A stretch of 64,000 nt of DNA from Lachnospiraceae bacterium (GTDB lineage Bacteria > Bacillota > Clostridia > Lachnospirales > Lachnospiraceae): assembly GCA_022652545.1 (NCBI GenBank), contig JALCRM010000002.1:186001-250000 (forward strand). The letters are read 5' to 3'. Below are positions 1 through 64,000 of this stretch, piece by piece (within the stretch, counting starts at the first letter, position 1; the number at the start of each line of letters is the position of its first letter). Both the position numbers and the translations under genes were made by a program. The notes under the pieces were generated by a model that had not been told where the DNA came from, did not search any database, and saw nothing but the letters and a program-made list of their open reading frames with translations.

Positions 1-129
1 ACCAAGTCCCTCGGCTCCAACAACAAGCAGAATGTTGTCCTGGCGACGATCAACGGACTCGGACAGCTCAAGGTTCCGGAAGAAGTAGCTGCAAGACGCG
101 GCAAGGATGTTGCGGATTTCAAGAACTGA
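1..129 (+). CDS. rpsE: 30S ribosomal protein S5, C-terminal part (truncated by window start)
   Basis: Reads [43 protein letters not shown]5 C-terminus, directly upstream of L30 as in spc operons. Confidence 0.85.
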
Positions 130-166
130 GAGACAGGAGCGCGACATCAGCGCGAAGGAGGTTAAT

Positions 167-535
167 ATGCCTGAGAATACCGAAGAAGTAAAGGCAGTGA
201 AGGCAGAAGAGGAAAAGGCGGAGAAGGCTGTCAAAAAGGCCGCTCCCAAAAAGACTGCCAAGGCTGCGGATAGCACGAAGAAAGCAGCACCCAGGAAGGC
301 TGCTCCGGCTGCGAAAGCTGCCAGGGCACCCAAGGCTGAAAAGTCAGCAGAAGCTTCCAAGATGCTCAAGATCACCCTGGTAAAGTCCACGATCGGTGCG
401 GTTCCGAAGAACAAGGCCATCGTGAAGTCCATGGGCTTCAAGAAGCTTAACAGCAGCGTCATTCTTCCCGACAATGCGGCAACAAGAGGACAGATCCGTC
501 TGATTGCTCCCATGCTGAAAGTCGAAGAGCTGTAA
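167..535 (+). CDS. rpmD: 50S ribosomal protein L30 with ~64-aa Lys/Ala-rich N-terminal extension
   Basis: C-terminal MLKITLVKSTIGAVPKNKAIVKSMGFKKLNSSVILPDN is L30; SD AAGGAGG lies just before ATG at 167. Confidence 0.88.
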   Translation: MPENTEEVKAVKAEEEKAEKAVKKAAPKKTAKAADSTKKAAPRKAAPAAKAARAPKAEKSAEASKMLKITLVKSTIGAVPKNKAIVKSMGFKKLNSSVILPDNAATRGQIRLIAPMLKVEEL

Positions 536-603
536 ACAACGTAGAAACCGCATGAGCGGATTTCTTTTCGGGTGCCGCTGTATATGCGGCAAGGAGGAAA
601 GAG

Positions 604-1050
604 ATGGAGTTATCGAATATCAGACCTGCTGATGGTTCCAAACACAGCAGTTTCAGAAGGGGCCGCGGTACGGGATCCGGAAACGGAAAGACCGCCGGCT
701 TCGGAAGCAAGGGCCAGAAGGCACGTTCCGGGAGACCCAGGCCCGGTTTTGAAGGCGGCCAGATGCCTTTGTACAGAAGACTTCCCAAGAGAGGATTCAA
801 GGACATCAACAGCAGGGAGATCATGACCGTCAATGTGAGCGTTCTTGAGAAATTCGAAGACGGCACAACGGTAGATACCGCCAAGCTGCTCGAGTCCGGT
901 GCTGTCAGTAAGACTGCTGACGGGATCAAGATCCTCGGCCACGGCGAACTCACCAAGAAGCTTACCGTCAGGGCAAATGCCTTCAGCGCATCAGCGAAGG
1001 AAAAGATCGAGAAGGCAGGCGGAACGGCTGAAGTGATCGACGCCAAATAA
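604..1050 (+). CDS. rplO: 50S ribosomal protein L15
   Basis: [43 protein letters not shown]; spc operon order. Confidence 0.97.
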
Positions 1051-1070
1051 GTCTCTTTCCGGAGGTAACT

Positions 1071-2387
1071 ATGTTCGAAACCGTGAAAAAGGCATTTCAG
1101 ATCAAAGAGATCCGCATGAGGATATTTTTCACCCTGCTGATGCTGGTCGTGATTCGTTTCGGCTCGCAGCTGCCCGTACCGGGCGTTGACAGGAACTACT
1201 TTTCACAGTGGTTCGAGTCACAGCAGACAGGAGATGCATTCAGCCTTTTTGATGCATTTACGGGCGGATCCTTTCTGAATATGTCAGTTTTGGCGCTGAA
1301 CATTACGCCGTATATCACATCGTCGATCATTATGCAGCTTCTTACGATCGCGATACCGAAACTGGAAGAGATGCAGCATGAAGGCGAAGAAGGCCGGAAG
1401 ATGATCGTATCGATCACCCGTTATCTGACCATTGCGCTTTCCCTCATCGAGTCCGGTGCCATGGCGATCGGATTCGGCCGCCAGGGACTTCTCCAGACCT
1501 ACGATGCGATCAATGTTATCACCGTCATTACCACGCTGACAGCGGGTTCTGCATTCCTGATGTGGCTGGGCGAGCGTATTACGGAAAACGGAGTCGGCAA
1601 CGGCATATCCATCGTGCTGACCATCAACATCATTTCCCGTATCCCGCAGGACATGACGACACTGTTCAAGCAGTTCGTTTCAGGACAGTCTGTGGCCAAT
1701 GCCACGATCGCATGTGTGATCATCATAGCGGTCATTCTGGGCATGGTACTGCTTGTCATCCTGCTGAATGATGCCGAGCGTCATATCCCGGTGCAGTATG
1801 CCAAGAAGATACAGGGCAGAAAGACGATGGGCGGCAACAGCACGAACATCCCGCTCAAGGTCAACACTGCCGGCGTTATGCCGATCATCTTCGCAGCATC
1901 CATCATGGAATTCCCGGTCATCATTTCCACACTGGTGGGCTATAAGGGAACAGGCTGGTGGGCTGAAGCGCTGAAGTATCTCAGCTCCAGTTACTGGTGC
2001 AAGCCGGCACAGCTCAAGTATTCGCTGGGGCTGGTCGCATATGTCGCAATGCTTGTGTTTTTCGCTTACTTCTATACCTCGATCACCTTTAACCCGCTGG
2101 AGATCGCGGACAACCTGAAGAAGCAGGGCGGCTTCATCCCGGGCATACGTCCCGGAAAGCCCACGAGCGATTATCTGACGGCTGTACTGAACTACATTAT
2201 TTTCATCGGTGCGGTCGGTCTGACGATCGTCGGTGTCCTGCCTTTCATCTTCAGAGGCGTTTTCAATGCGGACATCTCATTCGGCGGCACGAGCCTGATC
2301 ATCGTAGTGAGTGTCGTTCTGGAAACGATCAAGCAGGTCGAATCGATGATGCTGGTAAGAAATTACAAGGGATTCCTGAGTGACTGA
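1071..2387 (+). CDS. secY: Preprotein translocase subunit SecY
   Basis: 438 aa multispanning SecY sequence between rplO and adk. Confidence 0.98.
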   Translation: MFETVKKAFQIKEIRMRIFFTLLMLVVIRFGSQLPVPGVDRNYFSQWFESQQTGDAFSLFDAFTGGSFLNMSVLALNITPYITSSIIMQLLTIAIPKLEEMQHEGEEGRKMIVSITRYLTIALSLIESGAMAIGFGRQGLLQTYDAINVITVITTLTAGSAFLMWLGERITENGVGNGISIVLTINIISRIPQDMTTLFKQFVSGQSVANATIACVIIIAVILGMVLLVILLNDAERHIPVQYAKKIQGRKTMGGNSTNIPLKVNTAGVMPIIFAASIMEFPVIISTLVGYKGTGWWAEALKYLSSSYWCKPAQLKYSLGLVAYVAMLVFFAYFYTSITFNPLEIADNLKKQGGFIPGIRPGKPTSDYLTAVLNYIIFIGAVGLTIVGVLPFIFRGVFNADISFGGTSLIIVVSVVLETIKQVESMMLVRNYKGFLSD

Positions 2388-2477
2388 TACAGTCAACCAT
2401 ACCCGGCCTGCGGAGATCAGTATTTTCCGTGTCCGGGTATGTGCTGCTTTCGCAGGAAACTGCGGCAGGAGGTATTT

Positions 2478-3122
2478 TTGAAAATCGTTATGCTGGGTGC
2501 GCCCGGTGCCGGCAAAGGTACCCAGGCAGCCATGATCGCTGAAAAGTACGGGATCCCGCACATATCCACCGGCGACATTTTCCGCTTCAATATCAAAAAC
2601 GGTACGGAGCTGGGGAAGGAAGCCAAAACATACATGGACGAGGGAAAACTCGTACCGGATGAACTGACGGTACGTATTCTTCTGGATCGTGTATCGAAGG
2701 ATGACTGCAGGGAAGGCTATGTGCTGGACGGTTTTCCGCGGACGATCCCCCAGGCTGAAGTGCTGGACGGAAAGCTGCGGGAAATGCAGGACGGGATCGA
2801 TTTTGCACTGGACATAGAAGTGCCGGATGAACATATCGTAAGCAGGATGTCCGGCCGCAGGGCCTGTCTGAACTGCGGGGCCACTTACCATGTAAGGTAT
2901 GCCGCGCCGAAGCAGGAAGGTGTTTGCGACGCGTGCGGCGGCAGGCTGGTCCTGCGCGATGACGACAAGCCGGAGACTGTTCAGAAAAGGCTGGAAGTTT
3001 ATCACGACCAGACGCAGCCGCTGATTGAGTATTATGCGGGCAAGGGAGTACTGAAGAAAGTCGACGGCACGCAGGAACTGCACAAAGTATTCGCGGATAT
3101 CGTAAAGATCCTGGAGGGTTGA
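2478..3122 (+). CDS. adk: Adenylate kinase (TTG start)
   Basis: KIVMLGAPGAGKGTQAAMIAEKYGIPHISTGDIFR with zinc lid CxxC motifs; SD AGGAGG before TTG. Confidence 0.97.
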   Translation: MKIVMLGAPGAGKGTQAAMIAEKYGIPHISTGDIFRFNIKNGTELGKEAKTYMDEGKLVPDELTVRILLDRVSKDDCREGYVLDGFPRTIPQAEVLDGKLREMQDGIDFALDIEVPDEHIVSRMSGRRACLNCGATYHVRYAAPKQEGVCDACGGRLVLRDDDKPETVQKRLEVYHDQTQPLIEYYAGKGVLKKVDGTQELHKVFADIVKILEG

Positions 3123-3125
3123 GAT

Positions 3126-3344
3126 TTGTCTAAAGCAGATGTGATCGAACTGGAAGGTACCGTAGTTGAAAAACTTCCGAACACACTTTTCCGTGTACAG
3201 CTGGAGAACGGCGCGATCGTACTGGCGCATATTAGCGGCAAGCTTCGCCAGAACTTCATCCGTATACTTCCGGGCGACAAGGTTACGCTGGAAATGTCCA
3301 CGTATGATCTGACCAAGGGCCGGATCATATGGAGAGACAAGTAA
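3126..3344 (+). CDS. infA: Translation initiation factor IF-1 (TTG start)
   Basis: [52 protein letters not shown]. Confidence 0.97.
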
Positions 3345-3377
3345 CTGCGGGACAATACCGTTTCCGTTAAATATTTG

Positions 3378-3406
3378 TTGCATGATCGGTATTCGTGTGA
3401 TAAAAT
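3378..3406 (+). promoter_or_regulatory. Candidate sigma70-type promoter TTGCAT-17-TAAAAT upstream of rpmJ
   Basis: -35 TTGCAT 3378-3383, 17-nt spacer, -10 TAAAAT 3401-3406. Confidence 0.5.
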
Positions 3407-3408
3407 TG

Positions 3409-3441
3409 CATTCGGCTCTTTTGGAGCCGAATGTTTTTTTT
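3409..3441 (+). terminator. Intrinsic terminator between infA and rpmJ
   Basis: Perfect 10-bp stem CATTCGGCTC-TTTTG-GAGCCGAATG followed by TTTTTTTT. Confidence 0.85.
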
Positions 3442-3482
3442 ACGCTTTTTTTAAAGCTTTTCCGGAAAGGAGGATAAAGGGA

Positions 3483-3596
3483 ATGAAGGTCAGAGCATCC
3501 GTAAAACCTATGTGCGAGAAGTGCAAGATCGTAAAGCGCAAGGGAGTCATACGGGTCATCTGCGAGAACCCGAAGCACAAGCAGAGACAGGGCTGA
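3483..3596 (+). CDS. rpmJ: 50S ribosomal protein L36
   Basis: [37 protein letters not shown]. Confidence 0.97.
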
Positions 3597-3924
3597 GCCA
3601 TTCATGACTCTTTATCATGGAATATTGCTTGTGGCATTGTGCGGTGCTTGCACCGCGGGGCCTGAAAGCGGCAGCACAGCAGCCGGCACAGACTCTTCCA
3701 GATCGCAGGTTTGTATACGTTTTCCGAAAGCCCGGCAGGACCGGAAACAGGGGAGACGCAGCCTTACAGCCTCGGTTCAGATGCCTTGCATTACTCTTTG
3801 ATACCCTGTCGGCTGAATCGCAGAGAATGTGATGAAAGTCACAGCGGAACGCCGGAGCACATCCGGCAGGGCAGGACGCCTGCCCCAATCAATCAGATGC
3901 AGAAAAATCGGAGGTTTAACCAGA

Positions 3925-4293
3925 ATGGCTCGTATTGCAGGTATCGATTTACCCAGAGACAAGCGTGTTGAGATAGGCCTTACCTATATCTTCGGGATCG
4001 GCCGCTCATCCGCCACCAAGATCCTCGCCAAGACAGGTGTCAATCCTGACACCCGCTGCAGGGATCTGACAGATGACGAAGTCAGGAAACTCAGTGAAGA
4101 AATTGCCGCAGATTATAATGTGGAAGGCGATCTGCGCCGTGAAGTTGCAATGAACATCAAGCGCCTCACCGAGATCGGCTGCTACAGAGGAGCCCGTCAC
4201 AGGAAGGGACTTCCCTGCCGCGGACAGAAGACGAAGACCAATGCACGTACGTGCAAGGGTCCGAAGAAGACGATCGCGAACAAGAAGAAGTAA
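3925..4293 (+). CDS. rpsM: 30S ribosomal protein S13
   Basis: [34 protein letters not shown]. Confidence 0.97.
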
Positions 4294-4347
4294 TCCGGCG
4301 CATATCAACTTGCATTCATCCACAGAAAGGAAAGCAGGGCAGTTTCC

Positions 4348-4758
4348 ATGGCAAAACAGATTACAGCGGCTGCAGCTAAGAAAAATGCAGCGAAAAAGCA
4401 TGTCAGGAAAAATGTAGAGCGCGGACAGGCGCATATCCAGTCATCTTTCAACAACACGATCATTACGCTGACCGATGCACAGGGCAATACCCTCAGCTGG
4501 GCCAGTGCAGGCGGACTTGGTTTCAAGGGTTCCAGAAAGTCCACCCCTTATGCAGCGCAGATGGCTGCCGAGACAGCTACCAAGGCAGCACAGCTTCACG
4601 GCCTCAAGGCAGTTGAAGTATTTGTCAAAGGCCCGGGTTCGGGCAGAGAAGCAGCGATCCGTGCACTGAATGCGACCGGCCTGGAAGTCATCTCCATCAC
4701 GGATGTGACACCGGTACCGCATAACGGATGCCGTCCTCCCAAGAAACGTCGTGTATGA
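4348..4758 (+). CDS. rpsK: 30S ribosomal protein S11
   Basis: [46 protein letters not shown]. Confidence 0.98.
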
Positions 4759-4866
4759 TCTGTACTGTCTGATAACAGCGTGCAGATCTGTTGGATGAAG
4801 GCCGCGTAACTTTTCGGCGCGGCTGTAAACAACTGTATCAGGGAAACCTGACAGAAAGGAGCCTTT

Positions 4867-5460
4867 ATGGCAGTCAATAAAGTACCGGTACTTAAGAGAT
4901 GCAGATCCCTCGACCTGGACCCCACGTTCCTGGGATATGATAAGAAATCCAAGAGAACGCTGAAGAGAAGCGGCCGCAAGATGTCTGAGTACGCTTCCCA
5001 GCTTCGCGAGAAGCAGAAGGCAAAATTCATCTACGGCGTGCTTGAGAAGCCTTTCCGCAATTATTATGACAAGGCAGATATGATGAAGGGCATGACGGGT
5101 GAAAACCTCATGGCCATGCTGGAGTGCCGTCTTGACAATGTTATTTTCCGCATGGGCTTCGCCCGTACGAGAAGAGAAGCCAGGCAGGTAGTCGGACACA
5201 GGCATGTGAATGTCAACGGAAAGCGCATCAATCTTCCGTCTTATATCGTTAAGCCCGGCGATGTCGTGGAGATCAGGGAAAAATCCAGATCCATGCAGCG
5301 CTTCAAGGACATCATGGAAGTGACAGGCGGCAGGCTCACTCCCGAGTGGCTCGATGTCGACAAGGAGAACCTCAAGGGTACAGTGAGTGCACTTCCCCGC
5401 AGAGAACAGATCGATGTTCCCGTCGATGAAATGCAGATCGTCGAGTTGTACTCTAAATAA
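4867..5460 (+). CDS. rpsD: 30S ribosomal protein S4
   Basis: S4 signature RLDNVIFRMGFARTRREARQVVGHRHVNVNGKRINLPSY. Confidence 0.98.
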   Translation: MAVNKVPVLKRCRSLDLDPTFLGYDKKSKRTLKRSGRKMSEYASQLREKQKAKFIYGVLEKPFRNYYDKADMMKGMTGENLMAMLECRLDNVIFRMGFARTRREARQVVGHRHVNVNGKRINLPSYIVKPGDVVEIREKSRSMQRFKDIMEVTGGRLTPEWLDVDKENLKGTVSALPRREQIDVPVDEMQIVELYSK

Positions 5461-5514
5461 TCGCGTAGAAATTCATGACCGTCACAGGAAATCGCGCAAT
5501 GGAGGGTACGAATC

Positions 5515-6474
5515 GTGTTTGATTTTGAGAGACCGAACATCACTGTTGAAGAAATTGCAGATGATAAAAAATACGGCAGATTTGTCGTGGAACCTCTCGA
5601 AAGAGGCTACGGCATAACGCTTGGAAACTCCCTTAGAAGGATCATGCTTTCATCCCTTCCGGGAGCTGCGGTCAGCCAGATCAAGATCGACGGTGTACAG
5701 CATGAATTCAGCACCATTCCCGGAGTAAAAGAGGATGTTACTGAGATCATCATGAACATCAAGAGCCTGGCTATCCGTAACAACAGCGAGACCAATGAAC
5801 CCAAGATCGCTTACATCGAATTTGAGGGCGAAGGCATTGTACATGCGTCCGACATCCAGGTGGACCAGGACATCGAGATCATGAACCCGGATCTCGTCAT
5901 TGCAACGCTCAGCGGCAAGAAGGCCAAGCTCTTCATCGAACTGACGATCACCAGGGGAAGAGGCTATATCAGTGCCGACCGCAACAAGACCGAAGATACA
6001 AAGATCGGCGTCATTCCGGTGGATTCCATTTACACGCCGGTGGAGCGCGTCAATGTTACAGTCGAGAACACGCGTGTCGGGCAGCAGACGGACTTTGACA
6101 AGCTCACGCTGGATGTTTATACCAACGGGACCCTGCAGCCTGATGAGGCTGTGAGCCTTGCGGCCAAAGTGCTGAGCGAGCATCTTTCCATCTTCATCGA
6201 TCTGTCTGAAAATGCCAGGACCGCGGAGGTCATGGTAGAGAAGGAAGACGACAAGAAGGGCAAGATCCTCGAAATGAGCATTGACGAACTGGAACTTTCA
6301 GTCCGCTCTTTCAACTGCCTCAAGAGGGCCGGCATCAACACTGTCGAGGAACTTTGCAGCAAGACCCCGGACGATATGATGAAGGTCAGGAACCTCGGAC
6401 GCAAATCGCTCGAAGAGGTGCTGGCAAAACTTAAGGAACTCGGTCTTTCGCTGAAGAACGACGAAGAGGCCTGA
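5515..6474 (+). CDS. rpoA: RNA polymerase alpha subunit (GTG start)
   Basis: [23 protein letters not shown]; alpha-[26 protein letters not shown]. Confidence 0.98.
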
Positions 6475-6636
6475 TTTTGAACAGATGACTCCGACGGCCG
6501 AAAGGCAGCCGGGTCTGTGCGCCGGTAAATCCGCAGGTGCGGCGCGCAGACAGAAACTTTTCGCGGGTAAGACCGAAGCGCGCCGCGGAACGTAGGTGCA
6601 TCCCGAAAAGGAGAGCGCCGGAAAAGGAGATCTATC

Positions 6637-7173
6637 ATGGCAATGTACAGAAAACTCGGCAAGAAGACCAAGCTCAGGAAGGCACTGCTCCGCAGCCAGG
6701 TCACTGCCCTGCTTTACAGGGGCAGGATCATCACCACCGAAGCCAGGGCCAAGGAAGTCCAGAAGCTTGTTGAACCCATGATCACACTGGCCGTCAGGGA
6801 AAAGGACAATGTGGAGACCGTCACGGTGAAAGCCAAGGCGCCCCGCAAAGACAAAGACGGCAAGCGCATGAAAGAGGAGAAAGACGGCAAGAAGGTCACC
6901 CTGTATGACGAAGTCGACAAGGAGATCAGGAAAGACAAGCCCAGCCGCCTTGCTGCGCGCAGACAGCTTCTGCGTTTCATGTATCCTGTAGTCGAGGTGC
7001 CTTCAGAGGCAGCCGGCCGCAAAAAGGCTACGAAGGAAGTTGATCTTATCGCCAAGATGTTCGATGAATACGGTCCCCGTTTCGCCAGCCGCAAGGGTGG
7101 TTATACCAGGATCATCAAGATCGGACAGAGAAAGGGCGACGGCGCTCTGATGGTCGTTCTGGAGCTCGTCTGA
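6637..7173 (+). CDS. rplQ: 50S ribosomal protein L17 with internal charged insertion
   Basis: MAMYRKLGKKTKLRKALLRSQVTALLYRGRIITTEARAKEVQKL ... GGYTRIIKIGQRKGDGALMVVLELV. Confidence 0.95.
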   Translation: MAMYRKLGKKTKLRKALLRSQVTALLYRGRIITTEARAKEVQKLVEPMITLAVREKDNVETVTVKAKAPRKDKDGKRMKEEKDGKKVTLYDEVDKEIRKDKPSRLAARRQLLRFMYPVVEVPSEAAGRKKATKEVDLIAKMFDEYGPRFASRKGGYTRIIKIGQRKGDGALMVVLELV

Positions 7174-7204
7174 TCAGCAGTTTCACTTTCAGGTTAAGAC
7201 AAGA

Positions 7205-7245
7205 CAGGCCGTGTCCATCCGCAGAGGAGGACATGGCCTGCTTTT
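7205..7245 (+). terminator. Intrinsic terminator after rplQ
   Basis: Stem CAGGCCGTGTCC / GGACATGGCCTG (one G-T wobble) followed by CTTTT. Confidence 0.65.
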
Positions 7246-7355
7246 ATGTAGAGACTGCGGCAAAGCCCTGTGCGCTGACTGCGGCAGGTTTTTGTGGAAA
7301 AGGCAGCCGTCATGCTTTAATATAGCAGACAGACAAAGCGGCACGGAGATGAGCA

Positions 7356-9170
7356 ATGGGGATTGCGGAAATGGTCAGGACCCGGGGGCTCTCGCACCGG
7401 TATGAGAGAAAAGATGAGGAAGGCAATGTGGAAAGCGTCGTGGAAGCTCTCACGGACGTTGACCTCGACATACAACGCGGCCAGTTCGTGGCAGTGCTGG
7501 GGCACAACGGCTCCGGAAAATCTACGCTGGCAAAACACATCAATGCCCTTCTTTTCCCCACAGGCGGAACGGTCTGCATAGACGGCATGGATACGAACGA
7601 TGCACAGAATCTCTGGAAGGTGCGGCAGGAAGCCGGTATGGTCTTCCAGAATCCGGACAACCAGATCATCGGGCAGGTCGTCGAGGAGGATGTCGGTTTC
7701 GGCCCGGAGAACCTGGGTGTCCCTACCGCGGAGATCTGGGAACGCGTAAAGGAGAGCCTGAAGATCGTCGGCATGGAAGAGTATGCAAAAAGATCGCCCA
7801 ACCGCCTCTCCGGCGGACAGAAACAGCGGGTCTCCATAGCCGGTGTGCTGGCCATGCATCCCAAGTGCATCATCATGGACGAGCCGACCGCCATGCTGGA
7901 TCCCGGCGGACGCCGCGAAGTCATCCGGGCGGCGCGCGCTCTGAACGATGTAGAAGGCATTACGATCATTCTGATCACCCATTACATGGAGGAGGCTGTC
8001 TGCGCAGACCGAGTATTCGTCATGAACGAAGGCAGGCTGGCGATGCAGGGAACGCCGCGCGAGGTGTTTTCACGCGTGGACGAGCTGCGCGCGATCCATC
8101 TCGACGTGCCGCAGGCAACGCTCCTTTCGAGCGAGCTCGAAAAGGGCGGGCTGAAGCTTGAGAAGGGCATACTGACCCGGGAGGAACTGGCAGAAGCGCT
8201 GGGGTTGACCGAGAAAGTCAAAACGTCCGGGAAGCCCGCAGCTTCCGATGTTTCCCTGCATTCCGAAGAAGCGGGGGAAGCCGCGCAGCTGGCAAAGGCG
8301 CGCGAGGATATCCTTACCGTGGAGAATGTCAGCTACCTATATGACCAGGGTTCTGCGATGGAATCCTGTGCGCTGAAGGACCTGACGCTGCATATTCCGG
8401 AAGGCCAGTTTACCGGGTTCATCGGTCACACCGGTTCCGGGAAGTCCACGCTCGTACAGCTTCTGAACGGCCTGCTGGAGCCGACGTCGGGAAGGATACT
8501 GTACCGCGGCCGGGATATCCGGGGGGAGGGAAGCGACCGCCGGAAACTGAGGTCCGATGTGGGTCTTGTTTTTCAGTATCCGGAGTATCAGCTGTTCGAA
8601 GCCGATGTACTGACTGACGTGATGTTCGGACCGAAAAATCTCGGGCTGACTGCACAGGAACAGGAACAGCGCGCCAGGGAAGCACTGGCACAGGTCGGGC
8701 TGGAGGAAAAATATTACAGCCAGTCGCCCTTTGAACTGTCAGGCGGTGAAAAACGCCGCGCTGCCATAGCCGGTGTGCTGGCCATGCACCCGGAGGTGCT
8801 GGTGCTGGACGAGCCGACGGCCGGCCTGGACCCGGCAGGCCGGGACGAGATCCTGGAACTTCTCAAGACGCTGCATGAAAGGGACGGGAAAACGGTCCTT
8901 CTGGTGTCGCACAGCATGGAAGATGTAGCCAGGTACGTAGAGCGCATCGTCGTCCTGGACAGGGGCACTGTTTTCCGCGACGGTACGCCGCGGGAGGTGT
9001 TTCAGGACAGCGCGGGACTGGAGAAGATCGGCCTTGCGGCTCCGGAGATCACGTATATCATGCAGTGCCTGCGGGACAGGGGACTGGATGTCCCTGTGCA
9101 TGCGCTGACGGCTGAGGAAGCCGCTGCGGAGATCCTTGCCGCACGCGGGCGCGGACAGGGCGGGGTATAG
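7356..9170 (+). CDS. ECF transporter double ATPase: EcfA1 and EcfA2 fused in one polypeptide
   Basis: Two complete ABC ATPase modules: [26 protein letters not shown] and GHTGSGKST/LSGGEKRR/DEPTAGLDP; followed by ecfT. Confidence 0.93.
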   Translation: MGIAEMVRTRGLSHRYERKDEEGNVESVVEALTDVDLDIQRGQFVAVLGHNGSGKSTLAKHINALLFPTGGTVCIDGMDTNDAQNLWKVRQEAGMVFQNPDNQIIGQVVEEDVGFGPENLGVPTAEIWERVKESLKIVGMEEYAKRSPNRLSGGQKQRVSIAGVLAMHPKCIIMDEPTAMLDPGGRREVIRAARALNDVEGITIILITHYMEEAVCADRVFVMNEGRLAMQGTPREVFSRVDELRAIHLDVPQATLLSSELEKGGLKLEKGILTREELAEALGLTEKVKTSGKPAASDVSLHSEEAGEAAQLAKAREDILTVENVSYLYDQGSAMESCALKDLTLHIPEGQFTGFIGHTGSGKSTLVQLLNGLLEPTSGRILYRGRDIRGEGSDRRKLRSDVGLVFQYPEYQLFEADVLTDVMFGPKNLGLTAQEQEQRAREALAQVGLEEKYYSQSPFELSGGEKRRAAIAGVLAMHPEVLVLDEPTAGLDPAGRDEILELLKTLHERDGKTVLLVSHSMEDVARYVERIVVLDRGTVFRDGTPREVFQDSAGLEKIGLAAPEITYIMQCLRDRGLDVPVHALTAEEAAAEILAARGRGQGGV

Positions 9171-9175
9171 CGCAG

Positions 9176-9976
9176 ATGTTCAGGGAGATCACGCTCGGAC
9201 AATATTATCAGACGGATTCCGTGCTGCACCGCCTTGACCCAAGGGTCAAGGTGCTCGGCACACTGGTCTACATCATCTCGCTGTTCGTGGTAAAGGACTT
9301 TGCGGGTTATTTTTACGCGGGCATTTTTCTGGGGCTGCTGATCGTCCTGTCGAATGTGCCGTTCCGCTATGTACTGCACGGTATGCGGGGGATCCTGATG
9401 CTGCTCGCCTTCACTGTGGTGTTCAATCTTTTCCTGACGCCCGGCAGGCCTCTTGTGCACTTCTGGAAACTGACGATCACTTACGAAGGTGTGGATTTTG
9501 CTTCCAAAATGGCGATACGCCTGACCTTCCTGATCATCGGTTCCACGATGATGACGCTTACGACCACGCCGAACCAGCTGACGGACGCGCTCGAAAGCCT
9601 GATGGGACCGCTGAAGGTCCTGCATGTGCCCGTGCATGAGATCGCGATGATGATGTCGATCGCCCTGCGTTTTATCCCCATCCTGACGGAAGAGACCGAC
9701 AAGATCAAGAAGGCGCAGATGGCGCGCGGCGCTGATTTCGAAAGCGGAAGGCTCACGGCCCGTGTCCGCAGCATGGTACCGATCCTGGTGCCGCTGTTCG
9801 TTTCGGCGTTCCGCAGAGCCAACGACCTGGCACTGGCGATGGAGGCCCGCTGCTACCGGGGCAGCGAAGGGCGCACGAGAATGAAACCGCTGATATACCG
9901 CAGGAAGGACATTGCGGCATATACAGTACTGGCGGTCTATTTTGCCGGTGCGATCGCGGTGCGCGTGTTTTTCTGA
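9176..9976 (+). CDS. ecfT: ECF transporter transmembrane component EcfT
   Basis: LGQYYQTDSVLHRLDPRVKVLGTLVYIISLF; coupling motifs ARGADFESG and MEARCYRG. Confidence 0.95.
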   Translation: MFREITLGQYYQTDSVLHRLDPRVKVLGTLVYIISLFVVKDFAGYFYAGIFLGLLIVLSNVPFRYVLHGMRGILMLLAFTVVFNLFLTPGRPLVHFWKLTITYEGVDFASKMAIRLTFLIIGSTMMTLTTTPNQLTDALESLMGPLKVLHVPVHEIAMMMSIALRFIPILTEETDKIKKAQMARGADFESGRLTARVRSMVPILVPLFVSAFRRANDLALAMEARCYRGSEGRTRMKPLIYRRKDIAAYTVLAVYFAGAIAVRVFF

Positions 9977-10018
9977 GAAAGGCCGTCCGGCCGGGCGGTG
10001 CAGAGAGGCGGTGTCTGA

Positions 10019-10807
10019 ATGCCCAGGATCCTTCTGAAAATCGCATATGATGGAACGGATTTTGCCGGTTTCCAGAGACAGCCCGGACAGCGGACCGTCG
10101 AAGGCGAGCTGGACAGGGCGCTCACGGAACTTACGGGAGAACCCGTTCTGGTCATCGGCGCCAGCCGTACCGATGCGGGCGTGCATGCGCAATGCAATTT
10201 TGCCGTTTTCGATACCGCATCCAGGATCCCGCCGGAGAAATTCGGACTGGCGCTGAACGGGCGCCTGCCGGAGCAGATCAGGGTCACCAGGTCCTTTGAG
10301 GTGCCGCCGGAATTTCATCCACGCAGGTGCGCAACGGAAAAAACATACGAGTATCACATCTGGAGCGCCGCGTATCCGGACCCGATGAAGCGGCTCTACA
10401 GCTTTCACACCTGTTTTGACCTGGATACGGACAGAATGGGGGAAGCCGCGCAGTATCTTGTCGGGGAGCATGATTTCGCCAGCTTCTGCTGCGTGTATAC
10501 ACAGGCGGAGACGACCGTGCGCACGGTGACGTCCGTGGCGGTGGAGGCATCCGGACTGCGGCAGCCGCGGGAGATCGTGATCCGCGTGACCGGGACAGGT
10601 TTTCTCTACAACATGGTGCGCATTATCGCCGGGACGCTCATAGAGGTCGGACGCGGTGCCAGGCAGCCCGGGGAAGTCAGGCAGATGCTGGAAGCAAAGG
10701 ACAGGCGTGCAGCAGGCCCTACGGCGCCGGCAAAGGGCCTGGTCCTGGTGCAGTACCGGTTCCTGGATGAAAAACTGTTTGACATGCTGAATCACGGAGT
10801 CTTATAA
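10019..10807 (+). CDS. truA: tRNA pseudouridine(38-40) synthase
   Basis: KIAYDGTDFAGFQRQPGQRTVEGELDRAL ... GASRTDAGVHA. Confidence 0.97.
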   Translation: MPRILLKIAYDGTDFAGFQRQPGQRTVEGELDRALTELTGEPVLVIGASRTDAGVHAQCNFAVFDTASRIPPEKFGLALNGRLPEQIRVTRSFEVPPEFHPRRCATEKTYEYHIWSAAYPDPMKRLYSFHTCFDLDTDRMGEAAQYLVGEHDFASFCCVYTQAETTVRTVTSVAVEASGLRQPREIVIRVTGTGFLYNMVRIIAGTLIEVGRGARQPGEVRQMLEAKDRRAAGPTAPAKGLVLVQYRFLDEKLFDMLNHGVL

Positions 10808-10808
10808 T
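10779..10808 (+). promoter_or_regulatory. Consensus promoter TTGACA-18-TATAAT overlapping the truA stop codon, for rplM-rpsI
   Basis: Exact consensus hexamers; the TAA stop of truA (10805-10807) lies inside TATAAT (10803-10808). Confidence 0.75.
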
Positions 10809-10926
10809 ATACTCCGCGTGACGGCTGCGATCCGAAACAGTACAGACTCCCCGGGTCTGGCAGGATCCCACGGCCCCTGCGAATCGCGCAGACAGCTGCA
10901 GATGTATTATAACGGAGGAAACATCG

Positions 10927-11355
10927 ATGAAAACATATATTCCCAGCGCACCCGCCATTGAAAGAAAATGGTATGTGGTAGACGCTACCGATATGACGCT
11001 CGGCCGCCTTGCGTCCGAAGTCGCCAAAGTGCTTCGCGGCAAGAACAAGCCCATCTATACTCCTTTTCTGGATACCGGTGACTATGTGATCGTTCTCAAC
11101 GCCGGCAAGGTCAAGGTGACAGGCAAGAAACTGGATCAGAAGGTTTATTTTTCACACAGTGAATATCCCGGCAACGCAAAGTATGCGACTCTCCGTGAGA
11201 TGCTTGAGAAGAGACCGGTAAAGGCAGTGGAACACGCCATCCGCGGCATGCTTCCCGGCGGCCCTCTCGGCAGGCAGATGTTCACGAAGCTCTATGTCTA
11301 TGAGGGCTCCGAACATGAACACGCCGCGCAGAAGCCCGAAAAGCTGGAATTCTAA
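10927..11355 (+). CDS. rplM: 50S ribosomal protein L13
   Basis: [34 protein letters not shown]. Confidence 0.98.
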
Positions 11356-11379
11356 TCGGAGAGCGAAAGGAGACTCATC

Positions 11380-11778
11380 ATGGCTAAGGCAGTCGTATAT
11401 TACGGAACGGGCAGAAGAAAATCCGCTGTAGCGCGTGTTTTCATGACCGCCGGAAAAGGAAACATCACCGTCAACGGCAAGTCCCTTGACGAATATTTTG
11501 GCCTGCAGACACTGAAGACTATCGTTATGGAACCCCTGACAGCTACTTCAACTGCAGATCAGTTCGATCTTAAGATCACGGTCAGAGGCGGCGGTACCGC
11601 CGGACAGGCCGGTGCAGTGCGCCACGGTATTGCCAGGGCACTCTGCGAGGCAGATAAAGAGACCTACAGATCTACCCTCAAGCAGGCCGGTTATCTTACG
11701 AGAGACCCTCGCATGAAGGAAAGAAAGAAGTACGGCTTAAAGGCCGCACGTCGCGCTCCGCAGTTCAGCAAGCGCTGA
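11380..11778 (+). CDS. rpsI: 30S ribosomal protein S9
   Basis: [34 protein letters not shown] ... [16 protein letters not shown]. Confidence 0.98.
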
Positions 11779-11794
11779 TCAGTACAAGATCCGG

Positions 11795-11832
11795 AGGACC
11801 CCGAGACCGCAGCGGCTTCGGGGTCCTTTTTT
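11795..11832 (+). terminator. Intrinsic terminator after rpsI
   Basis: Stem AGGACCCCGA / TCGGGGTCCT followed by TTTTT. Confidence 0.85.
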
Positions 11833-11941
11833 GCGCCGTTTGAACAGACGGGCAAAATGACGTATGCTTTCAGTATGACAGGCTTCGGCCCTGTTCTGTG
11901 ACTATGGCCGCGCAGCAGCGCCCCGGATGGCGGGAATGAAG

Positions 11942-13261
11942 ATGGAACACCTGATTTTTCATGTGGATGTGAATAGTGCATTTCTTTCCTGGTCGGCAGT
12001 CAGGAGACTGAAGGAGGACCCCGGCTGCGTCGATCTCCGGGATATTCCGTCCGCCGTCGGAGGGGACGTCAAAACACGGCACGGCGTGATCACGGCAAAA
12101 TCCATTCCGGCGAAGAAATACGGCATACATACGGGAGAGCCGGTCGTCAAAGCCCTGCAGAAGTGCCCGAACCTGGTGCTCGTGGAGTCCGACTTTGCGA
12201 CCTACAGGGAGTATTCCCGCGCCTTTATGCAGATCCTGAAAAAACATACGCCCCGCATGGAACAGGTCTCGATCGATGAAGCCTTCCTGGACATGACCGG
12301 AACGCAGGACAGATTTCCCGCCTGCGAGGTGATCCCGGGGCACAGTCACCCTGCGGAGGATGAGACAGGCTGCTTTCCCGTCAGCGCGGCGGACAGGATC
12401 CGCAGGGAAGTCAGGGATACACTCGGCTTTACCGTCAACGTCGGCATTTCGGTGAACAGGCTGCTGGCCAAGATGGCCAGTGACTTTGAAAAACCTGACC
12501 GGACGCATACACTGTGGCCGGAGGAGGTGCCGGCCAGACTGTGGCCGCTGCCGATCGGCGAACTGTACGGGTGCGGGGCGAGAACGGCGGAAAGACTGGC
12601 CAATCTCGGCATCCTCACGATCGGCGATGCAGCCGCTGCGGATCCGGCGCTGCTCATTTCGCTGCTCGGGGAAAAGGGCGGCACCTATATTTCCGAAAGC
12701 AGCCGCGGGGCAGGAAGCTCCGAGGTTGAGGAAAGCGCCGACGAGATGCAGAGCTGCTCGAATGAGACGACGACCCCGACGGATATCACAGCGGTGAATT
12801 ATGAGAAAGAGGCGCTGCCGGTCCTGAAGGAGCTTTCTGCCTCGGTCGCGAGGCGCCTGCAGAAGGACGGCTGCTATGCCGGCACGGTCACAGTCAGTGT
12901 GAAGACAGATACCTTCAGGAGACTTTCCAGACAGTCGGCACTGCCGGAATCCGTCAATTCGGAAAAGGATATCTACAGGGCCGCAGAGGAACTGCTGCAC
13001 AGACTGCTGTTCGGAGAAGACGGGAACGGCGGCGTCTTTGCAAAGGGCGGCAGCGTTCGCCTGATCGGAGTCGGCGGCACGTCACTCGACAGACAGGAAT
13101 ACAGGCAGCTGAGTCTGTTTGAAATGGAACCGCCCGCAAAGAAGGATCCGCGCACCGACAGGATCGATGCCATGCTGCAGGACATCCGCCGGCAGTACGG
13201 GGAAAATGCCGTACGGAAAGGCGCTTCCAGGGTACAGGGCAGGAAACGGCCCGAAACATGA
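11942..13261 (+). CDS. dinB: DNA polymerase IV (Y-family)
   Basis: IFHVDVNSAFLSWSAV ... VSIDEAFLDMTGTQ; alternative ATG at 11927. Confidence 0.92.
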   Translation: MEHLIFHVDVNSAFLSWSAVRRLKEDPGCVDLRDIPSAVGGDVKTRHGVITAKSIPAKKYGIHTGEPVVKALQKCPNLVLVESDFATYREYSRAFMQILKKHTPRMEQVSIDEAFLDMTGTQDRFPACEVIPGHSHPAEDETGCFPVSAADRIRREVRDTLGFTVNVGISVNRLLAKMASDFEKPDRTHTLWPEEVPARLWPLPIGELYGCGARTAERLANLGILTIGDAAAADPALLISLLGEKGGTYISESSRGAGSSEVEESADEMQSCSNETTTPTDITAVNYEKEALPVLKELSASVARRLQKDGCYAGTVTVSVKTDTFRRLSRQSALPESVNSEKDIYRAAEELLHRLLFGEDGNGGVFAKGGSVRLIGVGGTSLDRQEYRQLSLFEMEPPAKKDPRTDRIDAMLQDIRRQYGENAVRKGASRVQGRKRPET

Positions 13262-13387
13262 CGGAAGCGGCTGAAGGCCGGAGGAAGGCTTTTTTCATTT
13301 TCGGCAGCTTTTATGATATAGTAAGTTGATTTACTTCCGCAGGCAGGTCGGAAATGCCGGCCGCCTGAATGCTGGGACAGACAGAAG

Positions 13388-14221
13388 ATGGCAGGAGATC
13401 CGCGCTCTGTAAAAATCGTCGTAACGACGCATAAAAAGTACCGTATGCCGGTCGATCCCGTATACGTTCCGCTGCAGGTCGGCGCTTCCATAGAAAAGAC
13501 GGAAGACGGAAAGCCCCTTGACCTCGGATACGCAAGGGATGACACGGGAGAAAACATTTCGGAGAAGAACGCACTCTACTGCGAGCTCACCGGACTGTAC
13601 TGGGCGTGGAAAAATCTGGACTGTGATTATCTCGGGCTCGTGCATTACCGCCGCTACTTCGGCAGCAGGACCCACGCCGCGAAGACGGGCGACCCGTTCG
13701 ATGCGATCATCGGCGGCGAGGAACTGCGCAGCGTGCTCGGTACCTGCCGCGTTGTAGTACCGCGCATGCGCCGCTACTATATCGAAACGCTGTATTCGCA
13801 CTACGAACACACGCATTATGCAGCGCATCTCTACGAGACACGCCGCATTCTGGCAGACAGGTACCCGGAATATCTGGGATCTTTTGACCGTGTGCTGCAG
13901 CGCACCGGCGGCCATATGTTCAACATGATGATCATGGACAGGGAGTGCCTTGATACCTACTGTACCTGGCTTTTTGACATACTCGGGGAACTGGAGAAAC
14001 GCATTGACGTCACGGGTCTGTCTTTTTACCAGGCCAGATACTGCGGCCGGGTCGGGGAGATCATCCTGAATGTCTGGTTGGACTATCAGCTGCATACAGG
14101 GAAACTTCGCAGGGAGGATATCTGCGAACTTCCGTATATTTACACGGAGAAGGTCGAGTGGGGCCGCAAGGCAGCCTCGTTCCTCAAGGCCAAGTTCTTT
14201 CACCAGAAATATGAGTTCTGA
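13388..14221 (+). CDS. DUF4422-family putative glycosyltransferase
   Basis: KIVVTTHKKYRMP ... LTGLYWAWKNLDCDYLGLVHYRRYF typical of DUF4422. Confidence 0.8.
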   Translation: MAGDPRSVKIVVTTHKKYRMPVDPVYVPLQVGASIEKTEDGKPLDLGYARDDTGENISEKNALYCELTGLYWAWKNLDCDYLGLVHYRRYFGSRTHAAKTGDPFDAIIGGEELRSVLGTCRVVVPRMRRYYIETLYSHYEHTHYAAHLYETRRILADRYPEYLGSFDRVLQRTGGHMFNMMIMDRECLDTYCTWLFDILGELEKRIDVTGLSFYQARYCGRVGEIILNVWLDYQLHTGKLRREDICELPYIYTEKVEWGRKAASFLKAKFFHQKYEF

Positions 14222-14256
14222 CCCAAGGCAGCCTGATCGGGGTCAGTAAGGACAGC

Positions 14257-15225
14257 ATGTCTCTTTCCACAGTCGACGCTTTCAAACATATCCGGTCCGG
14301 GGAACTGGTCACGCTCGATACAGAACAGCTGCAGCAGCTGCAGGCGGTACTGACCGGCATACTTGACGATATCGTGTCGGTCTGCGACCGCTGCGGTCTT
14401 GTCTATGTTTTGGGCGGCGGTTCGGCACTGGGAGCTTACCGTCATCACGGCTTCATTCCGTGGGACGACGATATCGACATCAACATGCCGCGTGCGGATT
14501 ATGACCGGTTCATTCCCGAATTCCGGAAAGAATTCGGCGATAAGTACTGGATCCATACGCCGCAGGATACGCACAATTACGGCCTTATGCTTTCACGTAT
14601 CCTGCTGAAGGGAACATCCGTGAAAACGCGCGAGGACTTTCAGAACAGCGAGTGCGGCGCTTTCGTGGATCTGTTCATCATTGAAAACACCTATGACAGC
14701 CGGTTCCTGCGCGCGCTGCACGGCTTCGGCTGCATGGCGTACGGCTTTCTGGTGTCCTGCCGCAAGTTCTACCGCGACAGGGAACCGCTCATGAGACTTG
14801 CATGTTCGACAGGAGACCGTTCACTGCAGCGCAAGTTCCGGACCAAGATCGTGTTCGGTGCGCTGCTTTCCTGGCGCAGCCTGGACGGACTCGTAAAGGA
14901 CGGAGACCGCTGGAACAGGCGCTGCCGCAACGGCCGTTCAAAATATGTTTCCATCCCGACAGGACGCCGGGTGTTCTGGGGCGAACTGTATGAGCGCAGC
15001 GAGATCTGCGATACGGTGGAACTGCCCTACTGCGGAAGAATGCGGAAATGTCCGGCTGCGATCGAACAATACCTGACGCGCCTGTTCGGAGATTACAACA
15101 GGATCCCGCCCGTCGAGGAACGTGAAAGCCACGCGTTTTTCAGGCCGTTCAGCCTGGGAGACGCCGCGGGCAAAGACCTGACAGGAACAACGGAGCCGCA
15201 GGGCGGCGGAGGAAAAACAGATTGA
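14257..15225 (+). CDS. LicD-family nucleotidyl/phosphotransferase
   Basis: CDRCGLVYVLGGGSALGAYRHHGFIPWDDDIDINMPRADYDRF. Confidence 0.9.
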   Translation: MSLSTVDAFKHIRSGELVTLDTEQLQQLQAVLTGILDDIVSVCDRCGLVYVLGGGSALGAYRHHGFIPWDDDIDINMPRADYDRFIPEFRKEFGDKYWIHTPQDTHNYGLMLSRILLKGTSVKTREDFQNSECGAFVDLFIIENTYDSRFLRALHGFGCMAYGFLVSCRKFYRDREPLMRLACSTGDRSLQRKFRTKIVFGALLSWRSLDGLVKDGDRWNRRCRNGRSKYVSIPTGRRVFWGELYERSEICDTVELPYCGRMRKCPAAIEQYLTRLFGDYNRIPPVEERESHAFFRPFSLGDAAGKDLTGTTEPQGGGGKTD

Positions 15226-15950
15226 ATATCGCTTTGATCTTTGCCGGCGGCACCGGTACACGCATGGGACGCAGCACACAGTCGGTACCCAAACAGTTCC
15301 TGGAGCTGTACGGCAAGCCGATCATTATCTACACGCTGGAAAAATTCGAAAATCATGACGGGATCGACGGCATAGTCGTAGTCTGCCTGAAGGACTGGAT
15401 CCCGCAGATGCGCAAGTATGTAAACAAGTTCAACCTCACAAAGGTGAGGATGATCGTACCGGGCGGCAGCACCGGGCAGGAGTCGATCTACAACGGTCTC
15501 AAGGCCGCGAGAAAGATGTATCCCGACGATACTGTGATCCTGATCCACGACGGCGTGCGTCCTCTTGTCGCCTCTTCCACGATCGCGGCGAACATTGCCT
15601 GTGTGAAGGAAAAAGGCAATGCGATCACCGTGGTGCCGGCGACCGAGACGATTTTCATCGACAACAGTCAGGACGGCAGGGTCGGCCGTATCCTGGACCG
15701 CAGCCAGTGCGCTATGGCAAGGGCTCCGCAGGGCTTCCGGCTCGGACAGATCCTGGAATGCCATGAAAAGGCTCTTTCGGAAGGTAAAAAAGATTTCATT
15801 GATTCTGCGAGTATGATAAAATACTACGGTTATGAACTTTATACGGTCCAGGGCCGTACGGAAAATATCAAGATCACGACACCGATCGATTTCTACATTT
15901 TCCGGGCCATCGTGGACGCACACGAGAATTCGCAGATCTTCGGTCTGTAA
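15222..15950 (+). CDS. IspD/TarI-family cytidylyltransferase
   Basis: ALIFAGGTGTRMGRSTQSVPKQFLELYGKPIIIYTLEKF; LIHDGVRPLV. Confidence 0.88.
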   Translation: MNIALIFAGGTGTRMGRSTQSVPKQFLELYGKPIIIYTLEKFENHDGIDGIVVVCLKDWIPQMRKYVNKFNLTKVRMIVPGGSTGQESIYNGLKAARKMYPDDTVILIHDGVRPLVASSTIAANIACVKEKGNAITVVPATETIFIDNSQDGRVGRILDRSQCAMARAPQGFRLGQILECHEKALSEGKKDFIDSASMIKYYGYELYTVQGRTENIKITTPIDFYIFRAIVDAHENSQIFGL

Positions 15951-15967
15951 CAGGGAACAGTGGAGCA

Positions 15968-17248
15968 ATGGTATTCAATGTTATAAAGAGGAAGTGCAGA
16001 CGCATATACCCGGCGGCAGTAGAGGGTAAGTTTTTTCACCGTATCGGAGTGGCCTGGAAACAGTTCGCCGCATGGACGGACCGCCGCATCGGCTACGGCA
16101 ACAGAAAGATCCTTTCCAGGCACGCGGCCACAGTCCCGGACCGTATCCTTTTCATCACCTTTCAGCACGCATACGCATGCAATCCCGCATATATCTGCGA
16201 CGAACTGCTGCGCAGGAAATCCCCCGTGGACATATGGTGGGCGGTGGACAACCTGCTTGATCCGGGCGAGATCCCGCTGCGTAAAAACGTGCATCTTGTG
16301 AAGATCAATTCCTTTGAATACTTTGAAACGGCGGTTTCCGCCAAAGTCATCGTCATCAATTCACTCCTCGGGGACAAGTTCTATCCTTTTCCGGTCAGGA
16401 AAGACCAGATCGTGATCGAGACCTGGCACGGTTCTCTCGGTATCAAAAGGTTCGACCCCGCACATTACAACACGAATGTATCGTGGCCTGAGGCCGCAGC
16501 GCGCACGGGAAAACTCACGACTTACTGCATTTCCGACAGTACCTTCGAAGAGGGTGTTTACCGCGAATCCTTCTGGAAGGATACGCCGATCCTGCGCCTC
16601 GGGCATGCGCGCAACGATGTTTTCTTCGACACGTTCGCAAAGAAGAGAAAAAAGTGGAAAGAGCAGTTCCTTACCGATTATGTGCTGCCGGAGGACACAA
16701 AGTTCGCGCTGTATGCGCCGACCTTCCGGGACTCCCACAACTTTGCGGTGTACGACCTGAGCGCGGCCCGCATCGTGGCGGCCCTGCACAAACGCTTCGG
16801 CGGAGAGTGGAAGCTGCTTCTGCGCTATCACGACAACGACAAGAAAACAGAGAAGAAGAGGAACCGCATCGATTCCCGCGACGTGATCGATGTGACTTCC
16901 GTCCCCGATATTCAGCAGATGCTGTCCTTTGTCGATGTCGGCATCACCGATTATTCCTCCTGGATCTATGATTTCATGCTCAGCCGCAGGCCGGGCTTCA
17001 TCTACGCGAAAGACATAGAGATGTACAATGACGAGCGCGGCTTCTATTTCAAGCTGGAGAGCACTCCCTTCCCGGTCGCCAGGAACAACGATGAGATAGA
17101 GAAGAACATCCTGGGTTTTAACGAGACAAAATATCTGGCGGACACGGAGAAATTCCTGGCGGCGAGAGGCTGCATCGACGACGGTCATTCCTCCGAAAGG
17201 ATCGCCGACAAAGTGGAAGAACTGATGGGAGTGGCAAAGACCAAATGA
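15968..17248 (+). CDS. CDP-glycerol glycerophosphotransferase family protein (TagF/TarL-like)
   Basis: VIETWHGSLGIKRFD ... LYAPTFRDS ... VDVGITDYSSWIYDFMLSRRPGFIYAKD. Confidence 0.88.
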   Translation: MVFNVIKRKCRRIYPAAVEGKFFHRIGVAWKQFAAWTDRRIGYGNRKILSRHAATVPDRILFITFQHAYACNPAYICDELLRRKSPVDIWWAVDNLLDPGEIPLRKNVHLVKINSFEYFETAVSAKVIVINSLLGDKFYPFPVRKDQIVIETWHGSLGIKRFDPAHYNTNVSWPEAAARTGKLTTYCISDSTFEEGVYRESFWKDTPILRLGHARNDVFFDTFAKKRKKWKEQFLTDYVLPEDTKFALYAPTFRDSHNFAVYDLSAARIVAALHKRFGGEWKLLLRYHDNDKKTEKKRNRIDSRDVIDVTSVPDIQQMLSFVDVGITDYSSWIYDFMLSRRPGFIYAKDIEMYNDERGFYFKLESTPFPVARNNDEIEKNILGFNETKYLADTEKFLAARGCIDDGHSSERIADKVEELMGVAKTK

Positions 17249-18339
17249 AAGGTGTGAGGAACGGGAAAATTGATCTGCTGCGTTTTGTGTTTGCGCTGAT
17301 CGTGGTCCTGCATCACACGAGATATCTGCTGGGAGACAGCAACTGTGTATTTCTCGGCGGCTCTCTGGCCGTCGAGTTTTTCTTTATCGTATCGGGCTGG
17401 CTGATGGCGGAGCACACGGCGGCGGAGGACCGCAGGGGAGGATATCTTCCGGGTACGCTGGGACATGATACGCTGCACTTTCTCGGCGGCAAGCTGCGCG
17501 CGGTCCTGCCGGTCTTTCTGCCCGCATGGATCGCAGGCTTCGTGTTCGTTGCCGCAGTCCGCAGACTGTCCCCGGGCGGCATTGTCCGCTTCTTCTGTTC
17601 TTCCTTCTGGGAACTGCTGCTCGTGAAGATGAGCGGCCTGTACATGAAAGGCTTCGACGGGGTGATCTGGTATGTGTCGGCCATGCTTCTGTGCATGGCA
17701 GTACTCTATCCCCTGCTGCGCCGTTTTCCCGACATGATGCCGAAGATCGCGGCGCCGCTCCTCATGCTGTTCCTGTACGGGTACCTGTGCCGCACGTTCA
17801 ACCATCCGCGCGATCCTTCAGTCTGGACGGGCCTCTTTTACAAGGGGCTGCTCAGGGCCATGGCGGACCTGTGCCTCGGCGTCGTGCTGCGCACTGTCTG
17901 CACCCGTTTCCGGAGCCTGCGCTGGAAATATTCCGTACGCGTGTTCCTGGCGGTGCTGGAACTGTTTCTTTATACAGCTGTGGTCCTGTACATGTATTAC
18001 AGGAAGCCTTCGCAGTATGATTACTTTTTTATTTTTCTGCTGGCAGCGGCCATCTTTCTGTCGTTCAGCAGACAGCCGGCAGGTGCGGCCCTCTTTGACG
18101 GGAAGGCGACCCGGTTCCTCGGCAGGTTCAGCGCGGCACTCTTTTTCTCCCACATTTACTATGCGCAGAATCTGAACCGCATTCTGCCTGCGGAAATGGG
18201 ACGCACGGAGCGTGTCGGCGTCTACCTGCTGTGTGCATTCCTGACGGCTGCGGCCGTGCTGGCGCTGTCGGACTTTCTGCGCGCACGGAAACGTGCTATT
18301 ATTGCGTGGTCGGAAAAGACATTTCTGGAAAACAACTGA
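17245..18339 (+). CDS. Acyltransferase 3 family membrane protein
   Basis: GKIDLLRFVFALIVVLHHTRYLLGD ... GGSLAVEFFFIVSGWLMA. Confidence 0.85.
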   Translation: MKGVRNGKIDLLRFVFALIVVLHHTRYLLGDSNCVFLGGSLAVEFFFIVSGWLMAEHTAAEDRRGGYLPGTLGHDTLHFLGGKLRAVLPVFLPAWIAGFVFVAAVRRLSPGGIVRFFCSSFWELLLVKMSGLYMKGFDGVIWYVSAMLLCMAVLYPLLRRFPDMMPKIAAPLLMLFLYGYLCRTFNHPRDPSVWTGLFYKGLLRAMADLCLGVVLRTVCTRFRSLRWKYSVRVFLAVLELFLYTAVVLYMYYRKPSQYDYFFIFLLAAAIFLSFSRQPAGAALFDGKATRFLGRFSAALFFSHIYYAQNLNRILPAEMGRTERVGVYLLCAFLTAAAVLALSDFLRARKRAIIAWSEKTFLENN

Positions 18340-18347
18340 CGGAGCAT

Positions 18348-19124
18348 ATGAACCGACTGTTTGGAAAAATCAAAAAATACCAGTTCATGTTTGAAGAACT
18401 GGTCAACCGGGACTTCAAGGAAAAGTATAAGCGCAGCATACTCGGCATGGGCTGGAGCGTGCTCTCGCCGCTGCTCACCCTGCTGGTCATGAAGGTGATC
18501 TTCAGTACGTTCTTCGGAAAGGACATCCCGCACTACACGATCTATCTGTTCTCCGGCAACATCGTGCTGTCGTACTACCGGGAATCCACCAGGAACGGTA
18601 TGAACAGCCTCGTGGACAATGCCGGCATCTTTACGAAGATCAATGTGCCGAAGTACATGTTCGTGCTGTCCAAGAACGTGTCGGCGCTCGTGAACTTCGC
18701 CCTGACGCTGGCCGTCTATTTCGTGTTCTGCGCCTTCGACGGCATACGCTTCAATTTCCGCATGCTGCTGCTCGTCTATCCGATCGCCTGCCTGCTCCTT
18801 ATGAACATCGGCATCGGGATGGTCCTGTCGGCACTGTACGTGTTTTTCCGGGATATCCGCTATCTCTACGATGTGCTCCTCACACTGGTCAATTACATGT
18901 CGGCAGTCTTCTACACGGTGGATAAGTTCCCGGCCCAATACCGCAGACTGTTTCTGCTCAATCCGGTGTACGTGTACATCAAGTACTTCCGTGTCATCGT
19001 GATCGAACACAAGATCCCGTCGCTGGCTTATCACGGTCTCTGCGCACTGTACGCGATGCTGTTCCTGGCGCTCGGCATGGTCATTTACAAGAAGTACAAC
19101 CACCAGTTTCTCTATTATCTGTAG
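18348..19124 (+). CDS. Polysaccharide/teichoic acid ABC exporter permease (TagG-like)
   Basis: ELVNRDFKEKYKRSILGMGWSVLSPLLTLLVMKVIFS; ABC-2 membrane protein followed by its ATPase. Confidence 0.9.
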   Translation: MNRLFGKIKKYQFMFEELVNRDFKEKYKRSILGMGWSVLSPLLTLLVMKVIFSTFFGKDIPHYTIYLFSGNIVLSYYRESTRNGMNSLVDNAGIFTKINVPKYMFVLSKNVSALVNFALTLAVYFVFCAFDGIRFNFRMLLLVYPIACLLLMNIGIGMVLSALYVFFRDIRYLYDVLLTLVNYMSAVFYTVDKFPAQYRRLFLLNPVYVYIKYFRVIVIEHKIPSLAYHGLCALYAMLFLALGMVIYKKYNHQFLYYL

Positions 19125-19133
19125 GCAAAACAT

Positions 19134-19976
19134 ATGGCAGTCATCAGTTGTGACCATGTCAGCATCCGCTATCTCACCGGCGACTTCAAGGCGATCGGCC
19201 TGAAGGAGTACGTGATCAGGAAACTGACGGGAAAATATCATATCAAGGAATTCTGGGCGGACAAGGATGTCACGTTCACCCTTGAGAAGCGGGACATGCT
19301 CGGGCTCATCGGCTCGAACGGCGCCGGCAAGAGTACGCTGCTCAAGGCTGTGACCGGCATCATGATCCCGACGTACGGCACGCTGCACACGAATGGCAGC
19401 ATCGCGGCCCTCCTCGAGCTCACCTCGGGCTTCGACGGCAATATGACGGTGCGCGAGAACGCCTATCTGCGCGGCGCGCTGCTGGGCTATACCCGGCGCT
19501 TCATGGACGAAAAATACGAGGAGATCATCCGTTTTGCGGAGCTGGAGGAATTCCAGGACTATGAATTCAAGCAGCTGTCCAGCGGCATGAAGAGCCGCCT
19601 GGCCTTTTCCATTGCCTGCCTGGTGAATCCGGATATCCTCATTCTGGACGAGGTGCTCAGCGTCGGCGACGGCGCTTTCCGCAAGAAGAGCGGCGATAAG
19701 ATGAAGGAGATCCTGGATGGCGGCGTGACCTGTATCCTGGTCAGCCATATCATTCCCCAGGTCAGGGAACTGTGCAACAAGGTCCTGTGGCTGGACCACG
19801 GCAGGCAGGTGGCTTTTACGGACGACGTGCAGACCTGCTGCGACGCGTACGAGGAATTTCTGATCACGAAAAAACTGCCGAAGGATGAGACACAGATCAG
19901 CAGAATGGCAGAAGATTATATAAGGCGCCAGGCCCGGGAAAACGGGCAGGGAGGCGGAAAGGCGATCTATGAGTAG
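19134..19976 (+). CDS. Polysaccharide/teichoic acid ABC exporter ATPase (TagH-like)
   Basis: LGLIGSNGAGKSTLLKAVTGIMIPTYG ... LSSGMKSRLAFSIACLVNPDILILDEVLSVGD. Confidence 0.92.
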   Translation: MAVISCDHVSIRYLTGDFKAIGLKEYVIRKLTGKYHIKEFWADKDVTFTLEKRDMLGLIGSNGAGKSTLLKAVTGIMIPTYGTLHTNGSIAALLELTSGFDGNMTVRENAYLRGALLGYTRRFMDEKYEEIIRFAELEEFQDYEFKQLSSGMKSRLAFSIACLVNPDILILDEVLSVGDGAFRKKSGDKMKEILDGGVTCILVSHIIPQVRELCNKVLWLDHGRQVAFTDDVQTCCDAYEEFLITKKLPKDETQISRMAEDYIRRQARENGQGGGKAIYE

Positions 19977-21066
19977 GATCCTGGAAAGTCCCGGCGACCC
20001 GTATCTGCAGGAGGACCTGGAGAGGAATGTGACGGACGGTTCGCTCCCCGAAGCGGAACTTCGCGGGACGACGGTCATGGTGACCGGTGCCACCGGCCTC
20101 ATCGGCTCAGCACTTGTCAGGACGCTGGCCTGCATGAACCGTCTGAAAAACACGGACATCACGATCCTGGCCCTTGTGCGCAACGCGGAGAAAGCGGAAA
20201 AAATATACGGCGACCTGCTGATGCGCGGGGATATCAACCTCACGGTCTGTGATCTCCGGCGTTCGTTCGGAGCGGCCGTGGCAGAGAGCGTGAACCGCAT
20301 GGATTATGTCATCCACGGCGCTTCCGTCACGGCTTCGAAGACCATGGTCGAAAGACCCGTCGAAACGATCGCCACAGCGGTGGACGGCACGCGCAGTCTC
20401 CTGGAATACGCCAGGGAGAAGCAGGTGCGTTCCTTTGTGTACCTTTCTTCCATGGAAGTTTACGGGCAGTGCCCCGGCGAGGAGCGCGTGACGGAAGAGC
20501 GGATGGGCAGCCTGGATCCGGTCGCTGTCCGCTGCTGCTACCCGGAAAGCAAGAGGCTGTGCGAGAATCTGTGTGCCGCTTATACTTCGGAGTACAAGGT
20601 CCCCACGCGCATCGCAAGACTCGCGCAGACGTTCGGCGCCGGCGTGCTGGCAGGCGAGAACAGGGTATTTGCCCAGTTCGCCCGCAGCTATATGGAAGGC
20701 ACCGATATCGTGCTGCACACGGAAGGCCGATCAGAAGGCAATTACTGCTACCTGGCCGATACAGTGTCGGGCATCCTCACCATTCTCACGAAGGGAAAGG
20801 CCGGAGAAGCCTACAATGTCGCCAATGAAGAACTTCATACGACCATAGCGGGCATGGCGTCCTTTGTGGCGGACAAACTGGCCGGCGGCAGGATCCGCGT
20901 GATCAGGGACATCCCCGAAAACAATCCGTACGGATATGCCGCGGAGACAAAACTCAGGCTCTCCTCGGAAAAGCTCCGCGCTCTGGGCTGGAAACCGCGT
21001 TACGGCATGGAAGACTGCTATATGCGGATGATGGGCACAATGAGCAGCCGGACCGAGAGGCTGTGA
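19969..21066 (+). CDS. NAD-dependent epimerase/dehydratase
   Basis: VMVTGATGLIGSALVRTL; SSMEVYG; YPESKR. Confidence 0.9.
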   Translation: MSRILESPGDPYLQEDLERNVTDGSLPEAELRGTTVMVTGATGLIGSALVRTLACMNRLKNTDITILALVRNAEKAEKIYGDLLMRGDINLTVCDLRRSFGAAVAESVNRMDYVIHGASVTASKTMVERPVETIATAVDGTRSLLEYAREKQVRSFVYLSSMEVYGQCPGEERVTEERMGSLDPVAVRCCYPESKRLCENLCAAYTSEYKVPTRIARLAQTFGAGVLAGENRVFAQFARSYMEGTDIVLHTEGRSEGNYCYLADTVSGILTILTKGKAGEAYNVANEELHTTIAGMASFVADKLAGGRIRVIRDIPENNPYGYAAETKLRLSSEKLRALGWKPRYGMEDCYMRMMGTMSSRTERL

Positions 21067-21088
21067 GAAAAGCTCCGCGGCAGTATGT

Positions 21089-22039
21089 TTACTGTGCTGC
21101 TTTTTCCTGCAGCTTACGAAACTTCGGAGAGATCTTGGCGACTTCGCCGAAATCACTTTCAGCGGGAGTGTTCTGAATACCGGCGGCCATGTAATTGCGC
21201 AGTACGCCTACCAGTACGAAGGGGCGTACGAATACCGCATGCAGTACTGACCACAGGATCACGGCAAAGAGCAGGGCGAGGAACAGCTGTACGGCGAAGG
21301 GGCTGTTCAGGCTTTGTCCCGCATCGTTGCTGCTGTTTTGCGCCGCTTTCTGTACGGCACTGATCAATTCGGGAAAGCTTCCGAGAACCGCATAGAAGAG
21401 TGCGGTCAGCGCGCCGCCGATCACAGCAAAGGATGCGAGCCCCATTCCGAAGATCCTGCCGAGATTTTTCAGCAGCGCTTTCCAGTTTTTAAAAAAGAGA
21501 ACGGCACCCTGCAGGGTGCAGTGAAAGGCATTGGCCCCCTGATTGTAGAAGACCCAGCCGAGGCAGCAGTCGCACAGATAGGCCACGATCGTGTCGATCA
21601 CGCCAGTGATGATGCTGCCGATCGTGTTTCCCGCTTCGCCGCCGGCGGCGTTGGCGATCGAAGTGACCCCTCTCGATATTTCATGGAATATGCCGCTGAT
21701 GGCGCTGGTGACCACGTAGTAGACGGACACGGTCGTAAAACGCTCTTTGACAGCCTGTTTTCCGGCCTGCAGGACGTTGTCGGGCAGTGTGCCTGCTGTT
21801 ACGGCTCCGGTCATCATGGCGATCTGTCCGGCTTTGTAAAGATAGCTGACAAAGTGCAGTACGATGCCGAAAATGATGAGGCCGACAATCACACCTATCC
21901 CCAGTCCGACAAGCTTTTCACCGGCAAGCAGAAAACCCGCGGCCATGCAGCCCGCCAGGACGGCGATCTGCAGGAGGTCGATCCCCAGCCGCACCCATGA
22001 AAAAATGAAAGTCTTTTTGTACACTTCGAAATTTGTCAT
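21089..22039 (-). CDS. Uncharacterised multispanning membrane protein
   Basis: MTNFEVYKKTFIFSWVRLGIDLLQIAVLAGCMAAGFLL...; convergent with the upstream cluster. Confidence 0.75.
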   Translation of the reverse strand: MTNFEVYKKTFIFSWVRLGIDLLQIAVLAGCMAAGFLLAGEKLVGLGIGVIVGLIIFGIVLHFVSYLYKAGQIAMMTGAVTAGTLPDNVLQAGKQAVKERFTTVSVYYVVTSAISGIFHEISRGVTSIANAAGGEAGNTIGSIITGVIDTIVAYLCDCCLGWVFYNQGANAFHCTLQGAVLFFKNWKALLKNLGRIFGMGLASFAVIGGALTALFYAVLGSFPELISAVQKAAQNSSNDAGQSLNSPFAVQLFLALLFAVILWSVLHAVFVRPFVLVGVLRNYMAAGIQNTPAESDFGEVAKISPKFRKLQEKAAQ

Positions 22040-22252
22040 TTCTCCGTCCCCCTTTTGTATGATTCGACGATCACATACCGGTGACATATCTGATACTGTT
22101 TAATTATATCATCAAAAGGTGACACGCCATCCTGAAAAGGATTAGAATGAAGACAGCATTCTTGAGAAAACGGCAGGACGCTCCCGCGGCAGGCGGAAAA
22201 CCTTATGCGGAGCATGCACCAAATAAATCATTCGGCATACGGAGGTACGAAC

Positions 22253-24571
22253 ATGAAGTTTACGGAAGGTTACTGGCTTCGGAGTGAGAAAGTGAAAGCG
22301 TCCTATGCGGCGCAGGCTTTCACGGTGGAGAAGATCCCGCACGGGATGAGGATCACAGCGCCTGAAAGACCTATCCTTTCGCGTGCGGATGCACTTGACC
22401 AGACGGTGCTGCTCATTGATTTCGTGTCGGCAGGGCACAATGACATCGCGGTCACGGCCACGCACTATACGGCCTACGATGCCGGCGAACCGCGTTTTGA
22501 ACTGCACGAGGACCCGGATCCGGTCAAAATACATGTCACCGCGAAGGAAGCGGTCATGACGGCCGGCGACATCACGGTGCGCGTGGACAGAGAGCACTGG
22601 GGCTATCGCTTTGAGGCAGGCGGCCGTCTTCTGACTTCCAGCGGCGCCAGGAATCTCGGCTATATGCGCTGGGACGGATATCCGTCCACGATGATGCCGG
22701 CGGAGAACTACCTCACGCAGGACTATGAGCCTCACATGGTCAATGAACTTTCCCTCGCCCCGGGCGAGTGCGTATACGGCCTCGGCGAGCGTTTCACCTC
22801 TTTTGTGAAGAACGGCCAGGTCGTCGAGATGTGGAACGAAGACGGCGGCACGGCTTCGCAGATCTCCTACAAGAATATTCCTTTCTACATGACCAACAAC
22901 GGCTACGGCGTGTTCGTCGACCACAGCGGTCCGGTGTCCTTTGAGGTCGCAAGCGAGAAGGTCGAGTACGTCGGCTTCTCCGTAAAGGGCGAGCAGCTTC
23001 GCTACCATCTGTTTTACGGGAAGACACCTGCGGATATCCTGGAGGCTTACACGAACCTCACGGGCAGGCCGGCGCTGCCTCCGGAGTGGACGTTCGGGCT
23101 CTGGCTCTCCACCTGCTTCAAGCCGATGTACGATGAGAAGACCGTGACGGGCATGATCGACGGCATGCAGAAACGGCATATCCCGTTCCGTGTGTTCCAC
23201 TTTGACTGTTATTGGATGAAAGCTCTGCACTGGTGCGATTTTGAATGGGACGAGAAGCAGTTTTCCGATGTGGAAGGCATGCTGGCCCGCTACCATGCGA
23301 AGGGACTCAAGATCTGCGCCTGGATCAACCCCTATGTGGCGCAGAATACGAAGATGTTCGAGGAAGGGGTAAAACACGGCTATTTCCTGCTGCGTGACGA
23401 CGGCCTCGGCGTCAAGCAGGTGGACAACTGGCAGCCGGGCCTTGCGATCGTCGATTTCACGAATCCCGACGCGGTAAAGTGGTATCAGGGAAAACTGAAA
23501 AAGGTACTGGATGCCGGTGTGGACTGCTTCAAGACCGACTTCGGCGAAAGGATCCCGACGGACGTCAGCTACTTTGACGGAAGCGATCCGGAGACGATGC
23601 ACAACTATTACACGTTCCTTTACAACCGGACCGTTTTCGAACTGATCAAAAAGGTCAGGGGCGAAGGCGAAGCGGTGGTCTTCGCAAGGAGCGCGACGGC
23701 CGGTTCCCAGCAGTTCCCCGTCCACTGGGGCGGAGACTGTTTTGCCAGCTATCCTTCCATGGCGGAGACGCTGCGCGGCGGCCTGTCCTTTGCGATGTCC
23801 GGTTTCTCGTTCTGGAGCCACGATATCTCCGGCTTCGAGAGCACTGCCTCGCCGGATCTGTACAAGCGCTGGCTGGCATTCGGCATTTTCTCCACCCATT
23901 CCAGGCTGCACGGGTCGGATACCTACCGCGTGCCGTGGCTCTTCGACGAAGAGGCGTGCGAAGTCGCGCGCGTGTTCAGTTCCCTCAAGAATACGCTGAT
24001 GCCCTACATCTTCCGCCAGGCCGTGACGTCCCATGAGAAGGGCACGCCCGTGATGCGTCCCATGCCTTTCGTATATCCGGAAGATCCTGCGTGCAGTTAC
24101 CTGGACCAGCAGTACATGTTCGGCGACTCGCTCCTGGTTTCCCCGATCTTCAATGAGGAAGGCATCGGCAGATACTATCTGCCTGCCGGAAAATGGGAGA
24201 ACCTGTTTGACGGGAGCATCGAGGAAGGCGGCAGGTGGCACGAGGAACATTACGATTACCTGCACATGCCGGTATTTGTAAAACAGAATTCCCTGATCGC
24301 CGTCGGTGCCGAAGATTCCCGGCCGGACTACGATTATGTGAAAGGTGTGACGCTCCATTACTATCTGCCGGTGAGCGGGGAGAGCGCGGTCGCCGAGATC
24401 CCGGACAGCACGGGCCGGATCGTCTTCACGGCAAAGGCGCAGACGGACGAGAGCGGCAAGATCACGATCACGGTCTCCGACCCTGCAGCCAAGGCAAAAT
24501 ATGTGATCCACACGCAGGACGGCAAGACCATCAAAGGCGTGCTGAGCGCAAAGACAACGCACATTAAGTAA
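22253..24571 (+). CDS. yicI: Glycoside hydrolase family 31 alpha-xylosidase (YicI-like)
   Basis: MKFTEGYWLRSEKVKASYAAQAF; VDCFKTDFGERIPTDV catalytic region; WSHDISGFES. Confidence 0.94.
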   Translation: MKFTEGYWLRSEKVKASYAAQAFTVEKIPHGMRITAPERPILSRADALDQTVLLIDFVSAGHNDIAVTATHYTAYDAGEPRFELHEDPDPVKIHVTAKEAVMTAGDITVRVDREHWGYRFEAGGRLLTSSGARNLGYMRWDGYPSTMMPAENYLTQDYEPHMVNELSLAPGECVYGLGERFTSFVKNGQVVEMWNEDGGTASQISYKNIPFYMTNNGYGVFVDHSGPVSFEVASEKVEYVGFSVKGEQLRYHLFYGKTPADILEAYTNLTGRPALPPEWTFGLWLSTCFKPMYDEKTVTGMIDGMQKRHIPFRVFHFDCYWMKALHWCDFEWDEKQFSDVEGMLARYHAKGLKICAWINPYVAQNTKMFEEGVKHGYFLLRDDGLGVKQVDNWQPGLAIVDFTNPDAVKWYQGKLKKVLDAGVDCFKTDFGERIPTDVSYFDGSDPETMHNYYTFLYNRTVFELIKKVRGEGEAVVFARSATAGSQQFPVHWGGDCFASYPSMAETLRGGLSFAMSGFSFWSHDISGFESTASPDLYKRWLAFGIFSTHSRLHGSDTYRVPWLFDEEACEVARVFSSLKNTLMPYIFRQAVTSHEKGTPVMRPMPFVYPEDPACSYLDQQYMFGDSLLVSPIFNEEGIGRYYLPAGKWENLFDGSIEEGGRWHEEHYDYLHMPVFVKQNSLIAVGAEDSRPDYDYVKGVTLHYYLPVSGESAVAEIPDSTGRIVFTAKAQTDESGKITITVSDPAAKAKYVIHTQDGKTIKGVLSAKTTHIK

Positions 24572-24587
24572 AACGGAGGGCACGATT

Positions 24588-25229
24588 ATGCAGGGCTATG
24601 TGAAGATCAACAGCAAAGAGGCACCGGAAGTTTTTATGAAGGTCATCCCGGGACATTTTGTGACGCCGAACTCCCACATCAATTATTACATCGACATGAC
24701 GACGATGAAGTCGCGTTTGTCGGAGGCGCAGAATGCCGCAAAGGCACTTGCGAAGGCGTATGTTTCTTCCACGATCATCGATTCGATCGTATGCATGGAC
24801 GGCTGCGAAGTGATCGGCGCTTTCCTCGCGGACGAACTGACGCGGGACGGCATCCTTACGATCAACCAGCACAAGACGATCTATGTGGTCACACCGGAGT
24901 ACGATCTGGCGGGCAACATGATCTTCCGTGAAAACATGCAGATGATGGTGCGTGACAAGCATGTGCTCCTGCTCCTGGCTTCGACGACGACCGGCAAAAC
25001 GATCAACCGTGCGGCGGAGTGCATCAACTATTACGGCGGCCGTGTGAGCGGTATTTCGGCGATCTTTTCCGCGGCCAGGGCGATCGGAGGCATGGAGATC
25101 CATTCGCTGTTCTCGCCCGCGGATCTGCCTGATTACAAGAATTACCCGCCGGACCGCTGCGACCTTTGCAAAGGCGGCGTACCTGTGGATGCGATCTGCA
25201 ACGGCTTCGGTTTTTCCAGGGTCAACTGA
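24588..25229 (+). CDS. Phosphoribosyltransferase-fold protein (orotate PRTase-like)
   Basis: DGCEVIGAFLADEL ... VLLLLASTTTGKTINRAAECINYYGGRVSGISAIFS; PRPP-loop-like region degenerate. Confidence 0.6.
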   Translation: MQGYVKINSKEAPEVFMKVIPGHFVTPNSHINYYIDMTTMKSRLSEAQNAAKALAKAYVSSTIIDSIVCMDGCEVIGAFLADELTRDGILTINQHKTIYVVTPEYDLAGNMIFRENMQMMVRDKHVLLLLASTTTGKTINRAAECINYYGGRVSGISAIFSAARAIGGMEIHSLFSPADLPDYKNYPPDRCDLCKGGVPVDAICNGFGFSRVN

Positions 25230-25256
25230 GGACGCGGGTCGACTGACCGGCGGCAG

Positions 25257-25285
25257 TTGTACGGAGCAGGTAATTTGTGTTATCA
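25257..25285 (+). promoter_or_regulatory. Candidate promoter TTGTAC-17-TTATCA upstream of ptb
   Basis: Hexamers with 17-nt spacer between the PRTase gene and a terminator hairpin. Confidence 0.35.
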
Positions 25286-25323
25286 TTCTTTGCGGTGTCG
25301 ATCAGGGACGGCAGAGGAAAGGA

Positions 25324-25358
25324 ACGGATCCGGTCACAGCCTGGCCGGATCCGTTTTT
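25324..25358 (+). terminator. Intrinsic terminator (possible attenuator) before ptb
   Basis: Perfect stem ACGGATCCGG / CCGGATCCGT followed by TTTTT. Confidence 0.8.
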
Positions 25359-25454
25359 GGTAATCCGATTTTTAATTGCGGAACAGGTTTACTTTGCGGG
25401 CGCGGACGACACCGGACGTCTGCTGTTTTGCATTTATGGAGGTAAGTAGTATTT

Positions 25455-26384
25455 ATGAGTGCATCATTTGAAGAGTTACTGAAGCAGGTAAAGCTGTGTC
25501 CGAAGAAGATCCTGTCCGTGGCGGTGGCCCAGGACACGCGTGTTCTGGAGGCCGTTTCCGACGCGCAGAACAAAGGGATCGCGGATCCCATACTCGTAGG
25601 TGACGAGGAGAAGATACGCGACATCGCGGCAGGCATAGGCGTGGATGTCAGCAACATGCAGATCATCGATATCGTCAACGAGGAAGAGGCGGCAAAAAGA
25701 GCCGTCAAGCTCGTACATGACGGGGATGCCGACATGTATATGAAAGGCGAGCTGCCGTCAAAGACCTTCCTGCGCAGCGTTCTGGACAAGGAAGTGGGAC
25801 TGCGCACCGGCTCCACTCTTTCGCACGTATGCGTTTTCGAGATCCCGGGCATCAACCGCCTGCTGTTTCTTACGGATGTGGCTTTCCTGCCTTATCCCAC
25901 GCTGGAACAGAAGGAACAGATCATCAATTACACCGTACAGGTGGCCCGCGCCTGCGGCGTGCAGCTGCCGAAGGTAGCCCCGCTCGCGGCGGTCGAAGTG
26001 GTAAATGAAAAAATGCCGGTCACGGTAGAGGCTGCACAGCTGACGCAGTGGAACCTCGAAGGCCGCATAAAGGACTGCATCGTGGACGGCCCGCTTTCCA
26101 TGGACCTCGCCATCGACCCGACGGCCGCGGAACACAAGGAAGGCGCCGCAGAGCGCAGGATCGTCGGTGACGCCGACATTCTCCTGTTCCCCGACATCCA
26201 CGCCGGCAACCTTGTCTATAAGGTCATCGTGCGTTTCACAAAGTGCAAGAACGGCTGTATCCTGATGGGCACCAAGGCACCCGTCGTGCTGACCTCCCGG
26301 TCGGATACGAAAGAGACGAAGGTCAATTCGATCGCCCTGGCTGCCGTCGTGGCAGAGCACCTGAAAAAACAGCAGGAGGTATAG
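25455..26384 (+). CDS. ptb: Phosphate butyryltransferase
   Basis: PTA/PTB family sequence directly followed by butyrate kinase. Confidence 0.9.
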
Positions 26385-26385
26385 C

Positions 26386-27453
26386 ATGTCCATCAGAAGC
26401 CTCATCATCAATCCCGGTTCCACATCCACCAAGATCGGCGTGTTCGACGACGAGACTCTCGTCTTCGACAGCACGCTGCGCCACACGACGGAAGAGATCG
26501 CGCAGTTCCCGAATATCGTGGCGCAGAAGTCGTTCCGCAAAGACATCATCCTGAATGCGCTGAAAGAGAAGAACATCGATCTGCAGAGTCTCGACGTGGT
26601 CGTGGGACGCGGCGGCCTGCTCAAGCCCATAGAGGGCGGGACCTACGCGGTGACGGATGCCCTGCGCGCAGACCTGGAGACAGGCGTTCAGGGGCAGCAC
26701 GCGAGCAACCTCGGCGGGCTCCTTGCACGCGAGATCGGTGATTCGATCGGCGTGCCGTCCTATATCGTGGATCCGGTGGTCGTGGATGAACTCATTCCCG
26801 TTGCCCGCCTCTCCGGTGTGCCGGAGATCTCCCGCGTTTCGATCTTCCATGCGCTGAACCAGAAGGCAGTGGCGCGCAGATACGCGAAGGAACAGGGCAA
26901 ACGGTATGAAGATCTGAATCTGATCGTCGTCCACATGGGCGGCGGCTGCTCTGTCGGCGCACACCGCAACGGCCGTGTGATCGATGTTTTCAACGCGCTG
27001 GACGGCGACGGTGCATTTTCTCCCGAACGCGCGGGAGGCGTGCCTTCGGGCGCCCTCATCAAACTCTGCTTTGAAAGCGGGCTCACGGAGAAGGAAGTGT
27101 ACCGGAAGTTCGTCGGCAACGGCGGCTTCAATGCCTACCTGCATACGAACGATGCCAGGGACGTGGACAAGATGGTCGATGCAGGGGACGAAAAGGCAAA
27201 ACTTGTGCGCGATGCTTTCATTTTCCAGATCTGCAAGAACATCGGCGCAGAGGCGACCGTACTGAAGGGGAAGGTCGACCAGATCATCCTGACAGGCGGC
27301 ATCGCATATGACAAGGCAGTGACTTCCGCGATCTGCGAGAGTGTTTCCTTTATTGCACCGGTCACACTGTATCCCGGCGAAGACGAACTGCTGGCGCTCT
27401 GCCAGGGCGCGCTGCGCGTCATGAGGGGCGAAGAAAAGGCAGGGGAATACTGA
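26386..27453 (+). CDS. buk: Butyrate kinase
   Basis: [18 protein letters not shown] ... [19 protein letters not shown] ... [32 protein letters not shown]. Confidence 0.95.
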
Positions 27454-27543
27454 CGGATCCGGGAAGGAAGCATCAGCCGCAGTGAAGGCCTGCCGCGGCA
27501 TACACCGGCACCTGCATGGAAAGGACAAGAGGAAACCACAGAG

Positions 27544-30120
27544 ATGTCAAATATCATACTCGATAAGATCATAGGCTCGCACAGCCAGCGGGAACTCAAG
27601 CGCATTCAGCCACTGGTCAGCAGGATCGAATCCCTGCACGATGCGATGGGCGCGCTTTCCGACGAGGAACTTGCAGGCAAGACGGTGGAGTTCCGCAAAC
27701 GCCTTGCCGACGGGGAGACGCTGGACGACCTGCTGCCGGAGGCCTACGCCGCCGTGCGGGAGGGCGCAAAACGCGCACTCGGTATGGAACCTTTCCGTGT
27801 ACAGCTGATCGGCGGCATCATTCTCCACCAGGGCCGCATCGCTGAAATGAAGACAGGCGAAGGCAAGACTCTCGTGGCTACCCTCCCCTGCTACCTGAAT
27901 GCCCTGGAAGGCAAGGGCGTCCACGTCGTCACAGTCAACGATTATCTGGCAAAACGTGACTCGGAGTGGATGGGACAGGTCTACCGCTTCATGAGGCTCA
28001 CGGTCGGCGTCGTACTCAACAGCATGACGAGCGACGAGCGCCGGGAAGCCTATAAATGCGACATCACCTATATCACCAACAACGAGCTGGGTTTTGACTA
28101 TCTGCGTGACAACATGGCCATCTACAAGGAACAGCTCGTGCTGCGCGACCTCAACTACGCCATCATCGACGAGGTCGACTCCATCCTCATCGATGAAGCC
28201 CGCACCCCCCTCATCATTTCCGGACAGAGCGGGAAGTCCACCAAGATCTACGAAGCCTGCGACATTCTGGCAAAACAGATGACCAGGGGCGAAGACCAGG
28301 GCGAATATTCGAAGATGGATGCCATCATGGGCATCGAGCAGGAAGAGACCGGCGATTTCATCGTCAACGAGAAGGACAAGCTGGTCAACCTCACTGCACA
28401 GGGCGTGGACAAGGTCGAGAAGTTCTTCCACCTGGAAAACCTTGCGGACCCGGACAACATTGAGATCCAGCACTGCATGGAACTGGCGCTGCGCGCGAAC
28501 AGCCTCATGCAGCGTGACCACGACTATATCGTCAAGGACGACCAGGTGCTCATCGTCGATGAGTTCACCGGCCGTGTCATGCCCGGCAGGCGTTATTCCG
28601 ACGGCCTGCACCAGGCGATCGAAGCCAAGGAACACGTCAAGGTAAAACAGGAATCCAAAACGCTCGCGACCATCACGTTCCAGAACTTCTTCAACAAGTA
28701 TGCGAAGAAGGCCGGCATGACGGGCACGGCCCTGACGGAGGCAAGGGAGTTCGAGGAGATCTACGGCATGGACGTCGTGGAGATCCCGACAAACAAGCCG
28801 GTCATCCGTGTGGACCACCAGGATGCCGTGTACAAGACCAAGAAGGAAAAGCTGCACGCCGTCGTGGAGGAAGTGAAGGCCTGCCATGAGAAGGGGCAGC
28901 CTATCCTGGTCGGCACCATCACGATCGAGGCGTCGGAGGAACTCTCCGCACTGCTGAAGAAGGAAGGCATACAGCACAATGTCCTGAATGCCAAGTTCCA
29001 CGAGCTGGAAGCGCAGATCGTCGCACAGGCAGGTCAGCACGGCGCAGTCACGATCGCGACGAACATGGCCGGCCGTGGTACCGATATCAAACTGGATGAG
29101 GAAGCCAGGGCAGCAGGCGGGCTTTTCATCGTCGGCACGGAGCGCCATGAGGCGCGCCGTATCGACAACCAGCTGCGCGGCCGTTCCGGACGGCAGGGCG
29201 ATCCCGGCGAATCCAGGTTCTATATTTCCCTGGAGGACGACCTGATGCGCCTGTTCGGTTCCGAGCGTATGATCGGCATTTTCAACGCGCTGGGCATCCC
29301 GGAAGGGCAGGAGATCCACCACAAGGCTCTGACCAAGGCGATCGAATCCGCACAGAAGAAGATCGAGATCAACAACTTCGGCATCCGCAAGAACCTGCTC
29401 GACTACGACCAGGTCATGAACGAGCAGCGTGAGATCATTTACAAGGAACGCCGCAGGGTACTGAACGGGGACAGCATGCGGGAGACCATCTACAAGATGA
29501 TCACCGACATCACCGAGAGCGCGGTGGAGACCAGCCTGGGCGAAGACAGCGATCCGGCTGGCTGGGATCTCAAGGAACTGAATGAACTTCTGCTGCCGGT
29601 CATCCCGATCCAGCCGGTAACGCTGGATCGCATTGCCGAGAAGACGCGCAAGGGCGTACAGCAGCAGCTCAAGGAAGAGGCCGTGAAGCTGTATGAGGCC
29701 AAGGAAGCGGAGTTCCCCGAGGCGGAGGCGATCCGTGAACTGGAACGCGTCGTCCTGCTCAGGGTGGTCGATGAAAAGTGGATGAACCACATCGACGACA
29801 TGGATCAGCTGCGCCAGGGCATCGGCGTACAGGCCTATGCGCAGAGAGATCCTCTGGTCGAATACAAGATCGCCGGGTACGACATGTTCAATGAGATGTC
29901 CTCCAACATTCAGGAGGAGACCATCCGCGTGCTGATGCATGTCCGCGTCGAGCAGAAGGTGGAACGTGAACAGGTGGCCAAGGTCACCGGCACCAACAAG
30001 GACGACTCCGAACCCAGGCAGCCGGTCAAGCGCATGCAGAAGAAGATCTATCCCAACGATCCCTGCCCGTGCGGCAGCGGAAAGAAATACAAGAACTGCC
30101 ATGGAAAAGGCATAGTATAG
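27544..30120 (+). CDS. secA: Protein translocase subunit SecA (with C-terminal SEC-C zinc motif)
   Basis: [36 protein letters not shown]-term [21 protein letters not shown]. Confidence 0.98.
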
Positions 30121-30163
30121 GCACAGCGGACAGACAGCAACAGAACCGAGAGGTACGGTACCG

Positions 30164-31285
30164 ATGGTAGAACTCGATACGATGAAAATTGAACTGCAGC
30201 AGTATGAAGCGCCGCTGGAGGAACTGAGGGACTCCCTCGACCTGGACCACAAGCGGCAGCAGATCGAGGAGCTTTCCAGAGAGTCGGAAGCACCCGATTT
30301 CTGGACCGATCCCGACAGGGCGAATGCCAGGATGAAACAGCTCAAGGACCTGCAGAAAGCGGTCCAGGATGCAGACGGACTCAAAACACAGTACGCGGAT
30401 ATTCTCGACCTGATCCAGATGGGCAACGAGGACGACGATCACGGTATCATTCCCGATGTGCGCACGGAGCTGGACAGCTTTGAGGAAAAACTGGAGACGA
30501 TGCGTCTGTCTACGCTCCTTACCGGGGAGTATGACCACTGCAACGCGATCGTTTCGCTGAATGCGGGCGCCGGCGGCACGGAGAGCTGCGACTGGTGCCA
30601 GATGCTTTTCCGTATGTACTCGAAATGGGCGGACCGGCACGGCTTCACGGTCGATACGCTGAACATGGTCGACGGCGATGAGGCCGGCATCAAGAATGTG
30701 GATTTCCAGATCAACGGCACGAATGCGTACGGCTATCTCAAGTCGGAGCGCGGCGTGCACCGCCTCGTGCGCATGTCTCCGTTCAATGCGCAGGGCAAAC
30801 GGCAGACTTCCTTTGTATCGTGCGAGGTGATGCCTGATATCGACAAGAGCGTGGACATTGAGATCAAGCCGGACGATATAAGGATCGATACCTACCGGAG
30901 CAGCGGCGCCGGCGGACAGCACATCAACAAGACCTCGTCCGCGATCCGTATCACGCACTTTCCCACAGGGATCGTGGTCACCTGCCAGAATGAGCGTTCA
31001 CAGTTCCAGAACAAGGACAAGGCTTTCGAGATCCTGCGCGCAAGGCTGTTTATCAGGCGGCAGGAAGAGGAAGAGGAAAAGCTGGCAAAGATCCGCGGCG
31101 AAGTCAAGGACAACGCCTGGGGCAGCCAGATCCGCTCCTACGTCCTGCAGCCCTACCAGATGGTCAAGGACACAAGGACCGAGGAGGAGACGGCAAATGC
31201 ACAGGGCGTGCTCGACGGGGATATAGACCGTTTCATCAACGCCTACCTGAAGATGCAGGCGAACAGGGCAAAGGCACAGGCCTGA
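30164..31285 (+). CDS. prfB: Peptide chain release factor 2, continuous frame (no programmed frameshift)
   Basis: RSSGAGGQHINKTSSAIRITHFPTGIVV; N-term LRDSLDLDHKRQQIEEL uninterrupted. Confidence 0.95.
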   Translation: MVELDTMKIELQQYEAPLEELRDSLDLDHKRQQIEELSRESEAPDFWTDPDRANARMKQLKDLQKAVQDADGLKTQYADILDLIQMGNEDDDHGIIPDVRTELDSFEEKLETMRLSTLLTGEYDHCNAIVSLNAGAGGTESCDWCQMLFRMYSKWADRHGFTVDTLNMVDGDEAGIKNVDFQINGTNAYGYLKSERGVHRLVRMSPFNAQGKRQTSFVSCEVMPDIDKSVDIEIKPDDIRIDTYRSSGAGGQHINKTSSAIRITHFPTGIVVTCQNERSQFQNKDKAFEILRARLFIRRQEEEEEKLAKIRGEVKDNAWGSQIRSYVLQPYQMVKDTRTEEETANAQGVLDGDIDRFINAYLKMQANRAKAQA

Positions 31286-31298
31286 CTGCAGACATGGC

Positions 31299-31326
31299 GG
31301 GAACCGGAGAGATCCGGTTCCCTTTT
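31299..31326 (+). terminator. Intrinsic terminator after prfB
   Basis: Perfect 10-bp stem GGGAACCGGA-GAGA-TCCGGTTCCC then TTTT. Confidence 0.85.
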
Positions 31327-31372
31327 CCGTCCGGCAGCAACAGCGGCATGAAGTGTTGCCGATGTTCGTTTC

Positions 31373-31401
31373 GGAGGATCTGAAGATCCTCCTCATGGAG
31401 G
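31373..31401 (+). promoter_or_regulatory. SD-proximal hairpin element, copy A
   Basis: GGAGGATC-TGAA-GATCCTCC-TCAT-GGAGG, 5 nt before ATG 31407. Confidence 0.7.
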
Positions 31402-31406
31402 AAAAT

Positions 31407-32120
31407 ATGACTGAAAAAAAACGCACAGCCGGAGGCTTCGGGCTTTTCGAAGCAGTCTTTGATATCTGCTACCTGGGCTTTGCATTCGGAGCGGGTTTTT
31501 ATACGCTCTCCCGCGCTTTCCGCACGGGCCGGCCGGCGCTGTATATGGCCGGTCTCCTGGCCCTGCTTCTGGGCAGCGGGGACGCCTTTCACCTTGTGCC
31601 GAGGGTGGCTTCCATTTTGTCCGGGAACGATGAAAAATACCGCAGGGCACTGGGCGTCGGCAAGCTTGTCACATCCATTACGATGACGCTGTTTTACATC
31701 CTTCTGATGCAGTTCGGACTTACGCTGTTCCCGGTGCGGGAAGGCGGCGCGCTGATGGCGGTGCTCTGGGTGCTCGCCGCCGTACGCATCGTGTTTTGCC
31801 TGCTGCCCCAGAACGACTGGACAGGCGAAGCAAAGAAGGGTACGGCGCAGCTCTCCTACTGGTTCGGCATCTACCGCAACATTCCCTTCACGGCGATGGG
31901 GATCGTCGTATGCGTTTTCTATATTCTGAAGGTGAACAGGGCAGCTGCGGCTGCGGCCGGCGCACCCGGGATGGAGTGGATGTGGCTCGCGATCGTGATC
32001 AGTTTTGCCTGTTACCTCGCCGTGGTGCTGGGGGCTGACAGGCACCCGAAGCTCGGCATGCTGATGATGCCGAAGACGCTTGCCTATGTGTGGATCCTGA
32101 TCCTTTGCGCGCGGATCTGA
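31407..32120 (+). CDS. Uncharacterised multispanning membrane protein
   Basis: MTEKKRTAGGFGLFEAVFDICYLGFAFGAGFYTLSRAF...; SD GGAGG before ATG. Confidence 0.8.
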   Translation: MTEKKRTAGGFGLFEAVFDICYLGFAFGAGFYTLSRAFRTGRPALYMAGLLALLLGSGDAFHLVPRVASILSGNDEKYRRALGVGKLVTSITMTLFYILLMQFGLTLFPVREGGALMAVLWVLAAVRIVFCLLPQNDWTGEAKKGTAQLSYWFGIYRNIPFTAMGIVVCVFYILKVNRAAAAAAGAPGMEWMWLAIVISFACYLAVVLGADRHPKLGMLMMPKTLAYVWILILCARI

Positions 32121-32138
32121 AGATTCTCCTTATGGAGG
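32113..32138 (+). promoter_or_regulatory. SD-proximal hairpin element, copy B (degenerate 5' arm)
   Basis: GGATC-TGAA-GATTCTCC-TTAT-GGAGG; contains the TGA stop of the preceding gene in the loop. Confidence 0.5.
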
Positions 32139-32147
32139 AGGCAGGGA

Positions 32148-32672
32148 ATGGATAAGCCAATGCTGCAGGTTTACTGCGGGGACGGCAAGGGAAAGACGAC
32201 TGCGGCGGTCGGACTGGCCGTACGCGCGGCCGGTGCCGGGCTGCATGTTTTCTTTACACAGTTCATGAAGGGCGACGAGTCGTCGGAACTCAGGGTGCTG
32301 CGCACAGTGCCGGGCATTGAGATCATGAAACCGGAAAAGCACTACGGTTTTTCCTTTGAGATGGACGACGGACAGAAGCGGGAGATCACGGCCTGCCACA
32401 ATGCGATCCTGGATGCGGCGCTGCGTCACCTGAAGAACGGGGATACGGATGTGATCGTGTTCGACGAGATCTTCAGCGCATACAGCTGCGGGCTGCTCGA
32501 CGAAGAAAAGGTGCACCGCGTCCTGTCGGTCCCGCAGACGGCGGAGATCGTCATGACCGGCAGGGATCCTGCGGAGTGGATCCTTTCCGGGGCGGACTAC
32601 ATCACCGAGATGCGGCTGGTGCGCCACCCCTATGAAAAAGGCATATCCGCACGCAGGGGGATCGAGTTTTAG
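32148..32672 (+). CDS. cobO: Cob(I)yrinic acid a,c-diamide adenosyltransferase (CobO/CobA/BtuR family)
   Basis: LQVYCGDGKGKTTAAVGLAVRAAGAGLHVFFTQFMKG; DEIFSAYSCGLLDEE. Confidence 0.92.
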   Translation: MDKPMLQVYCGDGKGKTTAAVGLAVRAAGAGLHVFFTQFMKGDESSELRVLRTVPGIEIMKPEKHYGFSFEMDDGQKREITACHNAILDAALRHLKNGDTDVIVFDEIFSAYSCGLLDEEKVHRVLSVPQTAEIVMTGRDPAEWILSGADYITEMRLVRHPYEKGISARRGIEF

Positions 32673-32682
32673 GGAGGCGTAT

Positions 32683-33840
32683 ATGACAGAGATCAAAAGT
32701 GAATCGAGACTGACCTTTCTCGAAGCGACGAGCATCATCGTCGGGCATGGCGTGGGCTCCGGCATCCTGGCGGTCCCGTACCTTGCCTCGCGCAACAGCT
32801 GGCTCGATCTGCTGTGGATCATCCCGCTCGCCTACGGGATCAACCTGGTGATGCACTTTATGATCGCGGAGCTCTCCCTGAATAACGGGGGAGCGCAGTT
32901 CATCGCGTGCTTTCAGAATGAACTGTTCACAGGCAGGGCAGGCAAGGCGCTGACCTGGTTTGCCTTTGCCATGCTGGGCCTCTCCGTGCTGATGAACGTC
33001 AGCGGATTCATCGTGGGCTCGGCAGCCGTTTTCACTGCCTGGTTCGGCATGCCCGAAAAGGCGGCAGTGATCCTGTACTATGTGCTGGCGGCGGGCGTTG
33101 TTTTTATCGGCATGAAGGCAGTGGGGATCTGCGAAAAGATCTCCGTGTTTGCCATGATCGGCGTCATCGGCATCCTGTTTGTGGCGGTGCTGCTTTCTCC
33201 GCTCAGCGCGCTGCCCGTTTCCCGCATTGCCGTCTCCAACGTGCTGGCTCTGTACGGAATGGTGGCCTTTTCACTGTCGTCCGTCATGTCCGTACCGCAG
33301 GTCGTCAAGGGACTGAACGGCGACGTGCGCAGGATCAGGGCTTCCATCGCCGCAGGCACGGGCATCAATGCCGCCCTGATCGTGCTGATCACCTTTATGA
33401 CGCTGCTCGGCGCGGGTACTTCGATCTCCGGCAGCGGCGCGCTGGTCGATCTGTCCGCGCACCTGGGAGGCTGGGTCAGCATAGTGGGGTATGTTTTCTC
33501 GCTGCTTGCGCTGTCCACCTCGTTCTGGGCCAACACCCTCAATCTGCGCGACATCGTCCACGAGCAGACAGGACTCCGGCTTCATCTGTCCTGGCTTATT
33601 TCGACGCTGCCCTGCCTGCTGCTTTCCCTTGTAGGGCTCTCCAGTTTTGTCGGCTTCACGCGCCTTGCCGGCATCATTCAGGTCCTGACCGGGCTTGCGA
33701 TCATCGTGGCGTACGGCAGATCGCGCAGGCGGACGGGAACGGCACCGGTGTCCGGAAGATTCGGCACGCTGCCTTTCCAGGTCCTCGTACTGCTGGGCTC
33801 TGTCGCAGCCACCGCGGGCTCCATGCTGCATATTAAATGA
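32683..33840 (+). CDS. Aromatic amino acid/APC-type transporter
   Basis: LTFLEATSIIVGHGVGSGILAVPYLASRNSWLDLLWIIPLAYGINLVMHFMIAELSL. Confidence 0.75.
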   Translation: MTEIKSESRLTFLEATSIIVGHGVGSGILAVPYLASRNSWLDLLWIIPLAYGINLVMHFMIAELSLNNGGAQFIACFQNELFTGRAGKALTWFAFAMLGLSVLMNVSGFIVGSAAVFTAWFGMPEKAAVILYYVLAAGVVFIGMKAVGICEKISVFAMIGVIGILFVAVLLSPLSALPVSRIAVSNVLALYGMVAFSLSSVMSVPQVVKGLNGDVRRIRASIAAGTGINAALIVLITFMTLLGAGTSISGSGALVDLSAHLGGWVSIVGYVFSLLALSTSFWANTLNLRDIVHEQTGLRLHLSWLISTLPCLLLSLVGLSSFVGFTRLAGIIQVLTGLAIIVAYGRSRRRTGTAPVSGRFGTLPFQVLVLLGSVAATAGSMLHIK

Positions 33841-34020
33841 AAGCCGTAAAAACAGCCTGCAGAGCCGATATTTCATTGAAATGCGGGCAAACGAATGTAT
33901 AAATCTAAGCACAAATGCATATTATGCTTGATTTTTTGAATAAACATGCATAGACTATAGAACAGTTGCTGAACAATGGGATTTATGAAGAAACAGACAA
34001 AGTATACAGAGGAGGACGTT

Positions 34021-35010
34021 ATGAAAAAGTATCTGGCACTTGTTTTGGCAGGGATGATGGCATTCTCGCTGGCCGGCTGCGGCGATGCGGCGAGCAGCGC
34101 AGGCATCGGGCAGAGCGATGTCAATGCAGTCGCGGACGCGGCTACCAGTGCGCTGAGCGATGCGGGCGTCGGCTCGAGCGATGCAAAGGAAATAGTGGAT
34201 GCGGCTACCAGTGCGCTGAGCGACGCGGGCGTCGGCACGAGCGATGTCCAGGCGGTGGCAGGAGAAGCCGCTTCCGCAGCGGTGAGCGTGCTTGCGGATT
34301 TTGACGCGGGCTCGGTAGACGTACTCAAGGACGGTACACTGACGGTCGGCACGAACGCAGCTTTCCCGCCGTTTGAATATATCGGGGACGACGGCAACCC
34401 GGACGGCTTTGATATCGCACTTATCAATGAGATCGGCAAACGCCTCGGCGTCAAGGTCGAAGTGAACGACATGGAATTCGATTCGCTTGTATCCTCCATC
34501 GGCAGCAAGATCGACGTTGCGATCGCCGGCATGACCATCACCGACGAAAGAAAACAGAGCGTTGATTTCTCCGATCCTTACTATGACGCGACGCAGTTCG
34601 TGCTGGTACCGACAGGTTCTTCCATCAAAACAGCTGACGACCTGAAGGGCAAGAAGATCGGCACACAGCTCGGCACGACCGGCGACAGCATCGCATCCGA
34701 GATCGAAGGTGCCACGGACAGCTCCTATGACAAGGCCGTGGATGCAGTCAACGACATGAACAACGGCAAGGTGGACTGCGTCATCATCGACAAGAATCCC
34801 GCCCTTGTGTTTGCGGATCAGTTCAAGGACAAGGTCACGGCGCTGGACGGCGCGGACTTCGGCTTCGATGTGGAGCAGTACGGCATCGCAATGCCCAAGG
34901 GAGACACGCTTCTTGTGGATGCAGTCAACGCAGCGCTTGCTTCCATGAAGGCTGACGGTACGTTTGCGGCACTTGAGAAGCAGTACATCGACAACTACAG
35001 CGCAAAGTAA
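34021..35010 (+). CDS. Polar amino acid ABC transporter substrate-binding lipoprotein with repetitive N-terminal linker
   Basis: Lipobox LAGCG; GTLTVGTNAAFPPFEYIGDDGNPDGFDIALINEIGKRL (SBP_bac_3). Confidence 0.93.
   Translation: MKKYLALVLAGMMAFSLAGCGDAASSAGIGQSDVNAVADAATSALSDAGVGSSDAKEIVDAATSALSDAGVGTSDVQAVAGEAASAAVSVLADFDAGSVDVLKDGTLTVGTNAAFPPFEYIGDDGNPDGFDIALINEIGKRLGVKVEVNDMEFDSLVSSIGSKIDVAIAGMTITDERKQSVDFSDPYYDATQFVLVPTGSSIKTADDLKGKKIGTQLGTTGDSIASEIEGATDSSYDKAVDAVNDMNNGKVDCVIIDKNPALVFADQFKDKVTALDGADFGFDVEQYGIAMPKGDTLLVDAVNAALASMKADGTFAALEKQYIDNYSAK
34138..34263 (+). repeat. 63-bp (21-aa) in-frame tandem repeat in the lipoprotein linker
   Basis: GCGGCTACCAGTGCGCTGAGCGA[T/C]GCGGGCGTCGGC starts at 34138 and again at 34201; encodes AATSALSDAGVG(S/T)SD. 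Confidence 0.9.
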
Positions 35011-35036
35011 TTGAGATCCATCAGCAAGCCCTGAAT

Positions 35037-35074
35037 GGCCGCAGGACAGAAAATACTGTTCTGCGGCCGTTTTT
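35037..35074 (+). terminator. Intrinsic terminator between substrate-binding protein and permease genes
   Basis: 13-bp stem GGCCGCAGGACAG / CTGTTCTGCGGCC then TTTTT. Confidence 0.85.
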
Positions 35075-35123
35075 ACTGTATAATCTATTTATTGAAAACA
35101 TGGGAAGATAAGGAGAATCACGC

Positions 35124-35825
35124 ATGACAGAATGGTGGGCCGGAGTACAACAGAAATTCGTTGCCGCCTTCATCACCGGAGAACGGTGGAAACTGTATTT
35201 CAAAGGCCTTGGCACGACGATGGAGATCGCGGTCTTTGCCGCCGTACTCGGCATCGTCCTGGGCACGGCGCTGGCGCTGATGAAGCTTTCGCGCAGCAGG
35301 AGCGGCGGAAAGACGGCAGCGACCGTGATCGCGGACATCTATATCGATATCATACGGGGGACCCCCTCCGTACTGCAGCTGCTGATCATGTGGTTCATCA
35401 TCATGAAGAACTGCACGAACGGCGTGCTGGTAGCGTCGCTTTCTTTCGGCATCAACAGCGGCGCCTATGTCGCCGAGATCATCCGGGCGGGCATACTTGC
35501 CGTGGATCCGGGGCAGACCGAGGCCGGCAGATCCATGGGACTTTCCAAATGGCAGACGATGCGGTACATAGTCCTGCCCCAGGCTTTCAAAAATTCACTG
35601 CCCCCGATCGTCAACGAATTCATCACACTGATCAAGGAAACGGCCATCGTGGGCTATGTCAGCCTCGCCGATCTGACCCGTGTCGCCAACCAGGTCTCCT
35701 CGCGCACCTATGAAGCGTTCATGCCTCTCATCGGCGCAGCCGTGATCTATTTCGTGGTGATCAAGATCCTGACGATCCTGCTTGGAAAACTGGAGAGGAG
35801 GCTGCGCAGAAGTGATAACCGTTAA
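35124..35825 (+). CDS. Polar amino acid ABC transporter permease
   Basis: [55 protein letters not shown]. Confidence 0.95.
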
Positions 35826-36534
35826 AGACCTCAGAAAAGATTTCGGTGACAACCACGTGCTCCGCGGCATCAGCTACGAGATCGACAAAGGGCAGAAGAT
35901 CGTTATCGTGGGTCCGTCGGGCTCCGGAAAGAGCACGTTCCTCAGGTGCCTCAACCTGCTCGAGCAGCCGACGGCCGGACAGATCTGGCTGGACGGCGAG
36001 GAGATCACAAAGCCCGACACCGATGTAAACCGCGTTCGCCGCAAGATGGGCATGGTGTTCCAGCATTTCAACCTTTTTGCAAATCTGACGATCATGGAGA
36101 ACATCACACTGGCTCCTGTGAAGCTGGGTCTCATGACCAGAGAGGAAGCGGGGGAAAAGGCTCTTGCCCTGCTGAAGAGGGTCAACCTTGTGGACAAGGC
36201 GGACGCCTGGCCGGCACAGCTTTCAGGCGGGCAGAAACAGCGTATCGCGATCGTGCGTTCGCTGGCCATGAACCCGGAAGTCATGCTCTTTGACGAGCCG
36301 ACGAGCGCCCTGGATCCCGAGATGGTCGGCGAAGTGCTGGAAGTCATGAAGGAACTGGCGGAGGACGGCATGACGATGGCTGTCGTTACGCACGAGATGG
36401 CATTTGCAAAGGAAGTTGCGACCAAGTGCCTCTTCATCGATGAAGGGATCATCATGGAAGAGAACACGCCGGACGAATTCTTCAATCATCCCCAGAGCCC
36501 GCGGCTGCAGGATTTCCTTTCAAAGGTACTGTAG
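35812..36534 (+). CDS. Polar amino acid ABC transporter ATP-binding protein (GlnQ-like, GTG start)
   Basis: [23 protein letters not shown] ... [34 protein letters not shown]. Confidence 0.95.
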
Positions 36535-36584
36535 GAAGCGGGAGCCGGGCTTCCCGGCAGCAGAAGACGGAGGATGGATGGCAG

Positions 36585-37649
36585 ATGTCCTTTGAAGACG
36601 GCATACGCAAAGTCGTTCCCTATGTCGCGGGCGAACAGCCTGCGGACCGGAACATCATCAAACTGAACACGAATGAAAACCCTTATCCGCCGGCGCCGGG
36701 CGTGCAGACGGCGCTCAGGGAGCTTGCAGACCGCAGTGCGGAGCTGCGTCTGTACCCGGATATGAATGCGGCGCCGCTCACGGCGGCGCTTGCGAAAAAG
36801 TACGGGCTGGATCCGGAGCAGATCTACGTCGGCGTAGGCTCCGATGACGTGCTTTCGATGTGCTTTCTCACCTTCTTCAACACGGGAAAGCCGATCCTGT
36901 TTCCGGATATCACCTACTCCTTTTACGATGTCTGGGCAGACCTCTACCGTATACCGTACATACAGGTGCCGCTGGACGAAAACTTCGATATCTGCGCAGA
37001 CGGGTATCTCCGCGATAACGGCGGGGTGATCTTTCCGAATCCCAACGCGCCGACCGGCGTGGAAGCGGATCCGCAGACAGTCGAGAAGATCATCGCCGGG
37101 AATCCCGGCAGCATCGTGATTGTGGATGAGGCATACGTGGATTTCGGGGCGCGCAGCGTGCTGCCCCTTCTTGACAGGTACGAGAATCTGATCGTGGTAC
37201 AGACCTTTTCCAAATCGAGAGCCATGGCCGGTATGCGGATCGGCTTTGCGATGGCTTCTCCCGGACTGATCCGCGCGCTGAAGGACGTGAAATTCTCCTT
37301 TAATTCCTATACGATGAATCTTCCTTCCATCCTTTGCGGCGCGGAAGCCGTGAAAGATGACGGATACTTCCGTGAGATCACCGCCAAGATAGTATCCGCG
37401 CGGGAAGATTTCGAAGAAAAGCTCCGCGGGATGGGGTTTGTGTTCCGCAATTCGAAGAGCAATTTCGTCTTCGCAAGACATCCGGACATTTCAGGAGACG
37501 AACTGTTTGAGAAACTGCGCGGGAAAAACATCTGCGTGCGCCATTTCGGGCGCCCGCGCATCCGCGAGTACCTGCGTATCACCATCGGCACGCCTGCCCA
37601 GATGGAGGCGGTGACACACGCTCTGAAGGAGATACTGGAAGAGCGCTGA
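36585..37649 (+). CDS. hisC: Histidinol-phosphate aminotransferase
   Basis: IKLNTNENPYPPAPGV; VVQTFSKSRAMAGMRIGFAMA. Confidence 0.93.
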   Translation: MSFEDGIRKVVPYVAGEQPADRNIIKLNTNENPYPPAPGVQTALRELADRSAELRLYPDMNAAPLTAALAKKYGLDPEQIYVGVGSDDVLSMCFLTFFNTGKPILFPDITYSFYDVWADLYRIPYIQVPLDENFDICADGYLRDNGGVIFPNPNAPTGVEADPQTVEKIIAGNPGSIVIVDEAYVDFGARSVLPLLDRYENLIVVQTFSKSRAMAGMRIGFAMASPGLIRALKDVKFSFNSYTMNLPSILCGAEAVKDDGYFREITAKIVSAREDFEEKLRGMGFVFRNSKSNFVFARHPDISGDELFEKLRGKNICVRHFGRPRIREYLRITIGTPAQMEAVTHALKEILEER

Positions 37650-37735
37650 AAAAGCCGGAAGATCGCGGCAGCAGCCCGTTTGCGGCGGGCAAACAACTCA
37701 TTGACCAATACGGTCACAGAACGGAGAGCTCATTC

Positions 37736-38236
37736 ATGGAGTCACTTGCAACCTGGTTTGCCAACAATCTCGGACAGCATATTTCCGCACAGTGGACAGT
37801 TTTCATCGTATCGCTCCTGCCGATACTCGAATGCCGGGGAGGCCTGATCGTATCAGCCCTTCTTGAGGTGGACATCCGGCAGGCCGTCCCGATCTGCATA
37901 CTCGGCAACATTCTTCCGATCCCTTTCATCCTTCTGTTTATCAAGAAAATTTTTGCCTGGCTCAAAAAATTCAAATTCTGGAGGCCGATCATCACCAGGC
38001 TGGAGAACCGCGCGATGAAGCAGAGCACGAACATGAGCCGCGGGGAATTCTGGGGTCTGCTGATCTTCGTAGGAATTCCGCTGCCGGGCACCGGTGCATG
38101 GACGGGCTCGCTCGTAGCTTCCCTCCTCGACATGGATCTTAAGAAGGCTTCCCTCGCGATCTTCTTCGGCGTACTGGTGGCCACGCTCATTATGTCGGTC
38201 GTATCCTACGGACTGCTCGGCGCGATCCTGCACTGA
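37736..38236 (+). CDS. Small multidrug-export-type membrane protein (COG2426-like)
   Basis: LLPILECRGGLIVSALLEVDIRQAVPICILGNILPIPFIL; GIPLPGTGAWTGSLVAS. Confidence 0.85.
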   Translation: MESLATWFANNLGQHISAQWTVFIVSLLPILECRGGLIVSALLEVDIRQAVPICILGNILPIPFILLFIKKIFAWLKKFKFWRPIITRLENRAMKQSTNMSRGEFWGLLIFVGIPLPGTGAWTGSLVASLLDMDLKKASLAIFFGVLVATLIMSVVSYGLLGAILH

Positions 38237-38276
38237 ACAAGAAAGCAGCCCTGCTGCGGCAGGCCGGAGGCGGACC

Positions 38277-39212
38277 ATGGCGGATACGAAAACCGGAGAA
38301 GGGGATTATCTGATCACCGCGACTGCCGCACCGAATGATGCGGGGGAGCCCCAGGTGCGGGCTTTTGCGGCGACGACCAGGGGCATAGCCGAAGAAGCGC
38401 GGATCGTGCACGGGCAGAGTCCCGTGGTGACGGCTGCCCTCGGCCGGCTTATGACTGCCGGTGTGATGATGGGCAGCATGATGAAGGAACCGGACGACCT
38501 GCTTACGCTCATCGTACGGGGAGACGGCCCGGTGCGGGGCATGACGGTCACGGCGGACAATGCCGGCGGCGTAAAGGGCTATGCGAACGATCCTCTGGCA
38601 CTGATGCCGGCGAACGCAGCCGGACACCTCAATGTGGGCGGTATCGTGGGAAAAGGCACGCTGACCGTGATCCGTGATCTCGGTCTGAAAGAGCCCTACA
38701 GCGGGACCGTGAGCCTGAGGACCGGCGAGATCGCCGAGGACATTGCCTGGTATTACGCTTCCTCGGAACAGATCCCTTCGGCAGTGGGACTCGGTGTACT
38801 GATGAACAGGGAAAACACGGTGCGCCGAGCGGGAGGCTTTATCCTACAGATGATGCCGTTTGCAGCCGAAGAGGTCGTATCTGCCCTGGAGCGGAACCTT
38901 GCGGGGATGCCGCATGTGACCGAGCTGCTGGATGCGGGAAAAACACCGGAACAGATGCTGGAGGAGGCCCTGAGAGGCACCGGCGGACTTACTGTCACGG
39001 ACCGCAGGCCGGCTTCTTTCCGCTGCAGCTGCAGCCGTGACCGGGTGCGCAGGGTACTGCTCAGTCTGGGACGCAGCGAACTGGAGGAAATGATCGCCGA
39101 AGGCAGGCCCGTGGAACTGAAATGCCAGTTCTGCGGCAAGGCGTATTCCTTTACGACGGAAGAAATCAAGGAGGTCCTATGGAACACGGATTCATCAAAG
39201 TCGCAGCCGTAA
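38277..39212 (+). CDS. hslO: Hsp33 redox chaperone
   Basis: C-terminal CSCSRDR ... CQFCGKAYSF zinc-binding cysteines; HslO N-domain. Confidence 0.95.
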   Translation: MADTKTGEGDYLITATAAPNDAGEPQVRAFAATTRGIAEEARIVHGQSPVVTAALGRLMTAGVMMGSMMKEPDDLLTLIVRGDGPVRGMTVTADNAGGVKGYANDPLALMPANAAGHLNVGGIVGKGTLTVIRDLGLKEPYSGTVSLRTGEIAEDIAWYYASSEQIPSAVGLGVLMNRENTVRRAGGFILQMMPFAAEEVVSALERNLAGMPHVTELLDAGKTPEQMLEEALRGTGGLTVTDRRPASFRCSCSRDRVRRVLLSLGRSELEEMIAEGRPVELKCQFCGKAYSFTTEEIKEVLWNTDSSKSQP

Positions 39213-41119
39213 CGCCGAAGGTGCGCGTGGCGGATCCTTCCTGGAACGCGGAGCAGGTCATCGAAGGCCTGGATGACGCGGTGGCGAAGGGTGCGAAGAT
39301 CGTGGTATTTCCGGAGCTCTGCCTGACGGGATATACCTGCGGGGACCTGTTTCTGCAGGAGACACTGCTGCGGAAAGCGAAGGAAGGTCTGAAGAAGGTG
39401 GCGGCGCATACCGCGGGAACGGATACGCTGGTCTTTGCAGGCGTGCCGCTCGTGCGGGACGGAAAACTGTACAACACGGCCGCGGTGCTGCAGAACGGCA
39501 GCATCCTGGCCTTTGTGCCGAAACGCTTCATTCCCAATTACAGCGAATTTTATGAGATGCGCCACTATACACCGGGCGGGCGGGAAAACACCGAGATCCT
39601 CTTCGAAGGGCAGACTGTACCTTTCGGCAGCAGGATCCTTTTTGATATCGACGCGGTCGAGGGCCTGTCCGTTGCCGCCGAACTGTGCGAGGACGTCTGG
39701 GTGGCGGATGCACCGGATATAGAGCACGCGCTCGCAGGAGCGACACTCATCGTGAACCTTTCGGCTTCCGACGAAGTCGTTGCCAAGGGGCAGTACCGGC
39801 GCGTACTTTTGTCGGGCGTAAGTGCCCGCACCGCCTGTGCGTATATCTATGCCGATGCGGGAGAAGGAGAGTCCTCCACGGACCTGGTTTTTGCGGGACA
39901 GAGCATGATCCTTGAAAACGGCGCGATCCTTGCCGAGGCGCCGCTCTTTGAGCCGGCAGTCACCTGCGCGGACATCGACATTCACAGGCTGGTCCTGGAA
40001 CGGCGGCGCATGAATTCGTTCGGCAGCGTCTCGGGCCGCACCTGTTTTGACAGCGGGACGGCACCTTATCTGCGCATTCCGCTGCACATGGAGAAGGTAA
40101 AGACAGATATCTCGGACCGGTGTTTTGACCCGCATCCTTTCGTGCCTTCCGACCCGGTGCTGCGCAGGGAGAGGTGCGAGGAGATCTTTGCGATCCAGTC
40201 GCGCGGGCTGGCCAAGCGCCTTGAGCACGTCGGTGCTTCTTCTGCAGTGATCGGCGTTTCGGGCGGGCTGGATTCCACGCTGGCGCTGATGGTCACGGCG
40301 CGGGCTTTCGATCTGCTCGGGATCCCGCGTAAAAACATCCTTGCGGTCACCATGCCGTGCTACGGCACTACAGAGCGGACGCACGGAAATGCGAGGATCA
40401 TGGCGGATGCGCTGGGGACGACACTCCGTGAGATCGATATCGCGGAGGCTGTCAGCCTGCATTTCAGGGATATCGGCCACGATCCGGAAAACCACGATGT
40501 AACGTATGAAAACTGCCAGGCCAGGGAACGCACGCAGATCCTCATGGATCTTGCGAACCAGACGAACGGCCTCGTGATCGGCACCGGAGACATGTCGGAG
40601 ATCGCGCTCGGCTGGGCGACCTACAACGGCGATCACATGTCTATGTATGCAGTGAATATCGGCGTACCGAAGACACTGGTGCGCCATCTTGTGCAATACT
40701 GCGCGGACACGGCTGCGAAGGCGGAAGTGCGCGGGGTGCTGCTCGATGTGCTTGACACCCCTGTTTCTCCGGAACTTCTGCCTCCTACGGCAGACGGCAT
40801 GATCTCACAGAAGACAGAGGATCTCGTAGGCCCTTATGAACTTCATGATTTCTTCCTGTACTATGTGCTGCGCTGGGGCTTTGCGCCGCGGAAGATCCTG
40901 CGTATCGCAAAACAGGCGTTTGCGGGCAGCTATGATGACGCGGTGATCCTGAAGTGGCTGAAAAAGTTCTACTGGCGCTTTTTCACGCAGCAGTTCAAAC
41001 GCTCCTGCATACCTGACGGGCCGAAGGTGGGTTCCGTCGCGCTTTCGCCGCGCGGCGACTGGCGCATGCCGTCTGATGCGAGTGTGCAGGCCTGGATCTC
41101 GGAACTGGACAATCTCTGA
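39179..41119 (+). CDS. nadE: Glutamine-dependent NAD+ synthase
   Basis: N-terminal nitrilase domain (FPELCLTGYTCGDL) plus GVSGGLDSTLALMVTARAFDLLG. Confidence 0.96.
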   Translation: MEHGFIKVAAVTPKVRVADPSWNAEQVIEGLDDAVAKGAKIVVFPELCLTGYTCGDLFLQETLLRKAKEGLKKVAAHTAGTDTLVFAGVPLVRDGKLYNTAAVLQNGSILAFVPKRFIPNYSEFYEMRHYTPGGRENTEILFEGQTVPFGSRILFDIDAVEGLSVAAELCEDVWVADAPDIEHALAGATLIVNLSASDEVVAKGQYRRVLLSGVSARTACAYIYADAGEGESSTDLVFAGQSMILENGAILAEAPLFEPAVTCADIDIHRLVLERRRMNSFGSVSGRTCFDSGTAPYLRIPLHMEKVKTDISDRCFDPHPFVPSDPVLRRERCEEIFAIQSRGLAKRLEHVGASSAVIGVSGGLDSTLALMVTARAFDLLGIPRKNILAVTMPCYGTTERTHGNARIMADALGTTLREIDIAEAVSLHFRDIGHDPENHDVTYENCQARERTQILMDLANQTNGLVIGTGDMSEIALGWATYNGDHMSMYAVNIGVPKTLVRHLVQYCADTAAKAEVRGVLLDVLDTPVSPELLPPTADGMISQKTEDLVGPYELHDFFLYYVLRWGFAPRKILRIAKQAFAGSYDDAVILKWLKKFYWRFFTQQFKRSCIPDGPKVGSVALSPRGDWRMPSDASVQAWISELDNL

Positions 41120-41132
41120 CGGAGGTTTCGGC

Positions 41133-42026
41133 ATGAAGATCGCTTTTACCAAAATGCAGGGCTGCGGCAATGACTATATCTACGTGAACGGTATCGGACA
41201 GTCCGTTCCGGAGGCGGAGAGGGGCAGGATCGCCCGGAAACTGAGCGACCGGCATTTCGGCATAGGCAGCGACGGACTGATCGTGATCGACCCTCCGACA
41301 CTTCCGGGATCCGATTTCCAGATGTCGATGTACAATGCGGACGGTTCAAAGGGAAAAATGTGCGGCAACGGCATACGCTGCGTGGGAAAATATGTCTATG
41401 ACCACGGGATGACGGGCCGCAGGGAAGTACATATTGAGAGCTGCGGGGTCCCGCACACGCTCCTCCTGCAGACGGACGGCGGGAAGGCGACGGGAGCTGT
41501 CGTGGACATGGGCGCGCCGATCCTGCGTGCCGGCGATATTCCCGTGACGATGCCGGGCGGCGCCGATGTACCGCAGATCGTGGATGAGCCCGTCGAGGCG
41601 GGCGGACGGATCTGGCACATGACCTGCGTATCCATGGGCAATCCGCACGCGGTCATCTTTCCGGACAGGGACGCGGGAAACGGTTCCGTGGCCGTTCCTC
41701 TTGCCCGGATGGATCTTGAAAAACTGGGACCGTGTTTTGAAAACAACCCGAGGTTTCCGGACAGGACCAACACCGAGTTCGTGCATGTGACGGACCGGGA
41801 AAACGTCGAGATGCGCGTATGGGAACGGGGAAGCGGCGAGACGCTGGCCTGCGGCACGGGGTGCTGCGCGACCGGTGTGGCCTGTGTGCTGAACGGACTG
41901 ACGGACGCGAAGATACGCGTGCACGTTCTGGGCGGTATACTGGAGATCGAGTGGGACAGGGAACGGAACCGGGTCATGATGACCGGCCCCGCGGAGACGG
42001 TTTTTGACGGTACAGTCGAAGTATAA
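41133..42026 (+). CDS. dapF: Diaminopimelate epimerase
   Basis: [48 protein letters not shown]. Confidence 0.97.
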
Positions 42027-42040
42027 GGTACAGGAGGGCG

Positions 42041-42826
42041 TTGAAGGTGCACTATTCGCAGGATCCTACCAGGCAGTATCATATCCAGGTTGCAAAGGGC
42101 GAGGTCGGCAGGTACGTGCTTCTGCCGGGAGACCCGAAGCGCTGTGAAAAAATCGCACAGTATTTTGATGCACCGAGGCTGGTCGCGGACAACCGCGAGT
42201 TCACGACGTATACGGGGACGCTCGGCGGCGTGCCCGTAAGTGTGACTTCGACCGGCATCGGCGGGCCTTCCGCGGCGATCGCCGTGCAGGAGCTTGTGAA
42301 CTGCGGCGCGGATACTTTTCTTCGCGTGGGGACCTGCGGAGGCATGCAGACCGACATCCTTAGCGGTGACATCGTGATCGCCAGTTCATCGGTGCGCATG
42401 GAAGGGACGAGCAGGGAGTACGCGCCGATCGAATATCCCGCGGTCGCGGATCTGGACGTTGTGAATGCAATGGTGTCTGCTTCCGCAAAGCTGGGTACGC
42501 GGTACCATGTGGGAGTCTCACAGAGCAAGGATTCTTTTTACGGGCAGCATGACCCTGAAAGCATGCCGGTCGGCTATGAGCTGCAGAACAAGTGGCAGGC
42601 GTGGCTGCGTATGGGGTGCCTGGCCAGCGAAATGGAGAGCGCGGCGATCTTCATCGTTTCGCAGTACCTCCGTGTGCGGGCGGGGGCGCTCTTTCTTGTG
42701 ATGGCAAACCAGGAGAGGGAAAGGCAGGGACTTGAGAACCCGGTCGTGCACGACATGGAGCTTCCGATCCGTACTGCCGTGGAGGCAGTGCGGATACTGA
42801 TCAGCAAAGACAATAGCGGCATTTGA
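42041..42826 (+). CDS. udp: Uridine phosphorylase-family nucleoside phosphorylase (TTG start)
   Basis: [54 protein letters not shown]. Confidence 0.9.
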
Positions 42827-42853
42827 CAAGGAATATACCTAAGGAGGCATGTA

Positions 42854-43861
42854 ATGATGGAGCAGTATACAGCATCTGAAAACAGATACAACGATATGGT
42901 TTACAACCGGGTCGGTATGAGCGGCCTGAAATTTCCCGCCATTTCCCTCGGCTTCTGGCACAACTTCGGGACGAACGGCAACTTCGACACGATGCGGGAA
43001 GTCTGCCGGACAGCCTTTGACAGCGGGATCACGCAGTTCGACCTGGCGAACAACTACGGGCCCGAATACGGGAGCGCGGAGGAGAACCTGGGGCGCATCC
43101 TGGATGCTGATTTCCGCCCCTACAGGGACGAACTGGTCATCACCACGAAGGCAGGGTACGATATGTGGCCGGGTCCTTACGGCGACCACGGCAGCAGGAA
43201 ATATCTGATCGCCAGCCTGGACCAGAGCCTGAAGAGAATGAAACTGGATTATGTCGATATCTTTTACCATCACAGGATGGATCCTGACACACCGCTGGAG
43301 GAGTCGATGACGGCTCTGGCGGATATAGTCCGCAGCGGGAAAGCCCTTTATGCAGGCATCTCTAACTATGACAGGGACAATACGGAGAAAGCGGCGAAGA
43401 TACTGCGCGATCTTCACTGCCCGTTCATCGTCAACCAGAGGTGTTACAACATCCTGAACCGCACCATTGAGGAGGACGGCGTCAAAGAATACTGCCGGAG
43501 CCACGGCATCGGCATCATCGCCTACAGCCCGCTGGCGCAGGGACTCCTGACCGGCAAGTATCTGCATGGCGTGCCTTCTGACAGCCGGATCGCAAAAGGC
43601 TCCCGTTTCCTGCATACCTCCGATCTGACGCCCGAGCGCATACAGCAGATCGCCGACCTGGACAGGATTGCCAAAGAACGCGGACAGGACCTTGCACAGA
43701 TGGCCCTTTCCTGGATCCTCAGGGACGGCGGAGTCTGCTCGGTGATCATAGGTGCATCCAAGCCCTCGCAGATCACGGACAACGTGGCGGCTGTCAGCCA
43801 CACGTCCTTTACGGAGGAGGAACTCGCCGCGATCGATGAGATCAGCGCAAGGGTAAAGTGA
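42854..43861 (+). CDS. Aldo/keto reductase (YghZ-like)
   Basis: LSLGFWHNFGTNG ... FDLANNYGPEYGSAEENLGRIL ... GIIAYSPLAQGLLTGKY. Confidence 0.92.
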   Translation: MMEQYTASENRYNDMVYNRVGMSGLKFPAISLGFWHNFGTNGNFDTMREVCRTAFDSGITQFDLANNYGPEYGSAEENLGRILDADFRPYRDELVITTKAGYDMWPGPYGDHGSRKYLIASLDQSLKRMKLDYVDIFYHHRMDPDTPLEESMTALADIVRSGKALYAGISNYDRDNTEKAAKILRDLHCPFIVNQRCYNILNRTIEEDGVKEYCRSHGIGIIAYSPLAQGLLTGKYLHGVPSDSRIAKGSRFLHTSDLTPERIQQIADLDRIAKERGQDLAQMALSWILRDGGVCSVIIGASKPSQITDNVAAVSHTSFTEEELAAIDEISARVK

Positions 43862-43919
43862 TCTGGCGAAAGCAGGAACTGTTTTACCGGTATCGGACAG
43901 CTGAGGGAGGATGCACGAA

Positions 43920-46757
43920 ATGAAGTCTGGCAGAGATTCGTATTCGCGAAAATTCATACTGATTCTTCTGCTGCTTCTTCTGTCAGCGGCGGCGCTCCTG
44001 CCGGGACTGCGTACGCAGGCCGCGGATAAAAGGCGTACCGTCAAGGTCGCTGTCCTGAACAACTCGGTTTTTGCCTATCAGGATGAAAACGGCGTCTGGA
44101 GCGGCATGGACGTCGAACTCATGATCAGCATTGCACAAAAGGCGGACTTTGACGTCGAATTCATAGATTCCGGTGCGGATCCGGACTTTCTCGGGAACCT
44201 GGACAACGGTACCTACGATATGGTGGCCGATGTGGCGATCACCCCGGAGCGGGAGGAAAAGTATCTGTTTACCGACGAGTCCATGGGCAGCATCAACAAT
44301 ACCCTGGCCGTGCGGGCGGATGACAACCGATGGGATTACGGGAACATCGACCAGGTCTCGAACATGAAGATCGGGACTGTTGCCACCTATGCGAACAACA
44401 GCGATTTCCGGACATGGTGCAGCAAGCACCGTGTCACCCCCGTGATCATCGAATACAAAGATACCGATACAATGACGTCAGCCCTGAAAAATGGAGAGAT
44501 CGACGGAGAGGTCTACAGCGCGGCCAGCGGGGAAGACTATACCAGCCAGTTCCGCACGATCATGAAATTTCTGCCGGAAACATACGCCTTCGCGTTCAGG
44601 AAAGACGACGTTGAACTCAAGAACAGGGTAGATGCGGCCATTGCGCAGATCCTGTCGGTCAATATAGACTACCTGACGAACCTGAAGAACAAATACGAAA
44701 CACAGTTCAATAATAATGTTCTCCCGCTTTCTTCGGAAGAAAAGGACTATATTGCAAAACACCCCGTGATCACGGTGGCGGTCACATCCGACGATCATCC
44801 GTATTATGAGAAGGCCGCCAATGGCGAGGACAAGGGCATCATTCCGGATTATTACAAGCTGCTTACAGATTGGTCTGGGCTGCAGTTCCGTTATTCGGTT
44901 TTTCCTGATTACGATTCCCAGGCGGAGGCGGTCCGGGAGGGAAAGGCCGATATTCTCGGCATGTACGGCAACGGACTGATCGCTGCATATCAGGAGGGCC
45001 TGTCGCTGACGGACAGTATTTCGTCCGTGAACTGCATCCTTCTTACCAATCCGGGTTTTGACATCTCCAAAGTGGGAAAGGTCGCTGTACTCACAAAATC
45101 GTCAGATTCGCTGCAGATCGGGCTCAGCAGGCTGTACCCGGATGCAAAACTCCTGCAGTACGCCAATGCGGAGGAATGTTTTGACGCGGTAAGGACCGGT
45201 AAAACGGATGCCGCACTGGTCGGGCTTCCAAGTGCTACGTGGCTGATCAACCAGACAAATTCGACTTTATACAGCGTCATTCCCGTTTCCGGCATCAGTT
45301 TTGACCTCTGCGCAGCCGTCAGGGAGGATGAACAGACGCTGTGCTCCATCCTGAACAAAGGGATCGCCGTGACAAAGGGAAAATTTACGGGGATCGTGAC
45401 AAACGACACTCTGCCGGACGAAACTTTTGTGACGACGATTTCCCGGATGCCGCCGGTCCTGACTCTTACGATCATCGGTGTCCTGCTTGTACTCGTGATC
45501 GGTCTGATGTGGACGATCATCATGCTGCGTATGAGGCAGAAGGAGCGTGCAGCCCTGCTGGCAGCGCAGGCGGAAACGGAACGCGAGAGGATCAGGGTCG
45601 AGGAGATACAAAGGGATACCGAAGCGCAGAACCGTTTCTTTGCGAACATCAGCCACGATATGCGCACGCCGCTCAATGCCATTCTGGGCTTTGCTACCCT
45701 TGCGGAAAAGGAAGATATCGATGAAGAAAAGCGCAGGGATTATCTTTCGAAGATCCATCTCTCCGGGAAACTGCTGATGGACCTGGTGAACGATACTCTG
45801 ACGCTTTCCAAGGTGAACAGCGGAAAACTGGAACTGAAACCGGAGCCGGCCCGTGCCCGGGAACTGTTTGAGTCCATCATAGTACCGATCCGTGAAACGG
45901 CAGCGAAGAAGAACATTGCCTTTACAGTGGACTATTCCGGCATGCAGGACCGGACGATCCTGGTCGATGAACTGAGCCTCCAGAAGATCCTGCTGAACCT
46001 GCTTTCGAATGCGGTCCAGTATACGCAGGAGGGCGGGCATGTACGCCTGCGGCTGTACAACGACCCTCCCGAAGGGAAAGATTCGGATTCGGTCATCGTC
46101 GTACAGGATGACGGGATCGGCATTTCTCCGGAGTTTCTGCCGCATGTTTTCGAACCCTTTGCACAGGAAAAGCGGCATGGGTATGAATCCGTAGGTACCG
46201 GCCTCGGTCTTTCCATCGTCAAACAGCTGGTCGACCTGATGGGCGGGACCATCCAGGTACAGAGCGAAGAACAGAATGGTACGACCTTTACGGTGCGGCT
46301 GCATCTTAAGGAAGCAGAGGGCGGCATGACTCCGGCGGCAGAGCAGAAGTCTGCGCCGGCAGCGGACCTGAGAGGCAGGAAGATACTGCTCTGTGAAGAC
46401 AATGCGCTGAATGTCGAGATCGCAGTCGCTTTCCTGAAGGAGGAAGGGATGTCCGTCGATGTGGCGGGTAACGGTCTGGAAGGCGTCCGGAAATTCCGAA
46501 AAAGCGGACCGCGGGAATACAGCGCGATCCTGATGGACCTCCGCATGCCCGTCATGGACGGCCTGGAGGCGGCGAGGAAGATCAGATCCAGCGAGCACAG
46601 CGACGCCGGGACCATACCGATCATTGCAATGACAGCGGACGCGCTGGGAGAGAGCGTAAGGGCAGCAGAAGAAGCGGGCATGAACGGCTATCTGACAAAA
46701 CCGGTGGATCCGAAGCAGCTGTATGAAAAACTTGCAGCCGTACTGTCTGCCCGGTGA
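43920..46757 (+). CDS. Hybrid sensor histidine kinase: two periplasmic SBP_bac_3-like domains, HisKA, HATPase, receiver
   Basis: ISHDMRTPLNAILGF; DDGIGISPEFLPHVFEPF; GTGLGLSIVKQLVDLMGG; receiver LLCEDNALN ... AILMDLRMPVMDGLEA; ORF track start 43911. Confidence 0.9.
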   Translation: MKSGRDSYSRKFILILLLLLLSAAALLPGLRTQAADKRRTVKVAVLNNSVFAYQDENGVWSGMDVELMISIAQKADFDVEFIDSGADPDFLGNLDNGTYDMVADVAITPEREEKYLFTDESMGSINNTLAVRADDNRWDYGNIDQVSNMKIGTVATYANNSDFRTWCSKHRVTPVIIEYKDTDTMTSALKNGEIDGEVYSAASGEDYTSQFRTIMKFLPETYAFAFRKDDVELKNRVDAAIAQILSVNIDYLTNLKNKYETQFNNNVLPLSSEEKDYIAKHPVITVAVTSDDHPYYEKAANGEDKGIIPDYYKLLTDWSGLQFRYSVFPDYDSQAEAVREGKADILGMYGNGLIAAYQEGLSLTDSISSVNCILLTNPGFDISKVGKVAVLTKSSDSLQIGLSRLYPDAKLLQYANAEECFDAVRTGKTDAALVGLPSATWLINQTNSTLYSVIPVSGISFDLCAAVREDEQTLCSILNKGIAVTKGKFTGIVTNDTLPDETFVTTISRMPPVLTLTIIGVLLVLVIGLMWTIIMLRMRQKERAALLAAQAETERERIRVEEIQRDTEAQNRFFANISHDMRTPLNAILGFATLAEKEDIDEEKRRDYLSKIHLSGKLLMDLVNDTLTLSKVNSGKLELKPEPARARELFESIIVPIRETAAKKNIAFTVDYSGMQDRTILVDELSLQKILLNLLSNAVQYTQEGGHVRLRLYNDPPEGKDSDSVIVVQDDGIGISPEFLPHVFEPFAQEKRHGYESVGTGLGLSIVKQLVDLMGGTIQVQSEEQNGTTFTVRLHLKEAEGGMTPAAEQKSAPAADLRGRKILLCEDNALNVEIAVAFLKEEGMSVDVAGNGLEGVRKFRKSGPREYSAILMDLRMPVMDGLEAARKIRSSEHSDAGTIPIIAMTADALGESVRAAEEAGMNGYLTKPVDPKQLYEKLAAVLSAR

Positions 46758-46806
46758 TTTTTCCCGGAGAGCGGCCGTATGTCTGCTCACGCAATTCTCC
46801 GTACGG

Positions 46807-46835
46807 TTGACTTTTGCCTGCGGGGGAAGTATATT
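46807..46835 (+). promoter_or_regulatory. Promoter TTGACT-17-TATATT for T-box/thrS
   Basis: -35 46807-46812, 17-nt spacer, -10 46830-46835. Confidence 0.7.
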
Positions 46836-46840
46836 TGGGA

Positions 46841-47080
46841 TGCGTTGACGGAGACCCTTTCCGGCAGATGGTTTGAAGCAGAGATCCGGTATCGCGGCGG
46901 GAGCCGCGGCTGAAAGTACCGGGCAGACCGCCGGCCAGGCACCCCTCCCGAGCTGCGGTGCGAGAAAGCAAGCATCGCCGCAGGCCTGCGTTACGGGCGT
47001 GAATGAGTGAAAAGTCAAGGTGGGACCGTGTTGAAGAGACACCCTTGGACGGCGTATTGCTGTCCGGGGGTTTTTATTTT
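46841..47080 (+). promoter_or_regulatory. T-box leader (tRNA-Thr sensing), with terminator hairpin at about 47042-47076
   Basis: T-box core AAGTCAAGGTGGGACCGTG (47012-47030) followed by CCCTTGGAC...GTCCGGGGGTTTTT upstream of thrS; ACC at 46918-46920 is a plausible Thr specifier. Confidence 0.85.
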
Positions 47081-47096
47081 ACCGGCTGCCCTATTC

Positions 47097-47124
47097 GGAG
47101 AACCTTTGGTTCTCCTCAAGGAGG
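47097..47124 (+). promoter_or_regulatory. SD-proximal hairpin element, copy C
   Basis: GGAGAACC-TTT-GGTTCTCC-TCAA-GGAGG, 7 nt before ATG 47132. Confidence 0.75.
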
Positions 47125-47131
47125 TATTAGC

Positions 47132-47245
47132 ATGACGCTGTGCGCCGATGCGCCCATCGTCATGTCGCAGCAGCGGTGCCAGAGAACGGCACCGGCTGCC
47201 CTATTCGGAGAACCTTTGGTTCTCCTCAAGGAGGTATTAACATGA
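47132..47245 (+). CDS. Possible leader peptide uORF1 MTLCADAPIVMSQQRCQRTAPAALFGEPLVLLKEVLT
   Basis: SD GGAGG 7 nt upstream; stop overlaps the ATG of uORF2 (ATGA). Confidence 0.4.
   Translation: MTLCADAPIVMSQQRCQRTAPAALFGEPLVLLKEVLT
47207..47234 (+). promoter_or_regulatory. SD-proximal hairpin element, copy D
   Basis: GGAGAACC-TTT-GGTTCTCC-TCAA-GGAGG, 7 nt before ATG 47242. Confidence 0.75.
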
Positions 47246-47277
47246 CGCTGTGCGCCGATGCGCCCACCGTCATGTAG
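47242..47277 (+). CDS. Possible leader peptide uORF2 MTLCADAPTVM
   Basis: SD GGAGG 7 nt upstream; TAG stop before copy E. Confidence 0.35.
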   Translation: MTLCADAPTVM

Positions 47278-47310
47278 CGGCAGCGGCGCTTCGCGCCGGC
47301 CGCCCTATTC

Positions 47311-47339
47311 GGAGAATCTGAAGATTCTCCTCAAGGAGG
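47311..47339 (+). promoter_or_regulatory. SD-proximal hairpin element, copy E (thrS ribosome-binding site)
   Basis: GGAGAATC-TGAA-GATTCTCC-TCAA-GGAGG, 6 nt before thrS ATG. Confidence 0.8.
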
Positions 47340-47345
47340 TATTAC

Positions 47346-49124
47346 ATGAAGATCATTTACAATGACGGCCACACGGAAGAATGTCCCGCGGATCAGGAAG
47401 TGCATGTACTGCGTCATTCAGCGGCGCACATCATGGCGCAGGCGGTCAAGCGCCTGTATCCGGATGCGAAGTTCGCGTTCGGCCCTGCGACGGAGAAGGG
47501 ATTCTATTACGATATCGACATGGGCGATGTGAAACTCACCGATGAGGATCTTCAGAAGATTGAAGACGAGATGCACAAGATCACAAAGGAGAACCTGCCG
47601 TTCAAAGCATTCACGCTGCCCCGCGACGAGGCCGTGAAGCTCATGCAGGAGCGCGGAGAATCCTATAAAGTGGAGCATATTTCGGACCTGAAGGACGATG
47701 AACCGATCACCTTCTTCCAGCAGGGCGAATACATCGACATGTGCGTGGGACCTCACATCTGCTATACGAAGGCACTGAAGGCCTTCAAGATCACGTCCCA
47801 GTCCGGCGCTTACTGGCGCGCAGACCAGAACAACAAGATGCTGACCCGTATCAACGGCATTGCGTTTGCTTCCAAGGAAGACCTTGAAAAGTTCGAGACC
47901 ATACAGGCGGAGGCTGAGAAGCGGGACCACCGCAGGATCGGCCGTGAGATGGATCTTTTCGCCTTCATGGACGAGGGCCCCGGCTTTCCGTTTATCCTGC
48001 CCAACGGCATGATCATCCGCAATGAGCTCATGAAGTACTGGAGAGAACTTCACAGGCGCGACGGCTATCTGGAGATCGAGACGCCGGTCATGCTGAACCA
48101 GTCACTCTGGGTGACCTCCGGTCACTGGGCACATTATAAGGACAACATGTTCACGTCCACGATTGACGATCAGCTTTACTGCATCAAGCCGATGAACTGC
48201 CCCGGCTCCATGCTGGTCTACAAGAACAGGCCCCGTTCCTACAAGGAACTGCCGCTGCGCTATGCAGAGGTCGGTCTGGTGCACCGCTATGAGAAGTCCG
48301 GCGAACTGCACGGCCTGATGAGGGTCCGCTGCTTCCACCAGGACGATGCGCATGAGTACATGGCCCCTGAGCAGGTGGAAGGCGAGATCGAGCACATCGT
48401 ACACCTGATCAACGAAGTTTATCAGAAGTTCGGATTCAAGTACTTTGTCGAACTTTCCACGATGCCCGATGACCACATAGGTTCCGACGAGGACTGGGAG
48501 AACGCGACGAACGGCCTGCGGAACGCGCTTGAGCACCTCGGCATCGAGTATATCGTAAACGAGGGCGACGGCGCCTTCTACGGCCCGAAGATCGACTTCC
48601 ATCTGGAAGACTGCCTCGGCAGGACCTGGCAGTGCGGCACGATACAGCTCGACTTCCAGCTGCCGCAGAACTTTGAGGCAAAATACATCGGCGCGGACGG
48701 CGAGCTGCATACCCCGGTCATGATCCACAGAGTTGTGTTCGGCTCCGTCGAGCGTTTCATGGGCATCCTGATCGAGCACCTTGCAGGCAAGTTCCCGGTA
48801 TGGCTCGCTCCCGTGCAGGTCAAGGTTCTGCCGGTCTCCGACAAGAGTCTCGAGTATGCGACAGGCATTTACCGGAAACTGTTCGAAGCAGGTATCCGTG
48901 TGAAGCTCGATGACCGCGGCGAGAAGATCGGTTACAAGATCCGCGAGGCACAGCAGGTGGACCGCGTACCGTACATGCTCGTCATCGGGCAGCAGGAGCA
49001 GGAGAACGGGACGCTGACCGTACGCAACAGGGATACGGCGGAGTCGCAGACGATGTCCGTGGAAGAGTTCATTGCAGGCGTGGAGAAAGAGATCGCGGAC
49101 AGATCAATGAAGAACGGACTTTGA
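47346..49124 (+). CDS. thrS: Threonyl-tRNA synthetase
   Basis: HSAAHIMAQAVKRLYPDAKFAFGPATEKGFYYDID; MRVRCFHQDDAHEYM. Confidence 0.98.
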   Translation: MKIIYNDGHTEECPADQEVHVLRHSAAHIMAQAVKRLYPDAKFAFGPATEKGFYYDIDMGDVKLTDEDLQKIEDEMHKITKENLPFKAFTLPRDEAVKLMQERGESYKVEHISDLKDDEPITFFQQGEYIDMCVGPHICYTKALKAFKITSQSGAYWRADQNNKMLTRINGIAFASKEDLEKFETIQAEAEKRDHRRIGREMDLFAFMDEGPGFPFILPNGMIIRNELMKYWRELHRRDGYLEIETPVMLNQSLWVTSGHWAHYKDNMFTSTIDDQLYCIKPMNCPGSMLVYKNRPRSYKELPLRYAEVGLVHRYEKSGELHGLMRVRCFHQDDAHEYMAPEQVEGEIEHIVHLINEVYQKFGFKYFVELSTMPDDHIGSDEDWENATNGLRNALEHLGIEYIVNEGDGAFYGPKIDFHLEDCLGRTWQCGTIQLDFQLPQNFEAKYIGADGELHTPVMIHRVVFGSVERFMGILIEHLAGKFPVWLAPVQVKVLPVSDKSLEYATGIYRKLFEAGIRVKLDDRGEKIGYKIREAQQVDRVPYMLVIGQQEQENGTLTVRNRDTAESQTMSVEEFIAGVEKEIADRSMKNGL

Positions 49125-49148
49125 GGACAGGCACCGGCTGTCTTATTC

Positions 49149-49177
49149 GGAGGATCTGACGATTCTCCTTATGGAGG
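49149..49177 (+). promoter_or_regulatory. SD-proximal hairpin element, copy F
   Basis: GGAGGATC-TGAC-GATTCTCC-TTAT-GGAGG, 6 nt before ATG 49184; preceded by CACCGGCTGTCTTATTC as in the thrS copies. Confidence 0.75.
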
Positions 49178-49183
49178 GATAAA

Positions 49184-49693
49184 ATGACGATACTGGAACA
49201 GTGGCGCGCCAAGGCATATGACGAAAAGGCGGACAAGGGAAAACTGCAGGCCCTCTGGACGGACTACTTCCGCTGTGAGAAGGGGATCTATGAAAAACTG
49301 CTGGCGGAGCCCGACAAAGCGGTAAAGGGCACTGTGGACGAGCTGGCAGAGAAATTCGGGATCAGCCAGGAGTACATGGTGGGATTCCTCGACGGCATCA
49401 ACGATTCCCTGAAGAAGGCCAACCCGATCGAGACGATGGAGCCTGACACGAAGGTCTCCCTCGCCTTTGACAAGGAGAAGCTCTATAAAAACATGGTCGC
49501 CGCCGGCGCTGACTGGCTGTACAAGCTGCCGCAGTGGAACGACATCTATACAGAAGAAGAGAGAAAGAAACTTTATCTCGAGCAGAAGAAATCCGGAACG
49601 GTGAAGAAGGGACCGAAGGTTTATCCCAATGACCCGTGCCCGTGCGGCTCAGGTAAAAAATACAAGAAGTGCTGCGGAAAGGCCAACTGGTAA
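49184..49693 (+). CDS. SEC-C motif-containing protein
   Basis: C-term [25 protein letters not shown]. Confidence 0.9.
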
Positions 49694-49708
49694 AGCGGAC
49701 TTTCCCGA

Positions 49709-50209
49709 TCAGATAAGTTTTCCGGCAAACGCTGCTGCATTCGCGAGATCTTTCTCATCCGGATGCAGCAGTGCTTCGTCAAACAGGGAAATACATCTGT
49801 CGATGCGTGCGCTGTTTTCCTCGGAACGCAGGGATTCATAACGCTGGCGTACGCGGATCGGCATTTTGCCCTGGCAGAGGAAGCAGCCCATATACACGCA
49901 GTCATCCGGGATCCAGACTGTGACATTCTCTTCGACCGTATGGAAGTACTCTTCGTCATTTCCCATGCCGCAGGTCCCGAAAACGGCCACTTTTTTGCCG
50001 TGCAGCTCGGAAAGCAGGTTCATGACATCGATCCCGCAGGTGCCGCGGTTGTTCCAGAAGCCTATGATATAGAGGTCGGCCGAGAGGTCGTGCTTCCATT
50101 CCCCGATAGGGTACATGTCTTTTTCGACGCTGCCGAGTGCAGAGAAGATGCTTTCGGCTACCATCTTGGTATTTCCCGTTTCACTCGCGTAAATGACCAG
50201 TGTACGCAT
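49709..50209 (-). CDS. Flavodoxin-like protein
   Basis: MRTLVIYASETGNTKMVAESIFSAL; IIGFWNNRGTCG; VAVFGTCGMG. Confidence 0.85.
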   Translation of the reverse strand: MRTLVIYASETGNTKMVAESIFSALGSVEKDMYPIGEWKHDLSADLYIIGFWNNRGTCGIDVMNLLSELHGKKVAVFGTCGMGNDEEYFHTVEENVTVWIPDDCVYMGCFLCQGKMPIRVRQRYESLRSEENSARIDRCISLFDEALLHPDEKDLANAAAFAGKLI

Positions 50210-50229
50210 ATATGCACCTTTCAGGCAGT

Positions 50230-51042
50230 TCAGAACCTGCCGTAGTAGGTTGGCGTCCCGCAGCAGGCGGAACCGCCGCAGAACAGGTTGAGTATGATAT
50301 TGATCAGGCACAGCGAGATGCACCAGCGGGCCGTGCCGCCGGAAGTGGGACTGTAGGCGGTCTGTCTGGACTGATACCAGTTGCTGCCGTACTGCAGCTG
50401 CTGCAGAAGAGAACGGTACTCCGCATTGTCCGGATCCATCTGCACCGCGGTCTGTGCATTCGACTGTGCGGCCACGTTGTTGCCGAGCCCCGCGTTGGCG
50501 ACCGCGCTGTAGTAATACCACTGTGCGCTGCGGTCGGACATGCCGTTCAGTACGTTCATCGCCTCGCTGTAGCGCCGCGCGTTGATAAAGTTGGCCGCCG
50601 CCTTATAGTGCAGGTCCTGCTCGTTTTCGGTGCTCTGCGCGCGCTGTCCTCGCTCGCTGCCGAAATTTCCGGCTCCGGTGAAGGCGCCCCAGAAATCCTC
50701 CCAGCCAAAGCCGCCGAACGGATCGCCGCCGTACTGTCCTCCGGAACCTCCGTAGGAATTCCCGGTGCCGCCGTAAGAATTTCCGTATCCGCTGCCGGTA
50801 TTTCCGGAGCTGCCGTAGGAACTTCCGTAGCCGCGGTCAGACGAAGCGTAGGGATGCGTCTTTTCATACATGATCTGCTGATAGGCGTTCTGCACTTCCT
50901 GGAATTTGCGGTCTGTCTCAGCCTTGTTCGGATTGCTGCCGTTGTTGTCCGGATGGTATTTCCGGATCAGTGTGCGGTAGGCCTTCTTGATCTCTTCGTC
51001 GGAGGCATCCCTCGCGATACCGAGCGTCTTATATGGGTCCAT
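50230..51042 (-). CDS. DnaJ-domain protein
   Basis: MDPYKTLGIARDASDEEIKKAYRTLIRKYHPDNN (HPD motif), Gly/Ser/Tyr-rich middle. Confidence 0.9.
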   Translation of the reverse strand: MDPYKTLGIARDASDEEIKKAYRTLIRKYHPDNNGSNPNKAETDRKFQEVQNAYQQIMYEKTHPYASSDRGYGSSYGSSGNTGSGYGNSYGGTGNSYGGSGGQYGGDPFGGFGWEDFWGAFTGAGNFGSERGQRAQSTENEQDLHYKAAANFINARRYSEAMNVLNGMSDRSAQWYYYSAVANAGLGNNVAAQSNAQTAVQMDPDNAEYRSLLQQLQYGSNWYQSRQTAYSPTSGGTARWCISLCLINIILNLFCGGSACCGTPTYYGRF

Positions 51043-51911
51043 CAGTTGTCCTTCCGGTCTGCGGGCGCGTCCGCTGACCTTTTTTTACCGGCGCGCACTT
51101 TGTCAAAACATGCCCAGACACCGGAGTACAGTATATTGCGCAGGATAGACGCATTCCTCACGATCGGGAGCAGCTCGAACGCCTTGCTGCACTCGCCCAT
51201 CATCATGGTCAGGATGCTCCGGCAGCGGTCGTCGAAACCGGGCTGCCCGGACATCGGGAGCAGTACGTTGTAGCTGCCGTTCCTGCGGTCTTTTTCAATG
51301 TCGTCGTAGGCGTCCATGAGATAGATGAATTTACCAAGGAAAAAGCCCATGCGGCGCAGAGTGCTTTCCCACTCATCCTGCTTGCAGGCGAAGATCTCCG
51401 CCATGATCCGGCCGAAACATCCGCTTGCTTCATCCAGATCCGTCGACCCTGCCTGTTCGATGTCGTGGAGCTGGTGAAGTTCCCTGACGATGACTTCTGT
51501 TTTGTCTTTCCAGAGGGCCTTTGCCTTTTCGTTCCGGCCCTTTAAGAGGCGTGCGAAGAACAGCTTTTTCAGCTTTTTCTCATCCTGCCAGTCGTCGACG
51601 CAGGACCAGTAGGAGAGGATGATGTTGATGTCTGCCGCATAGTCCGTATATTCGCTGGTCCGCACTGCGTGGCGCTCCAGCGGATGGGCGACGCACCGGC
51701 AGGTGGTGCAGGTCTCCGCAGGCTCGTAGAGGCCGGACAGCAGCATCGCAAGGAACGTCGTGTCGTAGCTCAGGGTGATCTGCCCTATTCCGCCGTACCT
51801 TTTCTTCAGTACGCGGCACAGGCCGCAGTAATAGGAGCGGTACAGATCGTATTCCCTGAATTTCAGTTCCTGCTGGTTGATCACGACATATCCGAACATA
51901 TTGCTCTCCAT
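51042..51911 (-). CDS. DUF5685-like family protein
   Basis: MFGYVVINQQELKFREYDLYRSYYCGLCRVLKKRYG, Cys-rich; family name from memory. Confidence 0.65.
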   Translation of the reverse strand: MESNMFGYVVINQQELKFREYDLYRSYYCGLCRVLKKRYGGIGQITLSYDTTFLAMLLSGLYEPAETCTTCRCVAHPLERHAVRTSEYTDYAADINIILSYWSCVDDWQDEKKLKKLFFARLLKGRNEKAKALWKDKTEVIVRELHQLHDIEQAGSTDLDEASGCFGRIMAEIFACKQDEWESTLRRMGFFLGKFIYLMDAYDDIEKDRRNGSYNVLLPMSGQPGFDDRCRSILTMMMGECSKAFELLPIVRNASILRNILYSGVWACFDKVRAGKKRSADAPADRKDN

Positions 51912-51936
51912 GTGGGGGATCTTTGCAAAACAGCGG

Positions 51937-52428
51937 TCAGCTCACCTTGTTGAATTCCGTCCCGCACTTCGGGCAGCGTACCACGATATGGCCCTTGCCG
52001 CGCGGGATGCGGATCTTCTGTCCGCAGCCGGGGCATTTGTATATATGGAATTCCTTCATTTGTTTTGCCTGGTCGCCGGTCTTGCGGAAACGTGCGCCAA
52101 GTCCCGAGAAAATGCCCGAAAACCAGGAGGCCGTCCTGCGGAAGAAAGGCTGCAGGCCGCGCAGACGGTAGCGGACTTTGCCGGAGAACTCCAGATAACT
52201 GCGGTTTTCGGCCTGTCTCCGTGCAATGTTGCGCGAGAAGATCCGAACATATACCAGGATGAGGAGCACAACGGAGACCAGCATGAAAATCATGTAAAGC
52301 CAGCCGCGCAGGAAGGAAGAAACCACGATGAGGATCAGGGAAACACTGGTCATGAATCCGGACAGCTGGTCTACGCCGTTTCTGCCGTACATGAACCTGG
52401 CCATATTGTAACGCATTTTATTAAACAT
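51937..52428 (-). CDS. Membrane-anchored zinc-ribbon protein
   Basis: Two hydrophobic segments and C-terminal CPGCGQKIRIPRGKGHIVVRCPKCGTEF. Confidence 0.75.
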   Translation of the reverse strand: MFNKMRYNMARFMYGRNGVDQLSGFMTSVSLILIVVSSFLRGWLYMIFMLVSVVLLILVYVRIFSRNIARRQAENRSYLEFSGKVRYRLRGLQPFFRRTASWFSGIFSGLGARFRKTGDQAKQMKEFHIYKCPGCGQKIRIPRGKGHIVVRCPKCGTEFNKVS

Positions 52429-52687
52429 AAGGTCACCGCCTGTGTCCGGGTGCTCGAATGCTTCGGCTTTCCGGTACACTCCGATTTTATACGCTGACAG
52501 GGTAATTGCAATGAAACAGAGGAAAAAAGAAAATAAAAAAAAGATAAAAAGGCGCACCGCGGTCAAAAGCATGCCTACAGAGTACTGAATTTGTCCATAT
52601 TTTTGAACGGATATCTGTGGTAAACTTTCAGGCAGTCAGATGCCGCGGCAGGTGCCGCAGCAGAATATTTTATGAGGAGGTACAGAT

Positions 52688-53236
52688 ATGAGAAAATTCG
52701 GTATCAGAGAGATAGTGGCCATCGGTATCGGGACGGCGCTGTTCGTAGTACTGACGGAGGTCCAGATCCCGACAGGCATCCCGAATACGTCCCTGCAGCC
52801 CAGAATGGCAGTCCTGGGATTCCTGGCTGCAGTGTTCGGACCGTGGGTGGGAGCGATCATCGGCCTGCTCGGACATGCGCTCGGCGATGCGATCTTCTAT
52901 GGCTCCGTCTGGTGGAGCTGGGTCTTCCCGGAAGCTGTCGTGGGCATTGCGATCGGCATGTTTTCCAAGAAGTTTGCAGTCATGGAAGGCGGTTTTGACA
53001 AGAAGAACATCATCCTGTTCAACATCGTCCAGGTCATTGCGAACGCGGTAGCCTGGATCGGGCTTGCCCCTGTGCTGGACATCATTGTATATGCTGAGCC
53101 GGCCAACAAGGTATTTATCCAGGGCGTCTTTGCCTTTATCGGCGACATTGTCATTGTCGGTGTCCTTGGCTCACTGCTGCTTGTAGCGTACTCCAAGGTG
53201 GCCGGCAAGTCTTCCAGCCTCAAGAAAGAAGACTGA
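52688..53236 (+). CDS. UPF0397-family ECF transporter S component
   Basis: VVLTEVQIPTGIPNTSLQPRMAVLGFLAAVFGPWVGAIIGLLGHALGDAIFYGSVWWSWV. Confidence 0.9.
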   Translation: MRKFGIREIVAIGIGTALFVVLTEVQIPTGIPNTSLQPRMAVLGFLAAVFGPWVGAIIGLLGHALGDAIFYGSVWWSWVFPEAVVGIAIGMFSKKFAVMEGGFDKKNIILFNIVQVIANAVAWIGLAPVLDIIVYAEPANKVFIQGVFAFIGDIVIVGVLGSLLLVAYSKVAGKSSSLKKED

Positions 53237-53296
53237 CGGATCGGGAATACAGAGCGGAAATAGCCGGTGCTCCGCGCAGCGGGGACCGGTGCCCGG

Positions 53297-53340
53297 AAAC
53301 AAAGCGTCTTCTGCCACAGCGGCGGGAGGCGCTTTGTTTT
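53297..53340 (+). terminator. Intrinsic terminator
   Basis: Stem AAACAAAGCG / CGCTTTGTTT ending in a T-tract. Confidence 0.75.
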
Positions 53341-53371
53341 GCCTCTGAACGGCGGCATCTGCCTGCCACAG

Positions 53372-53419
53372 GCACCATATTTGGTATCTTTTCTTCCGTG
53401 AATGTACTAAATATGGGTG
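53372..53419 (+). promoter_or_regulatory. Two NrdR-box-like sites, 32 bp centre-to-centre
   Basis: GCACCATATTTGGTAT (53372-53387) and GTACTAAATATGGGTG (53404-53419). Confidence 0.75.
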
Positions 53420-53445
53420 ACAACTGGCGGAAATCATTGTAAAAT
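53417..53445 (+). promoter_or_regulatory. Promoter GTGACA-17-TAAAAT for the class II RNR gene
   Basis: -35 53417-53422, -10 53440-53445; overlaps NrdR-like box 2. Confidence 0.65.
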
Positions 53446-53492
53446 AATTTCTCGGCGACAATTGTCAGTGAAATACGGAGGGTTTAGAGAAA

Positions 53493-55820
53493 ATGAAGGA
53501 AGAAATGACGCTGGATACCTGGCTGGGGACAGAAAACAAGCTTGGCCACGATATTTTCAACGGGAAGTACAAATACGAAGGAGAGACGCTCGAACAGTCT
53601 TTTGATCGCTTCAGTGCGGGAAACAAGGATCTGCGGAAGCTGATCGTGGACAAAGTCTTCATTCCCGGAGGCCGTATCCTGGCCAATCGGGGTCTCGAAA
53701 AGACCGGGCGTAAGATCACGCTTTCCAACTGCTACGTGGTCGCGGCACCCGAAGACAACATCGAGTCCATCTTTGACTGTGCCAAGAAGCTGGCGCGCAC
53801 ATACAGCTACGGCGGCGGCTGCGGCATCGATATCACCAAGCTCTCTCCGAAGGGGGCGCGCATCAACAACGCGGCCAGGGAGACTTCCGGCGCTATCAGC
53901 TTCATGGACCTTTACGGCATGATCACCCAGCTGATCGGGCAGAACGGCCGGCGCGGCGCGCTCATGATCTCCATGTCCTGCGAACATCCCGACATCGAGG
54001 ATTTCATCAGGATCAAAACAGATCTGAACAAGGTGACCAAGGCCAACATCAGCGTACGCTTCACCAATGAGTTCATGGACGCCGTGATTGGTGACAAGCC
54101 CTTTAAGCTGCGCTATACACGCGAATCGACCGGACAGGTCATCGAAAAGACGGTCAAAGCCCGCGAGCTGTTCCGCCTGATGGCGCAGACAAACTGGGAC
54201 TATGCAGAGCCGGGTGCACTGTTCTGGGACCGCATCGAAAAATGGAACCTGCTCAGCAACACCAAGAGCTTTTCCTATGCCGGCACGAACCCCTGTGCGG
54301 AAGAGCCTCTGCCTGCGGGCGGAAGCTGCCTGCTCGGCAGCATGAACCTTTCCGCGTTCGTACGCGAACCGTTCACCGCCAAAGCAAAATTCGACTACAC
54401 GGCCTTTAAAAAGGCAGTCCGCATCTGTGTGCGCGGACTCAACGAGATCCTGGAGGAAGGGCTGGAGCTGCATCCGCTGCAGGAGCAGCGCGATTCCGTC
54501 CGCGACTGGCGGCAGATCGGTCTCGGCATCATGGGACTGGCCGATATGCTGATCATGCTCGGCATCCGCTACGGTTCCAAAAAGTCCCTGGATCTGTGTG
54601 ACAAAATAGGTTTCACGATGGCGGATACGGCCATCAATGAGTCGGCGGTGATGGCCGGGGAGTTCGGGCCTTACCCGAAGTGCGAGACGGCTTCCGTGAC
54701 CACGACGCCGTTCTTCCTTGCGAATACGACCGAAGAGACGCAGAAGCTGGTGGCGCAGAACGGCCTGCGCAATTCACAGCTGCTGACGATCGCCCCTACC
54801 GGTACGATCTCGACCATGCTTGAGATCAGCGGCGGCATCGAGCCGTTCTACAGCTATTTCTTCACGCGCAAGACGGAATCCCTGCACGGCAAGGACGTAT
54901 ACTACAAGGAATACATGCACACGGTGAAACAGTACATGGAGGCGAACGGCATCGAAGATGAGGCCAAACTGCCCGATTTCTTCGTGTCAGCGATGGAACT
55001 CAACTACAAGGACCGGATCGCGATGCAGTCGACCTGGCAGAAGCATATTGACGCTTCCATTTCCTCCACTGTCAATGTGCCGAATGAATTTACGGTGGAA
55101 GAGGTCATCGACCTCTATGTCAGGGCATACAAGGCGGGCCTCAAGGGTGTTACGCTCTACCGCGACGGCTGCGCACGCACAAGCATCCTGTCCACCAAAA
55201 AGGATGTAAAGAAGTCTTCCATTCCGAGGGCCGGTGAGGGCCTGGGCCGCGGGGAAGTCGTATCGATCTCGGAGAATGAGATCGGACTGCGCCGCAAGAT
55301 CATTTCCGGCTGCGGTTCCCTTCACGTTGCGGCTTATTTTGACCCTGAAAACGGGGCTTTGATGGAAGTCTTCCTCAACAAGGGATCAACGGGCGGCTGC
55401 ATGCAGTTCATGAACGGCCTCAGCCGGATGATCTCCACGGCAGCCCGCGCAGGCATCGACATTTACACGATCTGCGACCAGCTGAACAGCTGCGGTTCCT
55501 GCCCTTCCTATGCGATCCGCTCCGCGCAGAAGCACGACACCTCCAAGGAGGCGTGCTGCCCGATGGCGGTCGGCAACGCGCTGCTCGAGATGTATGAAGA
55601 GATGCAGGCCTATATTAAAAATGAAAAACATCCGCTGCACGGCACGACAGATAAAAAAGTGCCGGCAAAGAAGAGGGAAGAAGAGAAGTCTGATCGGGAG
55701 ATCGAGGACGAAGTGGCGGAAAAAGTGGCGGAGGGCATCTGTCCGGAGTGCGGCGAGCCTCTGTTCCACGAGGGCGGCTGCATTGTCTGCAAGAACTGCG
55801 GCTGGAGCAAATGCCTGTAA
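53493..55820 (+). CDS. nrdJ: Adenosylcobalamin-dependent (class II) ribonucleoside-diphosphate reductase
   Basis: RILANRGLEKTGRKITLSNCYVVAAPEDN; NPCAEEPLPAGGSCLLGSMNLS; C-terminal CPECGEPLFHEGGCIVCKNCGWSKC. Confidence 0.93.
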   Translation: MKEEMTLDTWLGTENKLGHDIFNGKYKYEGETLEQSFDRFSAGNKDLRKLIVDKVFIPGGRILANRGLEKTGRKITLSNCYVVAAPEDNIESIFDCAKKLARTYSYGGGCGIDITKLSPKGARINNAARETSGAISFMDLYGMITQLIGQNGRRGALMISMSCEHPDIEDFIRIKTDLNKVTKANISVRFTNEFMDAVIGDKPFKLRYTRESTGQVIEKTVKARELFRLMAQTNWDYAEPGALFWDRIEKWNLLSNTKSFSYAGTNPCAEEPLPAGGSCLLGSMNLSAFVREPFTAKAKFDYTAFKKAVRICVRGLNEILEEGLELHPLQEQRDSVRDWRQIGLGIMGLADMLIMLGIRYGSKKSLDLCDKIGFTMADTAINESAVMAGEFGPYPKCETASVTTTPFFLANTTEETQKLVAQNGLRNSQLLTIAPTGTISTMLEISGGIEPFYSYFFTRKTESLHGKDVYYKEYMHTVKQYMEANGIEDEAKLPDFFVSAMELNYKDRIAMQSTWQKHIDASISSTVNVPNEFTVEEVIDLYVRAYKAGLKGVTLYRDGCARTSILSTKKDVKKSSIPRAGEGLGRGEVVSISENEIGLRRKIISGCGSLHVAAYFDPENGALMEVFLNKGSTGGCMQFMNGLSRMISTAARAGIDIYTICDQLNSCGSCPSYAIRSAQKHDTSKEACCPMAVGNALLEMYEEMQAYIKNEKHPLHGTTDKKVPAKKREEEKSDREIEDEVAEKVAEGICPECGEPLFHEGGCIVCKNCGWSKCL

Positions 55821-55870
55821 GGAACAGGGCACGCGAAAGCTTCCTGTAGGGTATAAAAAGTTGAACTACA

Positions 55871-55910
55871 AGAAAATGTCTTCTGCAATGCAGAGGGCAT
55901 TTTCTTTATT
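55871..55910 (+). terminator. Intrinsic terminator after nrdJ
   Basis: AGAAAATG ... TTCTGCAATGCAGA ... CATTTTCT then TTATTT. Confidence 0.75.
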
Positions 55911-55956
55911 TACGCGGGATATTTCATTTCCGCCATGTTCCACAGGCGGATGTTAT

Positions 55957-56017
55957 ACCCTAAAGGGTGCAATAAATAGGGGGAACCCTTGATACTATAC
56001 CCGATAGGGTGTATTTT
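55957..56017 (+). promoter_or_regulatory. hipBST-like operator/promoter: two ACCC-N4-GGGT operators, promoter TTGATA-17-TATTTT
   Basis: Operators ACCCTAAAGGGT (55957-55968) and ACCCGATAGGGT (55999-56010); -35 55989-55994, -10 56012-56017. Confidence 0.7.
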
Positions 56018-56046
56018 GAAAGTAGTATTTGCGGAAGGCGTGAAAC

Positions 56047-56250
56047 ATGAATAGAATCGCAGAATTCATCAGGGACAATCGGAAAGCAGCAGGTCTGACA
56101 CAGGAGGAATTTGCCATGCGTTCCGGCCTGGGACTTCGCTTTGTGCGGGAGCTGGAGCAGGGCAAGGAAACCGTGCGGCTGGATAAAGTCAATGCTGCGC
56201 TGGCCATGTTTGATATGGAAGCCGTGCCGGGCAGAAAAGAGGATGAATGA
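56047..56250 (+). CDS. hipB: HipB-like XRE-family antitoxin/repressor
   Basis: IAEFIRDNRKAAGLTQEEFAMRSGLGLRFVRELEQGKETVRLDKVNAALAMF. Confidence 0.88.
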   Translation: MNRIAEFIRDNRKAAGLTQEEFAMRSGLGLRFVRELEQGKETVRLDKVNAALAMFDMEAVPGRKEDE

Positions 56251-56579
56251 TGGACACTTTCCGAACGGCTGCGGTTTATGTCCGGGATACCTTTGCCGGT
56301 AAGCTGAAAGAAACGGACGAGGGATATCTGTTTGCCTACGATAAAGATTATCTCGCCGGAAAGAATCCGCAGGCGGTTTCACTGACGCTGCCGCTGCAGG
56401 AAGAGCCCTACCGTTCCAAGACAATTTTTGCTTTTTTTGACGGCCTGATTCCGGAAGGCTGGCTGCTGGACGTTGTCAGCCGAAACTGGAAGATCGACTC
56501 AAAAGACCGTTTCGGCCTTTTGCTTGTCGCCTGCAGGGACGCTATCGGCGCGGTCAGGATTGAAGGAGAACGCGTATGA
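56247..56579 (+). CDS. hipS: HipS-like protein (stand-alone HipA N-terminal subdomain)
   Basis: AAVYVRDTFAGKLKETDEGYLFAYDKDYLAGKNPQAVSLTLPLQEEPY ... FFDGLIPEGWLLDVVSRNWKID; ATGA overlap with the hipB stop. Confidence 0.85.
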   Translation: MMDTFRTAAVYVRDTFAGKLKETDEGYLFAYDKDYLAGKNPQAVSLTLPLQEEPYRSKTIFAFFDGLIPEGWLLDVVSRNWKIDSKDRFGLLLVACRDAIGAVRIEGERV

Positions 56580-57553
56580 ACTGTCTTTGCTGCGGTAAAC
56601 CGCTGCGCCAGGCGGAGGAATCCGCAGGCTGGCACAGAAACTGTATACTGCGCTTTTTCGGCGTATCCGAAATTCCCGAAATAAGGATCGACGATCAAAC
56701 GCTGGAGCTGCTGGCGGAGGAAACCGCCGACAAGGGCTACACAATTCCCGGTGTTCAGAAAAAGCTCTCACTGCATCTTTCAAAGAGCGGAAAGACATCC
56801 CGGCTGACGTTGCTGAACTACCCTGCAGGTTATATTCTGAAGCCACAGGTGGAAGAATTCCGGGCCATGCCGGAAGCTGAACAGCTGGTGATGTGCATGG
56901 CGGACGCCGCCGGCATTGCCACGGTTCCGCATGCGCTTGTGCAAAACAACGGCACGTTTGCCTATATCACAAAGCGCGTCGACCGTGTTTTTGAAAAGGA
57001 CATGCCGGTTCAAAAACTGGCGATGGAAGATTTCTGCCAGCTCGATCTGCGGCTGACGCAGGATAAGTACAAGGGCTCCTATGAACGCTGCGCGGCGATC
57101 CTCAACCGGTATTCAGGCCGCAGCGGCCTCGACAGGACAGAGTTCTTCATGCGCGTGGTCTTTTCCTTTCTGGTTGGGAACTCTGATATGCACCTGAAGA
57201 ATTTCTCTCTGCTGGAAACCGCGGAGGCTTCCGGCGAATATGTGCTTTCTCCTGCTTACGACCTGCTGCCGGTCAATGTGCTCATGCCGGAGGATAAGGA
57301 ACAGCTTGCGCTGGCGCTGAACGGAAAGAAGACCCATATCCGCCGCAAAGACTGGTTTATATTTGCCGGGCACTGCGGCATTTCAGAAAAATCCGCAGAA
57401 AAGATGATCGCCGGCATCCTCGCCAAAAAGCCGGTTTTTATAGCCATGTGCCGGGAATCACTGCTGCCGGAGGATCTGAAGGATTCGCTTGCGGCGCTCA
57501 TGGAAGAACGGGCTGCGAGCTTGCAGGGATCCGGAACAGAAAAGCAGGAATGA
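56576..57553 (+). CDS. hipT: HipT-like Ser/Thr kinase toxin (HipA C-terminal kinase) with N-terminal Cys motif
   Basis: YTIPGVQKKLSLHL Gly loop; FLVGNSDMHLKNFSLL catalytic loop; LSPAYDLLPV; ATGA overlap with hipS. Confidence 0.87.
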   Translation: MNCLCCGKPLRQAEESAGWHRNCILRFFGVSEIPEIRIDDQTLELLAEETADKGYTIPGVQKKLSLHLSKSGKTSRLTLLNYPAGYILKPQVEEFRAMPEAEQLVMCMADAAGIATVPHALVQNNGTFAYITKRVDRVFEKDMPVQKLAMEDFCQLDLRLTQDKYKGSYERCAAILNRYSGRSGLDRTEFFMRVVFSFLVGNSDMHLKNFSLLETAEASGEYVLSPAYDLLPVNVLMPEDKEQLALALNGKKTHIRRKDWFIFAGHCGISEKSAEKMIAGILAKKPVFIAMCRESLLPEDLKDSLAALMEERAASLQGSGTEKQE

Positions 57554-57584
57554 TCCGGAAACGGCAATTTAACTTTCATAAACT

Positions 57585-57953
57585 ATGGATAGATGGATGT
57601 CAGACGGAAGGCGGATAAAATTGATCGAATATCATGATAAAACCTATACCTGCGCGCTGGATCTGGGCTTTGAACAGATCCGCGGAAAATGGAAAGCCGT
57701 CATTCTGTGTCATCTGGACCAGGGAGCGAGGCGGTTCCTCGAGCTGCAGCGCATGACCGGCGGAATCAGCCAGAAAGTGCTGAATGAATCCCTGCATGAA
57801 ATGGAAGAGGAAGGCCTGATCTGTAAACAGGTCTATCCGGAAACACCTCCGCGCGTGGAATATTCTCTGACGGAAAAAGGGAAGCAGCTGATCCCCGCGC
57901 TGCGGATCATTGAATCCTGGACCAAAGAATATTATGACTACAGAGACTGCTGA
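57585..57953 (+). CDS. HxlR-family winged-helix regulator
   Basis: IRGKWKAVILCHLDQGARRFLELQRMTGGISQKVLNESLHEMEEEGLI. Confidence 0.92.
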   Translation: MDRWMSDGRRIKLIEYHDKTYTCALDLGFEQIRGKWKAVILCHLDQGARRFLELQRMTGGISQKVLNESLHEMEEEGLICKQVYPETPPRVEYSLTEKGKQLIPALRIIESWTKEYYDYRDC

Positions 57954-57984
57954 GACGGATGCGGTGTAGGATTGCAATGCCATG

Positions 57985-58022
57985 AAGACCGGAAGACGAT
58001 TTTTTCGTTTTCCGGTCTTTTC
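57985..58022. terminator. Likely bidirectional intrinsic terminator
   Basis: AAGACCGGAA / TTCCGGTCTT stem with T-rich downstream end. Confidence 0.7.
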
Positions 58023-58203
58023 TGTCTGCCGCATTTCCCACAATTCTGACCTGCAGGTGCGTGTCTTACCGAAAAGTGCGTACTTGCGGTCACAAAAATA
58101 CGGTGATACGGTATAAACGCAACTGAAAAACAAATTATATTCACCAATACAGAATAAATACAACAGGACGCCGGAAAAAGTCCGTGCGGGAAAGAGGCAA
58201 AAC

Positions 58204-59097
58204 ATGCATTATACGGGACCCGTTTTCAGACCGCCGTTTGAGGCCAATTCATTACTGCTGCAGGTCACCACAGGCTGCAGCCACAACAAATGCACCTTCT
58301 GCACGATGTACAGGGACACCTGTTTTCAGATCTCTCCGATGGACGAGATCGAGAGTGATCTGCAGGAGGCAAGGGACGAGTACGGACCGGTCAGCCGGAT
58401 CTTTCTCGTCAACGCGGATCCGTTCGTCCTCAGCGCTGCACAGCTGAAAGCGATCGCGGAGAAGATCAATGCGGTCTTCCCGGAGGTTGAAACGATCGCC
58501 ATGTACGCATCGGTGAAGAACATCATCGGCAAAACAGACGAAGAGCTGAAGGAACTGCGGAACCTGAAGATCAATGAACTGAATATCGGCATCGAGTCCG
58601 GCATGGACGAAGTATTAAGACACCTGAACAAGGGCTTTACCCTTGAGGAAGCCAGGACGCAGCTGAAGCGGCTGCGGAATGCGGGTATCGATTTCAGCGC
58701 CAACATCATCCTGGGTGCGGCGGGCACGGAAAAATCGTTGGAGAATGCGATCGCCGACAGCGAACTGCTGAACGAAGTCAAGCCTTACCTGATCTTCCTG
58801 GCCACCCTGCATGTCGATCCGGGCAGTCCCCTGTACGATGAAATGCAGGCGGGAACCTTCCGGGAAAACACGCTCGGGCAGAACATTACGGAGGAACTGG
58901 AACTGCTGAAGAGACTGAAGCTGGAAGGCACGGCGTTCTTCGGCCTGCATACCTCCAATGTCATCCCGGTCGCAGGCACGCTGCCGAAAGACCGGGAAAA
59001 GCTGATCCGGACCCTCGAAGACGGTATTTCCGGGATCCCGAAGAATCTATTCGATGCCAGGCCGAAGAAAGGCTATGAAGGCAGGGCGATTATCTGA
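58204..59097 (+). CDS. Radical SAM protein
   Basis: QVTTGCSHNKCTFCTMYRDT [4Fe-4S] motif; NELNIGIESGMDEVLRHLNKG. Confidence 0.92.
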   Translation: MHYTGPVFRPPFEANSLLLQVTTGCSHNKCTFCTMYRDTCFQISPMDEIESDLQEARDEYGPVSRIFLVNADPFVLSAAQLKAIAEKINAVFPEVETIAMYASVKNIIGKTDEELKELRNLKINELNIGIESGMDEVLRHLNKGFTLEEARTQLKRLRNAGIDFSANIILGAAGTEKSLENAIADSELLNEVKPYLIFLATLHVDPGSPLYDEMQAGTFRENTLGQNITEELELLKRLKLEGTAFFGLHTSNVIPVAGTLPKDREKLIRTLEDGISGIPKNLFDARPKKGYEGRAII

Positions 59098-59145
59098 CAA
59101 CAGCAGAAGAGAAAGTGCCGGACAGGGCACGGAAACGGAGAAAGT

Positions 59146-59964
59146 ATGAAGACGATCACATTGTATAACGGCGTGCAGGTGCCGCAGCTGGGACTCGGCG
59201 TTTTTAAGGCAGCGCAGGGAGAAGAAACGGAAGATGCCGTGAAATGGGCGCTGGAGGCGGGATACCGCCACATCGATACCGCCGCCGTATACGGAAATGA
59301 ACGGAGCGTCGGCAAAGCGGTGAGAGAAAGCGGAATTCCCAGAGAAGATGTTTTCATTACAGCCAAAGTATGGAATTCGGATATCCGTGCAGGCCGGGCA
59401 GAAGACGCGTTCTTCCGGACCCTGGACAATCTGCAGACGGACTATGTGGACCTGTATCTGCTCCACTGGCCGGTGGAAGGAAAAGAGTATGCGTGGAGTC
59501 AGCTGGAGGATCTTTATGTTCAGAAAAGGATCCGGGCGATCGGCGTGAGCAATTTCCATCCGCAGCATCTGGAGGAACTGATGGAGCAGGCCAGGATCAA
59601 ACCGATGGTCGATCAGCTGGAATCACATCCGCTCATGAACAATCAGGAACTGATCGATTATCTGCAGGCAAATGAGATCGCCGTCGGCGCCTGGAGCCCG
59701 CTCGGCGGTCCGCAGTTGCCGCTTCTGCAGCATCCTGTACTGCTGGAACTTGCGGAAAAATATCACCGGACGCCGGCACAGATCGTCCTGCGGTGGGATA
59801 TTCAGAGAAATATCTTTGTGATCCCGAAGTCGACGCATCGGGAAAGGATCATCTCCAACAGTGAGATCTTTGATTTTGAACTTGCAGAGGAAGATATGGA
59901 GCGGATCCGGTCGCTGGACAGGAATTTCAGGGTCGGTCCGGATCCGGACAACTTTAACTTCTGA
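59146..59964 (+). CDS. Aldo/keto reductase (2,5-diketo-D-gluconate reductase-like)
   Basis: LYNGVQVPQLGLGVFKAAQGEET; GYRHIDTAAVYGNERSVGKA; IGVSNFHPQHLEELM; PKSTHRERI. Confidence 0.94.
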   Translation: MKTITLYNGVQVPQLGLGVFKAAQGEETEDAVKWALEAGYRHIDTAAVYGNERSVGKAVRESGIPREDVFITAKVWNSDIRAGRAEDAFFRTLDNLQTDYVDLYLLHWPVEGKEYAWSQLEDLYVQKRIRAIGVSNFHPQHLEELMEQARIKPMVDQLESHPLMNNQELIDYLQANEIAVGAWSPLGGPQLPLLQHPVLLELAEKYHRTPAQIVLRWDIQRNIFVIPKSTHRERIISNSEIFDFELAEEDMERIRSLDRNFRVGPDPDNFNF

Positions 59965-60062
59965 ACAGAAAAGGATGGCAGGCAGCGGCGCGGAAAGCGC
60001 ATCCGGAAGCAATGATGCGGGGAACCTATCAGGCATTTACGGTGCAGGAGGTTAAAAACAGT

Positions 60063-60668
60063 ATGAAAGCAGATCGTGTACAGGCGTTCAGCGACGGGAT
60101 CTTTGCCATTCTGATCACGATCCTGGTTTTGGAATTCAGGCTTCCGGATCATTCCGCCGGCGCACTTGCGCCGGCCGTACTGAGACAATGGCCGATCCTC
60201 TTTTCCTATGTCCTAACGTTTTCCTATATCGGAATACTGTGGCTCTTTCACCACGATCTTTTCGGATATATGGAAAAGACGACGCCGAAACTGAATGTTC
60301 TCAACCTTGTGTCCATCTTCCTGACGACACTTCTCAATTATTCCATGTCGCTTCTGGCGGACAGCCTTGTGTCCGGGAATAAGGCAGACATGCAGTTTTC
60401 GTTCGCCCTCTATTCTGCGGTGGCAATGGGAATCTCTCTGTCCTATTACGGGCTGTATTCCTATATCGGGAATCACAGGGAAATGCTCTCTGCGGAAGCG
60501 GTGGCCGGGTATTTTTCCTCCGCCCGTCATTATCCGCTTATGAGTGCAGCCGTTTACGCCATGGCCTTTTTACTTTCGCTGTTATCAGCCGTACCCGGTT
60601 CCCTGTTTCTGCTTCTCGGAATCGCATTTCACGGATACGCTTACTGGAAAACAGTGAAGATCCGCTAA
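60063..60668 (+). CDS. TMEM175/DUF1211-family membrane protein (putative K+ channel)
   Basis: RVQAFSDGIFAILITILVLEF matches the TMEM175 RxxxFSDGxFAI signature. Confidence 0.87.
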   Translation: MKADRVQAFSDGIFAILITILVLEFRLPDHSAGALAPAVLRQWPILFSYVLTFSYIGILWLFHHDLFGYMEKTTPKLNVLNLVSIFLTTLLNYSMSLLADSLVSGNKADMQFSFALYSAVAMGISLSYYGLYSYIGNHREMLSAEAVAGYFSSARHYPLMSAAVYAMAFLLSLLSAVPGSLFLLLGIAFHGYAYWKTVKIR

Positions 60669-60672
60669 TGGT

Positions 60673-61347
60673 CTACCGGTCGCGCAGTCCCATCTGCTTC
60701 AGCAGACTGCAGTAAAAATCGTACGCCTGTTTCATCTTCTTCCGTGTAAACCGCATGCTCGGCCCGGTCAGGGCAACGACGCCGACCATGGTTTCCCCGG
60801 AATAGAACGGAACGGCAAAACAGTTCAGCCCTTCCTCCACATCCTCGAGATCCATGGCATACGGCTCCCCCTTGCCCAGTCCGCGATAAACCTTTGCAAC
60901 GGCTGAGTTTTCGGGAAGACGGATATAACGGTCATTTTCGGGAACGACTTTGAGCGGTTGCTTTGATACGACTACGTCGTAATAATAGTACTGGTCGCCG
61001 ATCAGGACTTCGAAATAGGCCGTTTCATCGATCTCATCCACCATGCGCGTGAGCAGGTTATGGATGACGGAGGCCATGCCCGATTTCTGTTCAAAACAAA
61101 GGCCCAGCTTCAGGCTGTTCATGCCGAGACAGTATTCCATATCATTTTCGCCGCGCGCCAGATAACCCAGATGTTCCAGTGTCTGCAGCAGGCCAAACGT
61201 GGTCGTCGTTTTAAGACCCATGCATTCGCTGATGGCTCCGAGCCGCATGTTTCCCTTTTCGGCAATCAGATCCATGATGTGCAGCGCGCGCTCCACCGAC
61301 TGGATATACTTTTTCCCGTCTTCTGCTTTTTTCGATCTTTCCGCCAT
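60673..61347 (-). CDS. IclR-family transcriptional regulator
   Basis: SVERALHIMDLIAEKGNMRLGAISECMGLKTTTTFGLLQTLEHLGYL. Confidence 0.93.
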   Translation of the reverse strand: MAERSKKAEDGKKYIQSVERALHIMDLIAEKGNMRLGAISECMGLKTTTTFGLLQTLEHLGYLARGENDMEYCLGMNSLKLGLCFEQKSGMASVIHNLLTRMVDEIDETAYFEVLIGDQYYYYDVVVSKQPLKVVPENDRYIRLPENSAVAKVYRGLGKGEPYAMDLEDVEEGLNCFAVPFYSGETMVGVVALTGPSMRFTRKKMKQAYDFYCSLLKQMGLRDR

Positions 61348-61588
61348 CTGTAAGGCCTCCTCTGTGAACTGCTCTCATCATAATACGCATTCTCCGATAT
61401 CGCAATGCAAATGAAACCCGACAATGCCGCATCAGATATTCTACAATAATGAATAAATAACTTATGCACAAATAATAAATACGTTTATGATGAATTATTA
61501 CCATTGAAGAGCGGAAAAATATACGATAATATTGAAGCTACGAAGGAAATACAAATAAATATTCATTATTAACGAAAGGAGCAGGACG

Positions 61589-62488
61589 ATGCCTGACAAT
61601 GGTTCGGAAAACAGCGTAAAAAAGAACGGCCGCAGCAGGGAAGAACTGGTACGGGAACTGGAAAAGAGGGCTTTGGAAATCAGGAAGAATCTTCTTACAC
61701 TCTGCTCACAGCAGGTCATCCATATCGGAGGCGATCTTTCCGTAGCGGATGTCATGACAGTCCTCTGGCAGTATCAGATCCGGTATGATACGAAGAACCC
61801 GAAGGATGAGAGCAGAGACCGTTTTATTCTCTCCAAGGGGCATGCCGCGGCGGTCACGAGTTTCAACCAGGCCGCGATCGGATGCTATGACAATGCGGAT
61901 ATTTTCAGAGAGTACGCACAGGATAACGGACGTTTTGCCATGCATTCCTGCAATCTCATCAATCCGCATGTGGAAGTGTCCACGGGAAGTCTGGGGCACG
62001 GACTCCCTGTAGCAGCCGGCATTGCGCAGGCACTGAAGCTGAAGAAGAATGAGACAAGCCGTGTCTATGTGGTCACCGGGGACGGCGAACACGGGGAAGG
62101 ATCCCTCTGGGAAGCGATCATGAATGCCGCCCATTACAAACTCGGCAATCTGGTGTGCATCGTCGACTGCAACGGCCTCGGATTCGACGGGACACTGAAG
62201 GATATCACAGGTCTGGGGGATATCGCGGATAAGTACCGGATCTTCGGATGGAATGTGACGGAAGTTGACGGACATGAAATCGACGAACTGATCGATGCCT
62301 TTGACCATCTGCCGCCGACCTCCTTTGATAAACCGACTGCCCTGATCTGCCATACCGTCAAGGGACATGGCGTCGACTTTATGGAAAACCAGGTCAAGTG
62401 GCACGCAGGCCGTCTGAGCGAGGAAAACCGCGATGAGGCGATCCGGCAGCTCGAGGATGCGTTCAACAGAAAGTGGGGTGGACAGTGA
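61589..62488 (+). CDS. Transketolase, N-terminal (TPP-binding) subunit
   Basis: SKGHAAAVTSFNQ; GSLGHGLPVAAGIAQALKLKK; VTGDGEHGEGSLWEAIMNAAHYKLGNL. Confidence 0.94.
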   Translation: MPDNGSENSVKKNGRSREELVRELEKRALEIRKNLLTLCSQQVIHIGGDLSVADVMTVLWQYQIRYDTKNPKDESRDRFILSKGHAAAVTSFNQAAIGCYDNADIFREYAQDNGRFAMHSCNLINPHVEVSTGSLGHGLPVAAGIAQALKLKKNETSRVYVVTGDGEHGEGSLWEAIMNAAHYKLGNLVCIVDCNGLGFDGTLKDITGLGDIADKYRIFGWNVTEVDGHEIDELIDAFDHLPPTSFDKPTALICHTVKGHGVDFMENQVKWHAGRLSEENRDEAIRQLEDAFNRKWGGQ

Positions 62489-63453
62489 TGGGTGCGACAC
62501 AGAGTTTCGGCGATATGGTGGCAGTCCGGGACGTAGCCGGAAAATACATTTCAAAATTAGGAGAAAAGAATGATAAGGTCGTGGTAGTGAACGCGGATCT
62601 GAGCGGGACCAGCAGAAACAAAGGTTTCGTCGAGGAATTTCCGGACCGGTCATTCAACGTCGGCATCGCTGAGCAGGATCTTGTGAGCTTTTCTGCAGGG
62701 CTTGCCCACGAAGGCTTCATGCCTTATGCATTCACGATGGCACCGTTCATCTCCATGCGGGCCTGTGAGCAGTGCCGTACCGATGTCGCCTACGGGCATC
62801 TGAATGTACGCCTCATTGGCAATTATGCGGGATATTCTTCCGGCGTCTCGGGAGCCACGCACTGTGCACTGGAAGACTGCGCCATCATGGGGAGCATGGC
62901 CGGCATGACCGTACTGGAACCCGGCGATCCCTATCAGATCTGCAAGATGCTGGAAGCGACCCTGACCTGGGACGGACCCGTCTACATCCGGAGCGGCATC
63001 GAGGCGCTGAAGCCGATCTATCCGGAAGATTACGACTACCGGATCGGGAAAGCCATCATTGCACGGGAAGGAAAAGATGGCGCGTTTATCTGCAGCGGCA
63101 TCGTCGTGCAGTTTGCGCTGGAAGCGGCAGAACGCCTTTATGCGGAAACGGGAGCGGATATCCGCGTCATCGATATGCATACCATCAAACCCATCGACAG
63201 GGAAGCCGTTATCGCAGCGGCACGGACGGGCAGGGTCATCGCGGCACAGGACCACAACATTATCGGCGGCCTCGGCTACTATGCGGCGGCAGTGATCGCA
63301 GAAAGCGGGATACCGACCAAATTCAGGATCCTCGGCTGCCCGGACCATTTCGTGCCGATCGCGACCGCCCCGTACCTCTTCCACAAAAATGAATATGATA
63401 CGGACGGTCTTGTAAAGAACATGGAAGCCATGCTGGAAAACAGGGGGGAATAA
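62488..63453 (+). CDS. Transketolase, C-terminal (pyrimidine-binding) subunit
   Basis: VVVVNADLSGTSRNKGFVEEFPDRSFNVGIAEQDLVSFSAGLAHEG; TGATG overlap with the N-terminal subunit. Confidence 0.94.
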   Translation: MGATQSFGDMVAVRDVAGKYISKLGEKNDKVVVVNADLSGTSRNKGFVEEFPDRSFNVGIAEQDLVSFSAGLAHEGFMPYAFTMAPFISMRACEQCRTDVAYGHLNVRLIGNYAGYSSGVSGATHCALEDCAIMGSMAGMTVLEPGDPYQICKMLEATLTWDGPVYIRSGIEALKPIYPEDYDYRIGKAIIAREGKDGAFICSGIVVQFALEAAERLYAETGADIRVIDMHTIKPIDREAVIAAARTGRVIAAQDHNIIGGLGYYAAAVIAESGIPTKFRILGCPDHFVPIATAPYLFHKNEYDTDGLVKNMEAMLENRGE

Positions 63454-63456
63454 AAC

Positions 63457-63804
63457 ATGCTGAAGAAAAACGAGGATTTTACGGTAGAACAGGAGCATGC
63501 GGAAAACGGGCTCGGCAATTTCACCATGCGCTATCCGATCACGGGAAAAGAGCTTCCGCCGCATATGCGGCTGATGTGCGAAGTGATCATTGAACCCGGA
63601 CAGGAATGCCGTACGCATGTGCATGAAGGCGACACCGAGATTTACTATATGCTTTCAGGCAGGGCGGAATATACGGGAGCAGAAGGAACGAATACCCTGA
63701 AGCCTGGCGATGTCACCGTCTGCTATGACGGAGAGAGCCATGCGATCCGGTGCGTCGGGGACGAGACGCTGCGGTTCCTCGCATTCATACCTTATACCAA
63801 ATAA
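63457..63804 (+). CDS. Cupin domain protein
   Basis: MCEVIIEPGQECRTHVHEGDTEIYYMLSGRAEYTGAEGTNTLKPGDVTVCYDGESHAIR. Confidence 0.92.
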   Translation: MLKKNEDFTVEQEHAENGLGNFTMRYPITGKELPPHMRLMCEVIIEPGQECRTHVHEGDTEIYYMLSGRAEYTGAEGTNTLKPGDVTVCYDGESHAIRCVGDETLRFLAFIPYTK

Positions 63805-63922
63805 TATTAATTATCGGAATACTGCCAAACCGACGGTTTCGAAGTTCTGCATCGGCCGCCGGTTTGGCAGTACAGGCTGAAAACCGAAGGCAGCAGAAGC
63901 CACGCAGAAAGCAGGGAACATT

Positions 63923-64000
63923 ATGAAAGCAGTAGCATTTAACGGCAGTCCGAGAAGAGAAGGCAATACGTACCAGGCACTGAAGCTGGTATGCAATGAA
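63923..64000 (+). CDS. NADPH-dependent FMN reductase-like protein, N-terminus (truncated by window end)
   Basis: MKAVAFNGSPRREGNTYQALKLVCNE; GSPR-x-GNT flavodoxin-like loop. Confidence 0.75.
   Translation, partial: MKAVAFNGSPRREGNTYQALKLVCNE

Follow-up and report, generated by a model that had tools for sequence, protein, structure and literature searches.

A hairpin with a Shine-Dalgarno (SD) motif at its 3' side, repeated before several genes of the window (the whole 64,000-nucleotide stretch that was analysed), makes up the 3' part of a ~100-nt unit built from modules, H1-H2-H3-SD, where H3 is the hairpin itself. At least 82 copies of it are present in the genome holding the window (G000; 2.67 Mb, 27 contigs, 81% complete), with conserved structure, almost all leading to a start codon and always in the orientation of the gene, and related species have SD-embedded families of their own. 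The unit belongs to a clade-specific family of modular hairpin repeats with an embedded SD and is most likely a small mobile or amplifying element specialised for ribosome-binding sites (RBSs), which would settle downstream of a gene's SD and upstream of its start codon.

Copies in the window and structure of the unit

A sequence-only reading of the window had reported six copies of the hairpin just before start codons. Five of them (5' arms at 31373, 47097, 47207, 47311 and 49149) were recovered as described, with covarying arms and, after them, TCAT, TCAA or TTAT, then GGAGG, then a start codon; the 49149 copy is the one with the G-T intermediate GGAGGATC/GATTCTCC. The sixth, before cobO (32113), proved to be degenerate, with a 5' arm that is GCGCGGATC and not GGAGGATC, has no GGAG and runs over the stop codon of the preceding ORF; its score is 34.3 bits against 52-67 for the other five. 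The position just before start codons held for the genes, but the SDs at 47120 and 47230 precede mini-ORFs (37 and 11 codons) and not thrS. Two further hairpins upstream of H3 and the tandem arrangement had been overlooked. The copies, and the T-box leader next to them, are given below, with bit scores from R1, a covariance model built from 52 H3+SD copies, and from R2, an SD-free model of H1-H2.

31333..31401, + strand: single copy with an alternative upstream hairpin AACAGCGGCATGAAGTGTTGCCGATGTTC; H3 31373-31380/31385-31392, SD 31397-31401, membrane-protein ATG at 31407 (R1 63.1 bits)
32109..32138, + strand: degenerate H3-like end before cobO, ATG at 32148 (R1 34.3 bits, E 1e-4)
46836..47049, + strand: divergent thrS T-box leader (Rfam RF00230, 37.1 bits, E 5e-6, below the gathering score)
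47081..47124, + strand: thrS array unit 1, 5'-truncated; ACCGGCTGCCC, H3 47097-47104/47108-47115, TCAA, SD GGAGG 47120-47124 (R1 match C2:233080-233124, 52.5 bits)
47132..47234, + strand: thrS array unit 2; H1 47132-47163, H2 47167-47199, H3 47207-47214/47218-47225, SD 47230-47234 (R1 54.1 bits, R2 51.9 bits)
47242..47339, + strand: thrS array unit 3; H1 47242-47273, H2 47277-47303, H3 47311-47318/47323-47330, SD 47335-47339, thrS ATG at 47346 (R1 66.7 bits, R2 53.4 bits)
49132..49177, + strand: 5'-truncated copy just past the thrS stop; CACCGGCTGTCTTA, H3 49149-49156/49161-49168, TTAT, SD 49173-49177, ATG of the SEC-C gene at 49184 (R1 64.2 bits)

The thrS gene was identified by TIGR00418. 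Its T-box, which is followed by a terminator-like hairpin and a U-run, is context outside the element; since the array lies between the T-box and the thrS start, two leader systems are stacked at this gene. The mini-ORFs of the thrS leader arise where the ATGACG-type H1 (window 47132-47274) puts an ATG 7 nt past the previous SD; elsewhere such frames reach up to 70 codons, and one has an ATGA overlap with the next unit.

In its common form, H1 is GTTTGAAAGTGC-CGCTGATGCA-GCACTTTCAAAC (two other sequence types occur), H2 is GCAGCATCGGTGC..GCACCGGCTGC, and H3 is GGAGAATC-TGAA-GATTCTCC, followed by TCAT, GGAGG, usually 4-9 nt, and ATG. Terminal inverted repeats are absent from the unit, which starts with GTTTGAAAG and ends with CTCCTCAT. 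Some units have an extra hairpin between H2 and H3, others are 5'-truncated or H3-less, and mosaic modules (H2-only, or a half-H1 fused to H3) are also present. The H3+SD pattern with up to 3 mismatches matched G000 58 times, against 0 for the reversed-pattern control, and R1 gave 82 matches at E<=1e-3 in 65 arrays (51 single, 11 double and 3 triple), with a tandem period of mostly 103-112 nt; these R1 counts are minima, as degenerate units without H3 are invisible to the model. Chance or an assembly artefact was ruled out by the empty control and by the families of the sister species. No Rfam family matched the element, the T-box match lying upstream of the thrS array.

All three hairpins covary, and homologous copies in a sister species do so too, which bears out the earlier proposal of selection on RNA structure. 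In H3, 97.4% of the cells are paired and double changes were found in 5/8 pairs (36 doubly changed cells versus 10.3 in shuffles); H1 and H2 together showed them in 7/24 pairs (20 cells versus 4.7), and the cross-species alignment with homologous copies from the congener G055 in 12/27 pairs (33 cells versus 7.0). These shuffle statistics are inflated by the kinship of the copies, but slid-partner controls fall to 26-62% paired. A short outer helix, in which CCA before H3 pairs with UGG (including the first GG of the SD), is paired in 94% of cells and occurs in A-U, G-C and U-A versions.

Position at gene starts and families in related genomes

An ORF of 100 codons or more begins 4-11 nt past the final SD in 61/65 arrays (60 ATG, one TTG). 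The reported association with start codons is thereby supported, and so is the earlier suggestion of a mobile ribosome-binding-site cassette. Three of the other four arrays, when re-read (L294-L296), reach an SD and ATG through degenerate units; the fourth is C13:29842. Because R1 includes the SD and could be biased by it, R2 was searched as well and gave 44 matches in G000, nearly all within R1 arrays; the R2-only copies that were read (L292-L296) likewise continue to an SD and ATG, in some cases with H3 missing.

The genes carrying the element include thrS, clpP, pgi, murD, asd, argB, sufB, pta, pyrI, rsfS, coaX, aroQ, fucI and rhaB, and they are functionally unrelated, with no common theme, the functions of the remaining ones being only read from the sequence. 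The longest upstream open frame was on the same strand in 31/60 arrays examined and mostly ended within 200 nt; because the opposite-strand frames include shadow frames, this count gives no more than a rough indication of many copies lying within operons.

Like MITEs and other small mobile repeats, the unit is short, non-coding, many-copy and variable among close relatives: against the 82 matches in G000, R1 found 0 copies in the other 61 congeners and 0 in 391 other genomes of the order, a search in which weak matches could be lost. G055, the closest congener available (ThrS 79% identical), had no R1 matches; an end sequence of its own, GCTTCGGYATGGAGG, is present 60 times (control, 0), and the copies that were read are mostly located directly before start codons. 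R2 matched G055 eight times, six of these being a subfamily termed 2b. Several full-length G055 copies (L163, L240) end in GGCATGGTGAT and not in a GGAGG-like SD, and therefore the replaced SD is weak in them. A third SD-embedded family was found in G057 (ThrS 62%), where the H1 loop CCGGAGCG is exactly complementary to a CGCTCCGG that precedes the SD (L270, L275, L277); some G055 copies have a CCGAAGC/GCTTCGG counterpart, and this complementarity looks like compensated long-range pairing.

The G055 and G057 repeats are mostly different from those of G000. Element-bearing genes are rarely common to G000 and G055 (the three overlaps first seen were loci chosen as orthologues), on which ground a conserved regulon was rejected, and the G055 thrS-SEC-C junction has no element. 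No SD-linked repeats were detected by exact 13-mers in ~200 kb sampled from each of G017, G004 and G045, and 11-mers in the more distant congeners gave only weak, coding-like signals.

An exact-motif scan of 84,980 species genomes yielded one copy, in a Lachnospiraceae MAG (UW_DM_LCO1_1; G041, L056/L085). This lone, diverged copy has its own extra-hairpin version, CACCGGCAAAAAATACTGCCGGTG, and precedes a gene reading like a glycosidase; horizontal transfer is possible. A k-mer signal in the same MAG was rejected as an element, being a coding repeat: many 18-nt in-frame repeats, TTTGCCGGAGCAGCCTTC, encode a repetitive protein on the opposite strand (L261, ~15900-16150).

Possible insertion signature and accessibility of the SD

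An SD-like motif stands just upstream of 15/23 H1-type array heads, compared with 37/281 control windows (13%), and is absent from the other eight. At C20:17806, for example, GGAGGCGGAA is followed by the element (GTTTG..TTCAT) and then by GGAGGCGGAATAATG, with GGAGGCGGAA on both sides of the element; at C8:52357 the order is GGAGGTAA, GTTTG..CAT and GGAGGTAAAGATG. The spacers match across the element in the pooled set (30 versus 11.3 shuffled, p=1e-4), and the match is only suggestive in single copies (20 versus 12.2 shuffled, p=0.06), a set from which heads possibly following another unit were removed and to which one copy (L292) was added. Across tandem junctions the post-SD spacers also match (45 versus 15.4 shuffled, p<1e-4), which can also be explained by tandem duplication. 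In two G055 cases the SD varies together with its left copy (AAAGGAT, GGGGGAT), and at pgi, G055 has a homologous flank upstream that leads element-free to an SD and ATG, in a comparison of one genome per species. Target duplication on insertion thus seems likely.

The sequence-only reading had also proposed a bistable hairpin, in which CTCC pairs either with the 5' arm or with the SD. This was not upheld in G000, where the two states are not comparable in folding energy, the SD hairpin of the consensus (CUCC:GGAG) being 4.7 kcal/mol above the H3 state, and where opening the SD costs about what it does elsewhere (median 2.9 kcal/mol in 82 copies versus 2.3 for 19 ordinary genes of the window with a GGAGG; P=0.14). 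Covariation of the CTCC:SD pairing was not seen in this genome, because the SD does not vary.

In the G055 subfamily 2b the arms changed from GGAG/CTCC to GGCG/CGCC with the hairpin kept (H3 is GGCGAAT/ATTCGCC), which shows that resemblance of the 5' arm to the SD is not required. These copies (L285-L290) retain a CCUC able to pair with GAGG, and fold either into H3 with a free SD or into CAGAUCGC..GGCGAAUCUG with CCUC:GAGG sequestering it, the balance ranging from 2.1 kcal/mol for the free to 4.7 for the sequestered SD. A switch is energetically plausible in this subfamily; switching is therefore not general in the family, but conceivable for 2b, and translation control is possible, with better support in 2b than in G000. 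An SD-complementary CCUC or CUCC precedes the SD in the G000, G055-2b, L284 and G057 types, and the persistence of this anti-SD-like motif across most families hints at a translational role.

Competing explanations and known elements

We infer active mobility, duplication of the SD on insertion, and a role of the hairpins in mobilisation or SD access. The element would spread within the genome and come to lie downstream of a gene's SD and upstream of its start codon, giving the layout (ancestral SD + spacer)-H1-H2-H3-(SD + spacer)-ATG; as an SD is still present at the usual distance from the gene, insertion would be tolerated even at essential genes. Tandem arrays would form when the SD junction is duplicated or receives a further insertion, each related species would have amplified its own version, and the hairpins may serve mobilisation, keep the SD accessible, or both. 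If true, selfish DNA has in the RBS a safe place to insert that is very abundant in a bacterial genome, and it can put structured RNA 5' of dozens of unrelated genes, essential ones included; the consequences of leader structure and of a duplicated SD for translation could then be followed in a natural experiment. The element would also supply translational switches in finished form, to judge by the near-balanced G055 subfamily, and would help in the search for the mobilising enzyme.

A genome-wide translational regulon, in which a structured leader (riboswitch-like, a thermometer, or an sRNA or protein target) hides or exposes the SD via CCUC/CUCC and was copied as a useful control, would account for the covariation of all stems, the conserved CCA:UGG helix, the anti-SD motifs of four types, the two states of 2b and the loop complementarity of G057 and some G055 copies. 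We consider it unlikely, given that the target genes share no theme and are rarely common to sister species, that in G000 sequestration is unfavourable and the SD ordinary in its opening cost, that H3-less copies still precede genes, and that most congeners lack the element. Less probable still is a passive housekeeping repeat, a stabilising or insulating 5' stem-loop RBS that recombination or gene conversion has carried from one gene start to another and that is retained because it makes translation reliable or the mRNA stable, having neither a means of movement of its own nor a switching function; the fixed position and orientation and the ordinary SD accessibility agree with it, and the mosaic modules suggest recombination between copies, but it leaves unexplained the new copies at unrelated genes, the second, upstream SD, and the step from congeners with 0 copies to one with 82.

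Movement by a Y1 (HUH) transposase, as in a REP/IS200-IS605-like element whose CTCC or CCA is a guide pairing with the SD as cleavage or target site, fits the geometry of guide, hairpin and cleavage site (CCA-H3-UGG) and the fixed short motif that adjoins the insertion. It is nevertheless very improbable, since Y1_Tnp (PF01797) had no match in G000 (81% complete), G055 or G057, whereas control genomes did match. No autonomous partner or transposase was found among the matches listed, those to the commonest Pfam families, for 56 upstream open frames beside arrays (some of them shadow frames), and a search for a phage or plasmid vehicle gave no match.

The mobile repeat specialised for RBSs remains our preferred reading. 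With less confidence, we suggest that it may represent an undescribed class of mobile element with the SD as integration site, which inserts between SD and start, re-creates the SD by target duplication, is harmless at essential genes and has its own hairpin subfamily in each species of the clade. A literature search for SD-targeted repeats found no such family described, most subscription journals being outside its coverage.

Riboswitch and T-box leaders resemble the element in their 5' UTR structure and possible SD sequestration, but the element has no conserved ligand-type core, common pathway or Rfam match. REP/REPIN sequences are dispersed mosaic palindromes with compensatory arm changes, moved by Y1 (RAYT) transposases; they are like the element in their dispersed mosaic hairpins and unlike it in that Y1 is absent here and the position is tied to start codons, whereas REP elements are not known to hold a fixed position relative to them. 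The BOX, RUP and SPRITE repeats of pneumococcus (PMC3049150) and the Correia elements are likewise short, non-coding, structured, modular, many-copy and limited to close relatives; the element described here differs in occupying only SD-start junctions, in one orientation, with an SD at its 3' end, with no terminal inverted repeats and with no partner IS seen beside the arrays. In Beggiatoaceae, more than 100 sets of TAACTGA direct repeats lie just before the start codons of unrelated genes and are strain-specific (PMC4679880); those repeats are 7 nt long, hairpin-free, and overlap or replace the SD, whereas the units found here are ~100-nt hairpin units that bear the SD themselves.
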